NCBI GenBank assembly: GCA_029251005.1 | Contig: JAQXEE010000130.1 | Coordinates: 67,328-122,238 of the forward strand | Origin: Flavobacteriales bacterium | GTDB taxonomy: Bacteria > Bacteroidota > Bacteroidia > Flavobacteriales_C > GCA-002722245 | DNA: 54,911 bases | Reading direction: 5' to 3' | Part shown: piece after piece, positions 1 to 54,911 of the stretch | How positions within the stretch are numbered: the stretch's first letter is position 1 | How the letters are laid out: every line of letters starts with the position of its first letter | Position numbers and translations under genes: made by a program | Notes under the pieces: generated by a model | What the model saw: only the letters and a program-made list of their open reading frames with translations | Database searches by the model: none | Told to the model about the DNA's origin: nothing

Positions 1-1
1 T

Positions 2-958
2 AAATTTAGTTTTGGCGGTAAGTATGGGAAAAATTTATTAAGTGAGGTTTCTAAGTACGCCGTTGTTGCTATGCAAATCGCACAAGACCAGGATTTTGAT
101 GTAATTCATGCACATGATTGGTTAACATTCCCCGCTGCTATTATGGCTAAAGAAGTTAGTGGTAAGAAATTAGTAGTTCACATCCACGCTACTGAATTTG
201 ATCGATCTGGAGAGGCTGTAAACCAAGAGGTTTACGATATGGAAAGACAAGGTTGTGAGGCAGCGGATCGAATTATTTGTGTTTCAAGATTAACAAGACG
301 AATATTAATGAACAGGTACGGAATCGATGGGTCTAAAATATCTGTTGTACATAATGCGGTTGTTCCAAAGCCTGCTATTATATATCCAAAGAAGAATTTA
401 GTAGACAAGAAAATAGTGACGTTCCTTGGAAGAATTACTTTTCAAAAAGGACCTGATTATTTTGTTGAAGCTGCAAAAAAAGTTCTTGAAGTAATGCCGG
501 ATGCACACTTTGTTATGGCTGGAAATGGGGATATGTTTTTAAACTGTTTAGAAAGAGCTGCAGAATTAAAAATCAGTAAAAGATTTCACTTTCCAGGGTT
601 CTTAAATTACTTTGAAACCAACAATCTTTTTGGAATGACAGATGTTTATGTAATGCCTTCGGTCTCAGAACCATTTGGGATTACACCACTTGAAGCAATG
701 AGAACTGGGGTTCCAGTTATTATCTCTAAGCAATCTGGAGTTTCTGAAGTGTTAAATAATGCTATTAAAGTTGATTTCTGGGATGTTAACGCATTATCTG
801 ACACCATCATTGGTTTACTAAAACATGAAGAAGTTTCTAAGCAATTGGCTGGAGATGGAACAGATGAAGTGCACGAGATGAAGTGGGAATATGCGGCTTT
901 AAAGGTGAGAGAAATTTATAACAAAACGATTGATAGAAGACGAAGTGTTCGTGTTTAA
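2..958 (+). CDS. GT4-family glycosyltransferase, glycogen synthase-like (5' end outside window)
   Basis: The reading frame is open from base 2, so the N-terminus lies before the window; an internal Met at 71 is not the true start. The visible part is a GT-B glycosyltransferase of family GT4. It has the acceptor-side motif HAHDWLTFPAA, the start of the nucleotide-sugar-binding half (TFLGRITFQKGPDYFVEAA) and the E-x7-E donor signature in SEPFGITPLEAM. Enzymes of this kind move glucose from ADP- or UDP-glucose onto alpha-glucan in the cytoplasm. The next gene, 25 bp downstream, is a GH57 glycosidase, and the pair suggests a glycogen/alpha-glucan locus. That link and the substrate are inference; the family call is firm. 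Confidence 0.88.
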   Translation, partial: KFSFGGKYGKNLLSEVSKYAVVAMQIAQDQDFDVIHAHDWLTFPAAIMAKEVSGKKLVVHIHATEFDRSGEAVNQEVYDMERQGCEAADRIICVSRLTRRILMNRYGIDGSKISVVHNAVVPKPAIIYPKKNLVDKKIVTFLGRITFQKGPDYFVEAAKKVLEVMPDAHFVMAGNGDMFLNCLERAAELKISKRFHFPGFLNYFETNNLFGMTDVYVMPSVSEPFGITPLEAMRTGVPVIISKQSGVSEVLNNAIKVDFWDVNALSDTIIGLLKHEEVSKQLAGDGTDEVHEMKWEYAALKVREIYNKTIDRRRSVRV

Positions 959-983
959 TTATTTAATAATCAAAAGATAAAAA

Positions 984-2255
984 ATGAAAAAGCTTTGTTT
1001 TTACTTCCAAGTTCATCAGCCGTTTAGACTAAAGGATTATAGATTCTTTGACATTAGTTGTGACGATGATTATTTCGATAAGAAATTAAATCATGAAATC
1101 ATGCGCAAAGTAGCCGATAAATGTTACTTGCCAATGAATCAATTGTTATTGGAGCAAATCCAAGCGCATAACGGAAACTTTAAAGTTTCGTTTTCTATAT
1201 CAGGAATTTGTATTGAGCAATTTGAATTGTACGCTCAGGATGTTTTAGATAGTTTTAAACGATTGGCCGATACTGGTTGCGTTGAGTTTATCGCTGAAAC
1301 ATACGGACATTCATTGTCTGCTTTAAAATCTCCAGAAGAGTTTAAAGCGCAAGTAGCAAAACAGACAGCGAAAGTAAAGGAGCACTTCGGTCAAACGCCA
1401 ACAACTTTCCGTAATACAGAGCTGATTTATAATAACCAAATCGGTAGCCTAGTGCACGAAATGGGATATAAAACAATGATTACTGAAGGAGCTGATCATG
1501 TAATGGATTGGAGAAGTCCAAACTTTATATACAGCCATTGTCAACACCCTGATTTAAAGCTATTATTAAAGAACTATAAGTTAAGTGATGATATCGCTTT
1601 TAGGTTCTCAGAAAGATCCTGGGAGTCTTGGCCATTACATGCTGAAACGTTTGGGCAGTGGGTAAATTCTACCGCTTGGAATCAAGAGATTATTAATCTT
1701 TTTATGGATTACGAAACTTTTGGAGAACATCAATGGGCCGAAAGTGGAATTTTTGATTTTATGCGTGAATTGCCAAATCAAATCATAAATCATTCACAGT
1801 TTGATTTTGTAACACCTTCTGAGGCTGCTGCTCAATTAAATCCTGTTTCTGATATTGATATTCACAATACAATATCTTGGGCCGATGCTGAACGTGATTT
1901 GACAGCATGGTTAGGAAATCCAATTCAGGATGATGCTTTTGATTCCTTGTATGAATTAGAAGGTTTAATGAAGAAGGTAGATGATGAAAAAATTAAAGAC
2001 GACTGGGTAAAACTACAAACGTCCGATCATTTTTATTATATGTGTACTAAATTCTGGAGTGATGGTGACGTGCATAAATACTTCTCCCATTACGAGTCTC
2101 CATACGCTGCTTTTATTAATTACATGAATGTATTAACCGATTTCGAAGAGCGTGTAAAGAAAGCCTCTGGTTATACTCCTGAGGAAATTAAAATTAATCA
2201 AGGGATAATAGAAAATTTCAAAAAATATTTACCTTATAGTGTTGATTTAAACTAG
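984..2255 (+). CDS. Glycoside hydrolase family 57 (alpha-amylase / 4-alpha-glucanotransferase type)
   Basis: A 423-residue protein without a signal peptide, so probably cytoplasmic. GH57 landmarks are visible: the N-terminal HQPFRLKDY (His11-Gln12-Pro13), a region-3-like NTELIYNN where Glu146 is the likely nucleophile, and region 4 MDYETFGEH where Asp242 is the likely acid/base. GH57 enzymes cleave or transfer alpha-1,4 or alpha-1,6 glucans with retention of configuration. Co-orientation and 25-bp spacing with the preceding GT4 gene indicate one operon for storage-glucan turnover. The exact activity (amylase, glucanotransferase or branching) cannot be read from sequence. Catalytic assignments rest on motif position, not on a structure. 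Confidence 0.88.
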   Translation: MKKLCFYFQVHQPFRLKDYRFFDISCDDDYFDKKLNHEIMRKVADKCYLPMNQLLLEQIQAHNGNFKVSFSISGICIEQFELYAQDVLDSFKRLADTGCVEFIAETYGHSLSALKSPEEFKAQVAKQTAKVKEHFGQTPTTFRNTELIYNNQIGSLVHEMGYKTMITEGADHVMDWRSPNFIYSHCQHPDLKLLLKNYKLSDDIAFRFSERSWESWPLHAETFGQWVNSTAWNQEIINLFMDYETFGEHQWAESGIFDFMRELPNQIINHSQFDFVTPSEAAAQLNPVSDIDIHNTISWADAERDLTAWLGNPIQDDAFDSLYELEGLMKKVDDEKIKDDWVKLQTSDHFYYMCTKFWSDGDVHKYFSHYESPYAAFINYMNVLTDFEERVKKASGYTPEEIKINQGIIENFKKYLPYSVDLN

Positions 2256-2268
2256 TTTATGTAATAAT

Positions 2269-2307
2269 AAAAAAAAGGGTGAAACATTCGTTTCACCCTT
2301 TTTTTTT
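2269..2307. terminator. Bidirectional intrinsic terminator
   Basis: A perfect stem GGGTGAAAC / GTTTCACCC with an ATTC loop is flanked by an A-run on the left and a T-run on the right. It lies between the convergent GH57 gene and the minus-strand membrane protein and can serve both. Confidence 0.9.
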
Positions 2308-2322
2308 CAAAATATTTTGATA

Positions 2323-2826
2323 TTATGTTAAGCCTAATTTTGCGTAATAAGTAACTACTGTTGTTATTATTAAAGCAATCGTAACTCCAATTGAAACAGC
2401 GAAGAAAGATTTTTTATAATTCATTTGCATTACAAAAGCTGCTATAGTACCTGAGTAAGCGCCAGTGACAGGTAGTGGAATCATTACAAAAACCATTAAG
2501 CCCCAAATACCATATTTTTGAATGTTTGATTGAGTTCCCTTCTTTGCTTTTCTAGTTAAGTAAACTGCGCTTTTTTTATAGCGCCTACTTTTCCATAAAT
2601 GTTTATTCGAAAGCTTCATTACGTATGAAAATAATGGGAACACCATTAAGTTTCCGCCAAGGGATACAAAAAAGGTTAGAAGAGGGTTTAATCCTGATGT
2701 AATCCCGTAAGGAATACCAACCCTTCCTTCCCCAAGCGGAGAAATACTAAATAAAAAAGTAATGATTAGGTCTAAAATCATAAATGATATTTGATTCTTT
2801 ATGAATAAGAACACAAATTTCGCCAT
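2323..2826 (-). CDS. Small multidrug-export family membrane protein (COG2426 / Sm_multidrug_ex-like)
   Basis: A 167-residue hydrophobic protein with about four membrane segments. The segment SPLGEGRVGIPYGITSGLNP matches the signature of the Sm_multidrug_ex family (acidic residue, Arg and an IPxG turn after the first helix), and a PLPVTGAYSGT turn precedes a later helix. The family name comes from a single Bacillus annotation; its real transport role is not established. A second Met at residue 16 (MILDLIITF) is a plausible alternative start and gives a more usual N-terminus. It is convergent with the GH57 gene and shares its terminator. Nothing in the neighbourhood suggests a substrate. Confidence 0.7.
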   Translation of the reverse strand: MAKFVFLFIKNQISFMILDLIITFLFSISPLGEGRVGIPYGITSGLNPLLTFFVSLGGNLMVFPLFSYVMKLSNKHLWKSRRYKKSAVYLTRKAKKGTQSNIQKYGIWGLMVFVMIPLPVTGAYSGTIAAFVMQMNYKKSFFAVSIGVTIALIITTVVTYYAKLGLT

Positions 2827-2945
2827 TAATATTCAGTAAACATACTTTTTAAGACTTTTTAAGTGTTTAATAAATTCAAAACCCTAAAAACATAACTTTT
2901 CTGTTACATTTTAAAATCCGTTCGTTATGAAGAAAAATGTAAGTT

Positions 2946-4268
2946 ATGAGAGCAGTTACTTTAATTATTTTTATTTCAATTTCTACAATTGTGTTTTCTA
3001 AGAATTTAACTCGAGAAGTGAAATTAGAGTTTCTAAATAACTGCGTTAAAATTAGTGACGAAAATAAAAATATCATTATTGATGAATATTTTAAACTTGT
3101 TGCAGGAGATTGGCTTTATTTCACCACAATTACACAAAAAGAGATGAGTGAAAATAACTTATTGTCTTACCAATTTGCTAAAGTTAGAAATAGAGCGATA
3201 GGTGCTTTTTTAAAGGAAAACGGAATACCAGGAAGACAATTTATCTATAAATATTCCATATTTGAACAAGTTTGGGTTCATAAACCAAGAAAGTTGAAAA
3301 GTTCAGTTTCCTTAAATGAAATTCAAAAAAATAAAGAAGTGTCAGTCTACTCATTTTTAAATAAACATGGAATTTCAGTTCAGCTTCCGTCCGGGAATAT
3401 TTTGGAATTTAAACCGCATAGTTTCGACGGATTCATGGATGACTTAATTACGGTTAAGATTAAAGAGTATACCTCAAAACAAGATTTTGTGAAATTTGGA
3501 GTTACTGCTTTCGGAAATCATGGAATGTTAGAGACTCGAGGGATGTACAATATTGAAGCTTTCAAAAATGATCTAAAAGTAAAATTGAAAAGAAACGCCA
3601 GCTATAATTTGAAAATATTAGATGGTAAAACCTCAGAAGATTTTTATTCCTTCTATGCTGATGATAGAAATGGGGAATTAGTTTGGTTTAAGAATCCAAA
3701 TCAAAAATTCATAAAAACAGAAGGTGCTGAAATCACTAAAGAAATTAAGATTAAAGAGTCGCTTAGTGTTGATGAGACATCAAGGTTTTTGGGGAAGTTT
3801 GGTGAGTTTTATGAAGATGCAGACGGGAATTTACAAATGGTTTCAGCAACAAGTTCTAACGCCATGACTTACTTGGAACGATCATACATTGAGGGAACTT
3901 TTTTAACTGGAAAGTTTAATCAATTGGGTTGGATTAATTGTGATCGTTTTTATCAAGCAGATGAAACAATTACTATGAAAATTAAAATAGACAAAGGGAT
4001 AAGTTTAAAACCTTACTGTGTTTATGTAGTTTTTAATGATATAAATAGTGTGCTTCCTGTTTACCAAGTGAGTAATGGAACCTATTTAGTATATGACATT
4101 CCTAAAGGTGTAGATGTTTCTTTGGTTGCTATTCAGGCAATTGATGTAGATAAATTCAAGTTGGCTTTTTCAGAATTAAAAACGCAAGAGGAATCAGTAA
4201 TTAACTTAAGTTCTAAAGGTGTTAATAAAACTAGATTAGATCAATACTTGGATGATGTGATTTATTAG
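2946..4268 (+). CDS. Hypothetical exported protein with degenerate OmpA-like N-terminal part
   Basis: A 440-residue protein of unknown function. The N-terminus has a Lys/Arg-poor but clear export signal (residues 1-18, ending VFSKN). Residues about 20-110 loosely resemble an OmpA-type peptidoglycan-binding fold: a stretch ending YQFAKVRNRAIGAFLKENGI is placed like the family's RAxxVxxyLxxxGI helix. The key peptidoglycan-binding residues are not evident. The C-terminal half contains LGWINCDRFY, a phrase I associate with Bacteroidetes cell-surface proteins, though its role is unknown. The gene stands alone between a minus-strand gene and a kinase. Envelope location is likely and function unassigned. 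Confidence 0.6.
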   Translation: MRAVTLIIFISISTIVFSKNLTREVKLEFLNNCVKISDENKNIIIDEYFKLVAGDWLYFTTITQKEMSENNLLSYQFAKVRNRAIGAFLKENGIPGRQFIYKYSIFEQVWVHKPRKLKSSVSLNEIQKNKEVSVYSFLNKHGISVQLPSGNILEFKPHSFDGFMDDLITVKIKEYTSKQDFVKFGVTAFGNHGMLETRGMYNIEAFKNDLKVKLKRNASYNLKILDGKTSEDFYSFYADDRNGELVWFKNPNQKFIKTEGAEITKEIKIKESLSVDETSRFLGKFGEFYEDADGNLQMVSATSSNAMTYLERSYIEGTFLTGKFNQLGWINCDRFYQADETITMKIKIDKGISLKPYCVYVVFNDINSVLPVYQVSNGTYLVYDIPKGVDVSLVAIQAIDVDKFKLAFSELKTQEESVINLSSKGVNKTRLDQYLDDVIY

Positions 4269-4389
4269 ATATTTTTGTGAAAGAATTGCAATTCGAATTA
4301 ACCTTAAATTATTGAAGGCTGCCATTTAATTAGCTCAAGTGCTGTAGCGTTTATTTAAGAAATTTTTGAGTTACCTAATTTCAAGTAAA

Positions 4390-5283
4390 ATGAAAAGAAA
4401 ACATCAAGCATTATTCGTTATCCTATTACTTTACGTTTCATTACAAGCGATCTGGTGGTTGTACAATATTTATGAATTGTCAATACAGATTAAACCTACG
4501 CAAGACATGAGTAGAAATTTTTATATGATAATGGGCGAAGGAGGCGTTTTCTTTTTAATTCTTATTACAGGCTTTTTTCTAACCTATCGATCTTTAAGAA
4601 AAGAAATAGAAGTTGGAAACCAGCAGAAAAACTTTTTATTGGCGATTACCCACGAATTAAAAACTCCTATAGCGTCTCTAAAACTGTATTTGCAAACTTT
4701 GGTGAAAAGAGATTTACCACAAGAAAAGCAAAAGGAAATTTTAGGAAAGTCCATAAAAGATGCTGACCGATTAAACGAATTAGTTGAAAATATTTTATTG
4801 GTGACAAAAATTGATGATAATGGATTTCCTCTAAGTTTAGAAGAATTAGACTTATCGCTGATGATGGAGACAATCACACTAAAAATGTTGGAGTCATCTG
4901 GGAAAAAAGTCACAACAGAATTTTTTATCCAGCCAGATGTGAAATTATATGGGGATAAGGATGCCTTTTATTCTATTATATCTAATTTAACAAGCAACGC
5001 TTTAAAGTACACACCCGAAAAATCTTCAATTTGTGTGACGTTAGTTCAAAAAGGTGGTGAAACTGCACTAAGTATTTCCGATGAAGGCGTTGGGGTTCCG
5101 ATGCAAGAATCGGAAAAGATATTTGAAAAATTCTACCGATCAGGAAATGAAGAAACCAGAAGTCAAAAAGGAACGGGCTTAGGGTTATACATAGTTAAAA
5201 AAATGGTGGAACAGCACAACGGATTGGTTCAGGTAAAAGCCAATAAACCCCAGGGAAGTATTTTTGTGGCATCTTTTAGATGA
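4390..5283 (+). CDS. Sensor histidine kinase, two membrane segments, orphan
   Basis: ATG at 4390 gives 297 residues; an upstream TTG at 4366 is possible but less likely. Two membrane helices (about residues 6-27 and 48-65) enclose a short extracytoplasmic loop of about 20 residues, too small for a usual ligand domain. A complete kinase core follows: H-box ITHELKTPIASLK with His88, N-box NLTSNALKYTPE with Asn203, G1 ISDEGVGVP and G2 GTGLGLYIVKKM. It should autophosphorylate and pass phosphate to a response regulator, but no regulator gene is adjacent. In Bacteroidetes such kinases often pair with a regulator immediately up- or downstream, so this one is an orphan within the window. Its signal is unknown. 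Confidence 0.9.
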   Translation: MKRKHQALFVILLLYVSLQAIWWLYNIYELSIQIKPTQDMSRNFYMIMGEGGVFFLILITGFFLTYRSLRKEIEVGNQQKNFLLAITHELKTPIASLKLYLQTLVKRDLPQEKQKEILGKSIKDADRLNELVENILLVTKIDDNGFPLSLEELDLSLMMETITLKMLESSGKKVTTEFFIQPDVKLYGDKDAFYSIISNLTSNALKYTPEKSSICVTLVQKGGETALSISDEGVGVPMQESEKIFEKFYRSGNEETRSQKGTGLGLYIVKKMVEQHNGLVQVKANKPQGSIFVASFR

Positions 5284-5635
5284 TCAATCGCTTTAATGTT
5301 AATTGTTGAAGGGGAACTTTTAGTTGTTTAAATAATGGCTTTTTAAAGTGTTGGATTTATACTTAAAAGATTGCTCAATAGATTTAAACATTCGAAATTA
5401 TCATAAAACTTATAATCTCATCGTTTTGAGCGAAGGTGACACTTTTCTGTAGTAAAGTGTTTGGTTAAAAGAAGGCTTGAGAGCAATTTATTTTAGAAGT
5501 CTAGAAAAAGAAGTTGGTGGAGTAATGGAGGCGATAAGTATCAATTAGACTTTTTATAAAAATGGATGGGTAATTAACTCGGAGCGTGTTAAAACCCAAG
5601 GGTATAAATAAGAACATTTCTGACCTCAATATAAG
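5284..5635. other. Intergenic stretch without a recognisable gene
   Basis: About 350 bp between the kinase and the gpmI leader hairpin. Frames are interrupted by frequent stops on both strands and no RNA gene, repeat or promoter box stands out. Confidence 0.6.
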
Positions 5636-5670
5636 TGAAAAACCCTTTTAAGAAATTAAAGGGCTTTTCA
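5636..5670 (+). terminator. Hairpin abutting the gpmI promoter
   Basis: TGAAAA-A-CCCTTT can pair with AAAGGG-C-TTTTCA around a 9-nt loop: 12 pairs with one A-C mismatch. The right arm ends two bases before the gpmI -7 box. It probably ends upstream transcription; T-rich DNA follows only partly. Confidence 0.5.
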
Positions 5671-5671
5671 T

Positions 5672-5679
5672 TATCTTTG
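5672..5679 (+). promoter_or_regulatory. gpmI promoter -7 box
   Basis: TATCTTTG matches the Bacteroidetes -7 consensus TAnnTTTG. It lies 36 bp before the gpmI ATG. A good TTTG -33 box is not evident because the hairpin arms occupy that space. Confidence 0.65.
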
Positions 5680-5715
5680 CATTTTAATTAAGATTTAGAA
5701 TAAAAATAATATACT

Positions 5716-7236
5716 ATGGCAAATAAAAAAGTTGCTTTAATCATTTTAGATGGTTGGGGACATGGAGATAAAACAAAGTCAGATGCTATTCACAATGCAA
5801 ACACGCCTTTCGTAGATAGTTTATATACAAAGTACGCATACTCTACTTTGATAACAAGTGGTGAGGAGGTTGGTTTACCTGATGGTCAAATGGGGAACTC
5901 AGAAGTTGGTCACTTAAACATTGGTGCCGGTAGAGTTGTTTATCAAGATCTAGTAAAAATTAATTTAGCAGTTAAGGATAAATCAATCTTTGAAAACAAA
6001 GTATTGGTTGACGCTTTAAAGTATGCTAAAGAGTATGATAAATCAGTTCACTTTTTGGGGCTAGTTTCTGAAGGGAGAGTTCATTCATCACAAGCACATT
6101 TGCATGCTTTGTGCGATATGACAAAGCAATATGGTGTTAACGATGTTTTCGTTCACGCTTTTACAGATGGTAGAGATGTTGACCCAAAATCAGGATTAGG
6201 ATATATTACTGATTTACAAAAGCACTTAGAAACTTCAAACGGAAAAATCGCCACTATTACAGGTAGATATTTTGCTATGGATAGAGATAAGCGTTGGGAA
6301 AGAGTAGCGAAAGCTTACAACGTAATGGTAAAAGGAGAAGGAATAAAAACTCAAGATCCTGTTGCTGCTATTCAAGCTTCTTACGATTCTGGAGTTACAG
6401 ATGAATTTGTAGAGCCAGTTTCGGTGGTTGATGCTGATGGGAATCCTGTTGGATTAATTAAAGAAGGTGATGTTGTTATTTGTTTCAACTATCGTACGGA
6501 TAGATGTAGGGAAATTACTGAAGTATTATCTCAGCAAGAATTTCCAGCAGAAGGAATGAGTACAATTCCTTTACATTATGTTACTATGACTAAGTATGAT
6601 GAGAAGTTTAAAAACGTAAACATAGCTTACGAAAAGGAGAACTTAACAAATACAATGGGTGAAGTTTTGGAAGGAGCTGGAAAAACTCAAATTAGAATAG
6701 CTGAAACCGAAAAGTATCCCCACGTTACTTTCTTTTTCTCTGGTGGTAGAGAGCAAGAGTTTAAAGGTGAAACTCGTTTAATAGCAAATTCTCCAAAGGT
6801 TGCTACTTACGATTTACAGCCAGAAATGAGCGCTCCAGAAGTGACGAATAAAATTACTGCTGAGTTAGCAAAGGGAGAAGTTGACTTTGTTTGTTTAAAT
6901 TTCGCTAACCCTGATATGGTTGGTCACACGGGAGTTTATGAAGCCGTTGTTAAAGCTGTTGAAACTGTTGATTCATGTGTAAAGAGAGTTGTTGAAACTG
7001 GTTTAGAGCAAGATTATTCCTTCGTTATTATTGCAGATCATGGTAATGCTGATTTTGTAATTAACGAGGATGGTTCACCAAACACTGCACATACTACAAA
7101 CCCAGTTCCTTTAATTTTAATTGATAAGGATTACAAATCAATTAAGCCAGGGAAATTAGGCGATTTAGCGCCAACAATATTAAATATGATGGGTGTGAAA
7201 ATACCAGTAGATATGACTGGTGATATTTTAGTTTAA
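5716..7236 (+). CDS. gpmI: 2,3-bisphosphoglycerate-independent phosphoglycerate mutase
   Basis: This cytoplasmic enzyme interconverts 3- and 2-phosphoglycerate in glycolysis and gluconeogenesis and uses two Mn(II) ions. At 506 residues it has the normal family length. The alkaline-phosphatase-type metal site begins with LDGWG (Asp12), and the phosphorylated serine is Ser62 in QMGNSEVGHLNIG. The phosphotransferase half carries HAFTDGRDVDP and RYFAMDRDKRWERV. The C-terminal metal ligands are in FANPDMVGHTG and IIADHGNAD. It is a single-gene unit, with its own -7 box upstream and a strong terminator downstream. Nothing is unusual. Confidence 0.97.
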   Translation: MANKKVALIILDGWGHGDKTKSDAIHNANTPFVDSLYTKYAYSTLITSGEEVGLPDGQMGNSEVGHLNIGAGRVVYQDLVKINLAVKDKSIFENKVLVDALKYAKEYDKSVHFLGLVSEGRVHSSQAHLHALCDMTKQYGVNDVFVHAFTDGRDVDPKSGLGYITDLQKHLETSNGKIATITGRYFAMDRDKRWERVAKAYNVMVKGEGIKTQDPVAAIQASYDSGVTDEFVEPVSVVDADGNPVGLIKEGDVVICFNYRTDRCREITEVLSQQEFPAEGMSTIPLHYVTMTKYDEKFKNVNIAYEKENLTNTMGEVLEGAGKTQIRIAETEKYPHVTFFFSGGREQEFKGETRLIANSPKVATYDLQPEMSAPEVTNKITAELAKGEVDFVCLNFANPDMVGHTGVYEAVVKAVETVDSCVKRVVETGLEQDYSFVIIADHGNADFVINEDGSPNTAHTTNPVPLILIDKDYKSIKPGKLGDLAPTILNMMGVKIPVDMTGDILV

Positions 7237-7256
7237 GTTTTTACTCTATAGGATAT

Positions 7257-7289
7257 AAAAGCCTCCAGCATTTGCTTGAGGCTTTTTGT
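7257..7289 (+). terminator. gpmI intrinsic terminator
   Basis: Perfect 9-bp stem AAAAGCCTC / GAGGCTTTT with a 12-nt loop, followed by a T-rich tract, 21 bp after the gpmI stop. Confidence 0.9.
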
Positions 7290-7359
7290 TTTTTTCAAGG
7301 CGATATATATTAATTGTGGTTTAAATTATATCGTTAATTTTACAGGGATTTTATAAGAG

Positions 7360-9012
7360 ATGAAAAAACTAAAAGCAATAGGCTTACTAATACTGGGTGG
7401 ACTCTTAATGGCATCGAGTTTTGCCCCCTATGACTTTATTATAGGAGGGATGCTGGGAATAGTACCCCTTTTAATAATTGAGGATCAAATTTCAACGGAA
7501 GTTAAATGGCGTAAGGTTCGCGTTTTTGCAAGTGCTTATCTGGTTTTCGTCGTCTATAATTTCGTTACCATTTATTGGGTGCGAAATGCTGCTTGGATTG
7601 GTGTGATTGCTCCGGCAATTGTAAATAGTGCATTCTTTGCAATGGCGATTGTTACTTACAGTTCAATAAAATCTAGATTAAGTCCAAAGGCTGCTTATTT
7701 ATCATTGGTGATGTTATGGGTTGCTTGGGAATATATAGAATTACAAGATTGGGATTTATCGTGGCCATGGTTAACATACGGATTCTCCTTATCCAACTGG
7801 GTGACATTAATTCAATGGTATTCATACACAGGAGCTTTAGGAGGAACAGCTTGGTTATTAATTGTGAATCTATTTGTGTTTTTTGTCTATAAATCGTGGA
7901 AGCTCAAAGAGGATTCTTTCTTTATTATAAAAAAAGGAATCCAACTTGGGCTTGTCATTTTTGTGCCAATTTTAATTTCATTGTTTCAATACTACACTTA
8001 TGAAGAAAAGGGTTTTGAGCAAGATGTGGTAGTTTTACAGCCGAATATGAATCCATATTCAGACCGCTTCATGGATAGTAAAGGCAATGAACTAAAAGCA
8101 ATGTCTTCAGTAGCTCAAGTTCGACGATTTACAGAAATAGCTGATGAAATTATGGATGAAGATGTTGATTTTTTGTTAATGCACGAAACAGCTTTACCTC
8201 AAACAGAATCAAATCTTACCTTACCCTATTCAGCAAGTGTAGGCGTGCTTAAAAGATGGCGCGCAAGTAAATACCCAAATCTTTCAATTTTAACAGGGTT
8301 AGCATACAGAGAATTTAAGGAAGGAGAAGTTGGTGAAGATGTTCCAGCAACTTACAAAAGGAGTTACAATGGTCGGTATTACGAATATTTTAATTCTTCT
8401 ATTTTAATTAATGGCGAGAATGATACGTTGCCACAATACCATAAATCAATGTTAGTAATTGGAGTTGAGCGAATCCCAGATTACTTTGTTTATTTTCAAA
8501 AATATTTAACTGATTTTGATAGTGATTCTGACGCTAATATTTATAATCCAAACAACGGCAAGCAAGCCGAGCGAGAGGTTTTTTATGGTAAAGGAGATTC
8601 GGCTATTGTTGCACCGGTAATTTGTTATGAAAGTTTATTTGGAGATTATATTACAGAGTATGTACGAAAAGGCGCGAACTTTTTAGGTGTAATAACAAAC
8701 GATGCTTGGTGGGGAAATACTGCAGGTTATCAGCAACATTGGGGGTTTTCGAGAATGAGAGCAATCGAAACAAGAAGATCAGTAGCAAGAAGTGCAAATA
8801 CAGGTTGGAGCGGTTTTATTAATCAGCGTGGAGATGAATTACAAAAGTCTACTTATTTAACTCAAGACGTATTGCGCCAAAAAATTCAATTAAACAGTGA
8901 AATGACCTTTTACGCTCAATACGGTGATATCATCGGAAAACTTGGTGTTTGGTTTAGTATCATGGCCTTACTTAACCTTTTGGTTAAAAAAGTAACAGCC
9001 AAAGGAGTTTAG
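7360..9012 (+). CDS. lnt: Apolipoprotein N-acyltransferase
   Basis: This inner-membrane enzyme adds the third acyl chain to the N-terminal cysteine of lipoproteins, using phospholipid as donor. It has 550 residues: about six N-terminal membrane segments (to about residue 212), then a periplasmic carbon-nitrogen hydrolase domain, then a C-terminal helix. The catalytic triad is visible as Glu276 (LMHETALPQ), Lys362 (YHKSMLVIG) and Cys422 (VICYESLFG). The final ITNDAWWGNTAGYQQH motif is also family-typical. The presence of lnt fits the lipoproteins seen at 17.9 and 18.7 kb. It is transcribed alone between gpmI and ilvD. Confidence 0.95.
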   Translation: MKKLKAIGLLILGGLLMASSFAPYDFIIGGMLGIVPLLIIEDQISTEVKWRKVRVFASAYLVFVVYNFVTIYWVRNAAWIGVIAPAIVNSAFFAMAIVTYSSIKSRLSPKAAYLSLVMLWVAWEYIELQDWDLSWPWLTYGFSLSNWVTLIQWYSYTGALGGTAWLLIVNLFVFFVYKSWKLKEDSFFIIKKGIQLGLVIFVPILISLFQYYTYEEKGFEQDVVVLQPNMNPYSDRFMDSKGNELKAMSSVAQVRRFTEIADEIMDEDVDFLLMHETALPQTESNLTLPYSASVGVLKRWRASKYPNLSILTGLAYREFKEGEVGEDVPATYKRSYNGRYYEYFNSSILINGENDTLPQYHKSMLVIGVERIPDYFVYFQKYLTDFDSDSDANIYNPNNGKQAEREVFYGKGDSAIVAPVICYESLFGDYITEYVRKGANFLGVITNDAWWGNTAGYQQHWGFSRMRAIETRRSVARSANTGWSGFINQRGDELQKSTYLTQDVLRQKIQLNSEMTFYAQYGDIIGKLGVWFSIMALLNLLVKKVTAKGV

Positions 9013-9069
9013 TTGAAAAGTCTTACCATTAATCAATAAAATTTAGTCTGTTAACTCATTCGAAGTTTG

Positions 9070-9077
9070 TAAATTTG
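9070..9077 (+). promoter_or_regulatory. ilvD promoter -7 box
   Basis: TAAATTTG matches TAnnTTTG and lies 23 bp before the ilvD ATG. The upstream -33 region is only weakly like TTTG. Confidence 0.55.
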
Positions 9078-9100
9078 TACCATCATAAACCACAATTAAT

Positions 9101-10774
9101 ATGTCGGAATTAAATAAGCACAGTAAAACAGTTACTCAGGATCCAACTCAACCAGCTTCACAAGCTATGTTATATGGAGTAGGATTAACGGATGATGATA
9201 TGAATAAAGCGCAAGTTGGTATTGCTTCTACAGGTTGGGAAGGAAATACATGTAACATGCACTTAAACGGTTTTGCAACAGATATTAAAGCAAGTGTAAA
9301 CGCTTCTGATTTAGTGGGATTAATATTTCATACAATTGGTGTTTCTGATGGGATTTCAAATGGAACAACAGGTATGAAATTTTCATTAGTATCAAGAGAT
9401 ATTATTGCAGATTCGATAGAAACTGTAATGAGTGCTCAGTTTTATGATGCATTGGTTACTGTTGTAGGTTGTGATAAAAACATGCCTGGAGCAATGATGG
9501 CGATTGGAAGATTAAATCGTCCGTCTATCCTTGTTTATGGGGGTACTATTAGTGCTGGTAATTATTGTGGTAAAAAATTAAACATCGTATCTGCTTTTGA
9601 GGCTTTAGGTCAAAAAGCACAAGGAGAGATTAATGATGAAGAATATAAAGGAATAATTAAAAACTCTTGTCCAGGAGCAGGAGCTTGTGGAGGTATGTAT
9701 ACAGCAAACACAATGTCTTCAGCAATTGAAGCGTTAGGGATGTCAATGCCTTACTCTTCATCTAACCCTGCTAATTCACCTGAAAAGGAAAAAGAATTAA
9801 CAGAAGTTGGACCTGCAATTAGAAACTTGATGGAAAAAAATATCCTTCCAAGAGACATCATGACTCGTAAAGCATTTGATAATGCATTAAGAGTTATTAT
9901 AGCTTTAGGAGGATCAACAAATGCGACAATGCATTTAATCGCAATGGCTGATGCTGTTGATGTTGAGTTAACATTGGATGACATTCAAGCAATGAGTGAC
10001 ATCACCCCATTCTTGGCAGATTTAAAACCTTCAGGAAAATACTTAATGGAAGATCTTCACGCAGTTGGTGGTGTACCAGCGGTAATGAAGTATTTGTTAG
10101 AGAAAGGATTGTTACATGGAGATTGTATGACAGTAACAGGAGAAACTTTAGCTGAGAATTTAGCGAAGGTTCCAAGTTTAACTGAAGGACAAGATTTATT
10201 ACGTGAGATTGAAAATCCAATTAAGCCAGAAGGTCATTTACAAATCCTTTATGGAAATATAGCAACTGAAGGATCTGTAGCTAAAATTACAGGTAAAGAA
10301 GGAACTAAGTTTGTTGGACCAGCGGTTGTATTTAACGATGAGTTTGCTGCAATTGATGGAATACTTGACGGAACGGTAAAGAAAGGTAACGTAATCGTTA
10401 TTCGTTTTGAAGGACCAAAAGGCGGACCAGGGATGCCGGAAATGTTAAAACCAACTTCTGCTGTTATGGGAGCTGGATTAGGAAAAGATGTTGCTTTAAT
10501 TACTGATGGTAGATTCTCTGGAGGATCACACGGTTTTGTTGTAGGTCACGTTTCTCCTGAAGCTCAATTAGGTGGTGTTATCGGGTTGATTAACGATGGT
10601 GATATTATTACTGTTGATGCTGAAGAAAATGTACTTAATGTCGATCTTACCGTAGAAGAATTAGAACAGAGAAGAAAATTATGGAAGCCGAAAGAAATTC
10701 CAAAAAGAGGGATTTTAGGGAAATATGCTCGACAAGTTGGGAGTGCATCTCAAGGATGTTTAACTGATAAATAA
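9101..10774 (+). CDS. ilvD: Dihydroxy-acid dehydratase
   Basis: It dehydrates 2,3-dihydroxy-3-methylbutanoate/pentanoate to the 2-oxo acids in valine, isoleucine and leucine synthesis, in the cytoplasm. Its 557 residues are normal for the IlvD/Edd family. The three iron-sulfur cysteines are visible: Cys51 in EGNTCNMHL, Cys124 in VGCDKNMPG and Cys196 in [15 protein letters not shown]. The C-terminal substrate site [19 protein letters not shown] is intact. It is followed by ilvB-ilvN on the same strand after a 285-bp spacer that carries its own regulatory elements. The ilv genes here may therefore be expressed from two promoters. Confidence 0.97.
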
Positions 10775-10860
10775 GGTTTGGCAGAGTATCTTTTTGTGGT
10801 TTAAGAAACTATAAATCAATCTGTTAAGACCTTGTTTTGTGGTTTGAACCTCGGAGGGTA

Positions 10861-10900
10861 TTTTAAATAATTCAAAATCTGAATTTAGAATTATTTAAAA
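10861..10900. repeat. 13-bp inverted repeat upstream of the ilvB leader
   Basis: TTTTAAATAATTC (10861-10873) and GAATTATTTAAAA (10888-10900) are perfect inverted copies separated by 14 nt. It is AT-only apart from one C/G pair and has no T-run, so a protein-binding dyad or an upstream DNA element is more likely than a terminator. Function is inferred only. Confidence 0.5.
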
Positions 10901-10914
10901 CATCAATATCTTTA
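10884..10914 (+). promoter_or_regulatory. Candidate ilvB leader promoter
   Basis: TTTA (10884-10887), exactly 19 nt, then TATCTTTA (10907-10914). Compared with the Bacteroidetes TTTG-N19-TAnnTTTG pattern, the spacing is ideal but each box has G replaced by A. The right arm of the inverted repeat lies inside the spacer. It would start transcription at or very near the leader ATG. Confidence 0.35.
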
Positions 10915-10919
10915 TATAA

Positions 10920-10979
10920 ATGAGACATTTAAAAGTAATATCAGTCGAGCTTGTTCTAAGATCATTATTTGGTTTTTAA
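10920..10979 (+). CDS. Candidate ilvB leader peptide (attenuator)
   Basis: A 19-codon ORF encodes MRHLKVISVELVLRSLFGF. Eight of its 19 residues are Leu, Val or Ile, clustered at positions 4-16. It sits 80 bp before ilvB and is followed by a strong hairpin with a T-run just before the structural gene, which is the layout of amino-acid attenuators. The last codons (GGT TTT TAA) can pair with the left arm of that hairpin, giving a possible antiterminator. No Shine-Dalgarno sequence is seen, as is usual for this phylum. It is inferred from position and composition; chance cannot be excluded for so short an ORF. Confidence 0.45.
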   Translation: MRHLKVISVELVLRSLFGF

Positions 10980-11010
10980 GTCCGAGATTTGCTTTGAAAT
11001 AAATAAAACT

Positions 11011-11047
11011 AAAAGCCTTTCTCACATAGTAAGAAAGGCTTTTTTTT
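11011..11047 (+). terminator. Terminator / candidate attenuator in front of ilvB
   Basis: AAAAGCCTTTCT (11011-11022) and AGAAAGGCTTTT (11032-11043) form a perfect 12-bp stem with a 9-nt loop, and eight Ts span 11040-11047. The ilvB ATG follows only 12 bp later, leaving no room for another promoter. Transcripts must therefore read through it to express ilvB. GGTTTTTA (10971-10978) can form 8 pairs (one G-U) with TAAAAGCC (11010-11017), which would disrupt the terminator. Confidence 0.75.
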
Positions 11048-11059
11048 AATCGGATTAAA

Positions 11060-12763
11060 ATGGAAAAAACAATTAAGAAAGTTACTGGTGCAGAGGCCGT
11101 AGTTTTAAGTTTGTTGGAAGAAGGGGTAGAGAAAGTTTTTGGTTATCCAGGAGGAGCAATTATGCCTGTTTACGATGAGTTTTATAAATATCGAGATCGA
11201 ATTAAGCATATACTAGTACGCCACGAACAAGGCGCAACGCACGCTGCTCAAGGTGAAGCAAGAGTTAAAAATAAAACAGGTGTTGCAATAGCAACTTCAG
11301 GCCCTGGTGCAACTAATTTAATTACAGGTATTGCCGATGCACAAATCGATAGTACACCAATGGTGTGTATCACAGGGCAGGTTCCATCTCACCTTTTAGG
11401 AACCGATGCATTCCAAGAAACTGATATTATTGGCATTTCTTCACCGGTTGTTAAATGGAGTTTTCAAGTTACTAAGGCAGAGGAGATTCCTTGGGCGATA
11501 GCGAAGGCGTTTTACATCGCAAACTCAGGAAGGCCTGGTCCTGTTTTAATTGATATTACAAAAGATGCTCAGTTTTCAGAGTTTGACTTTGAGTACAAAA
11601 AGTGTGATTTTGTAAGGTCTTATAACCCAACTGTTGAGGTAAGTTTAGATCAGGTTAAAGATGCTGCGCAAGCCATTAATAGCGCTAAAAAGCCAATGAT
11701 GATCGTTGGTCATGGTGTATTATTGGGAGATGCACAAAAAGAAGTTTTAAAAGTTGTAGAAAAAGCAAAAATTCCTGTTGTAAATACATGGCTAGGAGCT
11801 TCTGCTTTTCCAACTCAGCATGAACTTTTTAAAGGAATGGTAGGGATGCACGGTTCGTATGCACCTAATCTTTTAACAAATGAATGTGATGTTTTAATTG
11901 CCGTAGGTATGCGTTTTGATGATCGTGTTACTGGTGATTTAAGTAGATATGCCTCTCAGGCAAAAGTTGTTCATTTCGAACTTGATTTTTCTGAAATAAA
12001 TAAGAATGTAAAAGCTGATTATCCGGTTTTAGGAAATTGTAAAGAATCTTTAATAGCTCTTGATCCAATGATCATAGAGTCGGATGGTAGAGATGAATGG
12101 TTTTCAAGATGGGATGAGTTAGAACAAAAAGAAGACGAAATAGTTGTTCAGCCTGACGTCAATCCAGCGGAGGGTTCTATTAGAATGGCTGAGGTTGTTA
12201 GGCGTTTGAGTGAAATAACAGAAGGGCAAGCTATTATTGTTACTGATGTGGGTCAGCACCAAATGATTACCGCGCGTTATTACCAGTTTATGGATACCAA
12301 TACGAACGTAACTTCTGGAGGATTAGGAACAATGGGGTTTGGCTTACCAGCAGCAATAGGTGCTAAGGTTGCCCGTCCAGAAAAAGAGGTTGTTGCTATT
12401 ATTGGTGATGGTGGTTTTCAAATGACGCTTCAAGAACTGGGGGTTATTATGCAGGAAAAAATCCCGGTAAAAATCTTAATTCTTAACAATGAATTTTTAG
12501 GAATGGTGCGGCAGTGGCAACAGTTGTTTTTCGATAAGAGATATGCTGAAACTGTTATTGAAAGTCCAAGTTTTGTGAAGTTAGCAGATGCTTACGGTAT
12601 AAAAGGGAAATCAATTTCTGAAAGAGGCGATTTAATGGGCGCTTTAACAGAAATGTTAGATTCTAAAGAATCTTTTTTATTGGAGGTGATGGTTGAAAAG
12701 GAGGGGAATGTATTTCCAATGGTTCCAGCTGGGGCTAGTGTTGCTGAGTGTAGATTAAAATAA
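11060..12763 (+). CDS. ilvB: Acetolactate synthase, large (catalytic) subunit
   Basis: This thiamine-diphosphate enzyme condenses two pyruvates, or pyruvate plus 2-oxobutyrate, at the first common step of valine and isoleucine synthesis. It has 567 residues with the standard three-domain order. The catalytic Glu56 is in LVRHEQGATHAAQG, FAD-domain segments lie mid-protein (VGMRFDDRVTGD), and the thiamine-diphosphate/Mg motif is IGDGGFQMTLQEL followed by ILNNEFLGMVRQWQ. Its small subunit follows after 21 bp. The gene starts just after a terminator-like hairpin that probably controls it. No ilvC, ilvA or leu genes follow here, unlike many relatives. Confidence 0.96.
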   Translation: MEKTIKKVTGAEAVVLSLLEEGVEKVFGYPGGAIMPVYDEFYKYRDRIKHILVRHEQGATHAAQGEARVKNKTGVAIATSGPGATNLITGIADAQIDSTPMVCITGQVPSHLLGTDAFQETDIIGISSPVVKWSFQVTKAEEIPWAIAKAFYIANSGRPGPVLIDITKDAQFSEFDFEYKKCDFVRSYNPTVEVSLDQVKDAAQAINSAKKPMMIVGHGVLLGDAQKEVLKVVEKAKIPVVNTWLGASAFPTQHELFKGMVGMHGSYAPNLLTNECDVLIAVGMRFDDRVTGDLSRYASQAKVVHFELDFSEINKNVKADYPVLGNCKESLIALDPMIIESDGRDEWFSRWDELEQKEDEIVVQPDVNPAEGSIRMAEVVRRLSEITEGQAIIVTDVGQHQMITARYYQFMDTNTNVTSGGLGTMGFGLPAAIGAKVARPEKEVVAIIGDGGFQMTLQELGVIMQEKIPVKILILNNEFLGMVRQWQQLFFDKRYAETVIESPSFVKLADAYGIKGKSISERGDLMGALTEMLDSKESFLLEVMVEKEGNVFPMVPAGASVAECRLK

Positions 12764-12784
12764 TTAAGATTAAAGTTCAAAAAG

Positions 12785-13345
12785 ATGAGCGCAGATAATA
12801 TTGAAAGATTTACGATCTCTGTTTATGCTGAAAACCACATTGGTTTAGCAGGAAGATTAATGCAGATCTTTACAAGGCGAAAGATAAATATTGATAGTTT
12901 AACAACTTCGGAAAGTGAAATCGAGGGCATTTATCGTTTTACAATTGTAATCCATGTAACTGAAGACCAAGTGGTTAAGGTTGTTAATCAAATAAAGAAA
13001 ATTGTGGATGTAATGACTGCGTTTTTCTTTAGCGAAGATGAAATCGTATATCAAGAAATCGCGTTATATAAAATCAAATCTTCAACACTTTTAGGAAGTA
13101 ATGTTGAAATGGTTGTTCGTAAAAATGCAGCAAGAATTCTTTATGTTGATCAAGAATTTACAGTAATTGAAAAGACAGGTCACAAAGAAGAAACACAAGA
13201 GCTTTTTGATAAGTTAAAACCTTTCGGGATTTTAGAGTTTGTACGTTCGGGTAGAGTAGCAATTGCTCGTCCAATGCCAAACCTTCACTCTTGGTTAGAA
13301 GAAGTTGGTTTAACGGATAAGTTTTTGGTGAATCCTAAAAAGTAA
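12785..13345 (+). CDS. ilvN: Acetolactate synthase, small (regulatory) subunit
   Basis: The 186-residue regulatory partner of IlvB. The N-terminal ACT domain (residues about 7-80) begins TISVYAENHIGLAGRLMQIF and contains the NIDSLTTSESEIEGIYRFTI segment typical of IlvN/IlvH. This domain binds valine and confers feedback inhibition in characterised enzymes. The C-terminal half matches the ALS_ss_C type, ending in SGRVAIARP. It is co-transcribed with ilvB and ends before a clear terminator. IlvN versus IlvH cannot be separated by sequence alone; the single copy makes the name conventional. Confidence 0.94.
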   Translation: MSADNIERFTISVYAENHIGLAGRLMQIFTRRKINIDSLTTSESEIEGIYRFTIVIHVTEDQVVKVVNQIKKIVDVMTAFFFSEDEIVYQEIALYKIKSSTLLGSNVEMVVRKNAARILYVDQEFTVIEKTGHKEETQELFDKLKPFGILEFVRSGRVAIARPMPNLHSWLEEVGLTDKFLVNPKK

Positions 13346-13365
13346 ATTTATTAAAGTATTAAGTG

Positions 13366-13396
13366 AAAGGGACAGATTTATTCGTCCCTTTTTTTG
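13366..13396 (+). terminator. ilvBN intrinsic terminator
   Basis: AAAGGGAC / GTCCCTTT stem with a 10-nt loop followed by a T-run, 20 bp after the ilvN stop. Confidence 0.9.
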
Positions 13397-13743
13397 TGTC
13401 CTACTTTTTGCTTCTTTAAAGAAGAGACTTTATATCAATTAATATATAAACTTAAATCTTTCTCAATTGAAATGTAAGATCTTTTTTCGTTTTAGTTTTG
13501 TGGAATTTTAAAATGATTTTGATTTTTGATTGAAGTATTAATCGGCTAATTTAAATTTTTCGTTTGATTCGTTATTTACGAATCATTGTATGTTTGAGTG
13601 TTTCTTAAAAATGAGGAAATCAATATTAATATGAGAACTAATTTGTAAGCTTTCAAAAAGTGAATAAGGTTTTCCAAAGGAAGTTGTTATTAAGAATGAA
13701 AAAATACTGATAAATCTCCTTAAGCTTTAACTATTTTAACAGC
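13397..13743. other. AT-rich intergenic region, no gene seen
   Basis: About 350 bp with no convincing ORF or RNA gene. One small inverted repeat, GATTCGT-tattt-ACGAATC, lies at 13566-13584 and could be a regulator site for the downstream gene. No good TAnnTTTG box was found. Confidence 0.5.
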
Positions 13744-15042
13744 ATGGCTCTTAATTATGTGTTTATCGGTTTTTTTGGGATAGCGTTCGTGATGGCGTTG
13801 TATCAATATTTTGCAAACGATGTAGATATATTTTCAGCTTTAGTTCAAAGAACGTTTCATGATGCTGAATTAGGCGCCGAAATTTGTATTGGATTTATTG
13901 GTGTATTTACACTTTGGATGGGGATTATGAAAATTGGCGAACACGGTGGAGCTATTCGAATTTTATCACGATTGGTAGCTCCTTTTTTCAATAGAATATT
14001 TCCTGAGTTACCAAAGAATCACCCTGTATTTGGTAGTATGATTATGAACTTTAGTGCCAATATGTTAGGGTTAGATAATGCTGCAACTCCAATGGGTTTA
14101 AAGGCAATTAAAGAATTACAAGAATTAAATCCCGAAAAAGAAACGGCGAGTAATGCGCAAATTATGTTTCTGGTTTTGAATACTTCTGGATTGACGTTGA
14201 TACCTATTTCTATTTTAGCTTTACGTTTTAAAAAGCTGTCGGCGAATGCAAGTCTGCCCGAATTCAATGGTATTGCCTTAGCTAGTCAAAGTACTGACGT
14301 TTTCGTGCCAATATTAATTACTACTTTTTTCTCTACATTGGTTGGGATTATAACAGTTTCGATTGTTCAAAAAATCAATTTATTAAAACCTATCGTTGTC
14401 GCTTATTTAGGGACATTGTCTTTAATTGTATCTGGAATAATTTGGCACTTTAGTGATTTACCTCAGGAGGACGTTCAAAGCCAATCTACACTTATTGCTG
14501 GAGTTGTTTTAATGTCCTTCATAGTTGGATTTATTGGTTTAGGTATTAAAAATAAGATAAATGTTTATGATTCATTTTTAGACGGGGCAAAAGAAGGTTT
14601 CTCGTCATCAATTAAGATCATTCCTTATTTGGTTGGGATTTTAGTAGCTATTGGGTTGTTTAGAGAGTGCGGGGCCTTAGACTTATTTTTATCGGGACTT
14701 CGTTGGGTGGTTGGTTTATTAACTAATTCAACAGAATTTGTAGATGCTTTACCTACAGCAATTATGAAACCGTTAAGCGGAGGTGGTGCACGAGCTGCGA
14801 TGCTGGAATCCATGGATGCTTTTCCATTAAAAGAATCGGGAGGCGTCTTAGTAGAATCTTTTCCGTCTTTTTTAAGTGGAGTGTTTCAAGGTTCAACTGA
14901 AACTACCTTTTATGTACTTGCCGTGTATTTTGGATCTGTTGGAATTAAGAACACACGTTATGCTTTGGGTGCTGGTTTATTGGCTGATTTCGCTGGTATA
15001 ATTGCGGCGATTATTATTAGTTATCTTTTTTACGCTTATTGA
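13744..15042 (+). CDS. Fused spore maturation protein SpmA-SpmB (nucleoside-recognition/Gate domains)
   Basis: A 432-residue membrane protein with about ten hydrophobic segments. The first half resembles SpmA: WMGIMKIGEHGG, then NFSANMLGLDNAATPMGLKAI, a hallmark of this family. The second half resembles SpmB: IIPYLVGILVAIGLFRECGALD, then KPLSGGGARAAMLESM and SFLSGVFQGSTETTFYVLAVYFGSVG. In Bacillus the two are separate proteins involved in spore core dehydration; in Bacteroidetes, which do not form spores, they are commonly fused and their role is unknown. The related Gate domain of nucleoside transporters suggests solute or ion movement. The gene is monocistronic, and convergent ruvC follows. 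Confidence 0.88.
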   Translation: MALNYVFIGFFGIAFVMALYQYFANDVDIFSALVQRTFHDAELGAEICIGFIGVFTLWMGIMKIGEHGGAIRILSRLVAPFFNRIFPELPKNHPVFGSMIMNFSANMLGLDNAATPMGLKAIKELQELNPEKETASNAQIMFLVLNTSGLTLIPISILALRFKKLSANASLPEFNGIALASQSTDVFVPILITTFFSTLVGIITVSIVQKINLLKPIVVAYLGTLSLIVSGIIWHFSDLPQEDVQSQSTLIAGVVLMSFIVGFIGLGIKNKINVYDSFLDGAKEGFSSSIKIIPYLVGILVAIGLFRECGALDLFLSGLRWVVGLLTNSTEFVDALPTAIMKPLSGGGARAAMLESMDAFPLKESGGVLVESFPSFLSGVFQGSTETTFYVLAVYFGSVGIKNTRYALGAGLLADFAGIIAAIIISYLFYAY

Positions 15043-15197
15043 AGGATGAACCCGAAAACCATTCTGGAGAGTTTTCAAAGTATTTACCTGCAGGCGCTCG
15101 TATATTAGTGATTATGGTAAGTTTTACTCACTCAAGCACTCAAATTAACATTCATCCAGCTTGATCACTTCTGATTTCTCTGATTACATTCAAATAA

Positions 15198-15749
15198 TCA
15201 AGTTTTAAGTTTATTAGGGTTGTTTTTTAAAAAGGAATCCCAACCAGAATACTTTTTTCCACCAGTAGGAGAGTTTGATTGATAATGATGACAAACAGCT
15301 GTTGCCAGTGCATCAGTTGCATCTAGTGGTTCGGGAAGGTTCTTAATTTTAAGAATATGAACAAGCATACTGGCTACTTGTTCTTTACTCGAAGTTCCTT
15401 TTCCAGTGATGCTCATTTTTATTTTTTTAGGCGCGTATTCTTCAAAAGGAATGCTTCGAGAGAGCGCTGCGGCGATAGCCACACCTTGTGCTTTTCCCAA
15501 CTTCAACATCGATTGAACATTTTCTCCAAAAAACTGAGCTTCAATGGCTAGCTCATCCGGAAGGAATTGATCAATTAAATTAATCATGTGATCAAAAATC
15601 ATTTTCAGTCGGACACCAAGATCTTTTTCTTTTTTCATGGATAAAACTCCGGCATCCAAAAGCTCTATCTTAGAGCCAGTTACCTTAATAATTCCATATC
15701 CCATCACGTTTGTTCCGGGGTCAACTCCTAAAATGATTTTTTCCTTCAC
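15198..15749 (-). CDS. ruvC: Holliday junction endonuclease RuvC
   Basis: It cuts Holliday junctions symmetrically together with RuvAB at the end of recombination repair. The four acidic catalytic residues are present, numbered from the GTG start: Asp10 (LGVDPGTNVMGYG), Glu70 (LAIEAQFFG), and Asp143 and Asp146 (LDATDALATAV). The frame is open back to a TTG at 15803, but that would overlap the divergent gene and add 18 unlikely residues. The GTG at 15749 (a TTG is directly before it) gives 183 residues, close to family length. It is divergent from the flippase-like gene, with only 36 bp between starts. ruvA and ruvB are not in the window. Confidence 0.92.
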   Translation of the reverse strand: MKEKIILGVDPGTNVMGYGIIKVTGSKIELLDAGVLSMKKEKDLGVRLKMIFDHMINLIDQFLPDELAIEAQFFGENVQSMLKLGKAQGVAIAAALSRSIPFEEYAPKKIKMSITGKGTSSKEQVASMLVHILKIKNLPEPLDATDALATAVCHHYQSNSPTGGKKYSGWDSFLKNNPNKLKT

Positions 15750-15785
15750 CAAAATCTTACTTTCTTTACGTCCTACTAGAAGAGT

Positions 15786-16793
15786 TTGAGTAAAAATAAG
15801 CAAATAAAGACGATCATTAATGTGGTTTTAAAAATCACCATATCCGGAGGGTCTATAATTTATCTTGTTTATTTACTTGGTTTCGAAAAAGTAGAGTTGA
15901 TCGGTCAGGTCGAAAGCTTCTTTTCCAGTCATCCTATTTCAATTCCCAAATTAGTTTTATTAATCGTGTTGATGTTCGTAAATTGGGGCGCAGAAGTTTA
16001 TAAATGGAAGCTATTGCTACAGGATATGTTTCCTGTAACCAATCGATTAGCTATAAAAAGCACACTTGCGGGCGTTGCAACATCGGTTTTTACACCTTAT
16101 AGGGTTGGAGGTTATTTTGGAAAAGTAGCACTTTTAAGCTTTCGTTATCGTGCAAAAGGTATTTTATATCAAGTTTACAATGCGATGGCTTTATTTCTAG
16201 TGAATTTCTTTTTTGGTTTATTTTTTCTTGGTTTGTTGGGTTTAGGATCAAAGCAAGAAATCATAGGATTACCACCTGATGTATTTGGAATGATTGCGCT
16301 TATTGGTAGTGTATTAATCATTGTAATCGCTGGTTTGTATGTAAATGTAAATTCGGTGACTGTTCTTTTTGGAAAAATACCTTTTACAAATAAATGGCTG
16401 AAAGCTTGGAAGGTATTGGAAGGGGAAACTTATAAAAAGACTGCTTTAACTGTCTTATCTGTTAGTGTTTTAAGATACCTTGTAATAACCTATCAATACC
16501 TTTTAGCATTTGACATTTTTGGAATAAACGCTGAGCCTTTAACTATTTATTTTGCCTCAGGAGCATTGTTCTTTTTATTTCAGTTTGTTCCTGTTTTTAA
16601 TGCCGTTGAATTAGGATTAACACGAACGGCCATGTTTACAGTAATACTTACCACATTTGGAATCGTAAACGAAATCACTCCAGATTTAACATTAGCTATA
16701 ACTACAGCCTCTTTTTTAATATGGTTGGTTAATTTAGCAATACCTTCTATTGTTGGAAGTTTGTTTTTGAGTCAAGTTAAAGTGCTAAAATAA
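15786..16793 (+). CDS. Flippase-like / lysylphosphatidylglycerol synthase membrane-domain protein
   Basis: A 335-residue polytopic protein with about eight membrane segments, matching the UPF0104/LPG_synthase_TM fold. The motif TPYRVGGYFGKVALL after the third helix corresponds to the family's conserved TP.R.GE segment, and NAVELGLTRTAM is typical of the C-terminal part. Members act as lipid flippases or, with an extra domain, as aminoacyl-phosphatidylglycerol synthases; that extra domain is absent here. The start is TTG at 15786, since no ATG occurs before the first helix. It is followed after 2 bp by a GT2 glycosyltransferase, so the pair may make and move a glycolipid or polyprenyl-linked sugar. 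The substrate is not deducible. Confidence 0.78.
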   Translation: MSKNKQIKTIINVVLKITISGGSIIYLVYLLGFEKVELIGQVESFFSSHPISIPKLVLLIVLMFVNWGAEVYKWKLLLQDMFPVTNRLAIKSTLAGVATSVFTPYRVGGYFGKVALLSFRYRAKGILYQVYNAMALFLVNFFFGLFFLGLLGLGSKQEIIGLPPDVFGMIALIGSVLIIVIAGLYVNVNSVTVLFGKIPFTNKWLKAWKVLEGETYKKTALTVLSVSVLRYLVITYQYLLAFDIFGINAEPLTIYFASGALFFLFQFVPVFNAVELGLTRTAMFTVILTTFGIVNEITPDLTLAITTASFLIWLVNLAIPSIVGSLFLSQVKVLK

Positions 16794-16795
16794 AA

Positions 16796-17893
16796 ATGAT
16801 TATATCACTACCTATAGTATTGCTTTATGGGATATTCGCAATTAGCGGGTTGTTCTTTGTTTGGGGTAAAAAAAAAGAGACTACAAATGTTAAACTACCT
16901 GTCGGCGTTTCAGTTATAGTAGCTGTGAAAAATGAATCCGAGAATTTGGACAGGTTAATTGACTCAATTTTAAAAAATAAAATTACAATTCCTTATGAAT
17001 TAATTATTGTGGATGATTCAAGTAGTGATGACTCATGGGCTCTTTTAGAAAGGTGGAGATTAAAATCGAGTAAAGTTCATTTTTATAAAAATGAGGGAGC
17101 TGGAAAGAAGTCAGCTATAAAAAAAGCTATTGAGCATTCGAAATATGAAATCATTGTGCAAACTGATGGGGATTGCGAAGTTAGTTCGTTTTGGTTACTT
17201 AGTAATGTAACAAAGTTGATTGATTCTAAAACGAAATTAGTGATTGGTCCAGTTTATCCATTTGCTTTTAAAGGAGCGTTAAATGGTCTTATTCGACTGG
17301 AATGGTTGGCGTTACAGTTTTTAACAGCTTATACTTCTCGTTTAAGTAAACCTTCGATGGTAAACGGTGCAAACATGACTTTTTATAAATCAGACTATTT
17401 AGCATTCGTTAAATCCGGATTGGGGAGTAAATATTCCTCGGGAGATGATCTGTTTTTTTTAAGGTATTTAGCCAAATACAAAGAAGGTTCTGTTTTTAAT
17501 CTTGATGAAAATAGTATTGTAAAAACAGTAATGCCTTCAACTTTATCAGGATTGTTCCAACAGCGAATTCGTTGGGCAACTAAGGCTGGGAAGATAACTA
17601 ATTTCGTTGGACTTGCATTTTCGTTAATTGTTGTTTTGGCAAATTTTTCCTGGATTGGAGCTATTTATGTTACACTTTACGACATCCATTTATTACCTGT
17701 TTTAATTATATCTGTGGGCTGGAAGTTAACAACCGACTTTATAATTTGCTGGAATATGAGTTTATTTTTTAAAGATGGAAATGTATTACGTTATGTGCCT
17801 TTGATGTTTTTTGTTTATCCAGTTTATTTATTGTTTGGATTGGTTTTGTCGTTTAAAAAAACTTATGCTTGGAAAGGTGTTGAGATGAAGTGA
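16796..17893 (+). CDS. Membrane GT2-family glycosyltransferase
   Basis: A 365-residue GT-A glycosyltransferase. One N-terminal membrane helix (residues about 4-22) is followed by the catalytic domain with VSVIVAVKNESENL, the first Asp pair in IIVDDSSSDDSW, the metal-binding QTDGDCEV (Asp124-Gly-Asp126), acceptor-side GDDLF (from residue 216), and QQRIRW (255-260), the Q-x-x-R-W motif of processive enzymes. Two or three C-terminal helices follow. The N-terminus starts 2 bp after the flippase-like gene. Family members make cellulose, hyaluronan, glucosylceramide-like lipids or polyprenyl sugars; Q-x-x-R-W alone does not decide which. The gene pair with a putative flippase favours a lipid-linked product (inference). 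Confidence 0.85.
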   Translation: MIISLPIVLLYGIFAISGLFFVWGKKKETTNVKLPVGVSVIVAVKNESENLDRLIDSILKNKITIPYELIIVDDSSSDDSWALLERWRLKSSKVHFYKNEGAGKKSAIKKAIEHSKYEIIVQTDGDCEVSSFWLLSNVTKLIDSKTKLVIGPVYPFAFKGALNGLIRLEWLALQFLTAYTSRLSKPSMVNGANMTFYKSDYLAFVKSGLGSKYSSGDDLFFLRYLAKYKEGSVFNLDENSIVKTVMPSTLSGLFQQRIRWATKAGKITNFVGLAFSLIVVLANFSWIGAIYVTLYDIHLLPVLIISVGWKLTTDFIICWNMSLFFKDGNVLRYVPLMFFVYPVYLLFGLVLSFKKTYAWKGVEMK

Positions 17894-17918
17894 TTTAGCG
17901 TTTGTTATAGTTGTTTCA

Positions 17919-18581
17919 TTATTCAACCTCTAGCAATTCATTTGTGCCAATTAAACTGCTGTCTTTATGTAACCAAGTACGGTGCTTAGGTAGTAAAATA
18001 CCATCTACTTTCATTAAATCTCTTAAAATAATAATTTCACCTTTTTCAGAAGAATCATTCTTCAAAAACTTAAAACCTCTTAACTGGTAATCTACCTGAT
18101 CAAAAAAGAACCAAAAGTTTTCTGCTTCATAATTCACTTGAATTTCCCATGTTTTAAAACCATTAAAGATTGTAGGCTTAAAATTGGGTTGAATTTTAGT
18201 TTCAGGATCTTGTAATTTCATTGGTAAACCCCAGAAGTAGGGATAAAATTTACTTGTCCACGAGTAATTACTACAATATTCTGCAGAAGTGTTTGAAATA
18301 CATGAATCAGCTAAGTACTCTAAATTAATATTTCGGTCGATATTCATGTATCTAAAATAGTTGTGAGCAGTTTTAAAAGAGAGGTGAAGTTCTTCTGGAA
18401 TACTGTCGTTAAAACTAAATCGACTTTCAAACTTTAATTGTTGATCAAATGTTTTCCAGTTATTATTTACATCATGGAAAAAAATGGAACGATTGATGAT
18501 ATCCACTGATGAAGTTGGTTTGTTAGAACAACTCATCAAAATGGGTAAAATAAACAGGAAGTGTAAAAAATAGATTTTCAT
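17919..18581 (-). CDS. Predicted lipoprotein, DUF6503-like
   Basis: A 220-residue protein with a lipoprotein signal: hydrophobic residues 3-16 and lipobox LMSC with Cys18. The mature part has IINRSIFFHDVNNNWKTFDQQ, which resembles the opening of the DUF6503 family of Bacteroidetes lipoproteins, and its many aromatic beta-strand-like segments suggest a LolA/outer-membrane-lipoprotein-type beta half-barrel. The family identification is from pattern memory and is tentative. It is convergent with the GT2 gene, 25 bp apart, without an obvious terminator between. Lnt encoded at 7.4-9.0 kb could acylate it. Function unknown. Confidence 0.65.
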   Translation of the reverse strand: MKIYFLHFLFILPILMSCSNKPTSSVDIINRSIFFHDVNNNWKTFDQQLKFESRFSFNDSIPEELHLSFKTAHNYFRYMNIDRNINLEYLADSCISNTSAEYCSNYSWTSKFYPYFWGLPMKLQDPETKIQPNFKPTIFNGFKTWEIQVNYEAENFWFFFDQVDYQLRGFKFLKNDSSEKGEIIILRDLMKVDGILLPKHRTWLHKDSSLIGTNELLEVE

Positions 18582-18680
18582 GAAATAAAATTAAAATTCA
18601 AAAACTTTTATGGAATTCTTACGTTATTTACCCTCTTATAAGTAGACACTATAAAAGGTAAAGTTAAAACACCCAAGACA

Positions 18681-18803
18681 ATGAGGAAAATAATTAAGAT
18701 TACTGCTATTGCGATTTTAACACTAACAATGGCAAGTTGCGCTTCAACAGGAGCTCAGTCTGCTGGAGGACATTCACCTTGTGGGGCTTACGGTAATCCG
18801 TAA
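18681..18803 (+). CDS. Forty-residue mini-lipoprotein
   Basis: A 40-codon ORF. Its first 19 residues form a lipoprotein signal (MRKIIKITAIAILTLTMAS) ending in Cys20, a good lipobox (MASC). The mature peptide is only 21 residues, rich in Gly, Ala and Ser, with a second cysteine at position 34 and Pro at the end. ATG start, clear stop and a strong terminator 18 bp downstream support a real, independently transcribed gene. It recalls the tiny entericidin-type lipoproteins of other bacteria by size and layout only; no sequence relationship is claimed. Function unknown. Confidence 0.7.
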   Translation: MRKIIKITAIAILTLTMASCASTGAQSAGGHSPCGAYGNP

Positions 18804-18821
18804 ATAAAAGCACTCAAGTTA

Positions 18822-18869
18822 ATCAACATAAAAAAGTCATTCTTATTGAGTGGCTTTTTTTATGTTGAT
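18822..18869. terminator. Long hairpin terminator after the mini-lipoprotein
   Basis: ATCAACAT-AAAAAA-GTCATTC pairs with GAGTGGC-TTTTTTT-ATGTTGAT around a TTATT loop: about 21 pairs including two G-U, with one bulged T. The inner stem plus the T-run is a normal terminator; the outer 8-bp extension is unusual. Being near-symmetric, it may also act on minus-strand transcripts. Confidence 0.8.
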
Positions 18870-19024
18870 GAGTTTTGTTTTAATACTTCTCACTTTTAGT
18901 GGCTTCTAAATGCATTAAGTAGTACTACATTATTATCATTTGTAGTCTTTGAGTTTGAAATAATAATGATTTTAAACGGAAGACGAAAATCATTTATTAA
19001 ATCCAGGTTAGTTTTTTTTGATCT

Positions 19025-20179
19025 TTATCGATTTAACAAAATAGGTTCGATGAATGAAAAGGGTGTATAAAAAGACTTTTTTACTTCTTTTTCTTCTCTG
19101 CGGATTTCTCCCATTTTTTTTTCGTTTTTTAACTTCTTCTTATTAATGTCTTTTCCTCCATGAATACTAAAAGTTCGTGTTTTAATTGTTATGTATTCTT
19201 TATCCAGTGCAATTAAAAGAGCAGATTCTTTACACTTTTTTTTATAGGTTTTAACTTCGATTTGGTTTTGAAGATCCAATATTTTATACCCCAAACCATT
19301 TTTTATGCGATATAATCCACAACCCAATTCAAGCTCATTATTTTTAATGTAAATCAATGCTTTAGCCATACTCATTAATCCACTAATTGGTTCGAAATTC
19401 CATTTATCAATTTGATCAACATGTAAAGCGTTTATTCGGTAAAAAGAAGATAAATAAGAAATTAAGTTAGTGTCAGTAGTTACACCGGCATCTTTAACTA
19501 ACAGACTGTCCATTAATAGTTTTCCAATAACTTTGTTCCTACCTTTTTTGAGCTTTCCTTTTTGTAATTTAAAAAGTATACTCTTTCCATCATAGGATTT
19601 GTTTTTGTAAGTAAGTTTATACTTTTTTGCAACACTTTTAAGAGAGTCTATAGTCAAAGAATCGTGCATTAAAACTCCAATATGGTTTTCATTATAAAAA
19701 CCACCGTGGGACTGGTTTCCGCTTTTGAAAAGGTAATCAAACTTCTTTTCTTCATTGCATTCTTGTTCAACTTTAATTCTTGTTTCGTGAATTAAAATGT
19801 GATGACGTTGATTAAATATATCAATTGAATCTATTAGAGCAACCGTTTTGTTTAAATGGGCAAAAGTCGTAACGTATCTAGGATGCTCGATTTTAATTTT
19901 GGTGTAAGGGATTTGCTTGTCGTATAAAATGAACTCTCCGTTGTATTGGGCTAATTTTCCTTTAACGTTTAGGCAATTACTGTAACGAGGAATTAGTAAA
20001 CTGTCCCTTCTAGATTCATCAAATAAAGTTATTTTAAAATGGTTCAATTCGTTTTCATCAAATGCGAGTTTATCGTATTCAGGTTTTATCACAATGAGAT
20101 GGGTTACTTTAGCAAACACACCCCAGTTTAACAATAAAAGAATAGAAAATAGGAATATCGATTTTCGAGTTAAAGCCAT
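19025..20179 (-). CDS. Hypothetical secreted protein
   Basis: The ATG at 20179 gives 384 residues with a clear signal peptide (RKSIFLFSILLLLNWGVFA, cleavage near residue 22). The same frame runs back to 20290, but that extension has no signal-like property. I do not recognise a family. The mature part is rich in Lys and Ile, predicted beta-strand-like up to about residue 150, with no catalytic motif, no T9SS C-terminal domain signature and no lipobox. The C-terminal 50 residues are very basic and acidic (Lys/Glu runs), suggesting a helix. Neighbours give no clue. A minus-strand -7-like TAATTTTG lies at 20254-20261, unsupported by a -33 box. Confidence 0.55.
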   Translation of the reverse strand: MALTRKSIFLFSILLLLNWGVFAKVTHLIVIKPEYDKLAFDENELNHFKITLFDESRRDSLLIPRYSNCLNVKGKLAQYNGEFILYDKQIPYTKIKIEHPRYVTTFAHLNKTVALIDSIDIFNQRHHILIHETRIKVEQECNEEKKFDYLFKSGNQSHGGFYNENHIGVLMHDSLTIDSLKSVAKKYKLTYKNKSYDGKSILFKLQKGKLKKGRNKVIGKLLMDSLLVKDAGVTTDTNLISYLSSFYRINALHVDQIDKWNFEPISGLMSMAKALIYIKNNELELGCGLYRIKNGLGYKILDLQNQIEVKTYKKKCKESALLIALDKEYITIKTRTFSIHGGKDINKKKLKNEKKMGEIRREEKEVKKSFYTPFSFIEPILLNR

Positions 20180-20822
20180 GTTGCTTGTAAAATTAGAGAC
20201 TTTAATTGTAAACCTAATATGTTTTGATGAAGATTTAATAATAACTAAACCTACAAAATTATTTATGCTAGGTAAATTTTGTTTCTTCAATAAGGTTGTA
20301 TTAAAAGTAGCTGTAAATAAAGGTTGCTATTTTAAAACTTGGAGTATTAAATTATATTCTTTAACATTTTAAATCAGCTTAAAGGTAAAACTGAGAAGCT
20401 TTATTTTAGAGGGTATTATGTAAATAGTATATGAAGAACTAAGAATATAGACAATTGTAATTTCTGAAAAGTCTTTTTCAAATAAATAATTTTCACCCAA
20501 TAAACCCATTTATTACCTTAGATTTTATTTTAAGAGGAGCTTTTACTTTTGCTTTTAGAATTGGAAAATAACTTTATTTCAAATTTTAAAAAATACTTTA
20601 AAGTACTCTGTTTACCTTTTATTTAAAGAGGTGTTTCTAGTAAAGTCATCAATCTCTTTTATTCCTCCAATTTAACTGAATGTTACAATACCTGATGTGA
20701 TTTTCTTTTGAATGGAGACAATATAATTATCAAATGAATATTTTTGTTTCAGAGTCACAAAAATTGGTTTAATCAAGATTAGTTAGTTTTTAACTAAGTC
20801 ATCATTATATAAACAAAACGAA
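20180..20822. other. AT-rich intergenic region, no gene seen
   Basis: About 640 bp upstream of the secreted-protein gene and downstream of tRNA-Pro. A plus-strand frame across the signal-peptide region (to 20372) has no gene-like character. A short dyad TTAGTTA...TAACTAA lies near 20778-20797. Nothing else is supported. Confidence 0.5.
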
Positions 20823-20856
20823 AAAAGCCTCTAACTTGTAAAAGTTAGAGGCTTTT
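20823..20856 (-). terminator. tRNA-Pro terminator
   Basis: Perfect 15-bp stem AAAAGCCTCTAACTT / AAGTTAGAGGCTTTT with a 4-nt loop, directly downstream of the minus-strand tRNA and followed on that strand by a T-run. Confidence 0.9.
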
Positions 20857-20862
20857 CTTATG

Positions 20863-20937
20863 TCGGGGTGGCAGGATTCGAACCTGCGACCTCCTCGTCC
20901 CAAACGAGGCGCGATGACCGGGCTACGCTACACCCCG
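20863..20937 (-). tRNA. tRNA-Pro (UGG)
   Basis: On the minus strand CGGGGTG pairs with CACCCCG as a 7-bp acceptor stem. The T-arm contains GGTTCGAATCC. The anticodon arm CCTCG-TTTGGGA-CGAGG has anticodon TGG. The discriminator is A and the 3' CCA is not encoded. Confidence 0.96.
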
Positions 20938-20986
20938 AACGGTGTTTAAAAAGTTTTTCTAAAGAACTTCTGTTTAAAACAGAGGA

Positions 20987-21017
20987 CAAAGATAATTCTT
21001 TTTTTTTGTTCAGCAAA
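20987..21017 (-). promoter_or_regulatory. tRNA-Pro promoter (consensus Bacteroidetes type)
   Basis: Read on the minus strand: TTTG (21017-21014), exactly 19 nt, TATCTTTG (20994-20987). This is a perfect match to TTTG-N19-TAnnTTTG, 49 bp before the tRNA 5' end. Confidence 0.85.
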
Positions 21018-21298
21018 AAAAACTAATAAAATAGTTAATGATAAAATGTAGAAGTACATTTCACAAATCAAATGAAGTACTGAAATAGTGAGAATTCGAA
21101 ATTATTATGTTTCAGTTGTTGCGCTATTAGAGCAATTTTACTTGGTGGTGTTGGGATTTTCGCTGGTCTTTCTATTTTGGACGAAATGCTCCTTTTTTTT
21201 CGAAAAAAAGTACTTTATTCATTAAAAGATTTAGATTGCTAACGGCTTACCATTCCCCATTATATTTGGTTGTGTTCGAATCTAAATGTTTAAAATAT
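21018..21298. other. Intergenic region, no gene seen
   Basis: About 280 bp between the tRNA-Pro promoter and the large palindrome. Neither strand has a convincing ORF. GC content is briefly higher around 21150-21190, without a recognisable feature. Confidence 0.45.
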
Positions 21299-21340
21299 AT
21301 TAATTTCATAAAAAGAGAATTCTCTTTTTATGAAATTAAT
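21299..21340. repeat. 42-bp perfect palindrome
   Basis: The left half (21299-21319) is the exact reverse complement of the right half (21320-21340), with no spacer and GAATTC at the centre. It contains A5 and T5 tracts, so a transcript would form a 19-20-bp hairpin. It lies 75 bp upstream of tatA. It lacks the usual T-run after the stem, so it is not a classical terminator. Confidence 0.9.
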
Positions 21341-21415
21341 TAACAGGATAAAATTACAGTGTTTAAACCAAACAGAAACGATGATTATTAAAGAGCCCTT
21401 TGTAATGTTTGATTT

Positions 21416-21685
21416 ATGCTTAACTTTAGACAAGAAATATTTCAAATGGTATTACTCTTTTTAGGACTTAGTGCAGGATCAATTTTTATAGTATTAATTG
21501 CGATTTTATTACTTTTTGGATCGAAAGAGATTCCAACAATAGCAAGGTCTCTTGGTAAAGGAATTCGTGATATTAAAAATGCAACAAGCGAAATTCAAAA
21601 TGAAGTAGCAAAAGGAGCAAAAGGAAGTACGATCGATGACTTGAAAAAGATCAAAGAAGACCTTGATATTACCAAAAAGCTATAG
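21416..21685 (+). CDS. tatA: Sec-independent translocase subunit TatA/TatE
   Basis: Pore-forming subunit of the twin-arginine translocase, which exports folded proteins. A single N-terminal membrane helix (GSIFIVLIAILLLFG) is followed by the FGSKEIPTIARSLGKGIRDIK hinge and amphipathic helix, then a charged tail, all TatA hallmarks. The 89-residue form starts at 21416; an internal ATG at 21446 gives 79 residues with the more usual short N-terminus (MVLLFLGLSAGS) and may be the true start. The Tat partner tatC is not in the window. The next gene begins one base after its stop, so they are co-transcribed. Confidence 0.9.
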   Translation: MLNFRQEIFQMVLLFLGLSAGSIFIVLIAILLLFGSKEIPTIARSLGKGIRDIKNATSEIQNEVAKGAKGSTIDDLKKIKEDLDITKKL

Positions 21686-21686
21686 A

Positions 21687-22652
21687 ATGGATTATTTGTG
21701 GCTGATTCTTGGTTTTATTACTTTAATTTTTGGAGGAGACTTCTTAGTTAAAGGTTCTGTTGGTTTAGCTCTAAAAGCGCAAATCTCTACGTTAGTGATC
21801 GGGATGACAGTCGTTTCTTTTGGAACATCTGCGCCTGAACTACTTGTTAGTATGGGAGCGGCTCTTGAAGGAGGAGAAGATAGTGATATGAGTATAGGCA
21901 ATGTGATTGGGTCAAATATTGCAAATCTGGCGCTTGTTTTAGGTGCTACAGCTATTATATCACCCATAAAAGTACAGCGTGTTTCAGTTCGCCAAGACTG
22001 GCCAATTATGATGGTCGCGACTACCTTGTTCGTGCTTTTTATGTTTTTCTTTGATGGGGAAATACATCTTATAAATAGGTTGGAGGGAATAGTTCTATTC
22101 ATCTTAATTATTGTTTTTACATATTTCATGATTTGGAAATCAAGAAAGGAAAAGAATGCAGGTGTTAAGATTCAGATTAACGAAGAAATTCATGAAAATA
22201 AAGGCGCTCCTGTTTGGAAAAGTATTGTTTTTCTAATAGGAGGTTGTGTTGCCCTAGTTTTAGGTTCTAATTGGCTTTTGGAGGCTGCTACAAACATTGC
22301 TACTTCTGCAGGTGTCACTCCTTTCGTTATTAGTGTTACTGTTTTGGCTTTTGGTACAAGTGTACCTGAATTAGCAGCTAGCGCTATTGCTGCTTATCGC
22401 AAGCAAACGGATATTGCGATTGGTAATTTAATTGGATCAAACATTTTTAATATTTTTTGTGTTGTTGGATTAACAGGTACTATAGCCAATATGCCTGTAG
22501 CAAACTCTGCTTTAACATATGATTTATGGTGGATGCTTGCGATTACTGCTGCTCTTTTACCTTTGATGTTAATTGGAGGCAAAATTCATAGATGGAAAGG
22601 TGTTTTGTTAATTTTCACTTATGTTTTGTATATATTTATCCTAGTTGCGTAA
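21687..22652 (+). CDS. Calcium/sodium (CaCA-type) antiporter, YrbG-like
   Basis: A 321-residue inner-membrane exchanger with about ten helices. The two inverted alpha-repeats of the CaCA family are plain: repeat 1 has VVSFGTSAPELLVSM and GNVIGSNIANLALVLG, repeat 2 has VLAFGTSVPELAASA and GNLIGSNIFNIFCVVG. These acidic and Asn residues form the ion-binding centre in characterised exchangers. ATG at 21687, immediately after the tatA stop, is preferred over an in-frame TTG at 21663 inside tatA. Coupling to tatA is also seen as close spacing here; a functional link is not established. Ion specificity (Ca/Na or K-dependent) is inferred from the family. Confidence 0.92.
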   Translation: MDYLWLILGFITLIFGGDFLVKGSVGLALKAQISTLVIGMTVVSFGTSAPELLVSMGAALEGGEDSDMSIGNVIGSNIANLALVLGATAIISPIKVQRVSVRQDWPIMMVATTLFVLFMFFFDGEIHLINRLEGIVLFILIIVFTYFMIWKSRKEKNAGVKIQINEEIHENKGAPVWKSIVFLIGGCVALVLGSNWLLEAATNIATSAGVTPFVISVTVLAFGTSVPELAASAIAAYRKQTDIAIGNLIGSNIFNIFCVVGLTGTIANMPVANSALTYDLWWMLAITAALLPLMLIGGKIHRWKGVLLIFTYVLYIFILVA

Positions 22653-23155
22653 TTATTTTCTTTTTAGCTGATTTCTTTAAAACAGTACAACTAATTCCTA
22701 TGCCTGCCTGAAGTAATGGCTATGGTATTTGAAATACACACTTTTTATTAATGTCTGTTTTTATTAAAATAGTATTAACGAAAAGGTTAGGTAAAACCTT
22801 AAAGAAAACAAAGTTATCAGTATTCCTAAAGAAGGAAACCGTGATTTTTTCTACAAACCTTAATTAAAAGTTAATACTACAGATAAAAAAAGGTTTCGCC
22901 CACATGAAGAAATTAAGAATTATTTTGATGTAAAAATAGAAGCTAGTTTGAAAAAAAACCGGGTTTTGTGGATACTGTAGATTGATTTGAATAAATAAAT
23001 TTTACTTAAAACAGCCGAAGTTTATTGTTGTAATTTAGTCTCGTTTCTTAATGAAATAAAACTGTATTTTAAAAAGTAAAAGCAAACAATTTGAAACAAA
23101 TTATAGCTTTCAAATGGATTTTTTAAACTTCTTTTTGCGAAATAGAATGTACCTT
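22653..23155. other. Long intergenic region without a supported gene
   Basis: About 500 bp; together with the following leader, 710 bp separate the antiporter and PorE-like genes. A 38-codon ORF at 22751-22867 and a stop-interrupted stretch near 22800-22980 have some coding-like Lys/Glu-rich translation but no recognisable family. They could be decayed sequence. No RNA gene seen. Confidence 0.45.
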
Positions 23156-23182
23156 TTTGTAGTGTAATGTATTATAGATTTG
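23156..23182 (+). promoter_or_regulatory. Candidate promoter of the PorE-like gene
   Basis: TAGATTTG (23175-23182) matches TAnnTTTG. A TTTG at 23156-23159 is 15 nt upstream, shorter than the usual 19. It would leave a leader of about 170 nt. Confidence 0.4.
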
Positions 23183-23362
23183 CAAATTAAAATAGAGTGT
23201 TGAGTTGCATAATAAATTTCTTAAAAGGTTTTTTATGAATAATCTGTTAAAGTTAATTTTGCTGTAGAGGATAAAACATGACTTCTAGGTATAACTTGAA
23301 AAATTATTATTACTTTTAACGCTTGATTTGGTTTAGGACACTTGGTTAAAAAACTTTTAAGT

Positions 23363-25543
23363 ATGAGATTGAACAGACTATTTACAGTATTAATGTTAGT
23401 TGCGTTGGCTTTAGGCGGTTTCGCACAACACAAAACAACACAAAAAGCTGATAAAGCCTTTGAAAAAGGATTATGGAATGCGGCTATTGAAAATTATAAG
23501 CTAGCGCTTAAAAAGGAAAAGGATAACGAACTTAAGCTAAAAATTATGTATAATATGGCTCAGTCTTACGCTGGAGCTAGAGAATACAGAAATGCGATAA
23601 CTTGGTTTAAGAAAGTAGAGCGAAAAGGTAAAGTGTTTATCTCTACCAATCCTATAGTCTTGTTGCAAATGGGTAATGCATACAAATCTATGGATCAGTA
23701 TGAAGATGCAATGAATAGTTTCAAAGCTTATTCTGATTTAAAGCCAGACGATGAAAGAGGGAGGAAAGGTGCTAAATCGTGTGAACTTGCCATTAAATGG
23801 ACAGACAAGCCTACGCGTTATAAAGTGGAAAATGTTCGCCAATTAAACTCAAAATATGATGATGCAGTTCCTGTTTACACAAACAAGAGGTACAAAGAGA
23901 TTGTTTTTCAATCCTATCGTTTAGGAGCTGAGGGAAAAGGAGAGAATGATGTGAACGGGCAGGCTTACCCTGATATATATGCAACAAAACTAAGTAAAGA
24001 TGGAAAATGGAGTAATCCATTACCTGTTGAAGGAGATCCCAAAATTGGTGTTAATACCAAATACGCTGAAGGAGCACCAGCAATGAACGCTAAAATGAAT
24101 GAACTATTCTTCACAAGATGTAAGAATATCGAGGGAAAGGTTAAAGCAGAAAAAAGTTGCCAAATTCTCTCTGCTAAGAAAAGAGGGAAGGCCTATGGTG
24201 AAGCTATTCAATTAGCTATTGGTGGTGATTCCTTAATTGTTGCTCATCCAGCCTTAACAAACAAAGACCAAACGATGTATTTTGTTTCAAATATGAAAGG
24301 TGGTCAAGGTGGAAAAGATATTTGGGTTGCTGATTTTGATAAAAAGAAGAAAACTTGGGTTAATGTTAGAAACCTAGGCCCAGAAGTTAATACGCCTGGT
24401 GATGAGCTTTATCCATTTGTACATGCTGATGGAACTTTATATTTCTCATCAAATGGTCATGTTGGAATTGGAGGTTTTGATATTTTTAAAGTTGAGAAGT
24501 TAAAGGACGAATGGGGGCCAGTAATTAACATGAAAGTTCCAATTAACTCTTCAGCAGATGATATATCTATAGTATTTGAAGCAGTTGCAGAAAAAGGTTA
24601 CTTAACTTCCAATAGAGGTGGAGGAAGAGGTAGAATGGATGTTTGGTCGTTCAATCTACCTAAACTAGTTCTTTTTGTTAATGGTGTTGTTAAGGATAAA
24701 AATTCAAGGGTAATTTTACCAAATTCTAAAGTTACAATGACTGGTTCTGACGGTTCTTCAGTTGAAGCGATTACTGATGAAACTGGGTCGTACAAGTTTA
24801 AATTGATGCCGAATACTACTTACCAAATTCAGGCTGACAATGAAATGACTACTACAAATAAATACGGAACTGTTTCTAAGAAATATTTTGCATCTGAAAA
24901 AGCATTAATTTCAACGATCGGCGTTGAAGAATCTAAAACATTTGTTCAAGACTTAGAATTAGAGCCAATTCCACCAGGAGGAATTGAATTGCCAAATATT
25001 GTTTATGCTTTTAATAGCCACCTATTGTTGGATGAGTCAAAACTTAAATTAAATGTTTTAGTAGGAGTTATGGAGGCTAACCCAACTTTGGTTATTGAGT
25101 TAGGTTCTCACACGGATTTCAGGGGGTCTGCTGCTTACAACAGAAACTTAGCACAAAAACGTGCGCAATCTGCTGTTGATTACCTAATATCCAAAGGTGT
25201 TGCTAAAGACAGAATGGAAGCGAAAGGTTACGGTGAAGACGCACCTAAGCCGGTTGATTCTTTATACGTTGCTAAAAACTTTACTGGTAAAAATGCCAAT
25301 CCACGAGATTTCACAACTGTTACCAAGAAAAAGAAAACGGTTTCAGCAAATGTACAAGAGCAAATTTCAGCTTTTGTAGTTGGTGTTGTTTTAGATGAGA
25401 AATTCATAACTTCTCTTGCAACAGAGGGACTACAAGAGTGTGCGCATCAAATGAACAGACGTACTGAATTTAGAGTTCTACGTACTGATTATAAGCCTGG
25501 TCAAACAGCTACTGTTGATGAAGTTACAGAAGAAAACAAATAG
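23363..25543 (+). CDS. PorE-like OmpA-family protein (TPR, PD40 propeller, OmpA)
   Basis: ATG at 23363 gives 726 residues with a signal peptide (residues 1-21, cleaved before Gln-His). Domains in order: two or three TPR repeats (about 25-135), a WD40/PD40-like beta-propeller (about 150-430; repeated units such as DIYATKLSKDGKW, DIWVADFDKKKKTW and DIFKVEKLKDEWG), a carboxypeptidase-regulatory-like beta domain (about 440-530), and a C-terminal OmpA domain with ELGSHTDFRGSAAYNRNLAQ and MNRRTEFRVL. This architecture is that of Porphyromonas PorE, which binds peptidoglycan and anchors the type IX secretion machinery. The OmpA domain carries an insertion of about 60 residues before MNRRTEF. Several paralogues usually exist, so PorE orthology is not certain. 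Confidence 0.82.
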   Translation: MRLNRLFTVLMLVALALGGFAQHKTTQKADKAFEKGLWNAAIENYKLALKKEKDNELKLKIMYNMAQSYAGAREYRNAITWFKKVERKGKVFISTNPIVLLQMGNAYKSMDQYEDAMNSFKAYSDLKPDDERGRKGAKSCELAIKWTDKPTRYKVENVRQLNSKYDDAVPVYTNKRYKEIVFQSYRLGAEGKGENDVNGQAYPDIYATKLSKDGKWSNPLPVEGDPKIGVNTKYAEGAPAMNAKMNELFFTRCKNIEGKVKAEKSCQILSAKKRGKAYGEAIQLAIGGDSLIVAHPALTNKDQTMYFVSNMKGGQGGKDIWVADFDKKKKTWVNVRNLGPEVNTPGDELYPFVHADGTLYFSSNGHVGIGGFDIFKVEKLKDEWGPVINMKVPINSSADDISIVFEAVAEKGYLTSNRGGGRGRMDVWSFNLPKLVLFVNGVVKDKNSRVILPNSKVTMTGSDGSSVEAITDETGSYKFKLMPNTTYQIQADNEMTTTNKYGTVSKKYFASEKALISTIGVEESKTFVQDLELEPIPPGGIELPNIVYAFNSHLLLDESKLKLNVLVGVMEANPTLVIELGSHTDFRGSAAYNRNLAQKRAQSAVDYLISKGVAKDRMEAKGYGEDAPKPVDSLYVAKNFTGKNANPRDFTTVTKKKKTVSANVQEQISAFVVGVVLDEKFITSLATEGLQECAHQMNRRTEFRVLRTDYKPGQTATVDEVTEENK

Positions 25544-25562
25544 ATAATATTCAATAATTTTT

Positions 25563-25593
25563 AAAGCATTCCGTTTATTCGGGATGCTTTTTT
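25563..25593 (+). terminator. Terminator after the PorE-like gene
   Basis: AAAGCATTCCG / CGGGATGCTTT stem (one G-U) with a 6-nt loop and a T-run. purM begins 10 bp later. Confidence 0.88.
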
Positions 25594-25603
25594 ATGTTTT
25601 AGG

Positions 25604-26773
25604 ATGGGAACAGATTCAAGATACGATCAAAGAGGTGTTTCAGCTTCGAAAGAAGATGTACACAATGCAATTAAGAATATTGATAAAGGTTTATATCCAA
25701 AGGCCTTTTGTAAAATTGTTCCTGATATTTTGACAGGCAACGAAGATTACTGTACAATTATGCATGCTGATGGCGCGGGTACTAAAAGTTCTCTAGCCTA
25801 CATGTACTGGAAAGAAACAGGCGACATGTCTGTTTGGAAAGGTATTGCTCAAGATGCAATAATTATGAATACAGATGATTTACTTTGTATTGGAGCTATT
25901 GATAATATTTTATTATCAAGTACAATTGGACGAAATAAAAACCTTATTCCAGGGGAGGTTATCGCTGCTTTAATTAACGGTACAGAAGAAGTACTTCAAA
26001 ATTTAAGAGATAATGGAATGGGAATTCATTCTACAGGTGGAGAAACTGCTGATGTAGGTGATTTAGTCCGAACATTAATTGTTGATTCGACCGTTACTGC
26101 AAGAATGAAGAGATCTGATGTTATATCCAATCATAAGATTAAGGGAGGGGATGTAATTGTTGGTATGGCAAGTCATGGACAGGCGACTTATGAATCCGAA
26201 TATAATGGAGGTATGGGGAGTAATGGGCTGACTTCTGCACGTCATGATGTTTTTGGGAAGTATCTTGCTGAGAAGTTTCCCGAAAGTTTTGATCCTGGAG
26301 TACCACATGATTTAGTTTATTCAGGTACTAAAAAATTAACAGAGGTGGTTCCTGGAACTGGGGTAACTGCAGGGAAATTAGTTTTGTCTCCAACAAGAAC
26401 TTATGCTCCAATAATTAAAAAAGTATTAGATAATTACCGAGGTGTTATCAGCGGAATGGTTCACTGTAGTGGTGGGGCACAAACTAAGGTTATGCATTTC
26501 GTTGAAGGAGTTCATGTAATCAAAGATAATTTCTTTGAAATACCGCCTTTGTTTGATGTGATTCAAAAAGAATCAGGAACTGACTGGAAGGAAATGTATA
26601 AAGTATTCAATATGGGCCACAGAATGGAAGTTTACCTTCCTGAAGAATATGCTCAAGACATTATAGATATTTCTAAATCATTCGGAGTAGATGCTCAAGT
26701 AATTGGTAGAGTAGAAACTTCAAATGTGAACAAATTAACATTGAAGTCAGAATACGGTATTTTTGAATATTAA
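25604..26773 (+). CDS. purM: Phosphoribosylformylglycinamidine cyclo-ligase (AIR synthetase)
   Basis: It closes the imidazole ring of FGAM to give AIR with ATP, the fifth step of purine synthesis. The 389-residue protein starts YDQRGVSASKEDVHNAI, with the ATP/metal-site segment MHADGAGTKSSLA, then GGETADVGD and VVPGTGVTAGKLVLSPTRTYAP. It is longer than the about 345-residue E. coli enzyme and matches the longer Bacteroidetes variety. It lies directly after a terminator yet has no clear promoter box, so it may start within the terminator region. prfA follows after 3 bp, forming an operon. Confidence 0.93.
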   Translation: MGTDSRYDQRGVSASKEDVHNAIKNIDKGLYPKAFCKIVPDILTGNEDYCTIMHADGAGTKSSLAYMYWKETGDMSVWKGIAQDAIIMNTDDLLCIGAIDNILLSSTIGRNKNLIPGEVIAALINGTEEVLQNLRDNGMGIHSTGGETADVGDLVRTLIVDSTVTARMKRSDVISNHKIKGGDVIVGMASHGQATYESEYNGGMGSNGLTSARHDVFGKYLAEKFPESFDPGVPHDLVYSGTKKLTEVVPGTGVTAGKLVLSPTRTYAPIIKKVLDNYRGVISGMVHCSGGAQTKVMHFVEGVHVIKDNFFEIPPLFDVIQKESGTDWKEMYKVFNMGHRMEVYLPEEYAQDIIDISKSFGVDAQVIGRVETSNVNKLTLKSEYGIFEY

Positions 26774-26776
26774 GAT

Positions 26777-27850
26777 ATGATAGAAAAGTTAGCACAGATA
26801 TATATAAAATTTGAGGATGTTGGGGAAAAGCTAACGCTTCCAGATATAGTATCTGATCAGGAGAAATATCGTGAATTAAGTAAACAGTATAAAGAATTAG
26901 AGCCAATTGTTATCGCTTATAAAGAGTATAAGTTAATCCTCGAGAATATAGAATCATCTAAAGAACTTCTTGCACTTGAAGAAGATGCGGAGATGAAGGA
27001 AATGGCGAGAATGGAAATAGGGGAGTTAAATAAGCGAAAGGCTGAAATGGATGAAGAGATAAAAGTTCTTTTGATTCCTAAAGATGCTGAAGATGATAAA
27101 AACGTTATTATTGAATTACGTGCTGGTACAGGTGGAGATGAAGCTTGTATTTTTGTAGAAGATATTTTTAGAATGTATTCTATGTATTTTAAAACGATGG
27201 GTTGGAAATACAAAGCACTTAATTCAACAGAAGGTACTGTTAAAGGTTATAAAGAGATAGCTCTTGAAGTTCAAGGGACTGGAGTTTATGGCGTGATGAA
27301 GTTTGAATCAGGTGTTCATCGTGTTCAAAGAGTACCAGAGACAGAGTCACAAGGAAGAGTTCATACATCGGCAATCACAATTGCTGTAATGCCAGAAGCA
27401 GAAGAGATTGATTTCGAGCTGAACTTAAAAGACGTGAAAAAAGATACTTATCGAGCGTCTGGAGCTGGTGGGCAGCATGTTAATAAAACTGAATCAGCAG
27501 TTCGGTTAACACATTTACCAACGAATACAGTTGTTGAATGTCAAGATGGTCGTTCTCAGCATAAGAATTATGATATGGCTTTAAATGTATTACGATCTCG
27601 ATTGTACCAAGCCTTATTAGATGAGAAGAATGCTGCGGTTTCCGCAACAAGAAAATCTTTGATCGGTTCGGGTGATAGATCGGCGAAGATTAGAACTTAT
27701 AATTACCCTCAAGGTAGGGTGACTGACCATAGGATTACTAAAACCATTTATAATTTATCTAATTATATGAATGGAGATGTTCAGGATATGTTTGATGCTA
27801 TGAAAATGGCTGAAACAGCAGAGAAAATGAAAGAAGGAGAATCTTTTTAA
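26777..27850 (+). CDS. prfA: Peptide chain release factor 1
   Basis: It recognises UAA and UAG at the ribosomal A site and triggers peptide release. The 357-residue protein has the RF1-type P-x-T anticodon tripeptide Pro187-Glu-Thr189 (RVPETESQGRVHTS) and the catalytic Gly231-Gly-Gln233 (GAGGQHVNKTESAVR), whose Gln is normally methylated. PET instead of the E. coli PAT still fits the RF1 pattern; RF2 would have SPF. It lies 3 bp after purM and 9 bp before pyrF. Confidence 0.97.
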   Translation: MIEKLAQIYIKFEDVGEKLTLPDIVSDQEKYRELSKQYKELEPIVIAYKEYKLILENIESSKELLALEEDAEMKEMARMEIGELNKRKAEMDEEIKVLLIPKDAEDDKNVIIELRAGTGGDEACIFVEDIFRMYSMYFKTMGWKYKALNSTEGTVKGYKEIALEVQGTGVYGVMKFESGVHRVQRVPETESQGRVHTSAITIAVMPEAEEIDFELNLKDVKKDTYRASGAGGQHVNKTESAVRLTHLPTNTVVECQDGRSQHKNYDMALNVLRSRLYQALLDEKNAAVSATRKSLIGSGDRSAKIRTYNYPQGRVTDHRITKTIYNLSNYMNGDVQDMFDAMKMAETAEKMKEGESF

Positions 27851-27859
27851 ACGATAAAG

Positions 27860-28681
27860 ATGACAAGAGAAGAACTGTTTAAAGAAATAAAAAGAAAGAA
27901 ATCATTTTTATGTGTAGGCTTGGATTCTGATCCAAAAAAAATACCTTCATTTTTAAATAAGTTCGATGATCCTGTTTTCGAATTTAATAAAAGAATTATT
28001 GATGCAACAAAGCGTTTTTGTGTTGCTTATAAACCGAATATAGCTTTCTACGAGGCACAAGGTACAAAAGGTTGGGAATCGCTACAAAAGACTCTTGATT
28101 ATATTCCAAAAGATATTTTCACGATATCTGACGCCAAAAGAGGTGATATTGGCAATACTTCTAACTTATATGCGCGTGCATTTTTTGAATCGATGAATTT
28201 TGATTCAGTGACTGTAGCTCCTTACATGGGAAATGATTCGGTTACTCCATTTTTACAATATGATGAAAAATGGGTGATCTTATTGGCTTTAACCTCCAAT
28301 ATTGGTGGTTTAGATTTTCAAACTGAAAAGCTAGAAAACGGTGATTATTTATTTGAGAAAGTACTGAAGAAATCTCTTGAATGGGGTAATGAAGATAACT
28401 TAATGTACGTAGTAGGTGCCACTAGGTCAGATTTATTAACCAGAATCCGTAAAATTGTACCCAATTCATTTTTGTTAATACCAGGGGTTGGAGCTCAGGG
28501 TGGTAGTTTGGAAGATGTTGCTGAATTTGGAATGAACGACACGTGCGGATTATTAGTGAACTCTAGTCGAGGAATCATTTTTGCTTCATCTGAAGAAGAT
28601 TTTGCAGATCAAGCAAAAGTTGAGTCGGAGAAGGTTCAGCAAAAAATGGAAGCGTTATTAAGATCAAAAAATCTTATCTGA
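27860..28681 (+). CDS. pyrF: Orotidine 5'-phosphate decarboxylase
   Basis: It removes CO2 from OMP to give UMP, the last step of pyrimidine synthesis. The 273-residue protein belongs to the longer subfamily (type 2). The catalytic array D-x-K-x-x-D is seen as [11 protein letters not shown] (Asp91, Lys93, Asp96). The N-terminal [14 protein letters not shown] and the late phosphate-binding [11 protein letters not shown] are also diagnostic. It is part of a purM-prfA-pyrF run that links purine, pyrimidine and translation functions, an order that is common in this phylum. Confidence 0.96.
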
Positions 28682-28730
28682 TTTAATTTATTCTTTTCAA
28701 AACAAATACATTTAACGGAAATCATTAAAT

Positions 28731-30026
28731 GTGAGAGAAGAAATATTACACCTAGTTTGGAAATTTGGACTGTTAAATCATTTTGATTGTTATTCAACAA
28801 ATGGAGAAAAAGTACAGGTGATTTCTGTAGGAGCGCATAATGACCAAAACGCTGGTCCTGATTTTTCAACTGCCAAAATTAGAATAGGCGAAACTTTGTG
28901 GGTAGGTCATGTAGAAATTCACACTAAAACATCTGATTGGTATTCTCATTTACATCATTTTGATAAAGCATATCAAAATGTAGTGCTTCACGTAGTTTAT
29001 GAAGATGACTGTGGTGATATCGAAGGGACGAAACAGTTTCCAATATTAGAATTGAAGAAATGTGTCGATCCAGAAGTTTGGGGAAGAATTTTAAAAATAG
29101 AAAATTCAAAAAATATAATTCCTTGTTCAGCATGGTTATCAATCGTTAACGCATTAGATTGGATTTCATGGCAAGATCGCTTGCTAGTTGAGCGTTTTGA
29201 AAGAAAAGCCAAAGATGTTGAAGTTTTATTGCAACTAAACAATAAAAACTGGGAGGATGTAAGTTTTCAATTATTAGCAAAATCCCTCGGAGGAACTATC
29301 AATCAAGAGCCTTTTTTGATTCTCACAAGACTCTTGTCGTTAGAGGTGTTGAAAAAACATAGGAATGATATTTTAGTGGTAGAAAGTATTATGTTTGGAG
29401 TTGCGGGTATGCTAAACGATCATTTTTCAGATTTGTACCCTAAATCATTAAAATCAGAGTATCTCTTTTACAAACAAAAATTTAGACTTGAAGAAATGGA
29501 GTGTTTTTGGTGGAAATGGTTACGGTTACGACCTACCTCATTTCCTACAATACAGATAGCAATGTTAGCTTCCCTTATTTGTAATGTTTCCCGATTGGAA
29601 AATGTTTTTGAAATTAGAAGTTTTAAAGTCTTTAAAAAGATGATGCAAGCCAATACATGTTTGACTTCTTATTGGGAGAATCATTACATATTTGATGTTG
29701 TTTCAAAAGAGAAACCGAAAAACTGGGGTGATGATTTATTAAGACGCATTTTCATTAATGCAATTATTCCATACCAAATTGCAAGAGCTAAGGTAATGGG
29801 TACATTTTCAGCGGAAATGATACTGGATACTTTAATTGAATTGAAGCCTGAAAATAATAAAATAACTAGAATGTGGAAGGCTTTGGGTTTAAAGGTTAAT
29901 TCAGCATATGAAAGTCAGGCATTAATACAATTAAATAAAGAATATTGTTCTCAAAAAAAATGTTTAAATTGCAACATTGGACTAAAAGTTCTAAAGCAGT
30001 CTAAAAATGATAAAATTGATACGTAA
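28731..30026 (+). CDS. DUF2851 family protein
   Basis: A 431-residue soluble protein that begins with GTG at 28731 (no in-frame ATG nearby). The opening EILHLVWKFGLL and NDQNAGPDFSTAKIRIG, then WVGHVEIHTKTSDWYSH, are characteristic of DUF2851, a family of unknown function largely limited to Bacteroidetes. The Asp/Glu-His arrangement in VGHVEIH and a terminal Cys-x4-Cys-x2-Cys (CSQKKCLNC) might indicate a nuclease-like or metal site; this is speculation. Its end overlaps the PspC-like gene by 20 bp, implying translational coupling. Confidence 0.85.
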   Translation: MREEILHLVWKFGLLNHFDCYSTNGEKVQVISVGAHNDQNAGPDFSTAKIRIGETLWVGHVEIHTKTSDWYSHLHHFDKAYQNVVLHVVYEDDCGDIEGTKQFPILELKKCVDPEVWGRILKIENSKNIIPCSAWLSIVNALDWISWQDRLLVERFERKAKDVEVLLQLNNKNWEDVSFQLLAKSLGGTINQEPFLILTRLLSLEVLKKHRNDILVVESIMFGVAGMLNDHFSDLYPKSLKSEYLFYKQKFRLEEMECFWWKWLRLRPTSFPTIQIAMLASLICNVSRLENVFEIRSFKVFKKMMQANTCLTSYWENHYIFDVVSKEKPKNWGDDLLRRIFINAIIPYQIARAKVMGTFSAEMILDTLIELKPENNKITRMWKALGLKVNSAYESQALIQLNKEYCSQKKCLNCNIGLKVLKQSKNDKIDT

Positions 30027-30234
30027 AATTTTGGAGAAGCAATTCTTTGGTGTGTGCCAATGGCTAGGAGACAAGTTGGGGATGAAATCCTCACGTATCC
30101 GATTGTATTTTATTTACTTGTCATTTGTCACGGTAGCTTCACCTATTATCGCATATTTAATTATGGCTTTTGCTTTAGAGCATAAAGACATGATAAAAGA
30201 AGGGTTTCGAAAAAAACGAGTGTGGGATCTTTAA
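30007..30234 (+). CDS. PspC-domain membrane protein
   Basis: A 75-residue single-domain PspC protein. The segment FGVCQWLGDKLGMKSSRIRLYFIYLSFVT is the PspC signature (a G-V-C-x-G-x-A-type amphipathic start and R-hydrophobic helix), followed by one membrane helix. In proteobacteria PspC senses envelope stress with PspB; here no psp partners are present. The ATG lies inside the preceding DUF2851 gene (20-bp overlap). This pairing recurs in Bacteroidetes, though its meaning is unknown. Confidence 0.82.
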   Translation: MIKLIRKILEKQFFGVCQWLGDKLGMKSSRIRLYFIYLSFVTVASPIIAYLIMAFALEHKDMIKEGFRKKRVWDL

Positions 30235-30243
30235 TATAGAGTT

Positions 30244-31263
30244 GTGCGAGATCTTAGTAGGTTTAAAAACATAATATTTTCCTTTTTATTTCTTTTTCTA
30301 ATTTTAATAATTGGAGTAATAGGTTTTAAATCACTTGAGCCAAGGTATACTTTGTTGGAAGCAGTTTATATGACTGTTATTACGATTACAACTATTGGAT
30401 TTAGGGAGATTTATGAACCAACATCAGGAACAATGATCTTTATTTCCTTATTGATTGTAACAAGTTTTGGTACTTTTGCTTATGCCGTATCTGCTATTTC
30501 AGCTTATATAATTGATGGGGAGTTTCGTGAATATTTTAAAGAATACAAAGTGAAGTCGGAAGTAAGTAAACTAAAAAATCACGTAATCATTTGTGGTTAT
30601 GGAAGAAATGGATCTCAAGCAGTTACTGTTTTGAAAAAGCACAAGCAACCTTTTTTGGTTGTTGAGAACAATCCTACTGCGATCGAGGAGATAAAAAAAC
30701 ATAATCCCGAATTGCTTTTAGTGGTTGGAGACGCAACTCATGATGAGGTTCTAGAGGAGGCAGGTATACAGACAGCACAGGCTTTAATCACAACTTTACC
30801 AAGTGATTCCAATAATCTATTTGTAGTTTTGTCTGCACGTTCAGTAAATAGCAGTATTAAAATCATAAGTCGAGCATCCGAAGATAACTCAGATAAGAAG
30901 TTAAGGATTGCAGGTGCAAATAATGTAATCATGCCAGATAAAATTGGGGGAGCCCATATGGCATCACTGGTAATGAAGCCTGATATTATTGAGTTTATGG
31001 ATTATATTTCAGCTCAAAGTAATATTGATATTAATTTAGAAGAACTATCCTTTGATGTTTTACCGGAAAGGTTTAGAGGGAAAAGCATTACCGAAATTGG
31101 TATTAGACAATTGACTGGAGCGAATATTATAGGCCTGAAGAGAGATGATGGAGCTTTTGAAATTAACCCTAATCCTGAAACCCTAATTACATCTAAAATA
31201 AAAGTTTTCGTATTGGGAACACCGAATCAAATTAAAAAATTAAACGAATTATTTCAAGTTTAA
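30244..31263 (+). CDS. TrkA-N/RCK potassium-channel-type protein with atypical filter
   Basis: A 339-residue two-helix channel with a cytoplasmic RCK module. Helix 1 spans about residues 10-28, the pore loop is TVITITTIGF, helix 2 is about 63-88, then an RCK-N Rossmann domain (HVIICGYGRNGSQAV, GDATHDEVLEEAG) and a C-terminal RCK-C part. The selectivity filter reads T-I-G-F-R-E (Gly52, Phe53, Arg54) rather than T-V-G-Y-G-D, so the second filter glycine is an arginine. The GTG start at 30244 follows the PspC gene by 9 bp. Potassium transport is expected from the family, but selectivity is uncertain because of the Arg. Confidence 0.85.
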   Translation: MRDLSRFKNIIFSFLFLFLILIIGVIGFKSLEPRYTLLEAVYMTVITITTIGFREIYEPTSGTMIFISLLIVTSFGTFAYAVSAISAYIIDGEFREYFKEYKVKSEVSKLKNHVIICGYGRNGSQAVTVLKKHKQPFLVVENNPTAIEEIKKHNPELLLVVGDATHDEVLEEAGIQTAQALITTLPSDSNNLFVVLSARSVNSSIKIISRASEDNSDKKLRIAGANNVIMPDKIGGAHMASLVMKPDIIEFMDYISAQSNIDINLEELSFDVLPERFRGKSITEIGIRQLTGANIIGLKRDDGAFEINPNPETLITSKIKVFVLGTPNQIKKLNELFQV

Positions 31264-31266
31264 GTT

Positions 31267-32187
31267 ATGAAAAGAGTTTTAATCACTGGTTCAAATGGTT
31301 TACTAGGGCAAAAATTAATTTATCAATTAATTGGATACCCTGATTTTGAAGTTTTTGCAACTTCTAGGGGAGAGAATAGAACACTATTAAAAAAGAGGTA
31401 TGAATATATTCCGTTAGACATTACTGATGCGAACGAAATTGAAGAAACCTTCTCTGAAGTTAACCCTGATATTGTTATTAACTCTGCTGCAATGACTAAT
31501 GTTGATGCTTGCGAAGAGGATAAGAATGGCTGTTGGGATTTGAATGTTAATGCAGTTAAATTGTTAGCTGATGCTTGTGAGAAATATAATGCTCATTTAA
31601 TTCATGTTTCAACAGATTTTATATTTGACGGAGAAGAAGGGCCTTACGATGAAGAGGCTATTCCTAAGCCATTAAGCTATTATGGTGAGTCAAAAGTTGC
31701 AGCAGAAGATATTGTTAAAAATTCTAAATGTTCATGGGCTATAGCACGAACTGTGCTTGTATATGGAGTTGTGGATAATATGAGTAGATCAAATATTGTT
31801 TTGTGGGCAAAAAGTGCTTTGGAAAAAGGGGGTGAATTGACGGTAGTTGATGATCAGTTTAGATCACCAACATTAGCTGAAGATTTAGCTCATGGTTGTA
31901 TTCTAATAGCTCAAAAAGAGGCAACTGGAATTTTTAATATTTCTGGAGATGAATACATGTGTGTATTGGACTTAGTGAAAAGAGTAGCACGATTCTATGG
32001 AATTGATGAAAATCTAGTTAAACCTATTTCAACTTCAACTTTAAACCAAAAAGCAAAACGACCTCCTAAAACTGGGTTCATTTTGGATAAGGCAAAAAGA
32101 GAGCTCGGTTATAAACCTTCAACTTTTGAAGAAGGATTAAATATTGTTGATGTTCAGTTGTTTGCAAGTGGTTCAGAAAAAAAATAA
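31267..32187 (+). CDS. RmlD-like NAD(P)-dependent sugar-nucleotide reductase
   Basis: A 306-residue extended short-chain dehydrogenase of the RmlD/dTDP-4-dehydrorhamnose reductase type. The NAD(P) site is TGSNGLLGQ (residues 7-15), and the catalytic Tyr139-x3-Lys143 pair lies in SYYGESKVAAED with STDFIFDG upstream. In dTDP-rhamnose synthesis this enzyme reduces the 4-keto sugar, but rmlA, rmlB and rmlC are absent here. Another sugar-nucleotide reductase or a non-sugar role is therefore possible. The gene starts 3 bp after the channel gene and ends 1 bp before the symporter gene, so it is co-transcribed. Confidence 0.85.
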   Translation: MKRVLITGSNGLLGQKLIYQLIGYPDFEVFATSRGENRTLLKKRYEYIPLDITDANEIEETFSEVNPDIVINSAAMTNVDACEEDKNGCWDLNVNAVKLLADACEKYNAHLIHVSTDFIFDGEEGPYDEEAIPKPLSYYGESKVAAEDIVKNSKCSWAIARTVLVYGVVDNMSRSNIVLWAKSALEKGGELTVVDDQFRSPTLAEDLAHGCILIAQKEATGIFNISGDEYMCVLDLVKRVARFYGIDENLVKPISTSTLNQKAKRPPKTGFILDKAKRELGYKPSTFEEGLNIVDVQLFASGSEKK

Positions 32188-32188
32188 T

Positions 32189-33988
32189 ATGAGATTAGAA
32201 AAGTTATTTCTCATTACATGCGGACTTTTTTTAAGTTTTTCTTCTTTGAAAGCGGAGGAAATTTCCAATGATAATGGTTCAATTGTAGTTGAGTTTTTTT
32301 TTGACAATCCAACTGATTCAATTAATAACGTTGAAGCAAGCGTATATGTTTTAAAAGGTGGAGATGTTTTTTGTAAGTGGTCAAAGAGCTCGGTTGCTCT
32401 TTCTGATACTTTTGCACAAGGTTTTACAGAGGGTATTCCTTTTAATGTAATTGTTTACAATCGACTAGGTGATTCCTTGTTTATAGAGCGAGAAGTCGAG
32501 GCGGAATCGGCAAGTGAAATATTAAATAGCTTAATGACCCCTTTAACTGATCTGTTATGGGGTGTTTTATCTTGGGATCCATTTGCTGCAGTAGGGTTGT
32601 ATGATCCTGTTGTAAGAAATGATGAAGGGTTAGCTTTACTAAAACCAAATGGAGATCTCGTTACAAGAGGGGTTCCTTTTATTGTGGTTTGGTTATTTAT
32701 TGGGGCAATATTTTTTACTTTTTATTTCAAGTTCATAAATTTTACGGGAATAAGAGAGACTTTTCGATTACTACAAGGAAAGTATGGGGGCGACATGGAA
32801 AAGGGCGCAGAGGGCGAAATGACTCATTTTCAGGCTTTAGCAACTTCACTATCGGCGACCATTGGATTGGGTAATATAGCAGGGGTTGCAGTAGCAATTT
32901 CTACAGGAGGTCCAGGAGCTACTTTTTGGATGATATTGGCTGGGTTGTTTGGAATGACAAGTAAATTTACTGAGTGTATATTAGGCGTTAAGTATAGAGT
33001 TATAAAAGATGGTGTTGTTTCTGGTGGTCCAATGTATTACATGTCTAGAGGTATTAGTGGTTATTTAGGTAAAGGCTTAGCTTTTGTTTTTGCGTTACTT
33101 TGTGTTGGAGGTTCTTTTGGAGGTGGTAATATGTTTCAGTCAAATCAAGCTTTTGATCAAGCTAAAAATATGATTCCTGAATTATCGGGCAATGGATTTT
33201 ATTTTGGTCTTGTAATGGCTGCTCTGGTTGGATTTGTTATTGTCGGAGGAATAAAAAGTATAGCAAAAGTTACTGATAAAATTGTACCTCTAATGGCGAT
33301 TGGCTATGTTTTGGCAGCATTGGTTATAATCGGAATTAATATAGAACATACCCCTGCAGCTATTTCACAAATCTTGGGAGGGGCCTTCAATGGAGACGCT
33401 TTAAAGGGAGGTGTTTTAGGTGTTATGGTTGTTGGTATTCAAAGAGCTTCATTTTCAAATGAGGCTGGTGTTGGTTCTGCTGCGATTGCTCATTCAGCAG
33501 TGAAAACTAATTATGCAGCTTCTGAAGGTTTTGTCGCTATGGTAGGCCCGTTTGTGGATACTGTAATAGTTTGCTTAATGACTTCTTTGGTGTTAATATT
33601 CACTGGATACTCTAACGGAGAGTCGGGAGCTACAGGAGCAAAGCTTACATCTTTAGCGTTTGAGTCTGTATTCTCATGGTATGGTTGGGTGTTGTTAATC
33701 GCTATTTTATTATTTTCTTTTTCAACAATGATATCATGGAGTTATTATGGGTTAAAGGCTTGGCAATATGTTTTTGGGGATTCGAAGTTTTCTTCTACCC
33801 TCTACAAATTATTGTTTTTATTATTTGTTGTGGTTGGAGCGTCCTCGAGCTTAGGTACTGTAATGGATTTCTCTGATTTAATGATACTTGCGATGGCTGT
33901 TCCTAACATTTTGGCATTGTATATCTTATTACCAAAAGTGAAAGAGGAGTTGAATAAATACTGGGCTAAAGTTTCTGCTCTAAAATAG
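32189..33988 (+). CDS. Sodium:alanine symporter (AGCS) with extra N-terminal exported domain
   Basis: ATG at 32189, directly after the preceding stop, gives 599 residues; an earlier in-frame start at 32144 is rejected because it lies within rmlD. Residues 1-22 look like a signal peptide. About 23-108 form a small soluble, beta-rich domain predicted outside the membrane. The AGCS transporter core starts near residue 110 with LTDLLWGVLSW, followed by SATIGLGNIAGVAVAISTGGPGATFWM and SNEAGVGSAAIAHSA, both family signatures. Usual AGCS members have about 450-540 residues, so this extension is notable. Substrates in the family are Ala or Gly with Na+. It is part of the same operon. Confidence 0.88.
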   Translation: MRLEKLFLITCGLFLSFSSLKAEEISNDNGSIVVEFFFDNPTDSINNVEASVYVLKGGDVFCKWSKSSVALSDTFAQGFTEGIPFNVIVYNRLGDSLFIEREVEAESASEILNSLMTPLTDLLWGVLSWDPFAAVGLYDPVVRNDEGLALLKPNGDLVTRGVPFIVVWLFIGAIFFTFYFKFINFTGIRETFRLLQGKYGGDMEKGAEGEMTHFQALATSLSATIGLGNIAGVAVAISTGGPGATFWMILAGLFGMTSKFTECILGVKYRVIKDGVVSGGPMYYMSRGISGYLGKGLAFVFALLCVGGSFGGGNMFQSNQAFDQAKNMIPELSGNGFYFGLVMAALVGFVIVGGIKSIAKVTDKIVPLMAIGYVLAALVIIGINIEHTPAAISQILGGAFNGDALKGGVLGVMVVGIQRASFSNEAGVGSAAIAHSAVKTNYAASEGFVAMVGPFVDTVIVCLMTSLVLIFTGYSNGESGATGAKLTSLAFESVFSWYGWVLLIAILLFSFSTMISWSYYGLKAWQYVFGDSKFSSTLYKLLFLLFVVVGASSSLGTVMDFSDLMILAMAVPNILALYILLPKVKEELNKYWAKVSALK

Positions 33989-33992
33989 GGAG

Positions 33993-34814
33993 ATGAAATA
34001 CTTTCAACTTACAAAAAATGAGCAATATGGAATATTGGGGTTGTTAATTATTTTAGGCTGCTTATTAGGTGTGAAGTATTATTCTTTACAGTTGAGTTTT
34101 TCAGTTCAAAAAACTAGCATTGTTAAAGATGTTAAAGAAGACTTAAAAACATTTCATAAAGAAGATGTAAAGTATTCTCCAACAAGAGTTGAAAAAAAGA
34201 GCCATCCCTTTTTTATCGTTGATTCGTTAAAAGTTAAGCGTAAATTCGATCCTAATAAGTTTGAAGTTATGGATTGGCTGAACTTGGGTTTGCCTTCTTC
34301 AATTGCTGAAAGAACGTTTAAGTATATAAAGCTAAATGGGGGTGTTGATTCTGCTTCTTCACTATTAAATGTTTATGGTTTTAAAGAAACTTGGTATACT
34401 CAGATTAAGGATTCTGTTTTTATTCCTACACTATGTATCTCAATTAATTCTGCTACCGTTGTTGATTTTGAACGCATTAAAGGAATCGGTCAAGTCTTAT
34501 CTAAAAGAGTAATAAATTACAGAGATTATTTAGGCGGTTTTGTATCGATAGATCAGTTAAAACAGGTTTATGGAATCGATTCAAATATAATAGTTGATAA
34601 TATAAAAAACTTTAAAGTTGATTTGGAAAATGTTGATCAAATAAACATCAATACTAGCTCTTTTAATTTTATGGTGGCTAAACCATATATCTCGAAAAAA
34701 GCGGCTAAAAATTTATTAATAATGAGGGCTAATAAGAAATTAGATTTTAACTCAATTATTGATGTTTTTGGTGAAATTTATTGGTTTAAGCATAAACATT
34801 ATTTTAAATGGTAA
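33993..34814 (+). CDS. Helix-hairpin-helix domain protein (ComEA-like)
   Basis: A 273-residue protein with one membrane helix near the N-terminus (residues about 12-32), a charged linker, and HhH repeats. One is SINSATVVDFERIKGIGQVLSKRVINYRDYLGGF followed by IDQLKQVYGI; a further repeat is ININTSSFNFMVAKPYISKKAAKNLLIMR. These match ComEA-type DNA-binding modules, which in competent bacteria capture incoming DNA at the membrane. In Bacteroidetes the role is unproven. The end overlaps apt by 7 bp. Confidence 0.8.
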   Translation: MKYFQLTKNEQYGILGLLIILGCLLGVKYYSLQLSFSVQKTSIVKDVKEDLKTFHKEDVKYSPTRVEKKSHPFFIVDSLKVKRKFDPNKFEVMDWLNLGLPSSIAERTFKYIKLNGGVDSASSLLNVYGFKETWYTQIKDSVFIPTLCISINSATVVDFERIKGIGQVLSKRVINYRDYLGGFVSIDQLKQVYGIDSNIIVDNIKNFKVDLENVDQININTSSFNFMVAKPYISKKAAKNLLIMRANKKLDFNSIIDVFGEIYWFKHKHYFKW

Positions 34815-35341
34815 AATTAGAGAAAAGGCTTAAGTCAGCGATTCGAGATGTTGTGGATTTTCCTAAAAATGGAATTGTTTTTAAGGATATTACACCATTA
34901 TTAGCTGATCCAGTATTAAACAGAGAGGTTTTAGAGGCTTTTGTAAAGCAAGCAAAAGAATTAAAATCAGATTTAATTGTAGGAATCGATAGTAGAGGTT
35001 TTTTATATGGAAATGGAATTGCTATGAATTGTAATGTATCATTTAGTCCAATAAGAAAAAAAGGGAAATTACCATATAAGAGTATTCAAGAGTCGTATGC
35101 ATTAGAATACGGATCAGCGACACTTGAGATGCATACAGATGCTGTTTTAAAAGGTCAAAGAGTAATAATTCATGATGATCTACTTGCTACTGGGGGCACA
35201 GCTTTAGCAGCGGCTAAGCTTGTTGAGAGATTAGGAGGTGTTGTTGTTGGTTTTTCGTTTATTATCCATCTATCATTCCTTAATGGTCATAAAAAGTTAT
35301 TTGAAAAATCGGAAAACCTATTTGCTATTGCTACGTATTAA
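34808..35341 (+). CDS. apt: Adenine phosphoribosyltransferase
   Basis: It salvages adenine to AMP with PRPP. At 177 residues it has normal length, begins ATG overlapping the HhH gene by 7 bp, and shows DFPKNGIVFKDITPLL and the base-binding SRGFLYG. The PRPP-binding loop is VIIHDDLLATGGTALAAAKL (with consecutive Asp residues). Nothing is unusual. It is the second nucleotide-metabolism gene set in this operon, together with purM and pyrF. Confidence 0.95.
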   Translation: MVKLEKRLKSAIRDVVDFPKNGIVFKDITPLLADPVLNREVLEAFVKQAKELKSDLIVGIDSRGFLYGNGIAMNCNVSFSPIRKKGKLPYKSIQESYALEYGSATLEMHTDAVLKGQRVIIHDDLLATGGTALAAAKLVERLGGVVVGFSFIIHLSFLNGHKKLFEKSENLFAIATY

Positions 35342-35367
35342 GAATTAATAATCTAAACTTTTGTTAA

Positions 35368-36507
35368 ATGAGATTTGGAACTACAGAAAATCAGCAAATG
35401 ATTGCTGAAATGTTAAAATCATTTGGTGAACAAAATATTCGTCCCTATATGATGGAGTGGGATGAAAATCAAACCTTTCCAGTTGACCTTTTTAAAAAAC
35501 TGGGAGAACTTGGTTGTATGGGAGTTTTAGTTCCTGAAAAGTATGGAGGGGCAGGTTTTGGATATAGTGAATACGTCACTACTATTGTTGAAATCTCGAA
35601 GATTTGTGGTTCTATAGGTTTGTCTGTAGCCGCTCATAATTCCTTGTGCACAAATCATATACTGATGTTTGGTTCCGACGATCAAAAGGATAAGTATTTA
35701 CCAAGACTTGCTTCTGGTGAACATATTGGAGCATGGGCATTAACCGAGGCGAATACTGGAAGTGATGCTGGTAATATGCAGACAACAGCTGTTAAAGATG
35801 GAGATGATTGGATTATTAATGGAAGTAAAACTTTTATTACTCACGGATTATCTGGTGATGTGGCGGTTATTATGACAAGAACTGGAGACTCAAGAACAAA
35901 AAATAATTCAACTGCTTTTATTGTAGATAGAAATACTACTGGTTTTTTAGCAGGAAAAAAGGAGAATAAATTAGGAATGCGAGCATCGGAAACTGCTGAA
36001 ATGGTATTCCAGGATATGAGAATTTCCGATACTCAAAGATTGGGAGAAGTTGGTGATGGTTTCAAGCAAGCTTTGTCTATTCTTGACGGGGGAAGAATTT
36101 CAATCGCTGCTTTGTCATTAGGGATCGCCAGAGGCGCTTTTGAAGCTGCTCTAAAGTACTCTAAAGAGCGGGAACAATTTGGGAAGCCAATATCTTCGTT
36201 CCAAGGTATTTCTTTTAAATTGGCTGATATGGCAACAGAAATTGAAGCGGCTGAATTATTAATAATGAATGCTGTTTTCAGGAAGTCTAATGGATTGAAA
36301 TTGTCAAAGGAAAGCGCAATGGCTAAATTATTTGCATCTGAAGTAGCTGTTAAAGCTTCTAATGAAGCGGTTCAGATTTTTGGAGGTTATGGATATATAA
36401 AAGAGTTTCCAGCTGAGAAGTTTTTTAGAGACGCAAAGCTTTGCACTATAGGTGAAGGTACTTCTGAAATACAAAAATTAGTCATTTCAAGAGAATTATT
36501 AAAATAA
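35368..36507 (+). CDS. Acyl-CoA dehydrogenase
   Basis: FAD enzyme that introduces the alpha-beta double bond into acyl-CoA. It has 379 residues in three-domain order: helical N-terminus, GAWALTEANTGSDAGNMQTTA (FAD/substrate motif), and the C-terminal region YSKEREQFGKPISSFQGISFKLADM plus QIFGGYGYIKEFPAEKFFRD. The catalytic base is Glu363 in TIGEGTSEIQKLVI. Chain-length preference (short, medium or branched-chain) cannot be stated. It follows apt by 26 bp and ends the operon; rpsU has its own promoter next. Confidence 0.9.
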   Translation: MRFGTTENQQMIAEMLKSFGEQNIRPYMMEWDENQTFPVDLFKKLGELGCMGVLVPEKYGGAGFGYSEYVTTIVEISKICGSIGLSVAAHNSLCTNHILMFGSDDQKDKYLPRLASGEHIGAWALTEANTGSDAGNMQTTAVKDGDDWIINGSKTFITHGLSGDVAVIMTRTGDSRTKNNSTAFIVDRNTTGFLAGKKENKLGMRASETAEMVFQDMRISDTQRLGEVGDGFKQALSILDGGRISIAALSLGIARGAFEAALKYSKEREQFGKPISSFQGISFKLADMATEIEAAELLIMNAVFRKSNGLKLSKESAMAKLFASEVAVKASNEAVQIFGGYGYIKEFPAEKFFRDAKLCTIGEGTSEIQKLVISRELLK

Positions 36508-36509
36508 AA

Positions 36510-36540
36510 TTGTTTGTAAGGTAATCTTGTGTTATCTTTG
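36510..36540 (+). promoter_or_regulatory. rpsU promoter
   Basis: TATCTTTG (36533-36540) matches the Bacteroidetes -7 consensus exactly. A TTG (36510-36512) and overlapping TTTG (36513-36516) supply a -33 box 20 or 16 nt upstream. The rpsU ATG follows after 26 bp. Confidence 0.7.
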
Positions 36541-36566
36541 TCATCCGTTTTTAAAATAGAACATAG

Positions 36567-36764
36567 ATGTTAGTTATACAAGTAAAAGAAGGCGACAACA
36601 TAGAAAGAGCTTTAAAAAAGTACAAAAGAAAGTTTGAAAGAACTAAGACTTTACGTGAACTAAGAGCTCGTAAGACTTATACTAAACCATGTGTAGGTAA
36701 TAGAGATTCTCGAAGAAAGGCTATTTATGTTGAGACTCTTAAAAGATTAGCCGACGGAGAGTAA
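36567..36764 (+). CDS. rpsU: 30S ribosomal protein S21
   Basis: A 65-residue basic protein of the small ribosomal subunit, with the family pattern QVKEGDNIERALKKYKRKFE followed by LRELRARKTYTKPCVGNRDSRRKA. In Bacteroidetes bS21 sits near the anti-Shine-Dalgarno sequence of 16S rRNA and is linked to the phylum's leaderless/SD-poor initiation. Together with the missing SD sites seen in this window, that fits. It has its own promoter and a terminator-like hairpin just downstream. Confidence 0.95.
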   Translation: MLVIQVKEGDNIERALKKYKRKFERTKTLRELRARKTYTKPCVGNRDSRRKAIYVETLKRLADGE

Positions 36765-36792
36765 ATTCTAACTTCAATCGTTAAAATCATAT

Positions 36793-36838
36793 AATAGGAA
36801 GAAACCTTCATTTTTAATATTGATAGTTTCTTCCTATT
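36793..36838 (+). terminator. rpsU terminator-like hairpin
   Basis: AATAGGAAGAAAC (36793-36805) and GTTTCTTCCTATT (36826-36838) are perfect 13-bp inverted copies with a 20-nt loop. A moderately T-rich tail precedes the xer ATG by 8 bp. Confidence 0.7.
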
Positions 36839-36846
36839 TTCATTTT

Positions 36847-37716
36847 ATGGATATTAATGGTTTTATAGAATACATATCAAAACAAAAACGATATTCTTAT
36901 CATACTGTATCAGCTTACAAAACTGACTTGTTAGATTTTTCAGATTATTGTCATAAATATTTTGAGGTATCTATTCAAAAGGCTTCTCACCGAGAAGTTC
37001 GTTCATGGTTTTCTTTGTTAATAGATGACGGGTTTAATCCCCGAACTATCCATCGTAAATCATCTTCCCTAAAATCGTTTTTTAGATATTTAATTACTCA
37101 AGGGGTTATTCTCCAAAGTCCTATGGATTTGGTTCCTCTACCTAAGTTAGGCAATCAGTTACCAAAGTTTGTTGAGGAAAAAAGTTTGGATATTTTATTA
37201 AATGAAATTGAATTTCCACAATCTTTCGAAGGCAAAAGAGACAAGCTAATAATTGATCTATTCTACCAAACAGGAATTAGGAAAGCGGAACTGATAAATT
37301 TAACTATTGATGATATTAATTTCCATTTAAACCAAATAAAAGTTACGGGTAAACGAAATAAAGAAAGGATAATTCCAATTTCATATTCTTTAAACGAAAC
37401 CATTAAAGAATATTTAACGTATAGAAAATCGAGCCATGAGAGTAATTTGTTAATTACTTCTAAAGGCAAGGTTTTATATCCAAAGTTGGTGTACAATATT
37501 GTAAAAGAAAATTTGTCAAAAGTAACAACGCTTTCAAAGAAAAGTCCTCATGTTCTAAGACACAGTTTCGCTACTCACATGTTGAATAACGGAGCAGAGC
37601 TTAGTTCAATTAAAGAATTACTAGGACATGTTAATCTAGCGGCAACTCAAATTTACACACACAATTCTTTGGAAAAACTTAAATTAATTTATAAACAAGC
37701 TCATCCAAGGGCGTAA
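36847..37716 (+). CDS. Tyrosine recombinase XerC/XerD-type
   Basis: Chosen start is ATG 36847 (289 residues); an upstream TTG at 36820 falls in the hairpin. Domains: SAM-like core-binding (residues about 1-90) and tyrosine-recombinase catalytic domain (105-289). All active-site residues are present: Arg145 (TGIRKAEL), Lys169 (TGKRNKER), His235 and Arg238 (HVLRHSFATH), His261 (LLGHVNLAATQ) and nucleophile Tyr270. This is the housekeeping type that resolves chromosome dimers at dif; whether it is XerC or XerD is unsettled. hpf follows after 10 bp, a common Bacteroidetes arrangement. Confidence 0.9.
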   Translation: MDINGFIEYISKQKRYSYHTVSAYKTDLLDFSDYCHKYFEVSIQKASHREVRSWFSLLIDDGFNPRTIHRKSSSLKSFFRYLITQGVILQSPMDLVPLPKLGNQLPKFVEEKSLDILLNEIEFPQSFEGKRDKLIIDLFYQTGIRKAELINLTIDDINFHLNQIKVTGKRNKERIIPISYSLNETIKEYLTYRKSSHESNLLITSKGKVLYPKLVYNIVKENLSKVTTLSKKSPHVLRHSFATHMLNNGAELSSIKELLGHVNLAATQIYTHNSLEKLKLIYKQAHPRA

Positions 37717-37726
37717 AAGAAAGACC

Positions 37727-38026
37727 ATGAAAGTTAAAGTAAGCTCATTACATTTCACTGCTGATCAAAAACTAATCGATTTCACAAATGAAAAAGTAGG
37801 TAAGTTAGATACTTTTTATGATAAGATTATTGACGGAAGCGTTGTATTTAAGTTAGACAAAGGTTCAGATAGAGAAAATAAGCTGGCAGAGATAAAGTTG
37901 AATATACCAGGGAAAGAGTTGTTCGCAAAAAAAACCTCAGAATCTTTTGAGAAGTCTGTAGACCAAGCTGTTGAAGCGTTAAGAAGACAATTGAAAAAGT
38001 TTAAGGAAAAGTTAGTTGAAGCATAA
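37727..38026 (+). CDS. hpf: Ribosome hibernation promoting factor
   Basis: A short 99-residue HPF/RaiA-type protein: KVKVSSLHFTADQKLIDF at the start, then beta-strands and a helical end rich in Lys. It binds between ribosomal subunits at the A/P sites and stabilises idle ribosomes during starvation. The short form (no C-terminal dimerisation domain) is the E. coli HPF-like type. It is co-transcribed after xer and ends before a terminator that overlaps the tRNA promoter. Confidence 0.9.
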   Translation: MKVKVSSLHFTADQKLIDFTNEKVGKLDTFYDKIIDGSVVFKLDKGSDRENKLAEIKLNIPGKELFAKKTSESFEKSVDQAVEALRRQLKKFKEKLVEA

Positions 38027-38050
38027 GGAGAAAAAAAATCAAAAAAAGTA

Positions 38051-38081
38051 TTGTTCGTAAAGAATTTAATTAATACATTTG
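38051..38081 (+). promoter_or_regulatory. Promoter of the tRNA-tuf operon
   Basis: TACATTTG (38074-38081) matches TAnnTTTG, with TTG (38051-38053) 20 nt upstream. It immediately precedes a perfect palindrome and T-run, so the start site probably lies within the palindrome. Confidence 0.65.
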
Positions 38082-38082
38082 C

Positions 38083-38109
38083 AGACCCTTAATTAAGGGT
38101 CTTTTTTTT
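38083..38109 (+). terminator. hpf terminator overlapping the tRNA promoter
   Basis: AGACCCTTAATTAAGGGTCT (38083-38102) is a perfect palindrome followed by a T-run to 38109. Transcripts from hpf would end here. Transcripts starting inside it would not form the full hairpin. Confidence 0.8.
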
Positions 38110-38130
38110 GACCTATAAATTAATGGAATC

Positions 38131-38204
38131 GCCGATGTAGCTCAGCTGGCTAGAGCAGCTGATTTGTAATCAGCAGGTCGTGGGTTCGAGTCCCTCCATC
38201 GGCT
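38131..38204 (+). tRNA. tRNA-Thr (UGU)
   Basis: GCCGATG/CATCGGC acceptor stem, anticodon loop TTTGTAA in CTGAT-...-ATCAG giving anticodon TGT, T-arm GGGTTCGAGTCCC. First of four clustered tRNAs; discriminator T, CCA not encoded. Confidence 0.96.
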
Positions 38205-38243
38205 CTTTGTTCTTTACATAGAATTAATTACTATTATCGGTTT

Positions 38244-38328
38244 GGGGGAATACTCAAGCGGTCAACGAGGTCAGACTGTAAATCTGATGGCTAAGCCTTC
38301 GTAGGTTCGAATCCTGCCTCCCCCACCA
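38244..38328 (+). tRNA. tRNA-Tyr (GUA), CCA encoded
   Basis: A long-variable-arm (class II) tRNA with anticodon GTA in CAGACTGTAAATCTG and T-arm TAGGTTCGAATCCTG. GGGGGA pairs with TCCCCC in the acceptor stem; the seventh pair is an A-C mismatch. The 3' CCA is encoded (38326-38328), unlike the other tRNAs here. Confidence 0.95.
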
Positions 38329-38373
38329 ATTTTTACCGATACCAAATGTTCTGCATTTGAGTTTAGAATTTAA

Positions 38374-38447
38374 GCGGGAGTAGCTCAGTTGATTAGAGCG
38401 TCAGCCTTCCAAGCTGAGGGTCGTGGGTTTGAGTCCCATCTCCCGCT
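38374..38447 (+). tRNA. tRNA-Gly (UCC)
   Basis: GCGGGAG/CTCCCGC acceptor stem, anticodon arm CAGCC-TTCCAA-GCTG with TCC, T-arm GTGGGTTTGAGTCCCAT. Discriminator T; CCA not encoded. Confidence 0.96.
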
Positions 38448-38469
38448 CTTTTATTCTAGCATTGGTCTT

Positions 38470-38541
38470 GCCGATGTAGCTCAGGGGTAGAGCGTTTCCT
38501 TGGTAAGGAAGAGGTCAGGGGTTCAATTCCCCTCATTGGCT
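38470..38541 (+). tRNA. tRNA-Thr (GGU)
   Basis: GCCGATG/CATTGGC acceptor stem (one G-U), anticodon arm TTCCT-TGGTAA-GGAA with GGT, T-arm GGGGTTCAATTCCCC. Closest tRNA to tuf. Its 5' sequence repeats that of tRNA-Thr (UGU). Confidence 0.96.
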
Positions 38542-38599
38542 CAAAGAGAAAAATAGAGTGTTGTTAAATTTTTATTATAAACGTTAAATTAAATTAGTC

Positions 38600-39787
38600 A
38601 TGGCTAAGGAAACTTTTGAAAGAACGAAACCACATGTCAACATCGGAACCATTGGTCACGTTGATAATGGTAAAACTACATTGACGGCTGCAATTACTAA
38701 GGTGTTATCTGAAGTAACTGGAGCAGAAGTAAGAGATTTTGATACAATTGATAATGCACCTGAAGAAAAAGAAAGGGGTATTACTATTAATACATCACAT
38801 GTAGAGTATGAAACAGAAAACCGTCATTACGCGCATGTTGATTGTCCAGGTCACGCCGATTATGTAAAGAACATGGTTACGGGTGCTGCTCAAATGGATG
38901 GAGCTATTTTAGTTGTTGCTGCTACTGATGGCCCTATGCCACAAACTAGAGAGCACATCTTGTTAGGTCGTCAAGTTGGAGTTCCAGAAATCGTTGTTTT
39001 TTTAAACAAGGTAGATATGGTTGATGACGAAGAACTACTTGAGTTGGTTGAAATGGAAGTGAGAGAATTACTTTCTTTCTATGACTATGACGGTGATGAA
39101 GCTGCTGTTGTCAGTGGATCTGCATTGGGTGGTTTGAATGGTGACGCGAAATGGGTTGATACTATCAAGGAATTGATGGCTGCTGTTGATGAAAAGATTC
39201 CTCAACCAGTTAGAGATAACGAAAAAGCTTTTTTAATGCCAGTTGAGGATGTGTTCTCTATCACTGGACGTGGAACTGTTGCTACAGGATCAATTGAGAC
39301 TGGAGTTGTTAAAGTAGGTGAAGAGGTTGAAATCGTTGGTATGCAAACTGAGAAGTTAACTTCTACGTGTACTGGTGTTGAGATGTTCAGAAAGCTACTT
39401 GATAGAGGTGAAGCTGGAGATAATGTTGGTCTTTTATTAAGAGGTGTTGATAAAGAGCAAATAAAAAGAGGAATGGTGATCTGTAAACCAGGTTCTATCC
39501 AACCTCATACCAAATTTAAAGCTGAGGTTTACGTATTGAAGAAAGAAGAAGGTGGTCGTCATACTCCTTTTCAAAACAAGTATCGTCCACAGTTTTACAT
39601 AAGAACTTTAGATGTAACAGGAGAAATATTTTTACCAGAAGGAACTGAAATGGTTATGCCTGGTGACAATGTTACTATAGATGTTCATTTAATAGTTCCT
39701 GTTGCTGTTAACAAAGGTTTACGTTTTGCAATCAGAGAAGGTGGTAGAACAGTTGGAGCTGGTCAGGTTATTGAGATCGTAGAATAA
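38600..39787 (+). CDS. tuf: Elongation factor Tu
   Basis: The 395-residue GTPase that delivers aminoacyl-tRNA to the ribosome. Motifs: P-loop GHVDNGKTT (Asn23 where most EF-Tu have His), switch [27 protein letters not shown] (G3), NKVDMVDD (G4), and C-terminal domains with [15 protein letters not shown] and [14 protein letters not shown]. Length is normal for Bacteroidetes. It is preceded by four tRNA genes and followed by a terminator, tRNA-Trp and secE, which is the classical tufB neighbourhood. Confidence 0.98.
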
Positions 39788-39812
39788 GAAAATATAGATT
39801 AAACTCTAATTT

Positions 39813-39843
39813 AAGGTGCCTAGATAACTGGGCACCTTTCTTT
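39813..39843 (+). terminator. tuf terminator
   Basis: AAGGTGCC / GGCACCTT stem with a 10-nt loop, 25 bp after the tuf stop. The T-run is short and interrupted, so partial read-through into tRNA-Trp and secE is possible. Confidence 0.7.
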
Positions 39844-39862
39844 ACAATAAGGGTTTTTATCT

Positions 39863-39935
39863 ACGGGAGTAGCTCAGTTGGTAGAGCACTGGTCTCCAAA
39901 ACCAGCGGTCGGGAGTTCGAGTCTCTCCTCCCGTG
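39863..39935 (+). tRNA. tRNA-Trp (CCA anticodon)
   Basis: ACGGGAG/CTCCCGT acceptor stem, anticodon arm CTGGT-CTCCAAA-ACCAG with CCA, T-arm GGAGTTCGAGTCTCT. Discriminator G. It lies 14 bp before secE and is probably processed from the secE-rpoC transcript. Confidence 0.96.
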
Positions 39936-39949
39936 CAAAATTGAATTAA

Positions 39950-40138
39950 GTGGAAAAGTTAACAGTTTATTTGAAAGAAGTTTTCGTTGAGTTGAAAGAA
40001 AAAACAACTTGGCCAACTTTTAAACAATTACAAAAAGATTCATTCCTAGTTTTAGGAGCATCTATTGTCTTTGCACTTATGATAAAAGTGATGAACTTAG
40101 GTTTTCACAAAGTGATGGATTTAATTTATAACCTATAA
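39950..40138 (+). CDS. secE: Preprotein translocase subunit SecE
   Basis: A 62-residue single-helix SecE of the short type. The amphipathic segment ELKEKTTWPTFKQLQKDS, with its conserved TWP, precedes the membrane helix LVLGASIVFALMIKVM. SecE clamps SecY in the protein channel. The start is GTG at 39950. It is the usual partner before nusG and is cotranscribed with it. Confidence 0.95.
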   Translation: MEKLTVYLKEVFVELKEKTTWPTFKQLQKDSFLVLGASIVFALMIKVMNLGFHKVMDLIYNL

Positions 40139-40149
40139 TCTTTATTATT

Positions 40150-40710
40150 ATGGCTGAGGCAAGAAGTAATGATTTAGTGTTGAAATGGTACGTAGTTCGT
40201 GCTGTTAGTGGTAAAGAAAAAAAGGTAAGAGATTACATAGAACATGAAATCAAGGCAGTAAACCTTGAAGACTATGTTAAGCAAATATTAATACCTACTG
40301 AAAAAGTTTATCAAATTCGAAATGGTAAGAAAATCAGTAAAGAAAGAAGTTTCTTTCCAGGTTATATTTTGATTGAAGCTGCTTTAGTTGGTGAAGTACC
40401 TCATGTTATTAAAGGAATTACAGGTGTTATTGGTTTCTTAGGAGATAAACAAAATAATGCAGTACCTTTAAGACCCGCAGAGGTTAATAGAATTTTAGGT
40501 AAAGTTGATGAGTTAGCTGAAAGTGAGGAAGAAATGAATATTCCTTACGTTGTAGGTGAAACAGTCAAAGTTGTCGACGGACCATTTAATAGTTTCTCTG
40601 GTGTCATTGAAGAAATTGATGAGGCAAAGAAAAAACTTAAAGTAATGGTAAAGATTTTTGGAAGGAAAACTCCTCTCGAGTTGAATTTTATGCAAGTAGA
40701 GAAGGAGTAA
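40150..40710 (+). CDS. nusG: Transcription termination/antitermination factor NusG
   Basis: A 186-residue protein with NGN domain ([21 protein letters not shown] and [12 protein letters not shown]) and C-terminal KOW domain ([17 protein letters not shown]). It binds RNA polymerase, increases elongation rate and couples polymerase to the ribosome or Rho. It follows secE by 11 bp and precedes rplK. Nothing is unusual. Confidence 0.97.
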
Positions 40711-40735
40711 TTGTTGGTTAATAAATAACTTAGAA

Positions 40736-41173
40736 ATGGCTAAGGAAGTAACAGGAATTATTAAATTACAAATTAAAGGAGGTGCGGCTAACCCGTCACC
40801 GCCAGTTGGTCCTGCATTAGGTGCGAATGGTGTTAACATCATGGAGTTCTGTAAAGCGTTTAACGCAAGAACTCAGGATAAAGCTGGGAAAGTAATTCCA
40901 ACTATTATTACAGTTTATTCAGACAGATCGTTTGACTTTATTTTAAAAGAGCCTCCAGTTGCTGTGCAAATAATGGACGCTATTAAATTAAAGAAAGGAT
41001 CATCTGAACCGAACAGGATGAAAGTTGGTAACTTAACTTGGGATCAGGTTGAGGAAATCGCTAAAGGAAAAATGCCTGATTTAAATGCATTTACAATCTC
41101 TTCTGCCATGAAAATGGTTGCTGGTACAGCCAGAAGTATGGGTGTAACTGTTGCAGGAGATTTCCCTTACTAA
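40736..41173 (+). CDS. rplK: 50S ribosomal protein L11
   Basis: A 145-residue uL11 that binds the GTPase-associated rRNA near the ribosome stalk. The N-terminal [23 protein letters not shown] is strongly conserved, with the RNA-binding C-terminal domain around [15 protein letters not shown]. First of the L11-L1-L10-L7/L12 genes. Confidence 0.98.
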
Positions 41174-41193
41174 AAAAAAAGTATTTTATTATT

Positions 41194-41886
41194 ATGGCTA
41201 AACTAAGTAAAAACCGGAAGGCTGCACTAGCAAAGTTCGATCAAGAAGCGACTTATGATCTAATAAAAGCAGCCGAAATTGTCAAGGAAATTACTACAAC
41301 TAAGTTTGATGCGTCATTTGATGTTGATATTCGCTTAGGAGTTGATCCTAGAAAAGCTAACCAAATGGTTAGAGGAATAGCTACTTTACCTCACGGAACC
41401 GGGAAAGAGGTAAAAGTTCTTGTTTTATGTACTCCAGATAAAGTCCAAGAAGCGCTTGATGCAGGTGCTGATTTTGCGGGCTTGGATGAGTATGTAGAAA
41501 AGATCAAAGGTGGTTGGACCGATGTCGACGTTATTATTACTATGCCTGCGTGTATGGGTAAGGTAGGAGCTTTAGGTAGAGTTTTAGGGCCAAGAGGTCT
41601 TATGCCGAATCCAAAGGCTGGTACTGTTACTATGGATGTATCGAAAGCTGTTACTGAAGTAAAGGCTGGTAAAATTGACTTCAAGGTTGACAAATATGGG
41701 ATTATTCATGCTTCTGCTGGAAAGGTATCTTTTAGTGCTGATCAACTTGCAGAAAACGCGAATGAATTGATGAATGTTATTATGAAACTTAAACCATCTA
41801 GTGCAAAAGGTGCTTATGTAAAAAGTTTGACTTTTTCAAGTACACAAAGCGTTGGTGTAAAAGTAGAAGTAAAATCATTCTTATAA
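41194..41886 (+). CDS. rplA: 50S ribosomal protein L1
   Basis: A 230-residue uL1 at the E-site stalk. Motifs include [24 protein letters not shown] and [22 protein letters not shown]. In many bacteria L1 represses its own L11 operon by binding the leader; no such site was recognised here. Confidence 0.98.
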
Positions 41887-41944
41887 AGTGTTGTTACATT
41901 GCTTCCAATATATATTATTTCTCTAATTTAGACAGTATTAAAAC

Positions 41945-42466
41945 ATGAACAGAGAAGAAAAAAATCAAGTGATTGAAAATCTTAAGGTGAAATTGGAGTC
42001 AAATCCACATTTTTACTTGACTGATATCTCTTCAATGCCTGTTGAGGATACCAACACGCTAAGAGGGGCGTTTTATGAACAAGGAATTACAATTGAAGTT
42101 GTAAAAAACACATTACTTCAAAAAGCTATGGAGTCTGCCGAAAAGGACTACTCTGAGTTATATGGAGTTTTGAAAGGAGCTACTTCAATTATGTTTACGG
42201 AGGTTGGTAATACGCCAGCTAAAGTAATTGAAAAGTTCAGAAAAACGAGTGAAAAGCCATTATTGAAAGGTGCTTTCGTTGAGGAGAGTGTTTATGTCGG
42301 TGACGATCAAATTAAAGTTCTAAGCTCTATTAAGAGTAAGGATGAGTTAATAGGTGATCTTATTGCATTATTACAATCTCCTGCTAAAAACGTTATTAGC
42401 GGTCTTACAAGCGGTGGGTCAACACTTTCAGGTATTCTTAAGACATTATCACAGAAAGAAGATTAA
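41945..42466 (+). CDS. rplJ: 50S ribosomal protein L10
   Basis: A 173-residue uL10, the base of the L7/L12 stalk. The N-terminal domain (NREEKNQVIENLKVKLE and VVKNTLLQKAM) binds 23S rRNA, and the C-terminal helix binds L7/L12 dimers. A 58-bp spacer precedes it. In E. coli an L10 leader is autogenously controlled, but no obvious leader structure was seen here. Confidence 0.97.
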   Translation: MNREEKNQVIENLKVKLESNPHFYLTDISSMPVEDTNTLRGAFYEQGITIEVVKNTLLQKAMESAEKDYSELYGVLKGATSIMFTEVGNTPAKVIEKFRKTSEKPLLKGAFVEESVYVGDDQIKVLSSIKSKDELIGDLIALLQSPAKNVISGLTSGGSTLSGILKTLSQKED

Positions 42467-42502
42467 AAATTATTATTTATTCAATTTAAAAGCTTAAAAA
42501 AA

Positions 42503-42877
42503 ATGGCTGATTTAAAAGATTTTGCAGAGCAATTAGTAAACTTAACAGTTAAGGAAGTAAACGAACTTGCTGGTATCTTAAAAGACGAGTATGGAATTGA
42601 GCCAGCTGCTGCTGCAGTTGCAGTTGCTGCTTCTGGAGATGGTGGTGGTGATGCTGCTGCTGAACAAACTGAATTTGACGTTATCCTAAAGGCTCCAGGT
42701 GGTGCAAAGTTAGGTGTTGTTAAATTAGTTAAGGAAATTACTGGTTTAGGTTTAAAAGAAGCAAAAGGTGTAGTTGATAGTGCTCCTGCTCCTGTAAAGG
42801 AAGGTGTTTCTAAAGATGAAGCCGAAACTATTAAGGCACAGTTAGAAGAAGCTGGTGCTGAAGTTGAGGTGAAGTAG
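42503..42877 (+). CDS. rplL: 50S ribosomal protein L7/L12
   Basis: A 124-residue stalk protein. It has an N-terminal dimerisation helix ([21 protein letters not shown]), an Ala/Gly/Asp-rich flexible hinge (residues about 35-55), and a C-terminal factor-binding domain with [20 protein letters not shown] and [13 protein letters not shown]. It is followed by a 104-bp spacer with a long hairpin before rpoB. Confidence 0.98.
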
Positions 42878-42898
42878 TTCATCTAAGACATTTACAAA

Positions 42899-42935
42899 GG
42901 GTTAGTCCTATCCGTTACACGGATTGGTCTAACCC
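42899..42935 (+). promoter_or_regulatory. Long hairpin between rplL and rpoB
   Basis: GGGTTAG...CTAACCC (7 bp), a U-U mismatch, CC/GG, a second U-U mismatch, then ATCCG/CGGAT around a TTACA loop. The total is 14 pairs in a 37-nt structure. No T-run follows, so it is not a standard terminator. Position matches the E. coli rplL-rpoB attenuator/RNase III region (analogy only). Confidence 0.75.
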
Positions 42936-42981
42936 ATTTTGTAGTTTAACACAATTGTATTTTTAACCAATACTATCATTT

Positions 42982-45900
42982 ATGTCTGAATTGACTAAAT
43001 TTACTCAAAGGATTAATTTTGCTGATGCCAAGGCGCGTCCTGAATATCCTGATTTTCTTGAAGTACAGTTACAATCTTTTTCAAACTTTTTTCAGTTCGA
43101 AACTACTCCTGAGAATAGAGAAACTGAAGGTTTGTTTAAAGTATTTAACGAAAACTTTCCTATTACCGATGCAAGAAATCAATTCGTTTTAGAATTTTTA
43201 GATTATTTTGTTGATCCTCCACGCTATTCACTAGAAGAATGTATACAAAGAGGACTTACCTATAGTGTTCCTCTTAAGGCCAAACTAAAATTATACTGTA
43301 CTGATGAAGAACATGAAGATTTTGAAACAATTGTTCAAGATGTTTATTTAGGTACTATTCCTTATATGACCCCAAAGGGTACTTTTGTTATAAATGGAGC
43401 TGAGCGTGTTATTGTTTCTCAGTTACACCGTTCACCAGGTGTGTTTTTCGGTCAAAGCCGTCACGCAAATGGTACTAAGTTGTATTCTGCAAGGATTATT
43501 CCTTTTAAGGGATCTTGGATTGAATTTGCAACTGACATTAATAGTGTAATGTACGCTTACATAGATCGTAAGAAGAAATTACCTGTTACAACTTTGTTAA
43601 GGGCTATTGGTTACGAGTCCGATAAAGACATCTTAGAGATTTTTAATCTTGCAGATGAAATTAAAGTAAATAAAAAGAATCTTAAGAAGACAGTTGGAAG
43701 AAAACTTGCAGCTCGTATTTTAAGGTCATGGGTAGAAGATTTCGTTGATGAAGATACAGGTGAAGTTGTATCTATTGAAAGAAATGAAATTATTATCGAT
43801 AGAGAAACAGTTATTGAAGAAGATCATTTGGAGCTTATTGAAGATTCAGGTTCTAAAACTATTCTTTTACATAAAGAGGATGCTTCAAGCGCTGATTTTG
43901 CGATTATCTACAATACGTTACAAAAAGATACTTCAAACTCTGAAAAAGAGGCTGTTGAACATATTTATAGAGTTCTACGTAATGCAGAACCGCCAGATAT
44001 GGACACTGCTAGAGGAGTAATTGATAAATTATTTTTCTCTGACTCAAGATATGATCTTGGTGAGGTTGGTAGATATAGAATTAATAAAAAATTAGGAAAT
44101 GACTTATCGGAAGCATCTCGTGTGCTTACTAGAGAGGATATTATTTCTATAATTAAGTATTTAATTGAATTAATCAATGCTAAGGCTGAGATTGATGATA
44201 TTGATCACTTATCTAACAGACGGGTTAGAACGGTTGGTGAGCAGCTTTATTCTCAATTTGGAGTTGGTTTGGCTAGAATGGCTAGAACAATAAGAGAGAG
44301 AATGAATGTTCGTGACAATGAAGTATTTACTGCAACAGATTTGATTAATGCCAAAACATTATCATCTGTTATAAATTCTTTCTTTGGAACTAACCAACTT
44401 TCTCAGTTTATGGATCAAACGAATCCATTAGCTGAAATCACCAACAAAAGGAGATTGTCTGCCCTTGGACCTGGAGGTTTATCTAGAGAAAGAGCAGGGT
44501 TTGAAGTACGAGATGTTCATTACACCCACTACGGAAGACTTTGTACAATCGAAACACCTGAGGGACCAAATATTGGTTTAATTTCCTCGCTTTGTGTTTA
44601 TGCTAAAATAAACAAGCTTGGTTTTATCGAAACACCCTACAGAGATGTTGTAGACGGGAAAGTTGATTTAACTAAGTTTAAATACTATTCCGCTGAAGAA
44701 GAAGAAGGCAAGTTAATTGCTCAGGCTAATGCTACTTTAAACAACGATGGTACATTTGCAAAAAATTCTGTTAAAGCAAGATTGGAGGCCGATTATCCTA
44801 TTGTCGAGCCAAAAGACCTCGCAATGATGGATGTTGCACCTAACCAAATAGCTTCTATAGCAGCTTCGCTTATTCCATTCTTAGAGCATGATGATGCAAA
44901 CAGGGCTTTGATGGGATCTAACATGATGCGTCAGGCTGTTCCTCTTTTAAGACCCCAAGCTCCTATTGTTGGAACTGGTTTAGTGAAGCAAGTTGCCAGA
45001 GATTCTAGGGTTTTAATTAACTCTGAAGGACAAGGTCAGGTTGAATATGTTGATGCGAATGAAATTCACATTAGATATAATAGAACTGATCAGGAAAAGT
45101 TAGTAAGTTTTGAAGATGATTTAAGAATCTACAAACTAACAAAATTTAAGAAAACTAACCAGGGTACTTGTATCAATCTTAAACCAATCGTAAGTAAAGG
45201 ACAATCTGTCACAAAAGGTCAGGTTCTTTGTGAGGGATATGCTACTGAAAATGGTGAATTAGCTATTGGACGTAACTTAAAAGTTGCATTTATGCCTTGG
45301 AAGGGGTATAATTTTGAGGATGCAATTGTAATCTCAGAGAAGGTTGTAAAGGAAGATATTTATACTTCAGTTCATATTGAAGAGTTCGTAATGCAGGTAA
45401 GAGATACTAAACGTGGTTTAGAAGAACTTACTGCTGATATTCCAAACGTAAGTGAGGAAGCAACAAAGGACTTGGATGAAAATGGTATGATTAGAGTTGG
45501 TGCCGAGGTTAAAGAAGGTGACATTTTAATTGGTAAAATTACTCCTAAAGGTGAAACAGATCCTACACCTGAAGAAAAGCTTTTAAGAGCAATATTCGGT
45601 GATAAAGCAGGTGATGTAAAAGATGCTTCATTGAAAGTTTCTCCATCTGTTACTGGTGTTGTAATTGACAAGTTATTGTTTTCACGTGCAATTAAAGACA
45701 GGAAGTCTAGAGCTGATGAGAAGAATGCTGTCGCTAAACTAGAAGAAACATTCAAAAAGAACCTTAATGAAGTAAAAGGAGTTTTACTTGATAAGCTTTG
45801 GAAAATTGTTGAAGGTAAAACTTCTGCAGGTGTATTTAATTTGTACAAGGAAGAATTAATTGGAAAAGGATCAAAATTCACCAAAAAAGCTTTAGCGGAT

Positions 45901-46791
45901 ATCGATTATGATAATGTGAATCCTATGAACTGGTCGAAAGACGAGGGGATAAATGATATGATTAAGAGATTGATTCATAACTTTAACATTAAAGCTTCTG
46001 ATATTTTAGGTGCACATAAACGTAAAAAGTTTGCAATTACTGTAGGTGATGAATTACCTCAAGGTATAGTTAAGCTTGCTAAAGTTTATTTAGCCAAGAA
46101 GAGAAAGTTAAAGGTTGGTGATAAAATGGCGGGTCGTCATGGTAACAAAGGTATCGTTGCGAGAATTGTTCGTGAAGAAGACATGCCTTTCTTAGAAGAC
46201 GGAACTCCTGTAGATATTGTTCTTAATCCATTAGGTGTGCCTTCTCGTATGAACTTAGGTCAAATTTATGAGACTGTTCTTGCTTGGGCTGGTGAAAAAT
46301 TAGGGATGAAGTTTGCAACTCCAATTTTTGACGGTGCATCATTAGACCAAATCAAAGAATATACTGATAAAGCTGGAATCAATGAAAACGGACAAACTTA
46401 TCTTTATGATGGTGGTTCTGGTGAAAGATTTGATCAACCGGGTACTGTAGGTATTATTTATATGTTAAAATTAGGTCACTTAGTTGATGACAAAATGCAT
46501 GCTCGTTCAATTGGACCATACTCACTTATTACTCAACAACCACTTGGAGGTAAAGCTCAGTTTGGAGGTCAGAGATTTGGAGAGATGGAAGTTTGGGCAC
46601 TTGAGGCATTTGGTGCATCTAATATCCTTCGAGAAATTCTTACTGTTAAGTCTGATGACGTTTATGGTAGAGCTAAAGCTTATGAAGCAATTGTTAAAGG
46701 TGAAGCAATGCCTGAACCAGGTATTCCTGAATCGTTTAATGTATTGTTACATGAACTTCAAGGATTAGGACTTAACATTACTTTAGGTTAA
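42982..46791 (+). CDS. rpoB: DNA-directed RNA polymerase subunit beta
   Basis: The 1269-residue beta subunit of RNA polymerase. The rifampicin-pocket region is [20 protein letters not shown], followed by [15 protein letters not shown] and [20 protein letters not shown]. At the E. coli His526 position there is Asn488, and at E. coli Pro560 there is Thr522; Asp478, Arg491 and Ser493 match wild type (E. coli 516, 529 and 531). The C-terminal region contains MAGRHGNKG and [24 protein letters not shown], both invariant. Start ATG 42982. It follows rplL after a spacer and precedes rpoC by 42 bp. Confidence 0.98.
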
Positions 46792-46833
46792 TCCAGGTAA
46801 CTGATTTTTTGTTGAATTTATTATCGTACAACG

Positions 46834-49800
46834 ATGGCATATAGAAAAAACGTAAAAACTCCACCAAAATTTGATAAGATAACTATTAGTTTATCTTCTC
46901 CAGAATTAATTCTGGATCGCTCAAGTGGTGAAGTAATAAAACCAGAGACAATTAACTATAGAACTTATAAGCCTGAAAGGGATGGTTTGTTCTGTGAAAG
47001 AATTTTCGGTCCTGTTAAGGATTGGGAATGTCACTGTGGAAAATATAAGAGAATCCGTTACAAAGGAATTGTTTGTGATAGATGTGGAGTTGAAGTAACG
47101 GAAAAGAAAGTTCGTCGTGAGAGAATGGGACACATCCAATTGGTTGTGCCTGTTTGTCACATATGGTACTTCCGCTCCTTACCAAACAAAATGGGTTACC
47201 TTTTAGGTTTACCTACTAAGAAATTAGATATGATTATTTACTACGAGAGATATGTCGTAGTAAACGCAGGTGAGGCTGTGAACAAAGACGGGGAGCCGTT
47301 AGATTATTTAGAGTTCTTAACTGAAGAAGAATATTTAGACATCTGTGATGCTTTACCTAAAGAGAATCAATTCTTAGATAATTCAGATCCAAACAAATTT
47401 GTTGCCGCAATGGGAGCCGAGGCGTTAGAAATGCTATTGAAGAGATTGGACTTAGATGCATTGTCTTATGAATTAAGGCACAAGGCAAACACTGAAACTT
47501 CCCAACAAAGAAAAGCGGAAGCTTTAAAAAGGTTAAATGTTGTTGAGGCTTTTAGATCAGCAAACAAGCATATTGAGAATCGTCCTGAATGGATGATTAT
47601 TAAAGTTGTTCCTGTTATTCCACCAGAATTAAGACCATTAGTTCCATTGGATGGAGGACGTTTTGCTACTTCTGATTTAAATGATTTATACAGAAGAGTT
47701 ATCATAAGAAACAACCGTTTGAAGCGATTGATTGAGATCAAAGCTCCAGAGGTAATTTTACGTAATGAAAAACGTATGTTACAAGAGGCAGTTGATTCAT
47801 TATTCGATAACTCTAGAAAAGCAAATGCTGTTAAAACTGATGCTAACAGAGCTCTAAAGTCTTTATCAGATTCTTTAAAAGGTAAGTCTGGACGTTTCCG
47901 TCAAAACTTATTAGGAAAAAGAGTTGATTATTCTGCAAGATCAGTAATTATTGTTGGACCTACATTAAAATTACATGAATGTGGAATTCCAAAGAGCATG
48001 GCTGCTGAACTTTATAAGCCATTTGTCATTCGTAAGATGATTGAAAGAGGTATCGTAAAGACAGTGAAATCTGCCAAAAAAATGGTAGATAAGAAAGATC
48101 CTGTTGTTTGGGATATTTTGGAAAACGTGTTAAAGGGACATCCTGTTTTACTTAACCGTGCTCCTACGCTTCACCGTCTTGGTATCCAGGCATTTCAACC
48201 AAAATTAATTGAAGGAAAAGCAATTCAATTACATCCACTAGCATGTTCGGCATTTAATGCCGATTTTGATGGGGATCAAATGGCGGTTCATCTTCCATTA
48301 GGTAACGCGGCGATTTTGGAAGCGCAAATGTTAATGTTAGCTTCCCACAATATATTAAACCCTGCAAATGGTCAGCCTATTACTGTTCCGTCTCAGGATA
48401 TGGTATTAGGGCTTTATTATATTACCAAGTCAAAGAAAGGAACTAAAAAGGAGCCTGTTAAAGGTGAAGGAATGACTTTCTATTCTTCCGAAGAGGTAAT
48501 TATAGCGCTGAATGAAAAAGCAGTTGAGCTTCATGCTAATATTAAAGTAAAAGCAACTGTTAGAGAAAACGAAGAACTAGTTGAAAAGATTATAAAAACT
48601 ACAGTTGGTAGAGTTTTGTTTAATCAAGATGTTCCAAAAGCAGTTGGTTTCATTGATAAACTTTTAACTAAAAAGGAACTTAAAAATGTAATCTCTGAGG
48701 TAATTAGAATTACAGGAATGGCAGATACAACTGAATTCTTAGATAAGATTAAGGAAAGAGGTTTCTATAATGCTTTCAAAGGTGGTTTGTCGTTCTCATT
48801 AAATGATGTAATTATTCCTGAGGAAAAGGTTACTTTAATAGCTCAAGCTGAAGAGAAAATCACTGAGATAAAGAATAATTATAACATGGGGTTCATCACC
48901 AATAACGAGCGTTATAACCAAGTTATTGATGTATGGAGTAGAACAAATGTTGAGTTAACAGAAGTTCTTATGAACAATTTGGAGACGGATCGACAAGGGT
49001 TTAATTCAGTTTATATGATGTACCATTCTGGTGCTAGGGGATCTAAAGAACAGATCCGTCAGTTATCAGGAATGAGAGGTTTAATGGCTAAGCCACAAAA
49101 GTCGGGTGCTACCTCCCAAGCTGTAATTGAAAATCCAATTATATCTAACTTTAAAGAAGGGCTTTCAATTCTTGAGTACTTTATTTCTACTCACGGTGCT
49201 CGTAAAGGTCTTGCAGATACGGCTCTTAAAACGGCTGATGCAGGTTACCTAACACGTCGTTTAGTTGACGTTGCCCAGGATGTTGTTGTTACTGCATTGG
49301 ATTGTGGAACGTTAAGAGGTCTTGAAGCTACTGCCTTAACTAAGGATGATGAAGTTGTTGAAACTTTAGGAGCTAGGATCGAAGGTAGAACTTCTGTTCA
49401 TGATGTTTACCATCCTCAAACAGGCGAAATTATTGTAAACGCTGGTGAAGAAATCACTGCTATCATTGCGGATATTATTGAAGAGTCTCCAATTGATACT
49501 GTTGAAATTAGATCAGCACTTACTTGTGAACAAGGTAGAGGTATATGTGCTAAATGTTACGGTAGAAATTTAGCTTCTGGAAGGCAAGTTAAACCAGGCG
49601 AAGCTGTTGGTGTTATTGCAGCACAATCGATTGGTGAACCTGGAACTCAGTTGACACTAAGAACTTTCCATGTTGGGGGTACTGCTTCCACATCTTCTGC
49701 CGATAGCAAAAACATTGTTAAGTATGATGGTATTTTAGAAATTGATGAACTAAAGACTGTTGCCGGGGAAAATGATTTAGGTGAAAAAGTAAATATAGTT

Positions 49801-51129
49801 ATTGGTCGTTCGGCTGAAATGAGAGTTGTTGATCCTAAAACCAAAATCCAATTAACTTCTAACCTTATTCCTTATGGAGCATCATTATATATTAAGCCTG
49901 GTAAGAAAGTTAAAAAAGGGGATGTAGTTTGTGATTGGGATCCATATAATGCTTCTATTATTTCTGAAGAATCAGGTAAGGTTCAATTTGATTTTATTGA
50001 GGAAGGAATTACATTTAGAGTCGAGTCTGATGAGCAGACTGGATTTGAAGAAAAGGTAATCGTTGAAAATAGAGACAAAAAAAGAAATCCTAATATTCAA
50101 ATCGTTAAAGGTGACGAAGTTATCAGATCTTACGCACTTCCGGTTGGAGCTCATATTAGTGTTGAAATTGGTGAAACAATTAAGCCTGGTCAAATTTTAG
50201 CTAAAATTCCTCGTTCTGCCGCGAAAGGTGGTGATATTACTGGTGGACTTCCTAGGGTAACTGAGTTATTCGAAGCTCGGAATCCATCAAATCCAGCTGT
50301 TGTTGCTGAAGTTGATGGTATTGTGACTTACGGGAAAATCAAACGTGGTAATAGAGAAGTAATTGTTGAAGCTAAAACAGGTCAAATTAAGAAATACTTA
50401 GTTCCATTATCCAAGCATATTTTAGTTCAGGAAAACGATTATATCAAAGCTGGGATGTCTCTATCTGAAGGGGCTATTACTCCGAGTGATATACTAAGAA
50501 TACAAGGTCCAACAAAGGTTCAGGAATACATTGTAAATGAGATCCAAGAAGTTTATCGTTTACAAGGTGTTGGTATTAACGACAAGCATTTTGAAGTAAT
50601 CGTTCGTCAGATGATGAGAAAAGTTGTTATTGACGACGCTGGAGATACTAAATTCTTAGAAAAAGAAATTGCAAATAAGATTGATTTCAATAAAGAGAAT
50701 GATAATATTTTTGGTAAAATGGTTGTTGTTGAAGTTGGAGGTTCTGCCGAATTAAAACCTGGACAAATAATTACTGCTCGTAAATTAAGAGAAGAGAACT
50801 CTAGTTTAAGAAGAGAAGATAAAGTTTTGGTTGAGGCAAGGGAAGCAATTCCAGCAACATCTACGGCAATTCTTCAAGGTATTACTAGAGCATCATTGCA
50901 AACTAATTCCTTTATTTCTGCAGCATCTTTCCAAGAAACAACTAAAGTCCTTAATGAGGCTGCAGTAAATGGAAAGATTGATTATTTGGAAGGACTGAAA
51001 GAGAATGTTATTGTTGGTAAGAAAATACCAGCTGGTACAGGTTTAAAACTGTATGATAACATTGTTGTTGGTTCTAAAGAAGAATATCAAGCTTTAATTG
51101 ATTCAAAAAAAATGAGCGAAGAATTATAG
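46834..51129 (+). CDS. rpoC: DNA-directed RNA polymerase subunit beta'
   Basis: The 1431-residue beta' subunit. The N-terminal zinc site is [20 protein letters not shown], the catalytic Mg site is [12 protein letters not shown], the bridge-helix/trigger region contains [20 protein letters not shown], and the second zinc site is [15 protein letters not shown] plus the earlier Cys in ALDCGTLRG. Length fits Bacteroidetes, which have a longer C-terminal portion than E. coli (1407). A DUF3467 gene starts 1 bp after the stop. Confidence 0.98.
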
Positions 51130-51130
51130 T

Positions 51131-51466
51131 ATGAGCGACTTTAAAGAGGATAATCAACAAGAACCGAATCAACTAAGTATTGAACTTAGCGAAGAGGTTT
51201 CTGATGGTGAATATTCAAATTTGGCTATCATTTCACATTCGAATTCAGAGTTTATTATGGATTTTGTGAAAATTATGCCAGGTGTGCCAAAAGCTAGAGT
51301 TAAGAGTAGGGTTGTAATGACTCCTCAAAACACAAAACGGTTGGTTAATGCTTTAAACGAAAACATACGGAAATTTGAACAAATTAATGGACCGATAAAA
51401 GAAGCAAATGATCCTGGATCGAAAGGCTTTCCGATCAACTTTGGCGGTACAAAAGCAGAAGCCTAA
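51131..51466 (+). CDS. DUF3467 domain protein
   Basis: A 111-residue protein with EEVSDGEYSNLAIISHSNSE and FVKIMPGVPKARVKSRVVMTPQNTKRL, the DUF3467 signature. Function is unknown; in Bacteroidetes this gene very often follows rpoC, as it does here with a single-base gap. The strict link suggests a role connected to RNA polymerase or its expression, but that is inference. A strong terminator follows at once. Confidence 0.88.
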   Translation: MSDFKEDNQQEPNQLSIELSEEVSDGEYSNLAIISHSNSEFIMDFVKIMPGVPKARVKSRVVMTPQNTKRLVNALNENIRKFEQINGPIKEANDPGSKGFPINFGGTKAEA

Positions 51467-51472
51467 TAATTT

Positions 51473-51501
51473 AAACCCCTCGTTTTAACGAGGGGTTTTT
51501 T
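51473..51501 (+). terminator. rpoBC-DUF3467 terminator
   Basis: AAACCCCTCG / CGAGGGGTTT stem with a 6-nt loop and a T-run. It ends the secE-rpoC-DUF3467 cluster. Confidence 0.92.
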
Positions 51502-51520
51502 ATTTGTAATAAATATAAAT

Positions 51521-52672
51521 ATGGAGATTGTTGCAAAAACATTTGCGGGGCTAGAAGATCTATTAGCTTCTGAGATTGAAGTTGCTGGTGGTAAGAAAAT
51601 TAAAAAGATAAAAAGGGGTGTAACATTTGAAGGTAATGATGAATGTCTATATAAGTGTTTGCTTTCTCTGCGGACTGTTTTAAGACTATTAATACCTGTA
51701 TTTAAGTTCAAGGCTCATACAGAAAAAGATTTATATTTTAAGGCTAAGAAATTACCTTGGGAAGAATATATGGAACTTGATCAAACTTTTTCTATTGATT
51801 GTATTTCTAATTCGAGCGTATTTACTCATAATAAATTTGCAGGCTTAAGAGTTAAAGATGCATTGTGTGATCGTTTTAGATCTAGAAATAATGACAAGCG
51901 ACCTGATGTAAATATTAGAAACCCAGACTTACCAATTAATGTCCATATTAATGAACTCGATGTCACAATTCTTTTAGACGTAGCTGGGTTTTCTTTGCAT
52001 CAAAGGGGATATCGTAAAAAAGATCATATTGCGCCTTTAAATGAAGCACTAGCAGCGGGTATAATACTATTATCTAGTTGGGATAAAAAGACAGATTTAC
52101 TTGACCCAATGTGTGGTTCTGGAACAATTCTAATTGAAGCTGCTATGATTGCTCAAAATTTCCCTCCAAGATTATTTGTTAATTCATTCTCCATTGAGAA
52201 ATGGGACAATTTCGATAAACAATTGTGGGTTGCTGTTAAGAAGTTATTAAAAATGGAGATTGAACCTAGTTCTGTTAAATTTAAGGGGTTTGATATTTCA
52301 AGTAAAGCGGTGTCTATGACTAAATTTTCCGCGAGGGATATGATGCTTGACGATAGAATTCAAGTTGAAAACGTTGATTTTTTTGAAGCTGATAATAATT
52401 GGGATTCTGGTTTTATTATTAGTAATCCGCCTTATGGAGAGCGTTTAAAAGAAGATGATATTATTGGGTTTTATAAAGAAATCGGGAATACATTTAAAAA
52501 GAATTATTCTGGATTTCAAGCTTGGATATTGAGTAGTAATTTTGAAGCTTTAAAGTTTATTGGGCTAAAACCATCCAAGAAGATTCCTTTGAAAAATGCT
52601 GCACTAGATGTTAAATTACAAAAGTATGAAATGTATTCAGGTAGTAAGAAGGCTAGTAAACAAGTTGATTAG
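51521..52672 (+). CDS. THUMP-domain RNA N2-guanine methyltransferase (RlmL/YcbY N-terminal type)
   Basis: A 383-residue SAM-dependent methyltransferase. A THUMP/ferredoxin-like RNA-binding region (residues about 1-160) precedes the Rossmann domain with SAM loop LDPMCGSGTILIEAA (195-202 core) and catalytic SNPPYGERL (302-309). E. coli RlmL modifies 23S G2445 but carries an extra RlmK half, which this shorter protein lacks. The short form is common in Bacteroidetes and Firmicutes. Target site is inferred only. It has a single-gene layout after the rpoC terminator. Confidence 0.88.
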   Translation: MEIVAKTFAGLEDLLASEIEVAGGKKIKKIKRGVTFEGNDECLYKCLLSLRTVLRLLIPVFKFKAHTEKDLYFKAKKLPWEEYMELDQTFSIDCISNSSVFTHNKFAGLRVKDALCDRFRSRNNDKRPDVNIRNPDLPINVHINELDVTILLDVAGFSLHQRGYRKKDHIAPLNEALAAGIILLSSWDKKTDLLDPMCGSGTILIEAAMIAQNFPPRLFVNSFSIEKWDNFDKQLWVAVKKLLKMEIEPSSVKFKGFDISSKAVSMTKFSARDMMLDDRIQVENVDFFEADNNWDSGFIISNPPYGERLKEDDIIGFYKEIGNTFKKNYSGFQAWILSSNFEALKFIGLKPSKKIPLKNAALDVKLQKYEMYSGSKKASKQVD

Positions 52673-52683
52673 ATATTATGAAC

Positions 52684-52725
52684 TACATCAATAAGATTTT
52701 CGCTTCTCAAAGTCTTATTGATGTA
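52684..52725. repeat. Long hairpin after the methyltransferase gene
   Basis: TACATCAATAAGA (52684-52696) and TCTTATTGATGTA (52713-52725) are perfect 13-bp inverted copies, and the stem continues with one G-U and three A-U pairs to an 8-nt loop, 17 pairs in all. It begins 11 bp after the stop. It lacks a T-run, so its role (terminator, RNA stabiliser or remnant) is unclear. Confidence 0.7.
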
Positions 52726-52873
52726 ATCAATGCATCTTTATATTTAAAATCTAATTCCTGTCATCTTCTGGAATTGGTCTAGTGGACATGGATACTTCTA
52801 ATTTGTCTATAAAACCTTCAGATTTGAAGAATTTTAGGAAGACTAATCTGGCCCATTATCGGTGTGTTAATAT
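52726..52873. other. Intergenic remnant region
   Basis: About 150 bp with no intact gene. The minus strand has a short open stretch ending at 52750 (reads ...GFIDKLEVSMSTRPIPEDD...), not recognised. It may be the tail of a deleted gene. Confidence 0.35.
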
Positions 52874-53071
52874 CTAAAAGTATTTAATTTGTAAACTGCT
52901 GTTGACCTTCTTGAATTCTTTTCGAAATTTCATCAAATATTTTTTCAATTCATAATTTATCTTGCCCACTAACATAGGGAATAGTTGTATATTGTCTTTT
53001 ATTACAGTTAAAAGACTTCTGAATTGGTGTGAAGCCATTGAAATAAATTGGGACTTTAGTTCACTTAATTC
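52874..53071 (-). pseudogene. Histidine-kinase H-box remnant, out of frame with the upstream ORF
   Basis: In the reading frame offset by one from the big ORF, the minus strand continues ELSELKSQFISMASHQFR and then SLLTVIKDNIQLF, an unmistakable HisKA H-box (consensus SHQFRTPLTVIxSNIxLF). The T-P after Arg is S-L here, which is abnormal. A third frame then restores IFDEISKRIQEGQQQ (stop at 52884), the next HisKA helix, after an A6 run. So two single-base shifts interrupt the domain, and the HATPase domain that should follow is absent: 52.7-52.87 kb contains nothing like it. Either a decayed gene or, less likely, sequence errors. Confidence 0.8.
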
Positions 53072-54911
53072 CTTTTCTTTTTTGTTTAGATTTTTTCAAT
53101 TCAACTTTTGTAATATCTCTTTCTGCTATAAATGATATTTCACGAGAGATATCTTTTAATATTTTTTGATTTTCAAACAGATTATTACTTGAAGGTAGTA
53201 TAGTAAGGAAAATATATGTTATTTCAATTCCTACAATTACAGGTATGGTAGACAAATTAAACGAATATGAAATTAACACGTCTGGATTGTATTTTAGTTT
53301 TACATTATTTACTATTTGTGGAGTAAATTCCGATAGCGTTCTATCCAAAATTTGTTTTAGTTCATTATTCTCTTCAAAAAATAAATCACTAAGATTACGT
53401 ACTTCTTGAACTGTCTTGGCTATAGTGTTTTCAATAAGAAATCCATTGCTGTTTGAATTTTGGATTACTTTAAAAAGGATACCTGAAATTCCTTTTGACT
53501 GTTTGATTATTATTTCTTGTGATAAACTAAGCGCTTCTTTTAATTGTAGAGGCGAGTTCACAATATTTGCAATGGATTGTAAAAGTTTTGTGTTTTGCTC
53601 ATTTTTTGATATTACTGTATTGGCTTTTGATAATTGCTTTTCCTTTTTAATTAAACTTTTTTCACTTTGTATTCTTTCAAAAGTGTTTGTGAAAATTTCG
53701 CCTATCAATCGTAGTTTATTTATATCTTCTTGATTCCAATCTTTCTTTTGGTCTAAAAAAGAGATTCCTAACCCTCCTTTTAAATTTCTGTTTAATAAAA
53801 GTGGAATAATTAAGATAGATTCAATTTTGTTTTGCCCAAAAGCTTCTATTTCCGTTTCAAATTCATCAGGAATTAATTGAGTATCTTTTATTATTACAGG
53901 TTCAAAATTGCTTAGTTTGGAATAAATAAGTGGTAAATCTTTTTTGCTTTTTTTGTGAATTAAATTTTGAATAGATGAGAATTCCTGTCCTTTAAAGGTT
54001 TCATGATCTAAAGTGAATTCTTCGTTTTTGATACTAAAAACAAATGAGTTTTGGGCAGTGTTAAATTCAAGTATATCATCTAGGGCAACTTTTATTTGTG
54101 TATCCAATTCAGTCGATTGAACACTAACTAATTCAGTCGATATCTTTGAGATTAAATGCTCAAACTTATTTCTTTTGATTAATTGAGTATTTAAAAGTTT
54201 CAAAGCGTGAGTTCTCCGTTCAACTCTTTCTTCTAACTTTTCATTTAGCTTCTTTATTTGTTGCTGAGCCTTAACTTTTTCTGTTAAATCAATATTAGTT
54301 CCTGTAAGTCTAATATATTCATCAGATTCGTTTTTATGACCTTTTGCTCTAGATAGAATATGAATGAATTGACCGTTTTTATGTTTTAATTTTAATTCAA
54401 TTTCATAGGTTGCATTCCTACCCGATACATAATTATTTAAATGGGTAAAGTATTTTTGTAAATCGTCTTTATGTAAAATGGTTTCCCAAGTTTGAAGTTT
54501 ATTTTCTAATTCATCACTTTTATATCCTAACATTTCTTTCCATGTAGGAGAGAAGTAAATTTCATTCGTTTCTAAGTTCCAGTCCCAAATACCAACGTTG
54601 GTTCCTGTTAAAGCTAAATTTAATCGTTCTTCATTTTTTTTTAACGCTGAGCTAATAATTATGTTTTCTTTTTCTGCTTGTAAATTTGAAAATGCTTTGT
54701 TTATTATGAATTTTAAATTGGAAGGTTCCCATGGTTTTTTAACATATTGCCAAATACCTATCTCATTAATAGCTTTTTCTAATGCTTCAATATCAGTATA
54801 TCCAGTTAGTAAAATGAATTTACAATTTGGTGATTTTTTTTTTGCTTTGATCATGAATTCAGTTCCTGTAAGACCTGACATTCTTTGATCTGAAATAATT
54901 ATATCAAAATG
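53061..54911 (-). pseudogene. Hybrid response-regulator/sensor protein (REC-PAS-GAF-GAF), kinase end broken
   Basis: The frame is open at the right edge of the window, so the N-terminus is outside. The visible 616 residues begin inside a receiver domain: phospho-acceptor Asp in IIISDQRMSG, Thr in ILLTGYTD, Lys in VKKPWEP. A PAS domain follows (GTNVGIWDWNLETNEIYFSP plus the PAC-type LKHKNGQFIHIL), then a coiled coil (QIKKLNEKLEERVERRTHAL), and two GAF-like domains separated by a second coiled coil. The frame ends with RDITKVELKKSKQKRK just where HisKA should begin; the H-box continues only in a shifted frame. Since kinase function is lost, a non-functional gene is likely. A regulator-first order with PAS/GAF and a C-terminal kinase is itself less common. 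Confidence 0.82.

Follow-up and report, generated by a model that had tools for sequence, protein, structure and literature searches.

Does the short spacer in front of ilvB in a Flavobacteriales bacterium hold an attenuator, in which ribosomes on a tiny ORF with many codons for branched-chain amino acids (BCAAs) decide whether the gene is transcribed? Leader-peptide attenuation is a textbook mechanism, and in the enterobacterial ilvGMEDA, ilvBN and leuABCD operons, the BCAA genes are preceded by a BCAA leader ORF, an intrinsic terminator and 1:2, 2:3 and 3:4 pairings that exclude one another. An earlier note on this DNA had proposed an attenuator of this kind before ilvB. In our analysis, the element is probably a ribosome-mediated transcription attenuator controlling ilvBN, and the proposal is backed by the architecture of the sister genus and by leaders upstream of ilvD in many Bacteroidota.

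The window, that is, the whole stretch of 54,911 nt that was analysed, carries all features described here on its forward (+) strand. The element lies between ilvD (dihydroxy-acid dehydratase, 9101-10774) on its 5' side and the controlled gene ilvB (acetolactate synthase large subunit, 11060-12763), which is followed by ilvN (acetolactate synthase small subunit, 12785-13345). All three are identified by NCBIfam equivalogs over cut-off (TIGR00110, TIGR00118 and TIGR00119, respectively), and the names ilvD and ilvB given earlier therefore hold. ilvN is probably controlled together with ilvB, on a transcript that the two would share.

One component is an intrinsic terminator (segments 3:4) at 11011-11047, with a 12-bp stem, a 9-nt loop and eight Ts. 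Its arms are AAAAGCCTTTCT (11011-11022) and AGAAAGGCTTTT (11032-11043), the T run covers 11040-11047, and the ilvB ATG follows at 11060, 12 nt past the T run, exactly as the earlier note had described this perfect hairpin. When the spacer was dinucleotide-shuffled 1000 times, no hairpin of at least 10 bp combined 4 G-C pairs with a T run, so the terminator is not a product of chance. As in known attenuators, it stands between the leader ORF and the first controlled gene.

The leader-peptide ORF, encoding MRHLKVISVELVLRSLFGF, was read directly at 10920-10979, with its ATG at 10920 and its TAA stop at 10977-10979, in a stop register shared with the relatives L005 and L007. It has 19 codons, eight of which are BCAA codons (L4, V6, I7, V9, L11, V12, L13 and L16), and the earlier reading of it was correct to the base. 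It is important to note that an ATG ORF of 15 to 30 codons is present in 49% of dinucleotide-shuffled spacers, that 5.9% of such ORFs match its BCAA content (8/18; P = 0.059), and that its longest BCAA run is 3. The BCAA richness of this ORF by itself is thus only suggestive and weak evidence for attenuation, and it is the relatives, rather than the ORF alone, that decide. The same shuffles, together with the position of the hairpin 3' of ilvD, lend something to a rival explanation, namely an ordinary end-of-gene terminator of ilvD with a chance ORF beside it; ilvB expression would then come from read-through or a promoter of its own, and attenuation would play no part. But the hairpin lies 12 nt before ilvB and 3' of a promoter conserved in the genus, and the sister-genus leaders described below make this explanation very improbable.

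The pairings expected of an attenuator can be drawn in the window, and they are mutually exclusive in silico. Segment 1 (10927-10947) lies within codons 3-10 of the ORF and holds L4, V6, I7 and V9; it forms a helix with segment 2 (10983-11000) in the minimum free energy (MFE) fold, which shows both 1:2 and 3:4, and would do so in the RNA as long as no stalled ribosome occupies it. Segment 2 can instead pair, via GAGA (10984-10987) and GCTTT (10991-10995), with segment 3 (11011-11023), the terminator 5' arm, via 11012-11016 and 11020-11023. The resulting 2:3 duplex, GAGA-uuu-GCUUU (10984-10995) with AAAGC-cuu-UCUC (11012-11023), has -10.1 kcal/mol and beats 97.5% of shuffles (P = 0.025), while the corresponding duplex of L005, the sister species, has -10.9 kcal/mol and is matched by 0/200 shuffles. 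This pairing is most likely the antiterminator competing for the terminator 5' arm. Two results weigh against the attenuator reading: the window 1:2 fold alone is not significant (z = -1.1), and in a cross test the window segment 2 takes 14th place of all segments when matched to the window's own terminator arm. The 1:2 helix with a segment inside the ORF is seen in the window MFE fold and in the covariation across the whole set of leaders (see below).

The earlier scheme included an antiterminator, overlooked segment 1 inside the ORF, and probably chose the wrong partner. Its candidate GGTTTTTA (10971-10978) can indeed pair with TAAAAGCC (11010-11017) in the left arm of the terminator, with 8 pairs including one G-U. 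This pairing was set aside since it has -5.8 kcal/mol, versus -10.1 kcal/mol for GAGAtttGCTTT (10984-10995) just past the stop codon; in L005 a C replaces its first G, which costs the outer pair but adds an inner A-U pair. A pairing of CTCGGA (10850-10855) with TCCGAG (10981-10986) was also dropped, as CTCGGA sits 5' of the candidate promoter.

If these pairings form in the RNA, the element would work as follows. An RNA starting near 10919 would encode the 19-codon leader peptide. With sufficient Leu, Val and Ile, the ribosome would reach the stop codon and mask segment 2, the 3:4 terminator would form, and the polymerase would halt before ilvB. When charged BCAA-tRNA is scarce, the ribosome would stall at Leu4, Val6, Ile7 or Val9 in segment 1, or soon after; segment 2 would then be free to pair with segment 3 as the antiterminator, and ilvB would be transcribed. 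Without any translation, 1:2 and 3:4 would form and transcription would stop. By standard ribosome footprints, the geometry would permit this: a stall at Leu4, Val6, Ile7, Val9 or codons 11-13 should leave segment 2 free, and one that has reached the stop codon (10977-10979) should mask the first half of that segment, in keeping with the classical scheme.

A candidate Bacteroidetes-type sigma-A promoter lies at 10883-10914, with a TTTA -33 box at 10884-10887, a 19-nt spacer and the -7 box TATCTTTA at 10907-10914 (consensus used, TAnnTTTG). Its elements ATTTA (10883-10887) and TCAATATnTTT (10903-10913) are unchanged at each of the genus's five loci. The -7 box is reported to occupy -12 to -5 relative to the RNA start (PMC9723704), and the predicted start in the window is near 10919, one base 5' of the leader ATG. 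The leaderless translation proposed earlier is therefore predicted for the window (5' UTR of ~1 nt) but not for its closest relative, L005, where promoter and ATG lie 12 bases further apart (~13 nt). Among 44 leaders, the predicted 5' UTR is below 10 nt in 17 and mostly below 20 nt, as judged from the best box match (at least 5/6) within 60 nt. In two Bacteroidota transcriptomes (PMC9723704, PMC7366714), leaderless or very short 5' UTRs are reported for 5.5% and 3.7% of mRNAs; the excess among leaders is a lead, not a result, because box matching takes the best match rather than a mapped start. Bacteroidetes are described as starting translation naturally without Shine-Dalgarno sequences (PMC6847099), and thus no special mechanism is needed for the leader.

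The relatives were examined within the family, which comprises ten genomes in two genera and is the only family of the order as sampled. In five genomes of the sister genus (L008-L012), an unmistakable version of the attenuator precedes ilvB, to judge from its sequence. The leaders MNTKNNNIIVVVVSSLG, MNFLNNNISVVVVSSLG, MKRSIQNISVVVVVSLRR, MKTSTKNIISVVVVVS and MKISTKNIISVVVVVS, each ending at a stop codon, contain 4 to 5 consecutive Val codons and BCAA runs of 4 to 6, and a terminator (AAGCCTTTCTC...AAAGGCTTTTTT) lies 3' of the ORF. The terminator 5' arm AAGCCTTTCTC is identical in the window, in L005 and in all five of these leaders, and the place before ilvB and the GAGA...GCT core of the antiterminator are shared as well. 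The difference lies in the codons, with a run of at least four Val/Ile codons in the sister genus versus mixed, dispersed Leu/Val/Ile codons in the window. In two sister-genus genomes (G007 and G009), the leader precedes ilvB while the upstream neighbour is not ilvD (peptidase-like by eye), and the leader thus belongs to ilvB. This and the textbook form of these leaders both speak against an ordinary ilvD terminator. In L008-L012 and many leaders of the phylum, the antiterminator often starts at the leader stop codon (GTGAG... or TAGAGG...), so that stop codon and segment 2 overlap.

The window's own genus gives a more mixed picture. The leader of L005, MRHLKVTSVEFVLRTQVRF, keeps all 19 codons, and the terminator, antiterminator block, stop position and promoter are retained between it and the window; GAGATTTGCTTTGAAATAAAT in segment 2 is identical. 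In L007, the ORF has BCAA at 5 of 23 positions and ends in the same register (VLLRSFVPF before the stop, versus LVLRSLFGF in the window) and the terminator is weaker (-9.9 kcal/mol). The ORF of L014 is BCAA-poor and its spacer contains no convincing terminator, and no clear ATG ORF was found in the L006 spacer. L006 and L014 are the two ilvD-ilvB-ilvN clusters of one genome (G003, with 5% contamination reported), in which the terminator is kept in one ilvD-ilvB spacer, with none convincing in the other. BCAA residues in the genus leaders number 8/18, 6/18, 5/23 and 3/14, with no run above 3. Of the features whose conservation the earlier note had proposed to check, ORF length is kept in the closest relative, L005, while its BCAA codons number 6, compared with 8 in the window, and others of the genus have fewer still.

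The leaders of the window's genus have no long BCAA runs, and one copy is without a convincing terminator; regulation here may accordingly be weakened, and the BCAA sensor may be on its way out in this genus. The main rival reading is an eroding attenuator of BCAA-sensing ancestry, whose control codons are now ineffective and whose terminator provides either near-fixed read-through or a general response to translation. The low BCAA counts and short runs, as against sister-genus runs of 4 to 6, the weaker terminator of L007, the lack of a convincing one in L014, and the amino-acid changes between L005 and the window, which are mostly non-synonymous, all point that way. However, terminator, antiterminator block, ORF length and both pairings persist between the window and L005, and segment 1 of the window still holds four BCAA codons; we consider this reading unlikely. 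It is decidedly doubtful, and less likely still, that BCAA-codon sensing has given way in the genus to a near-leaderless, BCAA-poor leader whose terminator senses translation initiation or general ribosome supply; if true, the same scaffold would sense another signal in the window's genus than in its sister genus. On the preferred reading, an attenuator controlling ilvBN, the dilution of BCAA codons in the genus could make the BCAA response here weaker or less specific than that of relatives.

Terminators upstream of biosynthetic genes are also used by other sensors, such as a T-box, a riboswitch or an RNA-binding protein. No cis-regulatory Rfam family reaches its gathering threshold in the window, and amino-acid leader families do so neither there nor in 10 relatives. 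The sub-threshold matches include the amino-acid leaders Thr_leader (26.2 bits, versus a gathering score of 55) and Phe_leader, at less than half of their cut-offs, and the leader is only ~130 nt long. Such a sensor is hardly credible here. A similar family-wide scan found no leaders before ilvC or leuA within 1.5-kb flanks.

How widely such leaders occur was surveyed at 80 named ilvB loci, 68 of them from Bacteroidota, in which the region upstream of the ilvD position was scanned. The rule called for an ATG ORF of 8 to 40 codons that has either 40% BCAA or four BCAA codons in a row, and a terminator within 130 nt. A leader with terminator was found upstream of ilvD in 28 of the 68 Bacteroidota loci, whereas shuffles averaged 0.25 and the reverse strand yielded 4. 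A few of these leaders look doubtful by eye (e.g., L050 and L077), and for L031 the ORF picked by the rule is shorter than the leader evident there. A second sample of 61 ilvD upstream regions from genomes of the same class gave 9 leaders versus 0.1 in shuffles, and it is the cleaner test because the rule had been tightened after a first look at the first loci. The lower share is due at least in part to other genes (by eye, ilvE in several) directly before ilvD in the class-wide loci, so that a leader would sit further upstream. These sequences suggest that leader-peptide BCAA attenuation is common in Bacteroidota, not only in proteobacteria, which alone were named as users in the earlier note. 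Upstream of ilvD in L028, L031 and L045, two units of leader ORF and terminator stand in tandem, MKTIKNILVLIISIIIIQ and MKNFSLINIILLIIVIIIPGYWE in L045, as if two attenuators were placed in series.

In the set of 35 leaders, the ORF was paired with the segment at and beyond the stop codon, and that segment with the terminator 5' arm. Own partners were compared with cross-species partners after removal of row and column effects, in 20,000 permutations. Both alternative helices fit their own partner better than those of other species (0/20,000 permutations each), and attenuation depends on exactly such a pair of alternative helices. The window shares this layout of four segments.

The window resembles the enterobacterial ilv and leu attenuators, as generally known, in its BCAA leader ORF, its 1:2/2:3/3:4 pairings and its intrinsic terminator. 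It differs in that no Shine-Dalgarno site is seen and the predicted 5' UTR is very short, and also in the TAnnTTTG-type promoter, the few consecutive BCAA codons and the lack of an Rfam leader match. A comparative attenuator survey by Vitreschak and colleagues in 2004 reportedly mentioned Bacteroidetes too. In 2010, the mechanism was said to be unshown beyond Proteobacteria and Actinobacteria (PMC2965389). In the latter, Corynebacterium ilvBNC also has a leader ORF and attenuator before ilvB, as described (PMC10272879, PMC11857589). Clues to leader-peptide attenuation upstream of amino-acid operons were reported in 2021 for Flavobacterium psychrophilum, of the same phylum, by the same proposed mechanism and without Shine-Dalgarno sites; the main text of that report does not name ilv operons (PMC9723704). 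The type of mechanism has been established for many years in bacteria of other groups, and the window is most likely one more, diverged case, perhaps a weakening one. Leader-peptide attenuation demands fast, well-timed translation of a tiny ORF, and since Bacteroidota mRNAs lack Shine-Dalgarno sites, widespread attenuators in this phylum are a natural test bed for the timing of Shine-Dalgarno-independent initiation against transcription. The set of ~35 leaders, which share two covarying alternative helices and in some cases stand in tandem, is usable for reporter tests.

Two further observations were made. A perfect 13-bp inverted repeat, TTTTAAATAATTC / GAATTATTTAAAA with a 14-nt loop, spans 10861-10900, immediately 5' of the -7 box and overlapping the -33 box. 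None of 500 shuffles reached 13 bp, and 9 of the 13 pairs hold in L005 by hand count; it is a possible operator, or chance in AT-rich DNA. Outside the phylum, two Anaerolineae loci (L101 and L102; Chloroflexota) have a BCAA-rich leader ORF, MHRQIIVNLLSLVLVLIIMSAS and MKRAYSFTLIISLIIAIVILTNG, respectively, with a terminator before ilvB.
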